DNA of 35,319 nt from Draconibacterium orientale (lineage in GTDB: Bacteria > Bacteroidota > Bacteroidia > Bacteroidales > JAIFNL01), in the NCBI GenBank assembly GCA_022729915.1, contig DZBP01000012.1, positions 1 to 35,319 on the forward strand, given 5' to 3'. The stretch's first letter is position 1; each line of letters begins with the position of its first letter. A model generated the notes under the pieces. It had not been told where the DNA came from. It saw only the letters and a program-made list of their open reading frames with translations, and ran no database searches. The translations under genes and the position numbers were made by a program. This document shows positions 1 through 35,319 of the stretch, one piece after another.

Positions 1-1447
1 CATCGTTTTGGTAATCTTCGTAAGCCAGCCAGTAAGGATTGTTTGCACTTGGAGTTACTACTCCAAAACTGGTTGTTCGCCAAGTACGTTGTTTACCATC
101 GGGATATTTGTAATCCACAAAATCTTCTATATCGAGTTGTCTTTGCGACCAAACCGTTAAGTTGTAAGGTATATTGTCGCTTGTACCTCCAGTGGATGGT
201 TTTCCTTTTCCGCTGTTTTTGATGTAGCTAATGTTTCCGCCTACCGTCAATTTATGTGTGATTTTTCTATCCAACGAAAGATTTAAGGTATTGCGTGTTA
301 AGCTACTGTTCGGAACTACACCTGTTTGGTCTGAAAGTGTGTATGACAAGCGGTAGGTTGTATTGTCGTTAGAACCCGAAATAGCTAAATTGTTGTCGTA
401 AGTAACACCAAGTTCGAAGAAATCTTTGTAATTGTCGGGGTGAGCTTCCCAAGGTCTTACTATACCAATGTTGTTTTCACCACCCCATTGTTTTACGAGT
501 AATCCGTCCATTACAGGTCCCCAACTTTCGTCGGTTGATAAGCTTTGCGAAGGAATACCGTTTACATCGTTGGTAAAAGTGAGCGAACTTCCACCGCCAT
601 ATTTATTTTGTAAATCATGAAAATCGAATGCTTGTGTAAAATTTACTCCCGAACTGAACGAAACACCAAGTCCTTGCCCTTTTTTACCTTTTTTTGTAGT
701 GATAATGATTACACCGTTTGCACCACGGCTACCATAAAGAGCTGAAGCGTTTGCACCTTTCAATACCGAAATACTTTCAATATCATCGGGGTTAATATCT
801 TGTGCAGCATTTCCATAATCGCGTGAGCTGCTCAAGTTTGCAGCTCCTCCGCCTATAGCTTGAGTAGCAGAGCCGTAGTTAGAGTTATCTACGGGCATGC
901 CATCAATTACAAAAAGTGGTTGGTTGTTTGAAGCAATTGTATTGGCACCACGAATCAAAATACGTGATGAACCTCCAATATTACTGGTTCCCATTACTTG
1001 TACTCCCGCTATTTTTCCGGTAAGAGAGTTTACAATGTTCGATTCTTTGGCTTTGTTAAGTTCTTCACCTCCAACTTCTTGAATAGCATATCCCAATGCT
1101 TTTTGGCTTCGTTCTATGCCTAGGGCAGTTACCACTACATCATCGAAAACAAAATCTATTGTTTTTAGAGTTACATTGATAGTTGCTTGACCGTTTATCG
1201 CAACCTCTGTTGTTTCAAAGCCCATAAATGAGAATCCTAAGGCTTTAACATCATTAGTAACTGTAATTTGGTAATTTCCACTTTCATCGGATAGCGTACC
1301 AATAGAAGTATTATTTATTGCCCAAATGCTAGTTCCCGGAATAGGCTTACCTTCGGAATCGGTAACTTTTCCCGAAATGCTTAGCTGAGCAAATAATACG
1401 GCATTTCCTAAAAAGAAAAATGCGAGCATAAATGCGAGTTTTTTCAT
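1..1447 (-). CDS. SusC/RagA-family TonB-linked outer-membrane receptor, N-terminal part (truncated by window edge)
   Basis: My minus-strand translation from the ATG at 1447 stays open to base 1 (482 codons), so the C-terminal barrel lies outside. Residues 1 to about 21 are a signal peptide (MKKLAFMLAFFFLGNAVLFAQ, ending in an AQ-type cleavage site). Then comes a carboxypeptidase-regulatory-like Ig domain (SGKVTDSEGKPIPG), the SusC/RagA signature VVVTALGIERSQKALGYA, a TonB plug domain (LTGKIAGVQV, GANASALYGSRGANGVI, IIITTKKGK) and the first barrel strands. Such receptors import glycans or peptides across the outer membrane using TonB energy, normally with a SusD lipoprotein encoded just downstream; here that would be beyond the left edge. 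The substrate cannot be read from this part. The divergent GH97 enzyme suggests an alpha-linked sugar. The family call is very secure. Confidence 0.95.
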   Translation of the reverse strand, partial: MKKLAFMLAFFFLGNAVLFAQLSISGKVTDSEGKPIPGTSIWAINNTSIGTLSDESGNYQITVTNDVKALGFSFMGFETTEVAINGQATINVTLKTIDFVFDDVVVTALGIERSQKALGYAIQEVGGEELNKAKESNIVNSLTGKIAGVQVMGTSNIGGSSRILIRGANTIASNNQPLFVIDGMPVDNSNYGSATQAIGGGAANLSSSRDYGNAAQDINPDDIESISVLKGANASALYGSRGANGVIIITTKKGKKGQGLGVSFSSGVNFTQAFDFHDLQNKYGGGSSLTFTNDVNGIPSQSLSTDESWGPVMDGLLVKQWGGENNIGIVRPWEAHPDNYKDFFELGVTYDNNLAISGSNDNTTYRLSYTLSDQTGVVPNSSLTRNTLNLSLDRKITHKLTVGGNISYIKNSGKGKPSTGGTSDNIPYNLTVWSQRQLDIEDFVDYKYPDGKQRTWRTTSFGVVTPSANNPYWLAYEDYQND

Positions 1448-1743
1448 AATGAATGTTTGTTTAGTTTTAAATAAAAGATAATTAATGAATACATTTTATT
1501 ATTTTTCTATATTTATTTTACTACTTTTTGTGTAGTAATTTTATTAAATATAGTCAACTGTTTTTTATGTATTGTATTGTTATAAAATTAAATATGTTAT
1601 TTTTTTTGAATTCATAGTTTAAAAAACAAGAGATTAAAAACTAAAAAGTATATATATATATATTTACAAAGATAAATATTTTATTTAAAAAAACATATAT
1701 AAAATTGATTTTTAACATTTCTATTTTTAGATAAGCAGCGAAC

Positions 1744-1773
1744 CAAAATTAATTGAATATTTTTTTTAGTCAA
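1744..1773 (-). promoter_or_regulatory. Probable promoter of the susC-like gene
   Basis: On the minus strand a TTG (1771-1773) is followed after exactly 19 nt by TAATTTTG (1744-1751). This matches the Bacteroidota primary-sigma consensus TTG-N17/20-TAnnTTTG. Transcription would start near 1738 and leave a leader of roughly 290 nt before the ATG at 1447. A second -7-like TATCTTTG at 1667-1674 has no well-placed TTG. Confidence 0.55.
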
Positions 1774-1883
1774 GTGCTCAAAACCCTTTACTAACAAAAA
1801 AGTTTGCTCCAGAAAAAATACCACTGGTGCTTAATTTAACCAATCAAAAAATATATACACATTTCATTCAATAAATAAAAAAT

Positions 1884-2029
1884 TTTACCTAATTTTGTAT
1901 TCGATTTTTCAATTCGATTTTTTTGAAAATTTATAAGAATATTTTATTGCTTTATAAAAAAAAGATGTTTTTTTAGGATAAAATAATAAAGTTAGAAAAT
2001 TAGGTAAATTAAGAATTTACGATTCTTAA
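1884..2029. promoter_or_regulatory. Nested palindromes upstream of the GH97 gene (possible operator)
   Basis: The arm TTTACCTAATTTT (1884-1896) has a perfect reverse complement AAAATTAGGTAAA at 1996-2008, 99 bp away, and the left arm overlaps a -7-like TAATTTTG (1890-1897). Immediately after the right arm is the palindrome TTAAGAAT-N5-ATTCTTAA (2009-2029). The placement, about 75 bp before the GH97 start codon and just upstream of a -7-like TTAATTTG, fits a regulator site. No regulator is encoded in the visible part of the locus, so this is an inference from symmetry and position. Confidence 0.35.
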
Positions 2030-2104
2030 CCTGCCTTATTATTAATTTGCACAATAAATTAAAAAACGTATATTTTCTACAAAACTAAACAACTAAAGGG
2101 TTTT

Positions 2105-4180
2105 ATGCACAAACAACTCAGCAAATTTATCGTTTTTGCTTTCATTTTAGCAATTTTTACTTCATGTACCACTGCCGAACAAACATTTTTTGAGGTAAAA
2201 TCGCCTTCAAATAACATTTCGGTTGAGTTTTTTCTAAAAAGTGATGGTTCGCCAAATTACTTGGTAAAATACAAAGACAAAGTAGTGATAGATACTTCGG
2301 CTCTAGGTTTTGAGTTAAAAGACCAACTTGCTTTAACTGACAGCTTTAGAATAATTAGAGCCGATAAAAATACAGTTAACGAAGAATGGCAATTGCCTTG
2401 GGGCGAACAGCGAATTGTAAAAAACAATTACAACGAAATGGTTGTGAAGTTAAAAGAACGACGTAAAGCCAAGCGCACACTTTCAATTTACTTCAAAGCG
2501 TATGACGATGGAATTGCTTTTCGTTACGAAATTCACGAACAAAAAGGTGTGGATTCGTTGATTATTCTCAATGAAAAAACACAATTTAAACTCACAGGCG
2601 ACCACATTTGTTGGTGGATTCCAGCAAATTGGCAAAGTTACGAGCATCTTTACAATACCACAAAATTTTCCGAAATTGATGCACTTTCTAAAAATGAAGG
2701 TCATGGATTAGGACATAGCCAAATTCCTTATAATGCGGTACATACGCCATTTACAATGCGTTTTAAAGAAGGCTTGCATTTGAGTTTTCACGAAGCAGCT
2801 CTTTTAGATTACGCTTCCATGACTTTAAAAATTGACAATAAAAACCTTTTGATGGTTAGTCAACTTGTTGGTTCAGAAAGACTTGGTTATGCTGTAAAAC
2901 GTGCTTTACCTTTTAAAACTCCATGGCGAAGCATTCAAATAGCCGAAAAAGCAAAAGATTTGATTGCATCTAATTTGATTTTAAATTTGAACGAACCCAA
3001 TAAATTAGGCGATGTAAGTTATTTTAAACCAATGAAATACGTTGGTATTTGGTGGGAAATGCACGTTGGAAAATCAACTTGGGATATGGCAAGTAAAAAA
3101 CACGGTGCTACTACTCAAAATGCAAAACGTTACATTGATTTTGCTGCAAAAAACAATATAAAAGGCTTATTAGTAGAAGGTTGGAATACCGGATGGGAAG
3201 TTTGGGGAAGAGAAAATCGCGAAGGTGTTTTCGATTTTGTAACTCCTTACCCAGATTACGATATTAAAGAAGTAGTTCGGTATGCAAAAGAAAAAGGCAT
3301 CGAACTCATCATGCATCACGAAACAGCTGCGGCTACTCGTACTTACGACCAACAATTAGATACTGCCTACAAATTCATGGAAAGCCTTGATGTACATGCA
3401 GTAAAAACAGGTTATGTGGGCAAAATAATTCCCAAAGGCGAATTTCATCACGGACAATGGATGGTAAATCATTATCAACGAGTTTATGAAATGGCTGCAA
3501 ATCATAAAGTTGCAGTAGATGTGCACGAACCAATTAAAGAAACTGGCTTGCGTAGAACTTATCCCAATGCTGTTTCACGCGAAGCGCTTAGAGGTCAGGA
3601 ATTTAACGCATGGTCTGCCGATGGTGGAAATCCGCCCGAACATATTTCAATTATAGCATTCACAACAATGCTTGGCGGACCAATTGATTTTACGCCCGGA
3701 GTTTTTAAATTTAAAATTAGCGATAAAAATCAGATTAACACTACTTTAGCTCAGCAGTTGGCTTTGTATGTTGTACTTTACAGCCCAATACAAATGGCTT
3801 GCGATTTACCCGAAAACTATGAAGGTAAACCAGCATTTCAATTTATTCGTGATGTAGGTGTAGATTGGGAACAAACCAAAGTTTTAGATGGCGAAGTAGG
3901 TGATTTTGTGTGCATTGCACGTCAAGAGCGTGAAACTAAAAACTGGTTTTTAGGTTGCGTAACTGATGAGGAAAGCCGACATATTACCATTAATTTTGAC
4001 TTTTTAGAAAAGGGAAAAACGTATGAAGCAACAATTTACGCCGATGCTGAAAACTCAAATTGGAAAAAGAATCCAGAAGCTATTGACATTCAAAAAATGG
4101 AAATCAACAGCACTATGGAAAAACGATTTGAATTAGCCGAAGGCGGTGGCTTGGCTATCAGCTTGATGTTAAAAAAATAG
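2105..4180 (+). CDS. Glycoside hydrolase family 97 lipoprotein (SusB-type, predicted inverting alpha-glucosidase)
   Basis: 691 residues with a lipoprotein signal peptide (hydrophobic stretch ending FTS-C, lipidated Cys21), so it is probably membrane-anchored in the periplasm. The sequence follows GH97 throughout: N-terminal beta-sandwich, TIM barrel from about residue 310, C-terminal beta domain. Glutamates spaced as in Bacteroides SusB are all present: E180 (SYEHLY), E358 (VEGWN), E406 (HHETAA), E475 (VHEPIK), E493 and E499 (GQEFNAW). The intervals 48, 69, 18 and 24 match those I recall between the catalytic and calcium-binding glutamates of SusB. The retaining GH97 enzymes carry an Asp nucleophile where this protein has KTGYVG, so I place it in the inverting alpha-glucosidase branch. 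It is divergent to a susC-like gene, which supports a role in alpha-glucan or related oligosaccharide breakdown. The exact substrate is inferred. Confidence 0.93.
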   Translation: MHKQLSKFIVFAFILAIFTSCTTAEQTFFEVKSPSNNISVEFFLKSDGSPNYLVKYKDKVVIDTSALGFELKDQLALTDSFRIIRADKNTVNEEWQLPWGEQRIVKNNYNEMVVKLKERRKAKRTLSIYFKAYDDGIAFRYEIHEQKGVDSLIILNEKTQFKLTGDHICWWIPANWQSYEHLYNTTKFSEIDALSKNEGHGLGHSQIPYNAVHTPFTMRFKEGLHLSFHEAALLDYASMTLKIDNKNLLMVSQLVGSERLGYAVKRALPFKTPWRSIQIAEKAKDLIASNLILNLNEPNKLGDVSYFKPMKYVGIWWEMHVGKSTWDMASKKHGATTQNAKRYIDFAAKNNIKGLLVEGWNTGWEVWGRENREGVFDFVTPYPDYDIKEVVRYAKEKGIELIMHHETAAATRTYDQQLDTAYKFMESLDVHAVKTGYVGKIIPKGEFHHGQWMVNHYQRVYEMAANHKVAVDVHEPIKETGLRRTYPNAVSREALRGQEFNAWSADGGNPPEHISIIAFTTMLGGPIDFTPGVFKFKISDKNQINTTLAQQLALYVVLYSPIQMACDLPENYEGKPAFQFIRDVGVDWEQTKVLDGEVGDFVCIARQERETKNWFLGCVTDEESRHITINFDFLEKGKTYEATIYADAENSNWKKNPEAIDIQKMEINSTMEKRFELAEGGGLAISLMLKK

Positions 4181-4210
4181 TGTTTTGCTAAAACGTTAAT
4201 AAACAAAATG

Positions 4211-4251
4211 CAACTAATTATTCCAAATTTGGAATAGTTAGTTGTCTTTTT
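4211..4251 (+). terminator. Intrinsic terminator after GH97 gene
   Basis: Stem of 14 bp (CAACTAATTATTCC, 4211-4224, with 4231-4244, one G-U pair), loop AAATTT, followed by the T-rich tail TCTTTTT. It lies 30 bp after the GH97 stop codon. Confidence 0.8.
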
Positions 4252-4323
4252 CTGTAATATTGAATCTTTCAGTTTTAATACATTGTTTAAATTTTTTGAT
4301 TTTTTTTTAACTAAAACTAAATT

Positions 4324-5097
4324 ATGATAATAAAAGCATATCAAATAGCAGACGGAATTGATTTAAAGCAATTTAAGAGCAATTATGAAGGTAAATTGCA
4401 TTCATATTCTACTTCTGATGCTTATTATACAAATGAAAATGAGCGTTATTTGTATGTTTTGTCTTATGGAGTTGTTGTTTTTTGTGGATACAACGAATTA
4501 AAAATTTCGGAACATATCGAATTTATAATGTCTTATTGCAACAATCCCTTAAAAGAGAAACTTTCTGAAGATTTTATCATTCAAAAAACCAACGAAAAGG
4601 ATAAATTTGAACACAACGAAGCTCATTTGTCGATAATTAACGATGATGTAATTAAAATAATTTTGCTCAATATTGGTCAATCAGTTGCACTCGATTATTT
4701 TTTGAGCCAAGCCATTCAAATGCTCGACGAAACAAATAATTATACAAAAATGTTAGAAAAAAAAGGTCGTTTGATGATTACAAATCAAACACTTTTGAAA
4801 TTTATAGGCAAAACTTTGATTGTAAAAAATAATATCGTAGAGCAACTTTATGTGTTTGAACAGCCCGAAGCTGCTTGGAATGATGAGTATTTGAGCAAGG
4901 TGGACAATGGTTTGTCGCAAATTTTCGACATCAAAAATCGTTTCAGAAGTGTAGATTACAACTTGAAAATTATAAACGAAAATCTGGATTTGTTCAAAGA
5001 TTTGATGCAACACAAACGGAGCAATCTGCTCGAAATTATTATCATTTTGCTTATTTTGGTAGAGATAATTAATATGTTTTTTGAAAAATTATTATAA
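4324..5097 (+). CDS. RMD1/YagE family (DUF155) protein with C-terminal membrane anchor
   Basis: 257 residues. The N-terminal and central part match the RMD1/YagE (DUF155) family pattern, for example YLYVLSYGVVVFCGYNE near residues 41-57 and SQAIQMLDETNNYTKMLEKKG. The C-terminus has the family's typical ending: a basic/polar turn (HKRSN) and then a single hydrophobic helix (LLEIIIILLILVEIINMFF). The mitochondrial and yeast relatives (RMND1, RMD1) are membrane proteins with no known enzymatic activity; the bacterial family has no established function. The ATG at 4324 follows a T-rich leader after the GH97 terminator, so this begins a new transcript. The next gene, a CorA-like transporter, starts 11 bp downstream, which implies co-transcription and suggests, without proving, a shared role. 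Confidence 0.85.
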   Translation: MIIKAYQIADGIDLKQFKSNYEGKLHSYSTSDAYYTNENERYLYVLSYGVVVFCGYNELKISEHIEFIMSYCNNPLKEKLSEDFIIQKTNEKDKFEHNEAHLSIINDDVIKIILLNIGQSVALDYFLSQAIQMLDETNNYTKMLEKKGRLMITNQTLLKFIGKTLIVKNNIVEQLYVFEQPEAAWNDEYLSKVDNGLSQIFDIKNRFRSVDYNLKIINENLDLFKDLMQHKRSNLLEIIIILLILVEIINMFFEKLL

Positions 5098-5108
5098 AAA
5101 AATAGAAT

Positions 5109-6173
5109 ATGCCTCGTTTTATTAAAGCAAAGAAAGAAGAAATTGGAATGTCGCCAGATGCCTTTATTTTTAGAGGCAATCAAAAGACTGATAAAGTGAG
5201 GCTTAGGCTGATGGATTACGACGAAACTAATTTATTTGAGTTTGAGCTTGGTAACGTAAAACAAGCCACCAAATACGACAAAACACCTTCTACAACTTGG
5301 CTTAATATTGATGGATTGCACGATGCCGAAATTATGAGAAATATTTCGGAGCAATTTGCATTAAATCCGTTAATTCTTTCTGATGTAATGAATCCTCACA
5401 ATCGACCAAAGATTTATGAATATGATAATTGTATTTATTTATCTGTGAGAATGTTACATTGCAATGAACTGACAGAGTTAAATCATTCCGAATTTTTAGC
5501 ATTAATAATCAAAAAAAATATTCTGCTTTCCTTTCAAGAAACTCAAGCCGATTTTTTTGAACCTATTAGAGATAGAATTCGCCGCCGAAGAAAGAAAATT
5601 AGCTCTTCTGGTATTGATTATTTGGCTGTTGCAATAATTGATGCCGTTTTTGAAAATTACAATTACATCATAAGTAGAGTAGGCGAAAAAATTGAAGCGC
5701 TTGATGAAAAGTTGATTGATAATATGCAATCTTCTATTATTGAGGAAATTAATTATTTTAAACGGGAAATTATTTTTTTGCAGAAAATTATAAAACCTTG
5801 TTTTGAAGTCGTTTTATATTTAGAGAAAATGGACTCGGATTTAATAAATGAAAATTTGTGGGTTCATATTAAAGATTTGAAAGAGAGCATTCAACATGCA
5901 AACGAATCGCTCGAAAGTTATCGGACTATTCTTACTGACCAACTCAATGTGTATCACACCAATGTAAGCAGTAAACTTAACGACACTATGAAATTGCTGA
6001 CCGTTTTTTCTGTTTTTTTCATACCTCTGACTTTTATAGTGGGTGTTTATGGAACTAATTTTGAAAATATTCCAGAAACAAAACTTGAATACGGCTATTT
6101 TTTCATGTGGGTTACAATGATACTTATTTCTATTTTAATGGTTTATTTTTTCCGCAAAAAAAAATGGTTTTAA
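5109..6173 (+). CDS. corA: CorA-like divalent cation transporter with GTN instead of GMN signature
   Basis: 354 residues, the usual length for CorA. It has the cytoplasmic alpha/beta domain, a long acidic/basic helix region (about residues 150-290) and two C-terminal transmembrane helices (KLLTVFSVFFIPLTFIVGVY and a second ending near the basic tail RKKKWF). CorA pentamers conduct Mg2+, Co2+ or Ni2+; the loop after TM1 normally reads YGMNFE and forms the outer mouth of the pore. Here it reads YGTNFENIPE, with Thr316 in place of Met (codons GGA ACT AAT at 6051-6059); the rest of the loop is typical. The change from ATG to ACT needs two base substitutions, so a single sequencing error is unlikely. 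The gene follows the DUF155 gene by 11 bp. The ion is uncertain because of the altered signature. Confidence 0.9.
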   Translation: MPRFIKAKKEEIGMSPDAFIFRGNQKTDKVRLRLMDYDETNLFEFELGNVKQATKYDKTPSTTWLNIDGLHDAEIMRNISEQFALNPLILSDVMNPHNRPKIYEYDNCIYLSVRMLHCNELTELNHSEFLALIIKKNILLSFQETQADFFEPIRDRIRRRRKKISSSGIDYLAVAIIDAVFENYNYIISRVGEKIEALDEKLIDNMQSSIIEEINYFKREIIFLQKIIKPCFEVVLYLEKMDSDLINENLWVHIKDLKESIQHANESLESYRTILTDQLNVYHTNVSSKLNDTMKLLTVFSVFFIPLTFIVGVYGTNFENIPETKLEYGYFFMWVTMILISILMVYFFRKKKWF

Positions 6174-6222
6174 TTTCTATAAAACAAAAGCAAATTAGTT
6201 AAGCATATATTTTTACTTATTG

Positions 6223-6251
6223 TTGAGAATCAATTATAATATTTAATTTTG
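6223..6251 (+). promoter_or_regulatory. Probable promoter of the class V aminotransferase gene
   Basis: TTG at 6223-6225, an 18-nt spacer and TAATTTTG at 6244-6251 match the Bacteroidota promoter form. A start near 6258 leaves about 85 nt of leader to the ATG at 6343. Confidence 0.55.
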
Positions 6252-6342
6252 TTGCGTTTTTTAACTTTCGTTTAATACGTAAAATAAAAATTGAACGTAG
6301 AACATTATTTTTTACAAATTGAATAATTACAATTATCAACAA

Positions 6343-7821
6343 ATGACACAATTAGAAACGTATTTCCAAAAATTCAGAGAAAAGATTATTGGCATAGATG
6401 CTACTTTTTTATCTCCTTTTGGCGAAAAGAAAATAGTTTATGCAGATTGGATTGCAAGCGGCAGGCTATACGCGCCGATTGAAGATAAAATAAAAGAAAC
6501 TTTTGGTCCTTATGTAGCCAATACGCATTCAGAAGCCAGTGAAACCGGTATAATTATGACTCACACCTATCATTTGGCGCAAAAAATCATAAAAAATCAT
6601 GTAAATGCTTCGTGTGATGACGTTTTGATAGCCACCGGAAACGGAATGACTGGAGCAGTGAGCAAATTTCAACGAATTATCGGTTTGAAAGTGCCTGAAC
6701 GCATCTTTGACTACATTCCAACCATTAAATTAGAAGATAAAGAGCGTCCTGTGGTGTTTGTAACCCACATGGAGCATCATTCAAACCACACTTCGTGGAA
6801 CGAAACCATAGCCGATGTAGTAATTTTAGAACCTGATGAAAAAATGCAAGTTTGCTACAACAAATTCAGGGAAACTATTAAGCAATATGCTGATAGAAAG
6901 CTAATTATAGGTGCATTTTCGGCATGTTCTAATGTAACGGGTATTCAGCCCGATTATCATCAATTAGCCAGAATAGTTCACGAATATGGCGGATATTGTT
7001 TTGTCGATTTTGCAGCTTCTGCGCCTTATGTGCCAATAAACATGCACCCGAGCGACCCAATGGAGAGCCTCGATGCAATTTTCTTTTCGCCACATAAATT
7101 TTTAGGTGGTCCGGGAAGTTCAGGTGTTTTAATTTTTAATAAGTCGCTGTATAACAACAAAATACCTGACCACCCGGGAGGAGGAACGGTTCGTTGGACA
7201 AATCGTTGGAACGAGCGTTCGTACATCGATGACATCGAAACTCGCGAAGATGGTGGAACACCCGGTTTTTTACAAGCTATACGCATAGCTCTTGCTATTG
7301 AACTAAAACAGCAAATGGGTTGTAAAAACATACATAACCGTGAAAATGAGCTTATTAAAATAGCATTTGAGGAGCTTAAAAAACTAAAAAAATTACACAT
7401 TTTAGCTGAAGAGCACACAAATAGAATTGGTGTTTTTTCTTTCTTCATCGAAGATATACACCATAATTTAGTTGTTAAATTATTGAACGATTATTTTGGT
7501 ATTCAAGTTCGTGGAGGTTGTTCATGTGCAGGCACTTACGGACATTTTTTGCTCAATGTAGATTTGTTCAAATCCAAAGACATTTCCAGCAAAATTGAAG
7601 GTGGTGATTTGACTCTCAAGCCGGGTTGGGTTCGCTTGTCGTTGCACCCAACTATGACAGATGCTGAGCTTTATTTTATTGTAGATGCTATTAAACAAGT
7701 GATTGAAAACATTGATGTTTGGAAAGAAGATTATTATTTTGATAAAAATTTAGGTGAATTTTTTCATAAATCGTTTCCAAAGAAATCGTCTTCTGATTTT
7801 GTAGAGTGGTTCAAAATATAA
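6343..7821 (+). CDS. Class V aminotransferase-fold PLP enzyme, cysteine desulfurase-like
   Basis: I choose the ATG at 6343 (492 residues) over the in-frame TTG at 6319, because the latter only adds eight residues without support. The fold signature is clear: ATGNGMTGAVSKFQ near residue 98, THMEHHSN for cofactor contacts, GAFSACSNVTG, FVDFAASAPY (Asp of the pyridine ring) and SPHKFLGGPGSSG, with Lys252 as the PLP Schiff-base lysine. The loop that carries the reactive cysteine in cysteine desulfurases reads RGGCSCAGTYGH, with Cys393 and Cys395. At over 490 residues it is longer than SufS/IscS (about 400). It may desulfurate cysteine or act on another amino acid. No suf or isc genes are near, so a housekeeping Fe-S role is not indicated. 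It stands alone, with its own promoter and a terminator. Confidence 0.85.
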   Translation: MTQLETYFQKFREKIIGIDATFLSPFGEKKIVYADWIASGRLYAPIEDKIKETFGPYVANTHSEASETGIIMTHTYHLAQKIIKNHVNASCDDVLIATGNGMTGAVSKFQRIIGLKVPERIFDYIPTIKLEDKERPVVFVTHMEHHSNHTSWNETIADVVILEPDEKMQVCYNKFRETIKQYADRKLIIGAFSACSNVTGIQPDYHQLARIVHEYGGYCFVDFAASAPYVPINMHPSDPMESLDAIFFSPHKFLGGPGSSGVLIFNKSLYNNKIPDHPGGGTVRWTNRWNERSYIDDIETREDGGTPGFLQAIRIALAIELKQQMGCKNIHNRENELIKIAFEELKKLKKLHILAEEHTNRIGVFSFFIEDIHHNLVVKLLNDYFGIQVRGGCSCAGTYGHFLLNVDLFKSKDISSKIEGGDLTLKPGWVRLSLHPTMTDAELYFIVDAIKQVIENIDVWKEDYYFDKNLGEFFHKSFPKKSSSDFVEWFKI

Positions 7822-7842
7822 AAATAATAAGGTATTTTAAAG

Positions 7843-7883
7843 AAAAGTTTGGCTACTTTCTTCAAGTTAGCCAAACTTTTTTT
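7843..7883. terminator. Bidirectional terminator between convergent aminotransferase and hom genes
   Basis: Perfect 13-bp stem (AAAAGTTTGGCTA at 7843-7855 with 7868-7880), 12-nt loop, then a T run on the plus strand and A-rich flank giving T residues on the minus strand. It sits directly against the hom stop codon at 7882-7884. Confidence 0.85.
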
Positions 7884-9063
7884 AGATTACAGCTAAAAAA
7901 ACATCTATTTTTGGAAGTAATGCTCTTAAACTCATTAAGTTAGTCAGCTTTATAGTTCCTACCACGTAATTAAATTCTTTACTCGAATATCTTTCGGTGA
8001 TGCTTTCAAATTCAAAATGGCTGAAATCTACAACATTAGCATATCTTAAATAAATTTTTATATCGGTATTTGTAGTGAATTGTAAATTGGAATCTCTGTT
8101 TATTTTTTTGTATTCGTATTTATAGTTGTGAGTACGAGCTGTTATGTCAGACAAAACAGCCGAACTTGTGGGAAATGCACCAGCACCTCTGCCAAACATA
8201 AATTGTTTGTCGTAATATTTTCCTTCAATAACTACTCCATTAAATTCATTTTCAACATTATAGATGTATTCTTCCGAATTTACTAATTTGGGAAGCACAA
8301 AAAGAGTAAGGTATTTGGTGTCAAGTTTTAGCGTTTGAGCTACTAATTTAATTTTGTAACCTTTTTCGCGAGCATACTTTATATCATTTACCGAAATATT
8401 TGATATTCCATAATTTAACACTTCTTCTGGTTTTATAATTGTGCCAAAACCATGAGCGGTAATTATGCACAATTTATATAATGAATCGTAACCTTCAACA
8501 TCGAATACTGGATTACTTTCTGCAAAACCTAATTCTTGTGCTTGCTTCAAAGCAACATGATAATCCATATTTTCATTAAATATTTTGGACAATATGTAAT
8601 TTGAAGAGCCATTTAATATTCCAGTTATTGCTTGAAGTAAATCATTGTCGTAATATTCTTCTAAGTTTCTGATTATTGGAATACTACCACAAGCTGAAGC
8701 ATCATAAAGCAACGCTACGTTGTGTTTTTTTTGCAAGTCAATCAACTCTGGCAAATGCTTGGCTATCATATTTTTATTACCAGAAACCACACTTTTTCCT
8801 TTTTTCAAAGCGGTTGTAACAATTTTGTAAGCATCTTCTGCATTATCAATTAATTCTACTACTAAATTTATTGCTTCGTTATCAAGTATTTCGTTAGCAT
8901 TAGTTGTAAAATAATCTGGTGAAATTGTTCTTTTTTTGTCTTTTTGTTTAATACAAATTTTCACAATTTCTGCATTTTCAAATTGAGTTTCTTTTAAAAC
9001 TTGGAAAAGTCCTTCGCCGACTACTCCAAAACCAAAAAGACCAATAGTTTGTTTGTTTTTCAT
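7882..9063 (-). CDS. hom: Homoserine dehydrogenase
   Basis: 393 residues. It reduces aspartate semialdehyde to homoserine with NAD(P)H, giving the precursor for methionine and threonine. The Rossmann motif GFGVVGEG is at residues 11-18. The substrate/cofactor region VVSGNKNMIAKH follows, then the hallmark ILNGSSNYILSKI and the substrate-binding stretch AESNPVFDVEGYDSLYKL. The C-terminus after residue about 330 is short and only weakly resembles an ACT domain, so feedback regulation by threonine is uncertain. It is the last gene of a metY-metX-hom operon, starting 52 bp after metX. The SAM riboswitch upstream of metY should therefore also control this homoserine supply. A monofunctional enzyme such as this differs from the aspartokinase-homoserine dehydrogenase fusion (ThrA type), so it probably serves methionine synthesis in particular. 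Confidence 0.93.
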   Translation of the reverse strand: MKNKQTIGLFGFGVVGEGLFQVLKETQFENAEIVKICIKQKDKKRTISPDYFTTNANEILDNEAINLVVELIDNAEDAYKIVTTALKKGKSVVSGNKNMIAKHLPELIDLQKKHNVALLYDASACGSIPIIRNLEEYYDNDLLQAITGILNGSSNYILSKIFNENMDYHVALKQAQELGFAESNPVFDVEGYDSLYKLCIITAHGFGTIIKPEEVLNYGISNISVNDIKYAREKGYKIKLVAQTLKLDTKYLTLFVLPKLVNSEEYIYNVENEFNGVVIEGKYYDKQFMFGRGAGAFPTSSAVLSDITARTHNYKYEYKKINRDSNLQFTTNTDIKIYLRYANVVDFSHFEFESITERYSSKEFNYVVGTIKLTNLMSLRALLPKIDVFLAVI

Positions 9064-9115
9064 GCTTAGATTTATTAATATTTCTATACTATTTTATTTA
9101 ATCTATTATATCTTT

Positions 9116-10168
9116 TTAATTTACAAATTCAACAACATTCAGAATTTTATGCTTTTTTTTTGATGTGTAGAAATTTGAGATAATAGTTTGTATTTTTTCA
9201 TATTCAATCAAAAAACCATCGTGTCCAAAATCGGATTCAATCATGTGTAATTCAGAACTTTTTATAAATCTGTTCATAAGTTCTTGTTCTTCAGGTAAAA
9301 AGAGTATATCACTGTCGATTCCTATAATTAAAGTACGAGCTGTTATTTTTGAAAGTGCATTTTCTATTCCTCCTCTATTTCTTCCAACATTATGGCTATC
9401 AAGTGCTTTTGAAATTGTAAAATAGGAATATGCATCGAAACGATTTACAAGCTTTTCGCCTTGATATTGTTGGTAGGAGCTAGCTCTGTAATTGTTCGTT
9501 TTAGTATCGTCATTTTCTGCCTGAGTTTGATTGTAAGCCTTTGAATTTCTGTAACTTAAAAGAGCTATCGAACGAGCAGCTTTTAGTCCTTTTTGTCCGC
9601 CATCGGGTTTATCTTCAAAATAGGTTGCATCTGCTTCTATTGCTAAACGTTGTGATTCGCTGATAGCAATTCCCCAAGGCGAAAATTTTGCATTGGTTGC
9701 TACAAGTATCAAATTTTCAATTACTTCCGGTTTCATTATTGCCCATTCTATCGATTGGTGTCCACCTACCGAACCGCCTATAACTGTGTGAATTTTAGTT
9801 ATTTGCAATTCATTGCGCAAAAGTTCGTGTGCATGAACCATATCGCGTGTGCTTATTTGTGGAAAATCTCTAAAATAGCCTTTTCCTGTTAAAGGGTTGA
9901 TTGACAAAGGTCCTGTACTTCCATAGCACGAGCCTAAAATATTGGCACATACTATAAAATATTTTTCGATGTCGAAAAGTTTATTTTTTCCAACCAAACC
10001 TTCCCACCAATCGAGTGCATCAGAATTGGCTGTAAATGCGTGGCAAATCCAAATAACATTCGATTTTTTTGTATTTAGTTGTCCGTAAGTGTGATAAGCA
10101 ATTTGAATTTCGGGCAATTTGCTTCCATTTTCTAATTGAAATTCGTTGTTGTATCTGAAAAAATTCAT
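9116..10168 (-). CDS. metX: Homoserine O-acetyltransferase
   Basis: 350 residues, alpha/beta-hydrolase fold. It transfers the acetyl group of acetyl-CoA to homoserine, the activation step for methionine synthesis. The family landmarks are AYHTYGQLN, ICHAFTANSDALDWWEGLVG, the PLSINPLTGK segment and the nucleophile elbow GGSVGGHQSIEW (catalytic Ser). The Asp is in GIDSDILFLPEEQ and the His in SDFGHDGFLIEYE. Most relatives have GGSMGG or GGSLGG at the elbow, so Val is a mild variant. It lies between metY and hom on the same strand. A 30-nt perfect hairpin lacking a T tail precedes its start codon. Some members of this fold use succinyl-CoA instead; the neighbouring O-acetylhomoserine sulfhydrylase supports acetyl. 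Confidence 0.93.
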   Translation of the reverse strand: MNFFRYNNEFQLENGSKLPEIQIAYHTYGQLNTKKSNVIWICHAFTANSDALDWWEGLVGKNKLFDIEKYFIVCANILGSCYGSTGPLSINPLTGKGYFRDFPQISTRDMVHAHELLRNELQITKIHTVIGGSVGGHQSIEWAIMKPEVIENLILVATNAKFSPWGIAISESQRLAIEADATYFEDKPDGGQKGLKAARSIALLSYRNSKAYNQTQAENDDTKTNNYRASSYQQYQGEKLVNRFDAYSYFTISKALDSHNVGRNRGGIENALSKITARTLIIGIDSDILFLPEEQELMNRFIKSSELHMIESDFGHDGFLIEYEKIQTIISNFYTSKKKHKILNVVEFVN

Positions 10169-10190
10169 GTTTTCAAATTTTTGAAATTAC

Positions 10191-10220
10191 GATTTGGCAA
10201 CTGTATAGAGTTGCCAAATC
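10191..10220 (-). other. Strong hairpin in the metY-metX intercistronic gap
   Basis: On the minus strand GATTTGGCAACT is followed by a 6-nt loop and its perfect complement, a 12-bp stem. No T run follows; the next bases are GTAATTTCAAAAATTTG. It lies 23 nt upstream of the metX start codon. It is more like an mRNA processing/stability or translation-modulating element than a terminator. Confidence 0.6.
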
Positions 10221-10257
10221 AAATAAAAAAGAAATAATTTTTTTGCTAATATAATAT

Positions 10258-11553
<1,296 letters not shown>

Positions 11554-11761
11554 TTAAAGGATTGAATAAATTAATTGTTAAGTGATTGCAAATCAAATAT
11601 TTAAAATTTTATCATTTGGATATTTTTTTTCCATACAGAAATTTTAATTATTTTTTTCGCAAGATGAAATTTAAAATTTTCTTGGAATATTTTTTCTAGC
11701 GCAAGCTGCACATATATACGTGGTACAAGTGCAATCTCAAACGGTTGAAACACGCACGTAC

Positions 11762-11784
11762 AAAAAAGCAAGCACAAAGTGCCT
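11762..11784 (-). terminator. Terminator-like hairpin downstream of the SAM riboswitch
   Basis: On the minus strand AGGCAC-TTT-GTGCTT forms a 6-bp stem (one G-U pair), followed by GC and six T residues (plus-strand A run at 11762-11767). It is about 40 nt downstream of the aptamer 3' end and well before metY, so it could be the expression platform. The stem is weak and the antiterminator pairing was not resolved. Confidence 0.45.
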
Positions 11785-11824
11785 TTGAAAAATTTACTGT
11801 TTGCATGATAATTTGTCGTTTAAA

Positions 11825-11926
11825 TTATAATTTCCCAAATTTGGGTTAGGTATTAGCACCTTTCTTTTTTGTTCAGAAGGTTGCTTGAGTTTCACAGAGC
11901 CTAATCTCTCCACTCATCTTTATAAA
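11825..11926 (-). ncRNA. SAM-I (S-box) riboswitch controlling metY-metX-hom
   Basis: The minus strand follows the S-box consensus almost base for base: TTATAAAGATGAGTGGAGAG, then ATTAGGCTC, TGTGAAAC, TCAAGCAACC, and after a short P3 loop AAAGGTGCTAATACC. Visible helices are P1 (TTATAA at 11920-11925 with TTATAA at 11825-11830), P2 (outer GAG/CTC and inner GAG/CTC), P3 (CCTTC with GAAAGG) and P4 (CCCA-AATT-TGGG). The highly conserved GUGAAA and GCAACC core and the GGUGCUAAWACC strand that form the SAM pocket are intact. The location ahead of three methionine genes agrees. Confidence 0.95.
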
Positions 11927-12011
11927 TCAAACAAACTTTCTTTTGAAGGGAAAGAATATTTGAGGTAACTGAAATAAAACGATTAAATGATTTTCAATTT
12001 TATTTTCGCTA

Positions 12012-12041
12012 CAAATATATTTGCAATTTATATACTTGCAA
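12012..12041 (-). promoter_or_regulatory. Promoter of the metY-metX-hom operon
   Basis: On the minus strand TTG (12039-12041), exactly 19 nt, then TATATTTG (12012-12019): a perfect match to the Bacteroidota form. The start near 12005 places the SAM-I aptamer about 80 nt into the transcript. The -7 element is part of the palindrome CAAATATATTTG, so TATATTTG also reads rightward at 12016-12023. Confidence 0.7.
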
Positions 12042-12394
12042 CTTTTTTTTCATTTTTTTTTGAATTTTTTTTTTTAGAAATTGAATAACGTGCTTAAATA
12101 AATACTTTTATGTCCGTTTTTATGAGTGATATTTTTTAAAATAAATAGCAAAAAAAAGAGATTTGTTTGTTTCAATTTGATTTTTTTTGATTTGTTTAAC
12201 CCCAAAAAAATGAATTTATACTTGTAATAAACGAAAAAACTATTGAAAAAAAACATGATGGTAAATTTCTATATTTCTTTGATTTTAAGGTATGTGTATT
12301 TTAAAATTATCTAATTGTACTTTGGAAGAGTTACTATTTTATTAGAAATTCTATTTTTAAGAAAAAAAGTAAAATATAAATGGTTAAAAAACGT

Positions 12395-12402
12395 TATATT
12401 TG
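12395..12402 (+). promoter_or_regulatory. Possible -7 element for the barrel protein gene at 12512
   Basis: TATATTTG matches the Bacteroidota -7 consensus. No TTG stands at the usual 17-20 nt upstream, so only half of a promoter is seen. It would give a leader of about 100 nt. Confidence 0.35.
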
Positions 12403-12511
12403 CATAAATAAATTTTTTGTTATTATATAAAACAATGAATCTATATTTTTTCTTTGAATTTAAGATAATTAAAAAAAGAAACAAATTGCAGATTCTCAAA
12501 ACATTAGACAA

Positions 12512-13957
12512 ATGAAAAAACTATTTTTATTATTTACAATTGTGTTATTGCTTTTGGGTGGAACACAATTAAAAGCACAAATTTCGATTGACGAATTTGA
12601 TAGCTTTAATCCTACTTCAGCACTTGCCGGAAATTTGGGTTATTCAAATATTGGCGGTGAAAATTACATTAGCATGCGTTTGCAACCGGAACTATCTTTT
12701 GGAAAATGGGGAGTTGGTTTAAATATTCCTATTTATTTCAACATCGAAAATGGTGAATTTAGAAAAGACGAATATACCGATGCCGGTGCACTTTGGCGTA
12801 TGATTATGTACGTTCGTTATGGCGTAAAAAAACACAACCCTATTTATGCGAAAGTAGGTATGCTTACCAACGAATTTTTGGGCTATGGAATGTTGATAAA
12901 TAATTATGACAACTCGGCTAGTTTCGATAAACGTCGTACTGGTTTGAGTGCCGATATTTTAGTTAAAAACATGGTGGGTTTGGAGTTTATGTACAGCGAT
13001 TTTGCTGCTTCTACCAACTTAATGGCTATTCGTCCTTATGTTCGTCCGTTCGGAAAATCCTCGATTAAAGCGTTGAGCCAGTTCGATATCGGATTTTCGT
13101 ATGTAACCGACCACGACGAAACTTCTGTTGAAATAGAGGGAGTTACTTATGAAAATCAATTTATTAAAGATGGAATGAGTGCTTGGGCAATTGACGCAGG
13201 AACTTATTTGATTAACCGTAAAATTTTACAAGTTTCACCATTTATTTCTTACGGAACTTTGAATAAAAATGAAAGTCCTGAATTGCAAACTTACCTTGCC
13301 GCTGCTGCTACAGAAATGAGCGAAGCTGATAGTATTCATACAGTAAACTATGGAAAAGGTTCTGGTTTTTCATTTGGAATTCGTGCTCGTTTGAACTTTA
13401 TGGGCAATGTGGTTAGAGCCGATGCTCGTCTCGAAAGACTTTGGTACACAGACTATTTCATGCCTCAATTCTTCGATGCTGGTTATACTATCAATAAAGA
13501 TGCGAAACTGATTTCATTAGCCGGAATTGAAAAGAAAGCCGGTATTTATGGTTCTGCTTCTATTTCAGTACTCGATATGCTTATGTTTAGTGCAAGTTTG
13601 TTGATTCCTGATGGTACAAATGAAATGAATCCGGGTTCGGTTCAGTTGGTTTTGCATAGCAAAGAAATTGGTCCGTTTATTATTTCAGGTCAATATTACA
13701 AAGGTGGTTTGAGTGGTTTCTCTATGAAAGAAATTTTCAACTTTGACGAACGTTCGATAGCCTCAACTCGTATTGCTTACAAAGTGAACAAGTATTTAAT
13801 GACTGGTTTTGATTACAAATGGTCATGGGCTCGCAATGCCGACGATGTTTTTGAAACTAGCAATTATATAAGTCCTTATGTTGGTTTCCGTATGCCATTT
13901 GGTGGAAAAGAAGAAAAAGAAGTGAGTTCAGAAGATTTAGATACTTTTAGTTATTAA
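12512..13957 (+). CDS. Predicted outer-membrane beta-barrel protein, function unknown
   Basis: 481 residues beginning with a clear signal peptide (MKKLFLLFTIVLLLLGGTQLKAQ, cleavage after residue 22 or 23). The mature part alternates short amphipathic strands rich in Gly, Tyr, Phe and Asn (SFGKWGVGLNIPIYFNI, MVGLEFMYSDF, FGIRARLNFMGN, RMPFGGK), typical of a transmembrane barrel. I do not recognise a named family. It starts with a domain-like IDEFDSFNPTSALAGNLGY and ends in a short acidic tail (EEKEVSSEDLDTFSY). It is a single-gene transcript: a -7 element upstream and a strong terminator directly after its stop codon. It is transcribed away from the methionine operon and is convergent with plsY. 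A porin-like or structural role is possible; nothing indicates substrate. Confidence 0.8.
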   Translation: MKKLFLLFTIVLLLLGGTQLKAQISIDEFDSFNPTSALAGNLGYSNIGGENYISMRLQPELSFGKWGVGLNIPIYFNIENGEFRKDEYTDAGALWRMIMYVRYGVKKHNPIYAKVGMLTNEFLGYGMLINNYDNSASFDKRRTGLSADILVKNMVGLEFMYSDFAASTNLMAIRPYVRPFGKSSIKALSQFDIGFSYVTDHDETSVEIEGVTYENQFIKDGMSAWAIDAGTYLINRKILQVSPFISYGTLNKNESPELQTYLAAAATEMSEADSIHTVNYGKGSGFSFGIRARLNFMGNVVRADARLERLWYTDYFMPQFFDAGYTINKDAKLISLAGIEKKAGIYGSASISVLDMLMFSASLLIPDGTNEMNPGSVQLVLHSKEIGPFIISGQYYKGGLSGFSMKEIFNFDERSIASTRIAYKVNKYLMTGFDYKWSWARNADDVFETSNYISPYVGFRMPFGGKEEKEVSSEDLDTFSY

Positions 13958-13963
13958 ACTATG

Positions 13964-14008
13964 AACCCAAATTAATTTAAAACTTAATTTGGGTTTAATA
14001 ATTTTTTA
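13964..14008 (+). terminator. Intrinsic terminator after the barrel gene
   Basis: Perfect 12-bp stem AACCCAAATTAA (13964-13975) with 13984-13995, 8-nt loop, and a T-rich tail to about 14008, starting 6 nt after the stop codon. Confidence 0.85.
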
Positions 14009-14046
14009 TTCTGGAAAATATTTAAAATCTGTGAATAATATTCAAT

Positions 14047-14083
14047 AAAAAAGGAAAACAATTACAAATTGTTTTCCTTTTTT
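14047..14083. terminator. Bidirectional terminator, 17-bp perfect stem
   Basis: AAAAAAGGAAAACAATT (14047-14063), loop ACA, and the exact complement (14067-14083). The A-rich/T-rich ends make it work on both strands. It lies 23 bp beyond the plsY stop codon and backs up the barrel-gene terminator. Confidence 0.88.
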
Positions 14084-14106
14084 GTTGCTTTTTGAGAATA
14101 AAAAAA

Positions 14107-14760
14107 TTACTCAATGTGTTTTCTTCTTCTTTTTTTGAAAATATTAGCCTTCGATTCTTCTTTTTTTAACAATCTGATAATATTTTTTCGGTGAGTATAA
14201 ATTAAACCGCCGGCTACAAAAAATGAAAAAATAATAAGCGAAGGAGCAGATTCTCTAAAAACATAAATGATAAGAACCGGAAAAGTAACTCCAGCGAGCA
14301 TTGAACCTAATGATACAAAGCGAGTTGTAATAAGTACAATTACAAAAACAGAGAATGCAAGTAATGTTGCAAGTGGGTGAATAGCCAAGCCAATACCAAA
14401 TAAAGTAGCAACTCCCTTTCCGCCTCTAAAGTCGGCAAAAATAGGAAATAAATGACCTAAAACTGCACCAGCACCAAGTGCTAATTGCAAATTAATGTAT
14501 GCATTACTACCAATTATGAGCGTTTCGGAAAAGAAAAGGGCTATTTTCACAGCAGCCCAGCCTTTTGCCATGTCGATAATCATCGTTGGAATACCAGCTT
14601 TTTTGCCCAGCACCCTAAATACATTGGTAGCTCCGGCATTTCCACTTCCATAATCTCGAATATCAATTCCATAGAAAAACCGACCTATCCAAACAGAAGT
14701 AGCAATAGAACCTAGTAAATATGCAGAAAAAATTGCAATTGTGTAAAAAAATAATGGCAT
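14107..14760 (-). CDS. plsY: Acyl-phosphate:glycerol-3-phosphate acyltransferase PlsY
   Basis: 217 residues, inner-membrane protein. It acylates glycerol-3-phosphate with acyl-phosphate to make lysophosphatidate, the first step of phospholipid synthesis. The three family motifs are present: AYLLGSIATSVWIGRFFYGIDIRDYGSGNAGATN (motif 1 region, about residues 14-46), LGHLFPIFADFRGGKGVAT (motif 2) and the GVTFPVLIIY region leading to IYTHRKNIIRLLKKEE (motif 3). Five hydrophobic segments are visible. The C-terminus is basic (KKRRRKHIE). Its partner plsX is not in the window. Terminators at 14047-14083 and a plausible promoter at 14927-14957 make it a single-gene unit. Confidence 0.95.
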   Translation of the reverse strand: MPLFFYTIAIFSAYLLGSIATSVWIGRFFYGIDIRDYGSGNAGATNVFRVLGKKAGIPTMIIDMAKGWAAVKIALFFSETLIIGSNAYINLQLALGAGAVLGHLFPIFADFRGGKGVATLFGIGLAIHPLATLLAFSVFVIVLITTRFVSLGSMLAGVTFPVLIIYVFRESAPSLIIFSFFVAGGLIYTHRKNIIRLLKKEESKANIFKKRRRKHIE

Positions 14761-14926
14761 AAATTGTTGTTTTTAGTTTTAAATTTATGTTGAAAACGAT
14801 GTTTTTTTTGTTTAACTGTAGTTTTGTTTAATTTGCACAATTATCATACCTTTTTTATCAAAAAGTATTATTTTTTAATAATTTATAATATTTTTTTGAG
14901 TGTGCAAATAGTTTCTTTTGATGTAG

Positions 14927-14957
14927 CAAAATTAATTATATATTTTGTAAAAACCAA
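14927..14957 (-). promoter_or_regulatory. Possible plsY promoter
   Basis: On the minus strand TTG (14955-14957), 20 nt, TAATTTTG (14927-14934). It would give a leader of about 160 nt. The match is good, but such motifs can arise by chance in AT-rich DNA. Confidence 0.4.
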
Positions 14958-15040
14958 AAAAAAGTATGTTTTCGTAGTAATTTTAAGTTAATGTCTTTTA
15001 TTATTTCGTTTTTTTGTGTATTTTGACTTTTTTTCAAAAA

Positions 15041-15077
15041 AAAAGATTATTATGTACTTTTTACATAATAATCTTTT
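15041..15077 (-). terminator. Intrinsic terminator after the TlpA-like gene
   Basis: Perfect 16-bp stem (AAAAGATTATTATGTA, 15041-15056, with 15062-15077) and a 5-nt loop. The plus-strand A run at 15036-15044 supplies the U tail on the minus strand. It is about 100 nt past the stop codon at 15180. Confidence 0.8.
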
Positions 15078-15179
15078 AGTTGATGAAGATTTGAATAATT
15101 TCTTGAAATTTAATTACTTAAAATTAAAAAAAATATTATTACATAATTAATTATATTCAAAATAGACAATTATTTAGTT

Positions 15180-16247
15180 TTATTTAAAAATTTCTTCAAG
15201 TTTAGCTCCAAGTTCGTCGCCACGTAAATCTTTGGCAATTACCGTTCCGTCTTTATCAATAAGCACTGTGTGAGGAATTCCTTCGATGCCATATAAATCA
15301 ACAACCATTGAATCCCAGTATTTTAGGTCGCTAACATGTACCCAATTCATTTTGTATTTTTCAATAGCACCAACCCAAGCATCTTTTTCAGCATCAAGTG
15401 AAACGCCAAAAATTTCAAAGCCTTTTTCTTTGTACTTTTCATAGGCAGTTATTACATTTGGAATTTCTCTAATGCAAGGACCACACCACGAAGCCCAAAA
15501 GTCAATAAGTACAACTTTTCCTTTCAAAGAGCTAAGTGCTATTTCTTTATCATCGGTTGAAGGTAGTGAAATATCGGGTGCAACACTTCCTAAGGCTACT
15601 TTTTCAACATTTTCAACCTCCGTTTCAACATTTTCCGATTCGGCTAAAAATTCTTTTAAAAGTGTGTTATCTGGATATTTTTCTTTCAGATTGGCAAGCA
15701 TTTTATCTTTTATTTCGGTATTAACAATTTGATTTACAAAAAATAAACCTGCAAGCGAATTGCTGTTTTTTGTAAACGTATTTTCAATGAGTGCAGCTTT
15801 TTCTGCTTCTATTTTTGCTTGAATATCAGCAAGTTGCTTGTCAAATTTGTCCACGTCGTTGAGTGTTTTGTAAAGCAAAATGCTAGCTGGCGAACCTTGA
15901 ATTTCTGGTTTGAACATGCTATCAGTTGAAGCAGTAAGTTTAATTTTTTCACCCGGCTCAATGATTAAGATGATGTAATTGTATTCATCAAGGCGAAGTT
16001 TGTAAAAATCGGTGGCGCCAATGCTTGCTTCAATTTTAAACGAACCGTCGCTTTTAAGCTCAGAACTGCCAATTTCAATTTCGTTCATAATATTGTCGAG
16101 GTAAATCTGAGTAAAAGCAGTGGCATTTAATAATTTACCTTTTATCGAGATATTGTCTTTAGCATCAGATTTTGCTTCCTTTTCCTGAGCAAATATGTTG
16201 TGCATTCCCACAAGCATTAGAAATAAAAAAATAGTTATTTTTTTCAT
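15180..16247 (-). CDS. TlpA-like thiol-disulfide oxidoreductase with N-terminal DUF4369 domain
   Basis: 355 residues with a signal peptide (MKKITIFLFLMLVGMHNIFAQ). Residues about 32-135 resemble DUF4369 (SIKGKLLNATAFTQIYLD, LDEYNYIILIIEPGEKIKL), the domain that precedes thioredoxin folds in many Bacteroidota proteins. A helical linker with acidic EVENVEK follows. The C-terminal part (about 215-355) is an AhpC/TlpA thioredoxin fold: GSVAPDISLPSTDDKEIALS, then VVLIDFWASWCGPCIREIP with redox Cys255 and Cys258, and the cis-Pro segment EGIPHTVLIDKDG. It should act in the periplasm, reducing or oxidising protein thiols, for instance for cytochrome maturation or envelope stress. The partner cannot be read from the context. 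It is transcribed alone and ends at a strong terminator. Confidence 0.92.
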   Translation of the reverse strand: MKKITIFLFLMLVGMHNIFAQEKEAKSDAKDNISIKGKLLNATAFTQIYLDNIMNEIEIGSSELKSDGSFKIEASIGATDFYKLRLDEYNYIILIIEPGEKIKLTASTDSMFKPEIQGSPASILLYKTLNDVDKFDKQLADIQAKIEAEKAALIENTFTKNSNSLAGLFFVNQIVNTEIKDKMLANLKEKYPDNTLLKEFLAESENVETEVENVEKVALGSVAPDISLPSTDDKEIALSSLKGKVVLIDFWASWCGPCIREIPNVITAYEKYKEKGFEIFGVSLDAEKDAWVGAIEKYKMNWVHVSDLKYWDSMVVDLYGIEGIPHTVLIDKDGTVIAKDLRGDELGAKLEEIFK

Positions 16248-16648
16248 TTTTTTGTTATTTTCAAATAGTTAGTAATTCCGTTTGAGTTTTATATTTATTC
16301 AAAATTTATTTTTTCCAAAATAGAAAATGATATATTTTTATTTAAACTAAAATTATGTAGTTTTAGTATTTAAAAATTATGCAAATGTAAATTTATTTTT
16401 TTGAAAATTACATTTTTAACGTTTAATTTCAATTTTTAATTGTCAAATGCAATAAATGTTTTATTTTTTAGTGTAATGATTAAAATTATAAATAGCTGTT
16501 AATTTGATTTTTATAAAAAAGACTTGCTTTATTTTTATTAATTTATTCAAAAAAAATGCTTTGGATTTTCAAAATTATTGATTTAAAATTATATTTGTAC
16601 AACATATTGAAAAATCATTTTTTTAAACTAAAGACTTATTCCTTACTT
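16248..16648. other. AT-rich divergent intergenic region
   Basis: It separates the TlpA-like gene from the rightward barrel gene pair. I find no gene. A TATATTTG at 16590-16597 (rightward) and a TACATTTG on the minus strand at 16382-16389 are possible -7 elements, but neither has a TTG at the usual distance. Confidence 0.5.
16590..16597 (+). promoter_or_regulatory. Possible -7 element of the barrel/HHH gene pair
   Basis: TATATTTG lies 52 bp upstream of the ATG at 16649. If it is used, translation cannot begin further upstream, which supports the choice of that ATG. The nearest TTTG box is at 16560-16563, 26 nt away, which is longer than usual. Confidence 0.35.
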
Positions 16649-17476
16649 ATGGCTAAATTTTTTACTTTTTGTAACATCTTTTTTTTCTTTTTACCTTTTT
16701 TCATTGTTGCTCAGACTCAAAATAGACCTCTTGGAGCTAATTATAAGGCAATGGGCAATGTAGGAGTGATAAAATCCGACTTGTGGAGTGTTTTTCATAA
16801 CCAGGCAGGTTTGGCAGATGTTCAAACCATGGCTATTGGTGCAAATTTTGAAAATAAATATGGAATAAAAGAGCTAAATTATAGCGCATTGGCGTTTGCT
16901 TTGCCTACTAAAAACGGTACGTTTGGTTTAAGTTATTCCTATTTTGGCTATCCAAAATATTACGAAAATAAAGTGGGATTAGCATTCGGGAAAAAACTTT
17001 GGCAAAAAGTTTCTGCCGGAATTCAGCTCGATTATTTTAATACTAAAATTTACGAACAATATGGCTCTGGTGGTTTGTTTACTGCCGAAATTGGAATACA
17101 AATTGAGCCGGTAGAAAACTTTTTTGTTGGCGCACATGCTTTTAACCCTCTGAGAATTAGCTACAATACCTACAATCAAGAGGCACTGCCTTCTGCTTTG
17201 AAATTAGGAATAGGTTATTTATTTTCAGAAAAAGTTTTATTTGCTGTTGAAGTAGAAAGTAGCTTTGATGAAGGCACAAATTTTAAATCCGGTTTGGAAT
17301 ATCAGGCGGTAGATAAATTTTTCTTACGCGTCGGAATTAACACAAATCCAGCAACTTATCATTTTGGTTTGGGCTATCAATTTCAGGTTTTATTGGCTGA
17401 TTTGGCTTTTTCGCACCATCAAGTTTTGGGATATTCAACCAATATTTCACTTCGCTATCTTTTCAAAAAGCACTAA
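16649..17476 (+). CDS. PorV/PorQ-like outer-membrane beta-barrel protein
   Basis: I choose the ATG at 16649 (275 residues): it starts directly with a signal peptide (MAKFFTFCNIFFFFLPFFIVAQ), whereas extending to 16556 would add 31 residues that overlap a promoter-like motif. The mature N-terminus, NRPLGANYKAMGNVGVIKSDLWSVFHNQAGLA, is the pattern of the PorV/PorQ/FadL-type family, in which an N-terminal GA(R/K)..AMG.A segment and a WS.FHNPAG(L)A motif precede a barrel. Repeated amphipathic strands follow (GTFGLSYSYFGYPKYYENKVGLAFGK, YHFGLGYQF, GYSTNISLRYLF) and end in an aromatic C-terminal strand. PorV and PorQ serve type IX secretion, but many paralogues have no assigned role. The next gene starts 12 bp after its stop codon and encodes another outer-membrane protein. 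Confidence 0.78.
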   Translation: MAKFFTFCNIFFFFLPFFIVAQTQNRPLGANYKAMGNVGVIKSDLWSVFHNQAGLADVQTMAIGANFENKYGIKELNYSALAFALPTKNGTFGLSYSYFGYPKYYENKVGLAFGKKLWQKVSAGIQLDYFNTKIYEQYGSGGLFTAEIGIQIEPVENFFVGAHAFNPLRISYNTYNQEALPSALKLGIGYLFSEKVLFAVEVESSFDEGTNFKSGLEYQAVDKFFLRVGINTNPATYHFGLGYQFQVLLADLAFSHHQVLGYSTNISLRYLFKKH

Positions 17477-17488
17477 AATTTTATAAGA

Positions 17489-19567
17489 ATGCAAAAACAA
17501 ATCATTTCTTTTTTCTTGTTTATATTTTTTATTGAAACAGCAATTGCTCAAAATGTTAATTCTAACGAATTGATTGAAAGTTTAGTAGAAAGCATTGCCG
17601 AAGAATCTTCAGAAGATGTTGATTTGACTGAACTTTCAGAACAATTGACATTTTACCTCGAAAATCCATTGAATATAAACGAAGCTACTTATTCACAACT
17701 CGAAGAATTACAATTTCTTACGGAATTAGAAATACACAATATTATTTCATACATTAAGCGAAATGGACAGTTGATGAGTATTTATGAATTGCAATTGGTT
17801 GAAAACCTTAGTGCGCTGAGTATTGAGCGATTAGCCTATTTTGCAACAGCCGAAAAAATTGAACAAAAGCAAGAGTATTCGTTGCTAAAATCTTTAAAAT
17901 ATGGACAAAATCAACTTTTTTTGCGCACAGAATTTTATTTAGAAGAGCCTTTGGGCTATTCTGAGATTGATTCGATAGAATTTCAAGAAAATCCGAGTGC
18001 TCGCTATTTAGGAAACCGTTTGAAATATTATGCACGTTATAAATATCATTACAAAAATAAGATAATGTGGGGAATAACTGCCGAAAAAGATGCTGGAGAG
18101 GCATTTGGAGGAGAACACGCAAAGCAAGGTTTTGATTATTATTCAGCTCATTTACAATTAAATAAAATTGGGAAAATTCAAACTTTGGCATTGGGCGATT
18201 ACCAACTTAAATTTGGTCAAGGATTGGTTTTGTGGTCAGGAATGGCTACTAAAAAATCGGCTTATGTGATGAATATCAGGCGCAGAGAAAATGGAATTCA
18301 AAAATATAGTTCAGTGGACGAAAACCTTTTTATGCGTGGTGCAGCTACAACTCTAAATTTAGGAAATTTTGATATTTCTGCCTTTTTTTCGCACAAAAAT
18401 ATTGATGCAAATTTATCACTTTCTGATACAATTGATGACGAAATTTATGAAATTTCATCACTTCAAAATACCGGATTTCATCGAACAATCTCTGAATTGA
18501 ATGACCGAAAAGTGGTTGGTGAAACTGTTTTTGGTAGTAATCTTACTTTTCGAGCCAAGGAATTTAAACTCGGAATTACTTTTTTGCACTATAGCTTTGA
18601 AACAGAATTAGTTAAAGAGGTAAAACCTTACAATATGTTTGAATTTCAAGGCACACAAAATACAAATGCAGGCTTAAATTATCAATATCAAAGGAACAAA
18701 ACCTTTGTTTTTGGCGAAAGTGCTATAAGCCAAAATGGACAAATGGCTACTACAAATGGAGCAATTTTAAATTTGGCACCTCAAATTTCATTTTCTGTTT
18801 TGCATCGCTATTTTCAAAAAGGATATCAAGCTTATTACAGCAATGCTTTTGGCGAAACCGGTAAAACTTACAACGAATCGGGTTTGTATTTTGGTACAGA
18901 AATTCATCCGTATAAAAAATTTACAATTTCAGCTTATTTTGATTCGTATAGCTTTATGTGGTTGCGTTCAAGTATTTATGCACCTTCGCATGGAAATGAA
19001 TATTTTGTTCAGCTCGATTACCAAACTTCGCGCGATTTTTCGATGTATTTGAAATTTAAGTATGAAGAAAAACAAGAAAATTTAAGTTCGGAAACTTCTG
19101 CTATTCGTCAAATAGCAAATATTGAAAGTTTTCAGGTACGTTATCAGCTTTCTTACAATGCTACAAAATTCTTAAACTTTAAAAGCAGATTTGAGGTAAG
19201 TCATTATCATAAAACACTTTCTGATAAAAAATATGGATTTTTAATTTATCAAGACATAAATTATACGTTTCAAAAATTTCCTCTAAAACTTAATTTTAGA
19301 TACGCAATTTTTGATACTGATGATTACGATGTTCGCATTTACGCATACGAAAACGATATTCTTTATGGTTTTTCTATTCCGGCATATTATTCAAAAGGAA
19401 TGCGGACTTACTTTAATTTGAGTTATTCTTTTTCCGAAAAGATAAGTCTATGGTTCAAATATTCACAAACATTTTATTCCGATTTACAAACAATTGGTTC
19501 TGGTAAAGATGAAATAAATGGTAATGTGAAATCTCAAATAAAATTGCAATTAAGATACATTTTTTAA
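17489..19567 (+). CDS. Outer-membrane protein with periplasmic helix-hairpin-helix domain and large beta-barrel
   Basis: 692 residues. Signal peptide MQKQIISFFLFIFFIETAIAQ; then an acidic helical stretch. Residues about 56-120 form a ComEA-type helix-hairpin-helix region (NPLNINEATYSQLEELQFLT, then ALSIERLAYFATAE), the fold that elsewhere contacts DNA backbones. From residue about 140 to the end there are some 25 short amphipathic strands (LGDYQLKFGQGLVLWSGMAT, FYLKFKYEEK-like repeats, terminal KSQIKLQLRYIF ending in an aromatic residue), as in a transmembrane barrel. Proteins of this layout are widespread in Bacteroidota and have no established function. It follows the PorV-like gene by 12 bp, so they are probably co-translated and act at the outer membrane together. 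DNA binding by the HHH part is only an inference. Confidence 0.8.
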   Translation: MQKQIISFFLFIFFIETAIAQNVNSNELIESLVESIAEESSEDVDLTELSEQLTFYLENPLNINEATYSQLEELQFLTELEIHNIISYIKRNGQLMSIYELQLVENLSALSIERLAYFATAEKIEQKQEYSLLKSLKYGQNQLFLRTEFYLEEPLGYSEIDSIEFQENPSARYLGNRLKYYARYKYHYKNKIMWGITAEKDAGEAFGGEHAKQGFDYYSAHLQLNKIGKIQTLALGDYQLKFGQGLVLWSGMATKKSAYVMNIRRRENGIQKYSSVDENLFMRGAATTLNLGNFDISAFFSHKNIDANLSLSDTIDDEIYEISSLQNTGFHRTISELNDRKVVGETVFGSNLTFRAKEFKLGITFLHYSFETELVKEVKPYNMFEFQGTQNTNAGLNYQYQRNKTFVFGESAISQNGQMATTNGAILNLAPQISFSVLHRYFQKGYQAYYSNAFGETGKTYNESGLYFGTEIHPYKKFTISAYFDSYSFMWLRSSIYAPSHGNEYFVQLDYQTSRDFSMYLKFKYEEKQENLSSETSAIRQIANIESFQVRYQLSYNATKFLNFKSRFEVSHYHKTLSDKKYGFLIYQDINYTFQKFPLKLNFRYAIFDTDDYDVRIYAYENDILYGFSIPAYYSKGMRTYFNLSYSFSEKISLWFKYSQTFYSDLQTIGSGKDEINGNVKSQIKLQLRYIF

Positions 19568-19801
19568 TTATATTTTGTAAATTTGTAAAAACTTTTTTTT
19601 AACAAACTGTTAAGTGATAATGAGAGAATACAATTTTAATTCAGTTGAATTTTAGATAGTTGTCTAAAAAAACAATAAATTTTTATTTATCTCTTTAGCT
19701 TTTATTAGTGTTTTTCAATTTTCAGTAATATACAATTAATACGCTTTTAACTAGAGTTTTATATATTTTTTGTTAAAGTAATAACATTCAATTAGTAGTT
19801 G

Positions 19802-21133
19802 ATGAAGTACAAGGTTTTAGCAGTAGATGATAATAAAATGATACTTTCAATTATACGGATTGCTTTTAAAGAGGAATCCCAAATTGAAATTTTTACTGCT
19901 TTAAATGGAGTGGAAGCTATTGAAATGGCAAAAGAATTAATGCCAGATATTATTTTAATGGATTTTGAAATGCCCGTTATGAATGGCATTGAGGCTCTAA
20001 TTTCATTAAAATCAAATTTTCATACAAAAGATATTCCGGTAATAATGATTACCGCCACACGAACATTAGCCGATGCGTTTTCTGCTGGCGCAATCGATTT
20101 TATCCACAAACCAATAGATAAATTAGAATTATTGGCAAGGGTAAAATCTACACTTTCGTTGTTTAAATTACTCAACGACGTAACTGCTCAGGCTGAGCAA
20201 CTTGAGTTGCAAGCGGCAAAAATTGAAGCTCAAAAATTTACTCTCGAAGCACAAAAAGAAGAGCTTGAAGAACAGAGAGATATGTTAGAGTCGCAACAAA
20301 TTTTACTTCTTGAGCAAACCAAAACCCTCGAAAATCAGAAAAAAGGGTTGGAGCAACAACAAAGACGCTTGCATTTCAAAACCTTAGAACTCGAAATTCA
20401 AAACCAAAAACTTGGCGATGCAAACAGGCGCTCAGATGAGTTGTTACTCAATATTTTACCTTACGAAGTAGCAGAACAGCTCAAAAATAAAGGTTATGTT
20501 GAGCCCAAACACTACAAACGAGTATCTGTATTATTCACTGATTTTAAAGGATTTACAAAAATTGCAGAGCAACTGACTTCGCGCGAAATAATTAAAGAAT
20601 TGGATATATGTTTTGAAAAATTTGATGAAATTATTGAACAACATTATATCGAAAAAATAAAAACAATAGGCGATTCGTACATGTGTGTAGGCGGTTTGCC
20701 TTTGCGAAACAAAAGTAATCCGATAGATGTAACTTTGGCAGGTTTGAAAATGCAAGAATTTATGGTTTCTTACAATCAATTAAAGCGTTCGCTTGGGCAG
20801 CCGGAATGGGATTTGCGTTTGGGAATTCACACTGGCGAAGTGATGGCTGGAGTTATTGGAAAGAAAAAATTTGCTTACGATATTTGGGGAGATACCGTAA
20901 ATACTGCTAGTCGAATGGAAAGCTCAGGAATGCAAGGACAAGTAAACGTTTCTGGAAACACTTACAAGTACATAAAACGTTTTTTTGATTGTACCTATCG
21001 AGGAAAAATTGAAGCGAAAAATAAAGGAATCATCGACATGTATTTTGTAAATGGCTTAAAACCAGAGTTTTCGTTAAATGGTTCGCCCACAACACCCAAC
21101 CAAGATTTCTTGGAAGTTTTGTCAACTATTTAG
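19802..21133 (+). CDS. Response regulator-adenylate cyclase (REC, coiled coil, class III cyclase)
   Basis: I use the ATG at 19802 (443 residues); the overlapping TTG at 19799 adds one residue. Residues 1-122 are a complete receiver: acidic pair D9/D10, phospho-acceptor D54, T84 and K103. Residues about 125-215 are a Gln/Glu/Leu-rich coiled coil (QKEELEEQRDMLESQQ), then RRSDELLLNILPYEVAEQLK, the linker typical of class III cyclases. The catalytic domain holds both metal aspartates (D247 in LFTDFKGF, D291 in IGDSYM) and the purine-specifying K287 and D360 (YDIWGD). The transition-state N367 and R371 are in TVNTASRMES. Lys plus Asp indicates ATP, so the product should be cyclic AMP, made in the cytoplasm on phosphorylation by an unlinked kinase. 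No histidine kinase is adjacent. Confidence 0.93.
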   Translation: MKYKVLAVDDNKMILSIIRIAFKEESQIEIFTALNGVEAIEMAKELMPDIILMDFEMPVMNGIEALISLKSNFHTKDIPVIMITATRTLADAFSAGAIDFIHKPIDKLELLARVKSTLSLFKLLNDVTAQAEQLELQAAKIEAQKFTLEAQKEELEEQRDMLESQQILLLEQTKTLENQKKGLEQQQRRLHFKTLELEIQNQKLGDANRRSDELLLNILPYEVAEQLKNKGYVEPKHYKRVSVLFTDFKGFTKIAEQLTSREIIKELDICFEKFDEIIEQHYIEKIKTIGDSYMCVGGLPLRNKSNPIDVTLAGLKMQEFMVSYNQLKRSLGQPEWDLRLGIHTGEVMAGVIGKKKFAYDIWGDTVNTASRMESSGMQGQVNVSGNTYKYIKRFFDCTYRGKIEAKNKGIIDMYFVNGLKPEFSLNGSPTTPNQDFLEVLSTI

Positions 21134-21536
21134 TTTATTATTGTTATTTTTTTGTATTTTTGTTGCGAAAAAAAGGTTAATTGATTATATTTTTTATTGA
21201 TTATTCAAAATATATAGAGCAAGTACTTCTATTTTGGTCTGAAAATTGCAAAAAACATAACTAAATTACTATAAATCCGCAAGTCGCCGTATCAATTTGT
21301 TTAGAAACAGATTGTTAATGATTAATTTGTGCACATTTTGCAAAAAAAAATTACGATGTCTATCATTTTTTTTATAGACATCATTTTTTTTAAGGTTACT
21401 CCATATAAATTGAATAAATATTGAATTTTATTTTAATTGGTTAAAATAGAGTTGGACGCATTTTTCGTATTATTTGAATAAAGTTTGCTCAAAATTTGTA
21501 AAAGTAGTTTTTTATTTGGTTAATTATTTAAGCACA
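21134..21536. other. Intergenic region between cyclase and class I aminotransferase
   Basis: 403 bp without a supportable gene. The only clear element is a terminator hairpin at 21355-21390. A -7-like TATTTTTG at 21155-21162 lacks a well-placed TTG. Confidence 0.5.
21355..21390 (+). terminator. Intrinsic terminator after the cyclase gene
   Basis: Perfect 9-bp stem GATGTCTAT (21355-21363) with ATAGACATC (21374-21382), loop CATTTTTTTT, tail ATTTTTTTT. It is 220 nt past the cyclase stop codon, so the cyclase mRNA would have a long 3' end unless another gene product lies there. Confidence 0.75.
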
Positions 21537-22706
21537 ATGGAATCATTAATAAGCATTATGTCTGGCAAAGTGAAGGCACATGGTGGAATAAATTTGGCGC
21601 AAGGTATTCCTGGATTTGAACCACCTGTACAGCTTTTAGATATACTTAGTAAATTGGCGAACAAGGAAATACATCAATATGCGCCCGCGCTTGGCAATGC
21701 TCAATTGGCAAAAAGTATTTTGGATAAATACTCATTATTTGGCGCATTTCAACCCGAAAATTTGCTCATTACAAACGGTGCAACAGAAGCTATAAGTTTG
21801 ATATACACATATCTGAATAGAAAGCATAACAAACTTACTGTTTTGGGCTTTGACCCTGTGTACGAGACTTATAGTAATTTACCAAAAATATTTGGAGATG
21901 AGTTTATTGCTTTTTCTTTAGATGAGAATTTAAAAATAGATTTCGAAAAATTGACACAAACAATTACGGAAAAAAAAGTAAACTTAATTTTTCTAAATAC
22001 ACCCGGAAATCCATTAGGTAAAATTTGGACAAAACTAGAACTTGAAAACTTAATCGAAATAATTGAGAAATACAATATTTATCTAATAATTGATGCGGTA
22101 TATCGCGAAATTTATTTCAAAACCGAACCATACATTCCATTTGAACATTTTTCCGAAAAAATATTTTATGTAAATAGTTTTTCGAAATTATTTTCCATAA
22201 CTGGTTGGCGTTTAGGATATTTACTAATTCATTCCTCACATTATCAGCAAATAAGAGCAATTCACGATTACATTGGTTTGTGTGCCAATTCAGTGATGCA
22301 ACAAGCTGTTTATGAGTATATTAATGTAAGTAATTTTGGGAAAAATTATGTTGAAAAGCTCAGAGAAAAAATAACTAATTCGTATACTATTTTATACGAT
22401 TCATTATTAGAATTTGGATTTGAAAATGTGCCAGTTGAAGGTGGGTATTTTATTTGGACCAAACTGCCAGAAATTTATAAAAGCGGATACGATTTTGCAA
22501 TGGAATTATTTGAAAAAGAGAAACTTGCTGTTGTTCCTGGCGAACATTTTTCCTCGAATGGAAAGCAATATATTCGTATAAATATAGCTAGAAATTTACC
22601 GGAAATATACAAAGCAATAGCAGCTTTAAAACATTTTTTTGCAGATAATTCTGAAGCTACTCGACTGTTTAAACGACTGACTTCAGCAAAAGCATGCCAT
22701 TGTTAA
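21537..22706 (+). CDS. Class I/II PLP-dependent aminotransferase
   Basis: The ATG at 21537 gives 389 residues and a normal start (MESLISIMSGKVKAHGGINL); the longer frame from a TTG at 21474 adds 21 residues that do not look conserved. Fold type I landmarks: NLAQGIPGFEPP, HQYAPALGNAQL, ITNGATEAI (cofactor phosphate), FLNTPGNPLGKIW, IIDAVYREI (Asp and Tyr) and NSFSKLFSITGWRLGY with the PLP lysine. C-terminal IRINIARN supplies the carboxylate-binding Arg. It resembles methionine/kynurenine aminotransferases (YbdL-like) more than aspartate aminotransferases, because of LAQGIPGFEPP and GWRLGY, but the amino acid cannot be decided here. It follows the cyclase terminator and precedes the LytTR pair by 70 bp with no obvious terminator between them, so read-through into the regulators is possible. 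Confidence 0.88.
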   Translation: MESLISIMSGKVKAHGGINLAQGIPGFEPPVQLLDILSKLANKEIHQYAPALGNAQLAKSILDKYSLFGAFQPENLLITNGATEAISLIYTYLNRKHNKLTVLGFDPVYETYSNLPKIFGDEFIAFSLDENLKIDFEKLTQTITEKKVNLIFLNTPGNPLGKIWTKLELENLIEIIEKYNIYLIIDAVYREIYFKTEPYIPFEHFSEKIFYVNSFSKLFSITGWRLGYLLIHSSHYQQIRAIHDYIGLCANSVMQQAVYEYINVSNFGKNYVEKLREKITNSYTILYDSLLEFGFENVPVEGGYFIWTKLPEIYKSGYDFAMELFEKEKLAVVPGEHFSSNGKQYIRINIARNLPEIYKAIAALKHFFADNSEATRLFKRLTSAKACHC

Positions 22707-22776
22707 ATTTTTAAGTTTTTTTTAGAAACATAATTATACTTTTTGCGTATCAAAGTGTAATTTAAAAAACGGAATT

Positions 22777-23568
22777 GTGAAATTACTCAAAGTTATAATA
22801 GTTGACGACGATGATGACCATATTTTAATGTTGCAACAACATTTATTAATGGCTGATCCGGGAATAAAAATTGTAGCAACTGCCGAAAATATTACAGATG
22901 CATATAGTGCTATTCTTGCTTTTAGACCGGATTTAGTTTTTTTAGATATTGAAATGCCCAATGGAAACGGCATTGAACTTGCTAAACGTTTGCGCATCAA
23001 TAGAATAAGTGTGAAAATTGTTATCATTTCAGGAAAACAAGATTATGCCATTGAAGCAATTAAAGTTTCGGTTTTTGATTATTTAGTAAAGCCGTATAAT
23101 CCTGAAGAACTTAAAACGATATTAAATAAAACAAAACTCGATGATTCTTTAATTAATTTAAGTCGTCAGCGCACGATACTTTTTTCTTCTTTTTTCGAGA
23201 AATTAAGTTTCGATGCCGACGCACTTACGTCTTATTATATTCAACCCGACGAAGTTATTTATATTAAAGTTCTGGATTTAAAACATATACAATTTTACGT
23301 AACTTGGCAAGACGAACCCATTACTGTTCACGGAACTGTAACAGATATACGTAGAAGACTTCCTTACGTAATTTTTGCTAAAATAGCATTTCGAACATTT
23401 ATCAACATGAAATATCTTTCTAAAATATCGAATGAAAGCCATAAATGTTTTTTAAATTATAAGGGAAGACTTATTGCTCTCCAAGGGCAAGATAATTATT
23501 TGCATATGCTTAAGCAAATGATTTCGAAAAAAAAGGAAAAAACTAAAAACAATGAATTCGATATATAA
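22777..23568 (+). CDS. LytTR-family response regulator with canonical receiver
   Basis: 263 residues from a GTG start at 22777; I see no nearby ATG in frame. Residues 1-120 form a receiver with all active-site residues: D10/D11 in VIIVDDDDDH, phospho-acceptor D57 in LVFLDIEMPNG, S85 and K105 in YLVKPYNP. The C-terminal part (about 150-250) is a LytTR-type DNA-binding domain, though rather divergent: PDEVIYIKVLDLKHIQFYV, then FAKIAFRTFINMKYLSKIS, the segment that follows the usual RCHRSF(L/I)VN box. LytTR proteins bind pairs of short direct repeats. The next gene overlaps by 17 bp and encodes a second protein of the same kind. The partner kinase is not in the window. Likely targets are the repeats at 24586-24613 and 25130-25157, by inference only. 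Confidence 0.9.
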   Translation: MKLLKVIIVDDDDDHILMLQQHLLMADPGIKIVATAENITDAYSAILAFRPDLVFLDIEMPNGNGIELAKRLRINRISVKIVIISGKQDYAIEAIKVSVFDYLVKPYNPEELKTILNKTKLDDSLINLSRQRTILFSSFFEKLSFDADALTSYYIQPDEVIYIKVLDLKHIQFYVTWQDEPITVHGTVTDIRRRLPYVIFAKIAFRTFINMKYLSKISNESHKCFLNYKGRLIALQGQDNYLHMLKQMISKKKEKTKNNEFDI

Positions 23569-24274
23569 AACAATAATAGTAGATAAAAATCAAGATGGCA
23601 TTAACGAGATTGATGCATATTTGAGGAACTTCAAAGAATTAAAAATCATTCTTAGGACTACTTCAGTTGAAGAGGCTATTGATATTTCGTTGCTTAAAAA
23701 ACCGGATATTATTGTTGCAGAAATTGAGCTTGGTAATAGTAAAGCTTTCGAAATTTTTGACTCGTTACGCTCCATTAACTTTTATCCGGGCATTGTTTTT
23801 GTTGCAAAAACTGATGCTTTTGCTTTACGAGCTATAAAATATAGACCTTATGCTTATGTTTTGAGACCTTTTGACGACAAAATATTACGTGCTGCAGTTT
23901 ACCGAATTATTGGAAATGTTAGTCCTATAATTGATGAGCAAATTATGGTAAACAGCAAAGAAGGTGATGTGTTTATTAAAATAAAAGACATTGTTTATTG
24001 CAAAGCACAAAACTCTGGCACTACCTTGTATTTATCTAAAGGCACTCACTATCATGTATCATCTGGATTTAATGATTTAATGGACAATTTTTATGTTTAC
24101 AATTTTTTTAAATGTCATCGTTCGTTTCTTATTAACCTCGATTACTTAAAAAAAACAGAACGTAGAAAATCTCTTTCTTTTGGTATATTAAGTAAAGATG
24201 ATGAGATTTTTGAAGTGAAATTTTCCGATGTAGGAATGAAAGATTTGAAAAAAAAGACTACTAATACAAAATAA
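23552..24274 (+). CDS. LytTR-family regulator with degenerate (pseudo-)receiver
   Basis: 240 residues, overlapping the preceding regulator by 17 bp, so translation is probably coupled. Its receiver aligns without gaps to that of its neighbour around the active site, but key residues are changed. The phospho-acceptor Asp is Glu57 (IIVAEIEL), the second acidic residue is Lys12 (IIVDKNQD), the Ser/Thr is Ala85 (VFVAKTD) and the switch Lys is Arg105 (YVLRPFDD). The LytTR domain (about 130-235) is, by contrast, standard: IKIKDIVYCKAQNSGTTLYL, FFKCHRSFLINLDYLKK. It thus should bind DNA but not be switched by ordinary phosphorylation. Glu in place of Asp often mimics the active state, so it may be constitutively active or act as a heterodimer partner of the canonical regulator. 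The last two points are inference. Confidence 0.9.
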   Translation: MNSIYKTIIVDKNQDGINEIDAYLRNFKELKIILRTTSVEEAIDISLLKKPDIIVAEIELGNSKAFEIFDSLRSINFYPGIVFVAKTDAFALRAIKYRPYAYVLRPFDDKILRAAVYRIIGNVSPIIDEQIMVNSKEGDVFIKIKDIVYCKAQNSGTTLYLSKGTHYHVSSGFNDLMDNFYVYNFFKCHRSFLINLDYLKKTERRKSLSFGILSKDDEIFEVKFSDVGMKDLKKKTTNTK

Positions 24275-24522
24275 TTAAGCAGTAAACTAATAAATTGTAT
24301 GTTTTGTTTATCTAAACACTTGTAATTTAGTTGATTATATAAAGATTTGCTCCAATAAAAAAAGCAGAAGTGCTTAAAATTGAGCATATTATTTTGAATT
24401 TGTTTATTCATTTAAGTTTTTATAACCAAAATTTATTCTCGCGAAAAGAATAACTCTAATAATATTGTTGAAATTTTCTTCAAAACATTTTTTTTAGCCT
24501 TAATTACATTGCTAAATATCCA

Positions 24523-24705
24523 ATTTTTGCTATTTTATGCAAAAAAGCCAAAAATGGAAATGTTAAAATTATCCGAATATTGGACTTTCGACCCCCAAAA
24601 ACAGCATTTCGACTTTTTTCTGGAAAAAAATATACAAACTATTTTTTTGTGTATTTATATTTGTACTATATGTTAAGGCATTCGTAAAAGTCGTCTTCAC
24701 ACTTT
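24523..24705 (+). repeat. Repeat block, copy 1 (control region plus 5' part of candidate RNA)
   Basis: It aligns with 25067-25249. From 24523 to 24663 the two copies run without a net gap: hairpin TTTTTGC...GCAAAAA, then GCCAAAAATGGAAATGTTAA, two TTTCGAC boxes and TATATTTG. The similarity continues into GGCATTCGTAAA and GTCTTCACAC past the expected start site, then ends. Confidence 0.9.
24586..24663 (+). promoter_or_regulatory. Promoter and paired direct-repeat site of candidate RNA 1
   Basis: TTTCGAC at 24586-24592 and again at 24607-24613 (21-bp period), then 42 bp to TATATTTG at 24656-24663. The -7 element is perfect, but no TTG stands at the 17-20 nt position, as expected for an activator-dependent promoter. 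The identical geometry recurs in copy 2. Confidence 0.6.
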
Positions 24706-24867
24706 CTTTAGTCTATTTTATATTACCATTAAAACACAAAATATTACCTATTACACAAAAAAAACTTTATAAATTTACATCGAAAGTAAAAACACTAGTG
24801 GGTTATTAAATTTAAACTAATTTTGAGTAACATACTTTAGCTGTGAAGCTGTAGTATGTTTTTTTTT
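24668..24867 (+). ncRNA. Candidate small RNA 1 of a tandem pair
   Basis: About 200 nt from the expected start after TATATTTG (24656-24663) to a terminator with T8 tail. The longest ORF after an ATG is five codons, so it is unlikely to be a messenger. The 5' part (GGCATTCGTAAAAGTCGTCTT region, 24676-24702) and a 12-mer AATTTTGAGTAA just before the terminator (24819-24830) are shared with the second unit. The middle is divergent and A/T-rich. I do not recognise it as 6S, tmRNA, RNase P or SRP RNA. The exact 5' end is approximate. Confidence 0.55.
24830..24867 (+). terminator. Intrinsic terminator of candidate RNA 1
   Basis: Stem ACATACT (24830-24836) with AGTATGT (24853-24859), an internal TT/GT step, inner stem AGCT/AGCT, loop GTGA, then eight T residues. 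Confidence 0.85.
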
Positions 24868-25066
24868 GTTAAAAATCTAAATTAATTTCAAAATGGTGTT
24901 CTTAGAATTTATTTTTCAGAAAATGGGTAGTACCATGAAACTAACCAAATACTGAAAATGGTTATTTTCTTAATTAAACAAGTCCACGAAAAAAATAGCC
25001 GTTTTATAGTTAGCTAATAAAGGTTATAGTGAAGGATTCTGAAGTCTGAAAAACATTAAATTTCTT

Positions 25067-25249
25067 TTTTTTGCTATTTTTAGCAAAAAAGCCAAAAATG
25101 GAAATGTTAAAATTAACCGAATTTTGGACTTTCGACCCCAAAAAACGACTTTTCGACTTTTTTTTGAAAAAAAAATAAACGAATTATTTTTTTTGAATTT
25201 ATATTTGTACTTATAAATTTAGGCATTCGTAAAGTTGTCTTCACACCTT
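25067..25249 (+). repeat. Repeat block, copy 2 (control region plus 5' part of candidate RNA)
   Basis: It aligns with 24523-24705. The leading hairpin is longer here (TTTTTTGCTA with TAGCAAAAAA), with the stem retained despite base changes. Both TTTCGAC boxes and TATATTTG lie exactly 544 bp from their copy-1 counterparts. Confidence 0.9.
25130..25207 (+). promoter_or_regulatory. Promoter and paired direct-repeat site of candidate RNA 2
   Basis: TTTCGAC at 25130-25136 and 25151-25157 (21-bp period), 42 bp, then TATATTTG at 25200-25207. The 14 bases between the boxes have diverged from copy 1 but kept their length, which points to selection on spacing. Confidence 0.6.
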
Positions 25250-25425
25250 TATAGAGTTTAAATTTTATGCTTAATTTGTCTAATATTTAAATACCAATAT
25301 AGAAATCTAAACTTAAAACAATATATCCTTCACGCTAAAAAATCACTTGTACATAAAGCAATCAGACAAAATTTTGAGTAATTAATTTTAAGATGTTGCA
25401 GCCGGGAGGCTGCAATATTTATTTT
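25212..25425 (+). ncRNA. Candidate small RNA 2 of a tandem pair
   Basis: About 210 nt between the -7 element at 25200-25207 and an intrinsic terminator. It shares with unit 1 the leader GGCATTCGTAAAG (25222-25234), GTCTTCACAC (25237-25246) and the pre-terminator 12-mer AATTTTGAGTAA (25370-25381). The body and terminator stem are different. Its longest ATG-initiated ORF is seven codons. Two related units with conserved control and divergent bodies are what tandem regulatory RNAs show; function unknown. Confidence 0.55.
25393..25425 (+). terminator. Intrinsic terminator of candidate RNA 2
   Basis: GC-rich stem TTGCAGCC (25396-25403) with GGCTGCAA (25408-25415), extended by three A-T/G-U pairs, loop GGGA, followed by TTTATTTT. 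Confidence 0.82.
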
Positions 25426-25587
25426 AAGCAAAAATAAGTTGTTTTTAGCGTTTTTACTTGATTATTTATTCATATCTTTCATTTTTATTAGTTTGTAATA
25501 AATCATTAAACTATCATTTAAAATATTGGTTAGCAATACATCACTTCTTTTTTTTATTAAATATTTCGTGCTCTATGAAATGGAAAC

Positions 25588-25617
25588 TTGGGAAACTAAA
25601 AAAAAAGATTAACTTTG
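25588..25617 (+). promoter_or_regulatory. Promoter of the MATE-transglycosylase operon
   Basis: TTG (25588-25590), exactly 19 nt, TAACTTTG (25610-25617): a full match to the Bacteroidota consensus. The start near 25624 leaves about 150 nt of leader before the ATG at 25776. Confidence 0.6.
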
Positions 25618-25775
25618 CAGCTAAGTAGTTTAATCGTTTGTAAATAGTTATGTTATTCAATCTAAGCTACTTAAATGTTTTAATAACAATAATAAAAACT
25701 AGTTATAATCAAAGAATTTTTAAAATTGAGAATAAAAGTAATTCTTTTTTCAATTTTTATCTTATAAAAAAATGA

Positions 25776-27134
25776 ATGTTTTCAAGTACATATAAACGAC
25801 ATTTCAAGCGAACAGTTACATTGGCTTTGCCAGTTGCTTTAGGACAAGTAGGGCACATGATGACAAGTTTTGCTGATGCCGTAATGGTAGGTCACATAGG
25901 CAGTGTAGAATTAGCAGCCGTTTCGTTGGCAGGAAGCCTTATAATTATTCCTACCTTGTTGCTTGTAGGCATAAGTATAGGTTTAACTCCCTTAGTTGGA
26001 AAAGCTTTTGGACAAGAAAATATTGAAAAAATAAATCGGTATTTTTACCATGGTTTGGCTTTAAATTTCTTATTGAGTATTTTGCTAAGTATTCTAGTCT
26101 ATTTATCGGTACCTTATTTAGAATTACTCGAGCAAGAAAAGGAAGTTTTAGAGAAAAGTATTCCATACTTTCTGGTAATGATTTTTTCATTGATTCCTTA
26201 TTCTTTCATGTTTACGGCGAAGCAATTTACTGAAGGTATTGCACTTACAAAGCCCGGAATGTATATTAGTATTTTGGGAAATTTATTAAACGTGGGGTTA
26301 AATTATTTACTTATTTATGGTAAATTTGGATTTCCAGAATTAGGTGTTTTAGGAGCCGGAATTGCTAGTTTTATAGCACGTGCTTTTATGGGAATTGGCT
26401 TCATTGTATATATTTTTTATAAAACCAACATAAATAAATACATAAAATTTGATATTAAAAAGCGGTTAGAATTACATAAATTTATCGAAATATTTAAAAT
26501 TGGTTTGCCTATAGGAGTACAATTTACACTCGAAGTTGGAGTTTTTTCTGTAGGAGCTATAATGATAGGTTGGTTTGGGAGTAATGCTTTGGCTGCCCAT
26601 CAAATAGCATTAAATTATGCGGCATTAACATTTGTAATGGCGAGTGGTTTTGCCACAGCTTCTACCATACGAGTGAGCAATTTAATTGGGCAGCGAAAAT
26701 TACGCGAAATGCGTTTGGCGGGCTTTGCAAGTATGATGCTGGTATTCGGATTTATGGCATTTACCGCATTAGTTTTTATTCTTTTTCGGTTTTATTTGCC
26801 ATTTTTATTCACCACCGACCAAAATGTGGTGAATGAAGCAGCAAAATTATTGCTAGTAGCGGCTATTTTTCAGGTATTTGATGGAATACAAGTAGTAGGA
26901 TTAGGTAATTTGCGAGGTATGGCAGATGTAAAATATCCTACTTATGTGGTATTGTTTTCGTATTGGTTTATAGGCGTTCCTGCGTGTTATTTATTTGGTG
27001 TATATTTTAATTTTGGCGCGCCTGGAGTTTGGATTGGTTATTTGTTGGGCTTAGGCACAGCAGCAATTTTCTTCACAATTCGTTTTGCTCAAAAAAGTAA
27101 AGAGGCAATTCAAAAAATTAGATTGTTTGTTTAA
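25776..27134 (+). CDS. MATE-family multidrug/sodium (or proton) antiporter
   Basis: 452 residues with twelve hydrophobic segments in two homologous halves, as in NorM. The N-terminal half opens with LALPVALGQVGHMMTSFADAVMVGHIGSVELAAVSL, a clear MATE signature (aspartate in the first bundle), and LTPLVGKAFGQEN. The second half has GLPIGVQFTLEVGVFSVGAIMIGWFGSNALAAHQIALN and ATASTIRVSNLIGQ. The family exports cationic drugs or metabolites in exchange for Na+ or H+ across the inner membrane; the coupling ion and cargo cannot be read here. The start is fixed because an ATG four bases earlier, in another frame, is closed after seven codons. The lytic transglycosylase gene starts 19 bp after its stop codon, suggesting one transcript from the promoter at 25588. 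Confidence 0.95.
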   Translation: MFSSTYKRHFKRTVTLALPVALGQVGHMMTSFADAVMVGHIGSVELAAVSLAGSLIIIPTLLLVGISIGLTPLVGKAFGQENIEKINRYFYHGLALNFLLSILLSILVYLSVPYLELLEQEKEVLEKSIPYFLVMIFSLIPYSFMFTAKQFTEGIALTKPGMYISILGNLLNVGLNYLLIYGKFGFPELGVLGAGIASFIARAFMGIGFIVYIFYKTNINKYIKFDIKKRLELHKFIEIFKIGLPIGVQFTLEVGVFSVGAIMIGWFGSNALAAHQIALNYAALTFVMASGFATASTIRVSNLIGQRKLREMRLAGFASMMLVFGFMAFTALVFILFRFYLPFLFTTDQNVVNEAAKLLLVAAIFQVFDGIQVVGLGNLRGMADVKYPTYVVLFSYWFIGVPACYLFGVYFNFGAPGVWIGYLLGLGTAAIFFTIRFAQKSKEAIQKIRLFV

Positions 27135-27153
27135 TTATTAAAAAATAAAAGTT

Positions 27154-28104
27154 ATGAATATTAAGTCAGTAGTTATTAGTATTTTATCACTGGTTTTAAC
27201 AGTTGCTGTGTTTGCTGGGGTTTTAAAAGTTTTTAATTTTTCAACCTTTAAAACTGAAACAAAGACCGAAAATAAAGGTAAAGAATCTGAAATTAAGGCT
27301 TTTAAACTTCCAGATACACTTACATTTGGTGGCGACAAAGTACCGTTAGAGTATTTTGATGTAAGTGAAAGCCTTGATAATGAATTGCTTTCAGTAGGTA
27401 ATTTTCATTCTCAAGCTATAAAAAATATTAAACGCACTGTTCGCTATTTTCCGATAATTGAACCGATTCTTAAAAAAAATAAAATACCGAATGATTTTAA
27501 ATATTTAGCCGTTGCAGAAAGTAATTTAGAAAATGTTTCTTCGGCAGCAGGAGCGCATGGTTTTTGGCAGTTTTTGAAAGAAACAGGCGCTGAATATGGT
27601 TTGGAAATTAATGAAGCAGTTGACGAACGCTATCATTTAGAGAAATCTACGCAAGCAGCTTGCGAATATTTGAACAATGCATACAAAGTTTACAAAGATT
27701 GGGCTTTGGTGGCATCAGCTTACAATTATGGTAGAGGCAATGTGAACAAACAGCTTGAAAGACAAAAAGTAAACAGCTATTATGATTTGCATTTGAATAC
27801 CGAAACCGGACGATATGTTTACAGAATCTTAGCAATAAAATTGATATTTAATAATCCGGATAAATACAATTTGCATTTGGATTCAGACGATATGTATTCA
27901 ATTTTGCAAACCAAACAAGTAACCGTTGATTCAACAATTACGAGTTTAATTGATTTTGCAAAAACACAAAATACAAATTATAAAGTGCTGAAAATCTTAA
28001 ACCCGTGGTTGCGATCAGACAATTTACCAAATCCAAAGAAAAAAACTTATTTAATTAAAGTTCCTGTTGAAAATGGCAGAGTAATTAAAAAAGGAGATTT
28101 ATGA
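27154..28104 (+). CDS. Membrane-anchored lytic transglycosylase (SLT domain)
   Basis: 316 residues. Residues 5-25 are a hydrophobic anchor or uncleaved signal. The catalytic SLT (family 1, MltD-like) domain spans about 100-235: IPNDFKYLAVAESNLENVSS with catalytic Glu122, AAGAHGFWQFLKETGAEYGLEI, then DWALVASAYNYGRGNVNKQL and ETGRYVYRILAIK. It cleaves peptidoglycan between MurNAc and GlcNAc, forming 1,6-anhydroMurNAc, in the periplasm. The C-terminus (about 245-316), with FAKTQNTNYKVLKILNPWLRSDNLPNP and a tail of YLIKVPVENG, is the LysM-like region often found after MltD domains, here short. Its last four bases overlap the start of the next gene (ATGA), which indicates translational coupling. 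Confidence 0.93.
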   Translation: MNIKSVVISILSLVLTVAVFAGVLKVFNFSTFKTETKTENKGKESEIKAFKLPDTLTFGGDKVPLEYFDVSESLDNELLSVGNFHSQAIKNIKRTVRYFPIIEPILKKNKIPNDFKYLAVAESNLENVSSAAGAHGFWQFLKETGAEYGLEINEAVDERYHLEKSTQAACEYLNNAYKVYKDWALVASAYNYGRGNVNKQLERQKVNSYYDLHLNTETGRYVYRILAIKLIFNNPDKYNLHLDSDDMYSILQTKQVTVDSTITSLIDFAKTQNTNYKVLKILNPWLRSDNLPNPKKKTYLIKVPVENGRVIKKGDL

Positions 28105-28598
28105 TTCGGAAAATTTCTTTGCTGTTTGTATTTATTAATTTGTTGAAAATTAGTACATTTTCACAACCTTTGCTTTCACCTGAAGTAATTGCTACAGCAG
28201 GTGATTTCTCAAAAAATTCTAATTTACAAGTAAGTTGGACGCTTGGCGAAATTTCTACAGAAACTTTTTTTTCGTCAACTCTCTCATTTACACAAGGGTT
28301 TCAGCAGCATTCGTATTCTTTTGAAGTGGAAAATTCGATTAACAAAAGTGAATTTTATTCTGATTTGAAAATTTATCCGAATCCTTTTCAATATTTTTTC
28401 AAAATTGATATAATTATAAAAGAAAATATTAATTTAAGCATAGAATTATATACATTAGACGGAAAAAAATTGTTAGTACAAACGATTAAATCTGGTGAAA
28501 ATATAATTTATATACCAAACACAGTTTCAGAAATTTTAATTCTAAGAATAATAAATAAAGCACAAATACTGCATTCATTGAAATTAATCAAAAATTAA
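28101..28598 (+). CDS. Small secreted protein with type IX secretion C-terminal sorting domain
   Basis: 165 residues. Signal peptide (MIRKISLLFVFINLLKISTFSQ), then about 60 residues of a short beta domain (VIATAGDFSKNSNLQVSWTL, ending TQGFQQHSY) common in front of T9SS sorting domains. The type A sorting domain is about residues 88-165: LKIYPNPF...SIELYTLDGKKLL, IKSGENIIYI and the final HSLKLIKN. Such a domain directs transport through PorT/SprA-type machinery and, in many cases, attachment to the cell surface. Almost nothing lies between signal and sorting domain, so the cargo is minimal. It overlaps the transglycosylase gene by 4 bp and precedes the repeat protein gene by 38 bp. Confidence 0.82.
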   Translation: MIRKISLLFVFINLLKISTFSQPLLSPEVIATAGDFSKNSNLQVSWTLGEISTETFFSSTLSFTQGFQQHSYSFEVENSINKSEFYSDLKIYPNPFQYFFKIDIIIKENINLSIELYTLDGKKLLVQTIKSGENIIYIPNTVSEILILRIINKAQILHSLKLIKN

Positions 28599-28636
28599 GT
28601 TCTTTTATGCAATCAAACAATATAAACATTTTGTAA

Positions 28637-31600
28637 ATGAAGCGATTACAACTTATAATATTTTTAATTTTAATTGGTTTTCAAAGCTTTTCGCAAGTAC
28701 CAGATTTATTTAAATATCAGGCACTTATACGCGACAACGAAGGCTCAATATTGTCTCAAGAAACCGTAAATATACGAACTAGCATAATTAGTGGAAATTT
28801 TGATGGAGTAACTGTGTATTCAGAAACTCATTTGTGCATAACCAATCCTTTTGGGCTAGTAAATTTAAATATTGGAGGCGGATTGGTCGAATTTGGTAAT
28901 TTCGGGTCAATTGATTGGGGAAGTAGCACACATTTTCTGAAATTGGAAGTAGATAGAAATGGAGGCGAAAATTTTGAGTATTTAGGGATAAGCCAATTAT
29001 TATCAGTTCCTTATGCTTTATTTGCAAAGCGCACTGGCGAAATTAATAAGGATAATGACCCTGAAAACGAACTTCAAAATCTAACTTATTCAAATGGTAA
29101 TTTAACTATTTCAAAAGGAAATTCTGTTTTTATTGATATAAATGATGGCGATTCAGATGCAACCAATGAAATAATAACAAGAGTTTCGTTACAAGGTAGT
29201 GTTTTGGAAATTGAAGAAGGTAATGAATTAAAAACCATTGATTTAGCTAATTTAGCTGCAATACAATCTCTTTCTTTTGACCGCGAAAATAAAATCTTGT
29301 ACCTCGAAAATGGTGGAAGTGTCAATTTGAGTTTATTGTACAACGATTCCGATTCTGTTTCTACTAATGAACTGATTTCCAATTTTATATTAGATGGAAC
29401 AAGCTTGAAAATTACAGAAGGAGGAGTTTTAAAGACTGTAGATTTAGCTATTTTAGCAGATAATCAAAGTTTGATATATGACCCTGAAAATAAGATACTT
29501 AAAATTGACGGTGGAAATCAAGTAAACTTGTCGGATTTGATTAACGATGCTGATGCAAATCCCACAAATGAATTACAAACACTAAGTTTTTCGGGCTCCA
29601 CACTTACCATTAGCAACGGAAATACCGTAAATATTGAAAGTTCGTTAGCGCTTTCTGATACCGATGGTGATACAAAAATAGTAGTTGAGGAGCATGAAAA
29701 TGATAATATTTTAAGATTCTATTCAAATGGCATCGAGCTTTTTAGAGTAGGCAAGGAGGCGGTGATTGAATTTCTTACAACTAATACACGAGTAGGAAAT
29801 TCTGCCGGAAAACTTATTACAATCGGTAATTTAAATACTTTGTTGGGTTACATGAGTGGAAATAAATTAACAACTGGAAGTTCAAATACTTTAATTGGTT
29901 CAAATTCAGGCGAAAACAGTGCAACATCTAGTTTCAATACTTTTGTAGGTTCAAACTCTGGAAAATTTAATACAACGGGGAATAACAATTTTTTTGGAGC
30001 TTCTAATAGTGGATTTTCTAATATAAACGGACAATACAATACGTTTTTGGGAAGTGAAAGTGGATTTCTCAATACAAGTGGAAGTAATAATGTATTTATA
30101 GGTTATAAGTCTGGAAATGAGAATATTGTAGCATCTGGAAACACATTTTCAGGAAGTTATAGTGGAGCAAAAAATACCGGAATATATAATAGTTTTTTTG
30201 GTTTTGAAGCGGGATTTAATACCTTGGGTAATTACAATACTTTTGTTGGAACAAAAAGCGGATATTCTAATAAGAATTCGGCTCAAAATACTTTTTTAGG
30301 ATATAATTCTGGATATTTTAATACCATAGGTAGCGAAAATGTATTTATTGGAAATGAAAGTGGTTTCTCGAATACTACATCATCTGGAAATGTTTTTTTA
30401 GGAGCCTCGAGTGGATATTCTAATGAAAATGGGCTATTCAATACATATTTGGGTTACTCATCTGGCAAGATGAATACATCATCGTCCAACACTTATGTGG
30501 GTTACGAAAGTGGTTTGTTAAATTTAGGAAGCGAAAATGTTTTCGTAGGAAAACAAGTTTCAACCGTTAATTCACAAGCGTCTCATAATGTGTATGTGGG
30601 TAATTATGTTGCAAAAAGTAATTTAGGAAATGAAAATGTTTCAATAGGTTTAAATTCAGCTAGTTTGGCTCAAGATGCTTCCCAAAATACATTTTTAGGT
30701 TTTGCTAGTGGCTTTAGCACGTTAGGCAATAGTAATGTTTTTATTGGCTATAAATCTGGATATTATGAATTAAATTCAAATAAATTATATATTGAAAATT
30801 CGGATTCAGATTTGCCGCTTATTTATGGTGAATTTGATAATGATTTAATTCAGTTTAACGCAAAAGTTGGTATAAATACTTTACCCTCAGAAGCTTTAAC
30901 AGTAAATGGAGCAATAAAAATCTCGAATACATTAAGTCAAAATGAGGGAACAATTCGTTTCAACGGAACAAATTTTCAAGGATTTGATGGTACAAGTTGG
31001 CTTCGTTTAGATTTGCAACAAGTTTCTAATATGTCTGATGCTGATGCAACTACGGGTATTTTTGCAGAACAAACTACAAATGATAATCAGCTACGTTTTT
31101 TTACAAACAATACTGAACGTTTGATTATTACTGAAAATGGAACTTTTGATTTGAAAGGAACAAATTTCTTTATTGGAGAGCAAAGTGGTTTGAAAAATAC
31201 GTTAGGAAATGAAAATATTTATTTGGGTTATTTATCAGGTAGTGAAAATACAGAAGGAAATAGAAATTTGGCGATGGGGCACTTTGCTGGTTCTAGTTTA
31301 GTATTAGGAAATGAAAATATATTTTTAGGTAATTTGTCTGCTTACAATCAATACGAAGGAAACAAAAATACTTTTTTGGGTTTTGCAAGTGGATATAGTT
31401 CAATATCAGGAAGTTCAAATGTATTCATTGGATATGAAGCTGGATATTTTGAAACCGAATCGAATAAATTGTATATTCAAAATTCAAAAATAAATACGCC
31501 TTTAATTTATGGTGATTTTGATACGCATGAGCTCATTTTTGATGCAAATGTTTCAATTGGTAATACTTTAGCTGTCGAAAAACTAGATGTAGATGGTGCT

Positions 31601-32530
31601 ATAAAATTGGCAAATACTTTTTTACAGAACGAGGGAACAATTCGCTGGACGGGCTTAAATTTTGAAGGTTATACAGGTAGTGAATGGAAAGTGCTTGATC
31701 ATCAGTATTTTGATAAAATTAGAACTGCTTCAAATTCTACTTCTTTTGCTATATCAAATTCATCAGGAACATATTTTAATTATATAATTGATAATGAATT
31801 GTTTTTGAAAATATCAAAATCTAAATTAGAACTTTTTGGAAATGATATTTTTATAGGTGAAGAAGCTGGTAAAATGAAGACTTCCGCAGATAAAAATATT
31901 TTTATAGGCTATAAAAGTGGAAGTAGTACACAATCAGGTTCAAACAACGTATTTTTGGGCTACCAAAGTGGTATTTTAAATTCTTCAGGAAGCGATAATG
32001 TATTTTTAGGTTTTAGGTCGGGGAATAAAAATACTTTAGGAAAACAAAATACTTTTTTAGGTTTTCAAAGCGGGCATGATAATTCAGCTGGTGAAGACAA
32101 CGTTTTTTTAGGTTATAATAGTGGCTATTTCAGCATTTTAAATAACCAAAACGTTTTTGTAGGTAGTTATAGTGGCTATCAAAATCAATCATCGCACAAT
32201 GTATTTATTGGAATGAATTCCGGAAGAAATAATCTTTCGGGGAGTGGCAACGTTTTTGTAGGAAACAATGCCGGAATGAATGAAGTTGGTTCTAATAAAT
32301 TGTATATCAGTAATTCAGAAACAGCCGAACCACTTATTGCAGGCGATTTTGCTAGTAAAGAACTTACAGTAAACAATAAATTAAATGTGAAGGAAGTTTT
32401 ACATTTAACTCCTTTATCATCAGCTCCTTCTAATCCTAAAGTTGGTGATTTGTATATGGGCACTGATGATAAATTGTATATTTTTGTTAGTACAAATGGA
32501 GGTGAATGGAAAGCTGTAGCTTTTCAATAG
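28637..32530 (+). CDS. Large secreted repeat protein with three left-handed beta-roll (YadA-head-like) arrays
   Basis: 1297 residues. Signal peptide MKRLQLIIFLILIGFQSFSQ. Residues about 21-135 are the Bacteroidota N-terminal domain FKYQALIRDNEG...SETHLCITNPFGLVNLNIGGG...LLSVPYALFAK. About 140-360 hold four units of the form DxDxxxTNEL...SLxGSxLxIxEG. Three arrays of the 14-17-residue repeat N-(T/V)-F-(L/I/V)-G-x-x-(S/A)-G follow: about 20 copies (382-712), 6 (843-940) and 9 (1070-1217). Each array ends in a module starting SNKLYIxNS...PLIYGxFD; the first two continue with VNGAIKISNTLSQNEGTIR-type segments. The protein ends KLYIFVSTNGGEWKAVAFQ; I see neither a T9SS sorting domain nor an autotransporter barrel. 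Surface adhesin or fibre role is inferred from the YadA-like repeat. Confidence 0.85.
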   Translation: MKRLQLIIFLILIGFQSFSQVPDLFKYQALIRDNEGSILSQETVNIRTSIISGNFDGVTVYSETHLCITNPFGLVNLNIGGGLVEFGNFGSIDWGSSTHFLKLEVDRNGGENFEYLGISQLLSVPYALFAKRTGEINKDNDPENELQNLTYSNGNLTISKGNSVFIDINDGDSDATNEIITRVSLQGSVLEIEEGNELKTIDLANLAAIQSLSFDRENKILYLENGGSVNLSLLYNDSDSVSTNELISNFILDGTSLKITEGGVLKTVDLAILADNQSLIYDPENKILKIDGGNQVNLSDLINDADANPTNELQTLSFSGSTLTISNGNTVNIESSLALSDTDGDTKIVVEEHENDNILRFYSNGIELFRVGKEAVIEFLTTNTRVGNSAGKLITIGNLNTLLGYMSGNKLTTGSSNTLIGSNSGENSATSSFNTFVGSNSGKFNTTGNNNFFGASNSGFSNINGQYNTFLGSESGFLNTSGSNNVFIGYKSGNENIVASGNTFSGSYSGAKNTGIYNSFFGFEAGFNTLGNYNTFVGTKSGYSNKNSAQNTFLGYNSGYFNTIGSENVFIGNESGFSNTTSSGNVFLGASSGYSNENGLFNTYLGYSSGKMNTSSSNTYVGYESGLLNLGSENVFVGKQVSTVNSQASHNVYVGNYVAKSNLGNENVSIGLNSASLAQDASQNTFLGFASGFSTLGNSNVFIGYKSGYYELNSNKLYIENSDSDLPLIYGEFDNDLIQFNAKVGINTLPSEALTVNGAIKISNTLSQNEGTIRFNGTNFQGFDGTSWLRLDLQQVSNMSDADATTGIFAEQTTNDNQLRFFTNNTERLIITENGTFDLKGTNFFIGEQSGLKNTLGNENIYLGYLSGSENTEGNRNLAMGHFAGSSLVLGNENIFLGNLSAYNQYEGNKNTFLGFASGYSSISGSSNVFIGYEAGYFETESNKLYIQNSKINTPLIYGDFDTHELIFDANVSIGNTLAVEKLDVDGAIKLANTFLQNEGTIRWTGLNFEGYTGSEWKVLDHQYFDKIRTASNSTSFAISNSSGTYFNYIIDNELFLKISKSKLELFGNDIFIGEEAGKMKTSADKNIFIGYKSGSSTQSGSNNVFLGYQSGILNSSGSDNVFLGFRSGNKNTLGKQNTFLGFQSGHDNSAGEDNVFLGYNSGYFSILNNQNVFVGSYSGYQNQSSHNVFIGMNSGRNNLSGSGNVFVGNNAGMNEVGSNKLYISNSETAEPLIAGDFASKELTVNNKLNVKEVLHLTPLSSAPSNPKVGDLYMGTDDKLYIFVSTNGGEWKAVAFQ

Positions 32531-32676
32531 AAAAATATTTTTTTTTATAATTGAATTTTAAAAGAAAATATTAAATCATTAAATAGTAGATTTGTTGAAG
32601 TTTAATGCATTTATTTATATTTTTTTAGCTATAGTTAATTTCGTGATGTGCAAAATCAGTAATTTTTTTTATTAGA

Positions 32677-33150
32677 ATGGACATAAAATTGATTGTTGTA
32701 GGAAAAACAGAAGAAAAATATTTAATTGAAGGAATTGAAATTTATCTAAAAAGATTAAAACATTATATTAATTTTGAGATATATACGATTCCAGAATTAA
32801 AAAATGCCAAAAACTTGAGCTTTTCACAAATAGTCCAAAAAGAAGGCGAACTGATTTTAAAACTAGTTTCAACATCCGACAAATTAGTTTTATTAGACGA
32901 AAAAGGAAAACAAGAAAGTTCGGTAAATTTCTCGGTTTTTTTGGAAAAAATGATGTTGCAAGGATTAAAAAACCTTATCTTTGTAATTGGTGGAGCTTAT
33001 GGTTTTTCTGAAGACGTTTATAAACGAAGTAATGACAAAATTTCGCTATCGAAGATGACATTTTCGCATCAAATGGTACGATTAATTTTTGTAGAACAAT
33101 TATATAGGGCTTATACAATTTTAAAGGGAGAGCCTTATCATCATATTTAA
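32677..33150 (+). CDS. rlmH: 23S rRNA (pseudouridine(1915)-N3)-methyltransferase RlmH
   Basis: 157 residues, the standard length. RlmH is a SPOUT-class (knotted) methyltransferase that uses S-adenosylmethionine to methylate pseudouridine 1915 in helix 69 of 23S rRNA on assembled 70S ribosomes. The start MDIKLIVVGKTEEKYLIEGIEIYLKRLKHY is diagnostic. The knot and cofactor site are in LVLLDEKGKQESS, NLIFVIGGAYGFSEDVY and the C-terminal KMTFSHQMVRLIFVEQLYRAYTILKGEPYHH, ending in His-His as in other members. The gene follows the repeat protein by 146 bp of AT-rich DNA with no clear promoter. The membrane sensor gene begins 5 bp after its stop codon, suggesting the two are co-transcribed. Confidence 0.97.
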   Translation: MDIKLIVVGKTEEKYLIEGIEIYLKRLKHYINFEIYTIPELKNAKNLSFSQIVQKEGELILKLVSTSDKLVLLDEKGKQESSVNFSVFLEKMMLQGLKNLIFVIGGAYGFSEDVYKRSNDKISLSKMTFSHQMVRLIFVEQLYRAYTILKGEPYHHI

Positions 33151-33155
33151 TTAGC

Positions 33156-35319
33156 ATGAAATTTTTTTTTCGAATGCTTGATGCGAGTTTTAAATTTAAG
33201 GAGAAAATACACTTCTTAAGGTTTTTGCTTGTGTCTATATTTTTATTTATCGTTTCTCTTCTTTTTGACGAAAGTGCAGTTTATTTTAATTTTGAAACTT
33301 CAAATTCTATCGATAAAGAATTGATAGAAAGTGTTTTGGATAGAAAAGAAAAGAAAATTGCTCACATCCTTACCGAACTTACTTTTGAATTTAGCAAAAT
33401 AGATAATGAATTTATAACCAATGAAGCGAAAAAAAGCTATTCCTATGATTCCGTATTTTTCTCAGAAAAATATTTGAATTTAAGCGAAGAAGGTATAAAT
33501 ATTTTAATCTACAAAGAAGATAGCTTAAAGTTTTGGACTTCAAATTCCATACCTCTATCTACTAAGTACTCAGATTCTTACCTTGGTGATAGGATAGTTG
33601 ATTTGAACAATTCTATTTATAGAGTTATTATTCAGAAAAAAGCACGTTATATTTTTGTGGGTTTAATTCATATCAAAAATAAATACAGCTACCAGAATAG
33701 TTTGTTGAAAAATAATTACAACCCCGAATTTAATTTGCCCGAAAGCGTTGAATTATCGCTCATTAGAGAGAATTTTGGTTATTATATCAACGATTTAAAT
33801 GGGAATTTTTTATTTACTCTAATCCCTTCAAATTCATCGATTACCGAAAAACCTTTTTTTTATATTTCGGTTTTTTTCTATTTACTGAGTTTAGTCTTTT
33901 TCCTTTATTTTGTAAATGTACTTATAAAAAAACTGTTTTATTTTTCAAAAAATGATGTTTGGTTATTATTTTTAGTTGTTATTTTATTGTATATTAAGTA
34001 TATATTAGCATATTATCAACTACCTACTAATATATATTTTACAGACTTGTACAAGCCTGACATCTTTGCATATTCCGATTTCTTACCATCTGTATCGGAA
34101 TTTTTGCAAATGAGTATTATCTTGTTTTTTATTGGGTTTAATTTTGCAAATATCGTTAAGTCAGAAACTATAACTCGCCAAATAATTTCATTAAATGGTA
34201 AAAGTAAAATCCGCTTAAAACAAATAAGAATTGCTTTTATATATGTATTTCCAATTTTACTTGCATTTTATTATTACTTTGTAGTAAATCTAATTCGTAT
34301 TTTAATTGTTCATTCTACTATACCTTTTGAAATTTATAAAATATTAAATTTAAATTTATATAGCTTTATTGGTCTGGTTATTATAGGGTTACTGGTTTCA
34401 TCGTTTGTCTTGATTTTGTATAAATACGTTTATATTAGTTCAAAACTCATTCAATTTAAAGGTTTCTTGGTTGTATGCTTTTTGTTTATTCTTTTATTTT
34501 TATCGTTAGTCATTTATTTCGATGGACAAATTTGTTTGTTTGCGCTTCTGTATTTAGTTATTTTATTGGTAATCTTTATTTTAGTTCGCTTTTTTAATAT
34601 ATTCTATCCATATTATTTTTATGTTTTTGTACTATTAATTTCTACAATTTTTATAATATTTTATATCGATAAATTCGTTGATGAAAAAGATTTAGAAATT
34701 AGAAATACTCTCATTTTGCCAGTTATGCAAGAACAAGACGATGTAGCTGAGCATATCTTGAATGAATTAAGTGCTAAAATTAAGAAAGATTTGCATATTA
34801 ATTCCATTATTTTTGCAGATGAAAATGCTGAGGAAAAGCTTAAAAATCACTTATATAAAAAACATTATCCAGCACTTTGGGAAGAATATGACTTAAATGC
34901 AAGTATTTGCAAAAATACAGATAGCCTTTATATTAACAATTCACAAAAAGTAAATTGTTTTGAGTATTATGCTGAAATAATTGATAAACAAGGAGTTGAA
35001 TTGGGTAATTCAGAATTTTATTTTTTTGATAATCAAAATGGTAGGATTACATATTTTGGTATGTTTGAATATGTTGATACTGTTAAAAATACTAACTATC
35101 AGCTCTTTTTGGAATTAAATTCAAAGCTGCGTTCTAAAGTAATAGGATTTCCGAAAGTGCTTATAGATGAGAGTTATTACAGAAAATCGAGACTTGAAGA
35201 ATATTCTTATGCAAAATACATTAATAATCATTTAGAAAACCAAAAAGGTTCATTTTCATATAAATACAATTTGAAGGAATACAATTTTGAAAACAAAGAT
35301 TCATCTGTTTTTTTTCAAA
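33156..35319 (+). CDS. Large membrane sensor, probable histidine kinase, N-terminal part (truncated by window edge)
   Basis: My translation from the ATG at 33156 is open for 721 codons to the window end, so no stop codon is seen. Layout: TM helix at about residues 21-38 (FLRFLLVSIFLFIVSLLF), an extracytoplasmic domain (about 39-230), about eight further helices between 234 and 505 (for instance VWLLFLVVILLYIKYILAYY and FLVVCFLFILLFLSLVIYF), and a second extracytoplasmic domain from about 506. The latter ends KVIGFPKVLIDESYYRKSRLEEYSYAKYINNHL...KGSFSYKYNLKEY, a pattern I associate with large Bacteroidota sensor histidine kinases (SYAKY.NG.L....G.Y.Y). The kinase core would lie downstream of the window, so the enzyme call is inferred. 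It starts 5 bp after rlmH. Confidence 0.72.
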   Translation, partial: MKFFFRMLDASFKFKEKIHFLRFLLVSIFLFIVSLLFDESAVYFNFETSNSIDKELIESVLDRKEKKIAHILTELTFEFSKIDNEFITNEAKKSYSYDSVFFSEKYLNLSEEGINILIYKEDSLKFWTSNSIPLSTKYSDSYLGDRIVDLNNSIYRVIIQKKARYIFVGLIHIKNKYSYQNSLLKNNYNPEFNLPESVELSLIRENFGYYINDLNGNFLFTLIPSNSSITEKPFFYISVFFYLLSLVFFLYFVNVLIKKLFYFSKNDVWLLFLVVILLYIKYILAYYQLPTNIYFTDLYKPDIFAYSDFLPSVSEFLQMSIILFFIGFNFANIVKSETITRQIISLNGKSKIRLKQIRIAFIYVFPILLAFYYYFVVNLIRILIVHSTIPFEIYKILNLNLYSFIGLVIIGLLVSSFVLILYKYVYISSKLIQFKGFLVVCFLFILLFLSLVIYFDGQICLFALLYLVILLVIFILVRFFNIFYPYYFYVFVLLISTIFIIFYIDKFVDEKDLEIRNTLILPVMQEQDDVAEHILNELSAKIKKDLHINSIIFADENAEEKLKNHLYKKHYPALWEEYDLNASICKNTDSLYINNSQKVNCFEYYAEIIDKQGVELGNSEFYFFDNQNGRITYFGMFEYVDTVKNTNYQLFLELNSKLRSKVIGFPKVLIDESYYRKSRLEEYSYAKYINNHLENQKGSFSYKYNLKEYNFENKDSSVFFQ

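Follow-up and report, generated by a model that had tools for sequence, protein, structure and literature searches.

Two candidate small RNA genes, probably of a new family under a LytTR switch, in an uncultured member of the Bacteroidota

What are the two related blocks of DNA that lie between a LytTR-type response regulator pair (22777-23568 and 23552-24274) and a MatE transporter gene (25776-27134) in an uncultured member of the Bacteroidota, and what might switch them on? The window, by which we mean the whole stretch of 35,319 nucleotides that was analysed, is contig C251 of an assembly (G000) of 3.5 Mb and 83% completeness. Its closest relatives in our comparison are two members of the same genus, Bacteroidetes bacterium bin_9 (G001; JAIFNL010000119.1; 97% complete) and G002; the other relatives compared differ at the family level. 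The original prediction, made from the window alone, described the blocks as duplicated candidate non-coding RNA genes. Our analysis confirms this feature, and the blocks probably represent a new RNA family, with two small RNA (sRNA) genes controlled by a LytTR switch. Our preferred explanation, to which we give a probability of roughly 0.6, is that they encode paralogous non-coding sRNAs whose expression the adjacent LytTR regulator turns on and which act by base-pairing. The features on which the argument depends are as follows.

22777..23568 (+): LytTR1, with an intact receiver that keeps the phospho-acceptor Asp and a degenerate LytTR-like C-terminus; Pfam Response_reg only
23552..24274 (+): LytTR2, with a degenerate receiver and an intact LytTR DNA-binding domain with CHRSFLIN; presumed activator; Pfam LytTR, E 4e-13
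24513..24655 (+): conserved upstream control region of copy 1; 84-87% identical to copy 2, 72% to G001
24586..24592 (+): half-site 1 of copy 1, TTTCGAC; 21-bp direct repeat
24607..24613 (+): half-site 2 of copy 1, TTTCGAC; starts 49 bp before the -7 box
24656..24663 (+): -7 box of copy 1, TATATTTG; consensus TAnnTTTG; predicted start 24668
24668..24867 (+): candidate sRNA 1, about 199 nt; has promoter, leader, 12-mer and terminator, and no ORF reaching 8 codons
24677..24702 (+): leader of sRNA 1; 24/25 identical to copy 2 and to G001
24819..24830 (+): 12-mer of sRNA 1, AATTTTGAGTAA; shared unchanged by copy 2 and G001
24831..24867 (+): hairpin of the sRNA 1 terminator, with its U-tract; mean helix P 0.96-0.97 in the predicted fold; compensatory changes
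25057..25199 (+): conserved upstream control region of copy 2, from alignment with copy 1 and G001
25130..25136 (+): half-site 1 of copy 2, TTTCGAC; 21-bp direct repeat
25151..25157 (+): half-site 2 of copy 2, TTTCGAC; starts 49 bp before the -7 box
25200..25207 (+): -7 box of copy 2, TATATTTG; predicted start 25212
25212..25425 (+): candidate sRNA 2, about 213 nt, the ancestral-type copy; similar to G001 throughout, body included (z 6.7); fold z -2.9
25222..25246 (+): leader of sRNA 2; 25/25 identical to G001
25370..25381 (+): 12-mer of sRNA 2, AATTTTGAGTAA; same 12 letters as copy 1
25391..25425 (+): terminator hairpin of sRNA 2, a 13-bp stem with a weak U-tract; mean P 0.98 in the predicted fold

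Both copies are built to the same plan, in which a -7 box is followed by a common leader of 25-26 nt, an unrelated body, a common 12-mer and a terminator hairpin. The blocks 24513-24667 and 25057-25211 are 84% identical when aligned, and a search of the window's own genome returned the second copy at an E-value of 6e-57 and no third copy. Identity is 87% in the approximately 164 bases 5' of the leader and rises to 96% in the leader itself, and the bodies show no likeness beyond that of shuffled sequence (z 0.5 against shuffles). Most of what was originally proposed can be retained: the identical promoter element (at 24656 and 25200), the shared leader running from GGCATTCGTAAA to GTCTTCACAC, the shared 12-mer, the divergent bodies and the RNA sizes of about 200-215 nt, for which we predict about 199 and 213 nt. 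The starts proposed near 24668 and 25212 are also those that we would predict, given that the Bacteroidota -7 box lies at -12 to -5 (PMC9723704). The offset of 544 bp between the blocks holds for the upstream part and lengthens further on, to 545 bp where the leader starts and 551 bp at the 12-mer. The terminator stems had been described as completely different in sequence; they can in fact be aligned, share an AGC.G.GA.GCTG core, have standard pairs in 92% of the aligned cells and differ by compensatory changes at three pairs, each changed on both sides. A strict terminator scan calls neither of them, and the U-tract of copy 2 is only weak. Besides the leader, conservation is strongest in the ~150 bp that precede the -7 box, a stretch left uninterpreted in the original prediction.

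No conserved ORF was found in the units, in keeping with the proposed lack of coding potential, and the reading as two related non-coding units beside the regulator pair is supported. We infer from the sequence that both units are RNA genes.

Some of this argument comes from the relatives. G001 has one unit, which follows the orthologous LytTR gene (67% identical in protein, 71% in DNA), so that a homologue does occur in the same context, as had been anticipated. Between copy 2 and G001, the leader (25/25) and the 12-mer (12/12) are identical, and the likeness continues through the body (z 6.7) and the terminator (z 11); the body of copy 1 has no resemblance to the G001 RNA (z -0.3). Thus, it appears that copy 1 is a paralog that has kept the switch and had its body replaced, and copy 2 would then be the ancestral RNA. 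The upstream regions of the two copies are 87% identical to each other and 78% and 72% identical to that of G001. As the promoters in the window are closer to each other than to that of G001, there was either a recent duplication in this lineage, with body replacement in copy 1, or the promoters have been kept alike by gene conversion. No second unit was found elsewhere in the 97% complete G001; contig C271 ends just past the unit, which leaves some room for a second copy there. G002 keeps the regulator pair (LytTR2 35% identical), and a site search and locus comparison found neither the site described below nor the RNA at that pair. Part of the conserved upstream block, ATGTTAAAATT, is present downstream of the G002 pair (L080:11136), without direct repeats. 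The gene order receiver-cyclase, aminotransferase, LytTR1, LytTR2 (19799-24274 in the window) is common to all three members of the genus. On the other side of the units, 28637-32530 encodes what is probably a surface protein, 1297 aa long and with many degenerate repeats of the N-x-F-x-G-x-x-S-G-x-x-N type.

The conserved upstream block contains a paired element. In both window copies it reads TTTCGAC-N14-TTTCGAC followed by T6, and the general form, TTTCRAC-N14-TTTCRAC, is a direct repeat with a spacing of exactly 21 bp, its second half-site starting 48-49 bp ahead of the -7 box. A search of the three members of the genus, allowing up to three mismatches and read against a control, found only four perfect two-half-site elements, the remaining matches having three mismatches and lying at the control level. 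The four are the two window copies, the G001 sRNA unit (C271) and one further site in G001 (C225). A -7-like box (TATATTTG in the RNAs, TACTTTTA at C225) follows each of them, 48-49 bp on from the start of the second half-site, so that the 21-bp repeat pair stands upstream of every RNA promoter. The half-sites carry CGAC in 4/4 cases in the window genome and CAAC in 4/4 cases in G001, and this paired change in both half-sites points to a single trans-acting protein. In copy 1 the half-sites lie at -82 to -76 and -61 to -55 relative to the predicted start, upstream of the polymerase contact, and thus in a position suited to an activator. By inspection, neither window copy has a TTTG at -33, where G001 has GTTG. 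An initial repeat pattern with the wrong spacing gave matches at the control level only and was rejected. A CRISPR repeat-like element was also considered and set aside; matches to TTTCRACCCC are scattered in the window genome and G001, form no array and, outside the elements, fall within ORFs save for one near a tRNA.

These properties resemble those of LytTR sites, in which two 9-bp direct repeats stand 10-13 bp from each other; most LytTR activators bind upstream of the -35 region (PMC11347149). For example, at the spoZ sRNA promoter the Gs critical for RgaR lie at -51 and -72, that is, 21 bp apart (PMC10602386), and the E. coli YpdB repeat GGCATTTCAT occurs twice at 21 bp in the oligo/probe sequence (PMC4847170), sharing a TTTCA core with the G001 half-site. 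Because a LytTR gene adjoins the unit in both species that have it, and because the geometry is that of LytTR sites, we consider the link to LytTR strong, although binding of the repeat is deduced from position and spacing.

Of the two regulators, LytTR2 is the better candidate for the DNA-binding partner. It scores 49.9 bits against the Pfam LytTR model (cut-off 22.6) and matches ComE in the PDB. In LytTR1, the NCBIfam LytR model spans residues 5-247, the HRS motif of the DNA-binding domain is missing and Pfam LytTR gives no match; it is possible that the labour is divided, LytTR1 sensing and LytTR2 binding DNA. An Asp phosphorylated by a cognate kinase is typical of such regulators, though not universal, and LytTR2 departs from this, its phospho-acceptor column holding Glu in the window and G001 and Gln in G002. 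A Pfam scan of the neighbouring genes found no kinase. The Glu and the missing neighbour kinase weaken the case for a classical two-component system, not that for LytTR control; in YpdB, a D53E change leads to constitutive activity (PMC4847170). In our preferred explanation, a LytTR dimer would bind the two TTTCRAC half-sites, two helical turns apart and just 5' of a sigma-A promoter, and the bound protein would recruit RNA polymerase to transcribe the sRNAs.

A different reading accepts that the RNAs are real and co-regulated, and assigns the repeat to another regulator, such as a WYL protein encoded elsewhere, with the LytTR pair a mere neighbour. Part of the case for it comes from the second site in G001 (G001:C225:14660-14693), the only other perfect element in that genome, which lies on another contig 5' of an ORF (L115:6781-7137) that runs off the contig after 119 codons. 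The only NCBIfam match of this ORF is to Cas10/Csm1, with the N-terminus in register, at an E-value of 7e-4 and a score far below the full-length cut-off, as would be expected for a fragment; it is probably a fragment of a Cas10/Csm1 gene of a type III CRISPR system. Searches of the G001 bin for the Csm1 and Csm3 families found none elsewhere, and a WYL-domain gene lies ~1.8 kb from the csm1 start. The presence of the LytTR pair without the site in G002 points in the same direction. However, the spacing, the upstream position and the TTTCA core are those of LytTR sites, and in each of the two species with the unit it comes after the LytTR gene. There is also precedent in FasA, which is of the LytTR type and whose action is thought to be confined to the promoter of the sRNA in its own locus (PMC12675982). 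We therefore judge control by another regulator to be unlikely, while acknowledging that the LytTR assignment draws on proximity and geometry.

If the LytTR switch is accepted, how might the RNAs act? In our preferred explanation, the common 5' leader and 3' 12-mer may serve stability, or a partner or target that the RNAs have in common, and the body would set the individual targets of each RNA through base-pairing, as suggested by the general behaviour of such RNAs. Beyond the terminator, the predicted folds give no secure shared secondary structure. Compared with shuffled sequences, copy 2 (z -2.9) and G001 (z -3.6) fold more stably than expected and copy 1 does not (z -0.6). A 5' hairpin common to copy 2 and G001 would present some of the conserved GUCUUCAC close to its tip; the outer 3' arm of that hairpin has been lost in copy 1. 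A long-range helix between the start of the body and the 12-mer was reached by 1/300 shuffles for copy 2 and 35/300 for copy 1; although favoured in copy 2, it is absent in G001 and is not claimed as conserved. A 10-mer complement of the leader was found only in the RNAs themselves, and the 8-mer complement of the leader core, GTGAAGAC, fell below the control and was not enriched in the window genome or in G001, so that no target is indicated.

The lack of an enriched complementary target, and the fact that the conserved parts are the ends, could also be explained if the transcripts were decoys that titrate a protein through the leader or 12-mer, the body being a mere spacer. The lack of any likeness between the bodies of the two copies fits this idea. 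However, the units contain no known decoy motif and match no Rfam family, and the copy 2 body is still recognizable in G001, which argues that it has not been free to drift there. We regard a decoy role as quite improbable.

It is far less probable still that the units are a decayed repeat or mobile element without function. They do lie in AT-rich intergenic DNA and are tandemly duplicated; against this, the leader and 12-mer are invariant across species that differ by about 30% in the neighbouring gene, the half-sites change in pairs, and the genome holds no other copies. A search of 344 genomes across the order found the unit only in the window genome and G001; the other matches were weak (E above 5e-5 per genome), were spread over 72 other genomes and were taken as AT-rich noise. 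A LytTR protein scan of the genome collection gave no matches, and a scan of the same collection with the leader pattern returned only G001 and a chance match in a coding gene of a Desulfobacterales contig. No copies were found in the viral contigs, plasmids and phages searched. Finally, a 6S RNA or other known housekeeping RNA is hardly credible, for although a length of ~200 nt, an AT-rich Bacteroidota sequence and a hairpin end would suit 6S, the promoter is of a dedicated activator type, the two copies have unrelated bodies, and an Rfam covariance-model search at gathering and relaxed thresholds gave no family and no meaningful E-value, in line with the original prediction, which named no matching Bacteroidota RNA. 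Elsewhere in the window there is an ordinary SAM riboswitch (Rfam RF00162, 75.5 bits) at 11822-11928 on the reverse strand, 5' of probable methionine biosynthesis genes.

The occurrence of the same site before a probable cas10 gene in a sister species raises the question of a link to defence, and co-control of the RNAs and the type III CRISPR gene in G001 is a lead rather than a result. More speculatively, a phospho-mimic (Glu) LytTR regulator and its Asp-bearing partner might run a tiny RNA-centred regulon. Its members would be the duplicated sRNAs, whose bodies are interchangeable, and in the sister species also an effector gene of type III CRISPR, and the RNAs would be part of, or timed with, anti-phage defence; we give this little credence. 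The preferred explanation predicts a controlling protein for an sRNA pair in a phylum with no obvious Hfq, whose sRNA control is little understood. It offers a minimal regulon with an exact, testable site, and the comparison of copy 1 with copy 2, in which the switch and ends are kept and the body replaced, is a natural experiment in how sRNAs gain new targets.

In Clostridium perfringens, VR-RNA is an sRNA target of VirR; unlike the regulon proposed here, that of VirR is wider and includes protein genes. The best reading of our locus is that it shares, as a working likeness, an arrangement known from Firmicutes, in which a LytTR regulator is found with its own sRNA. In the FasBCA-FasX system of Streptococcus pyogenes, a LytTR/ComE-like regulator activates an sRNA in the same locus from a proposed site upstream of -35 (PMC12675982), much as we suggest here. 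However, FasX is one RNA and FasBC phosphorylates D60, whereas our locus has two RNAs, no kinase seen adjacent and Glu in place of Asp. In RgaR-SpoZ of Clostridioides difficile, too, an sRNA is preceded by VirR-like direct repeats at a spacing of 21 bp (PMC10602386), but this is a Firmicute, and SpoZ is one of five listed RgaR targets and is not duplicated. YpdB, the E. coli LytTR protein, has similar direct repeats (PMC4847170), although its target, yhjX, is a protein gene. Within the Bacteroidota, GibS and Rfp18 are comparable, by description only, in being intergenic, AT-rich sRNAs with TAnnTTTG promoters and without obvious Hfq; unlike this locus, they are given no LytTR link in the cited passages of their accounts (PMC7366714, PMC9723704). 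A limited search of the open-licence literature, and hence limited evidence of absence, found no report of a LytTR-sRNA pair in the Bacteroidota. What would be new relative to FasA-FasX and RgaR-SpoZ is the phylum, the duplicated RNA with a replaced body, and the degenerate receiver.
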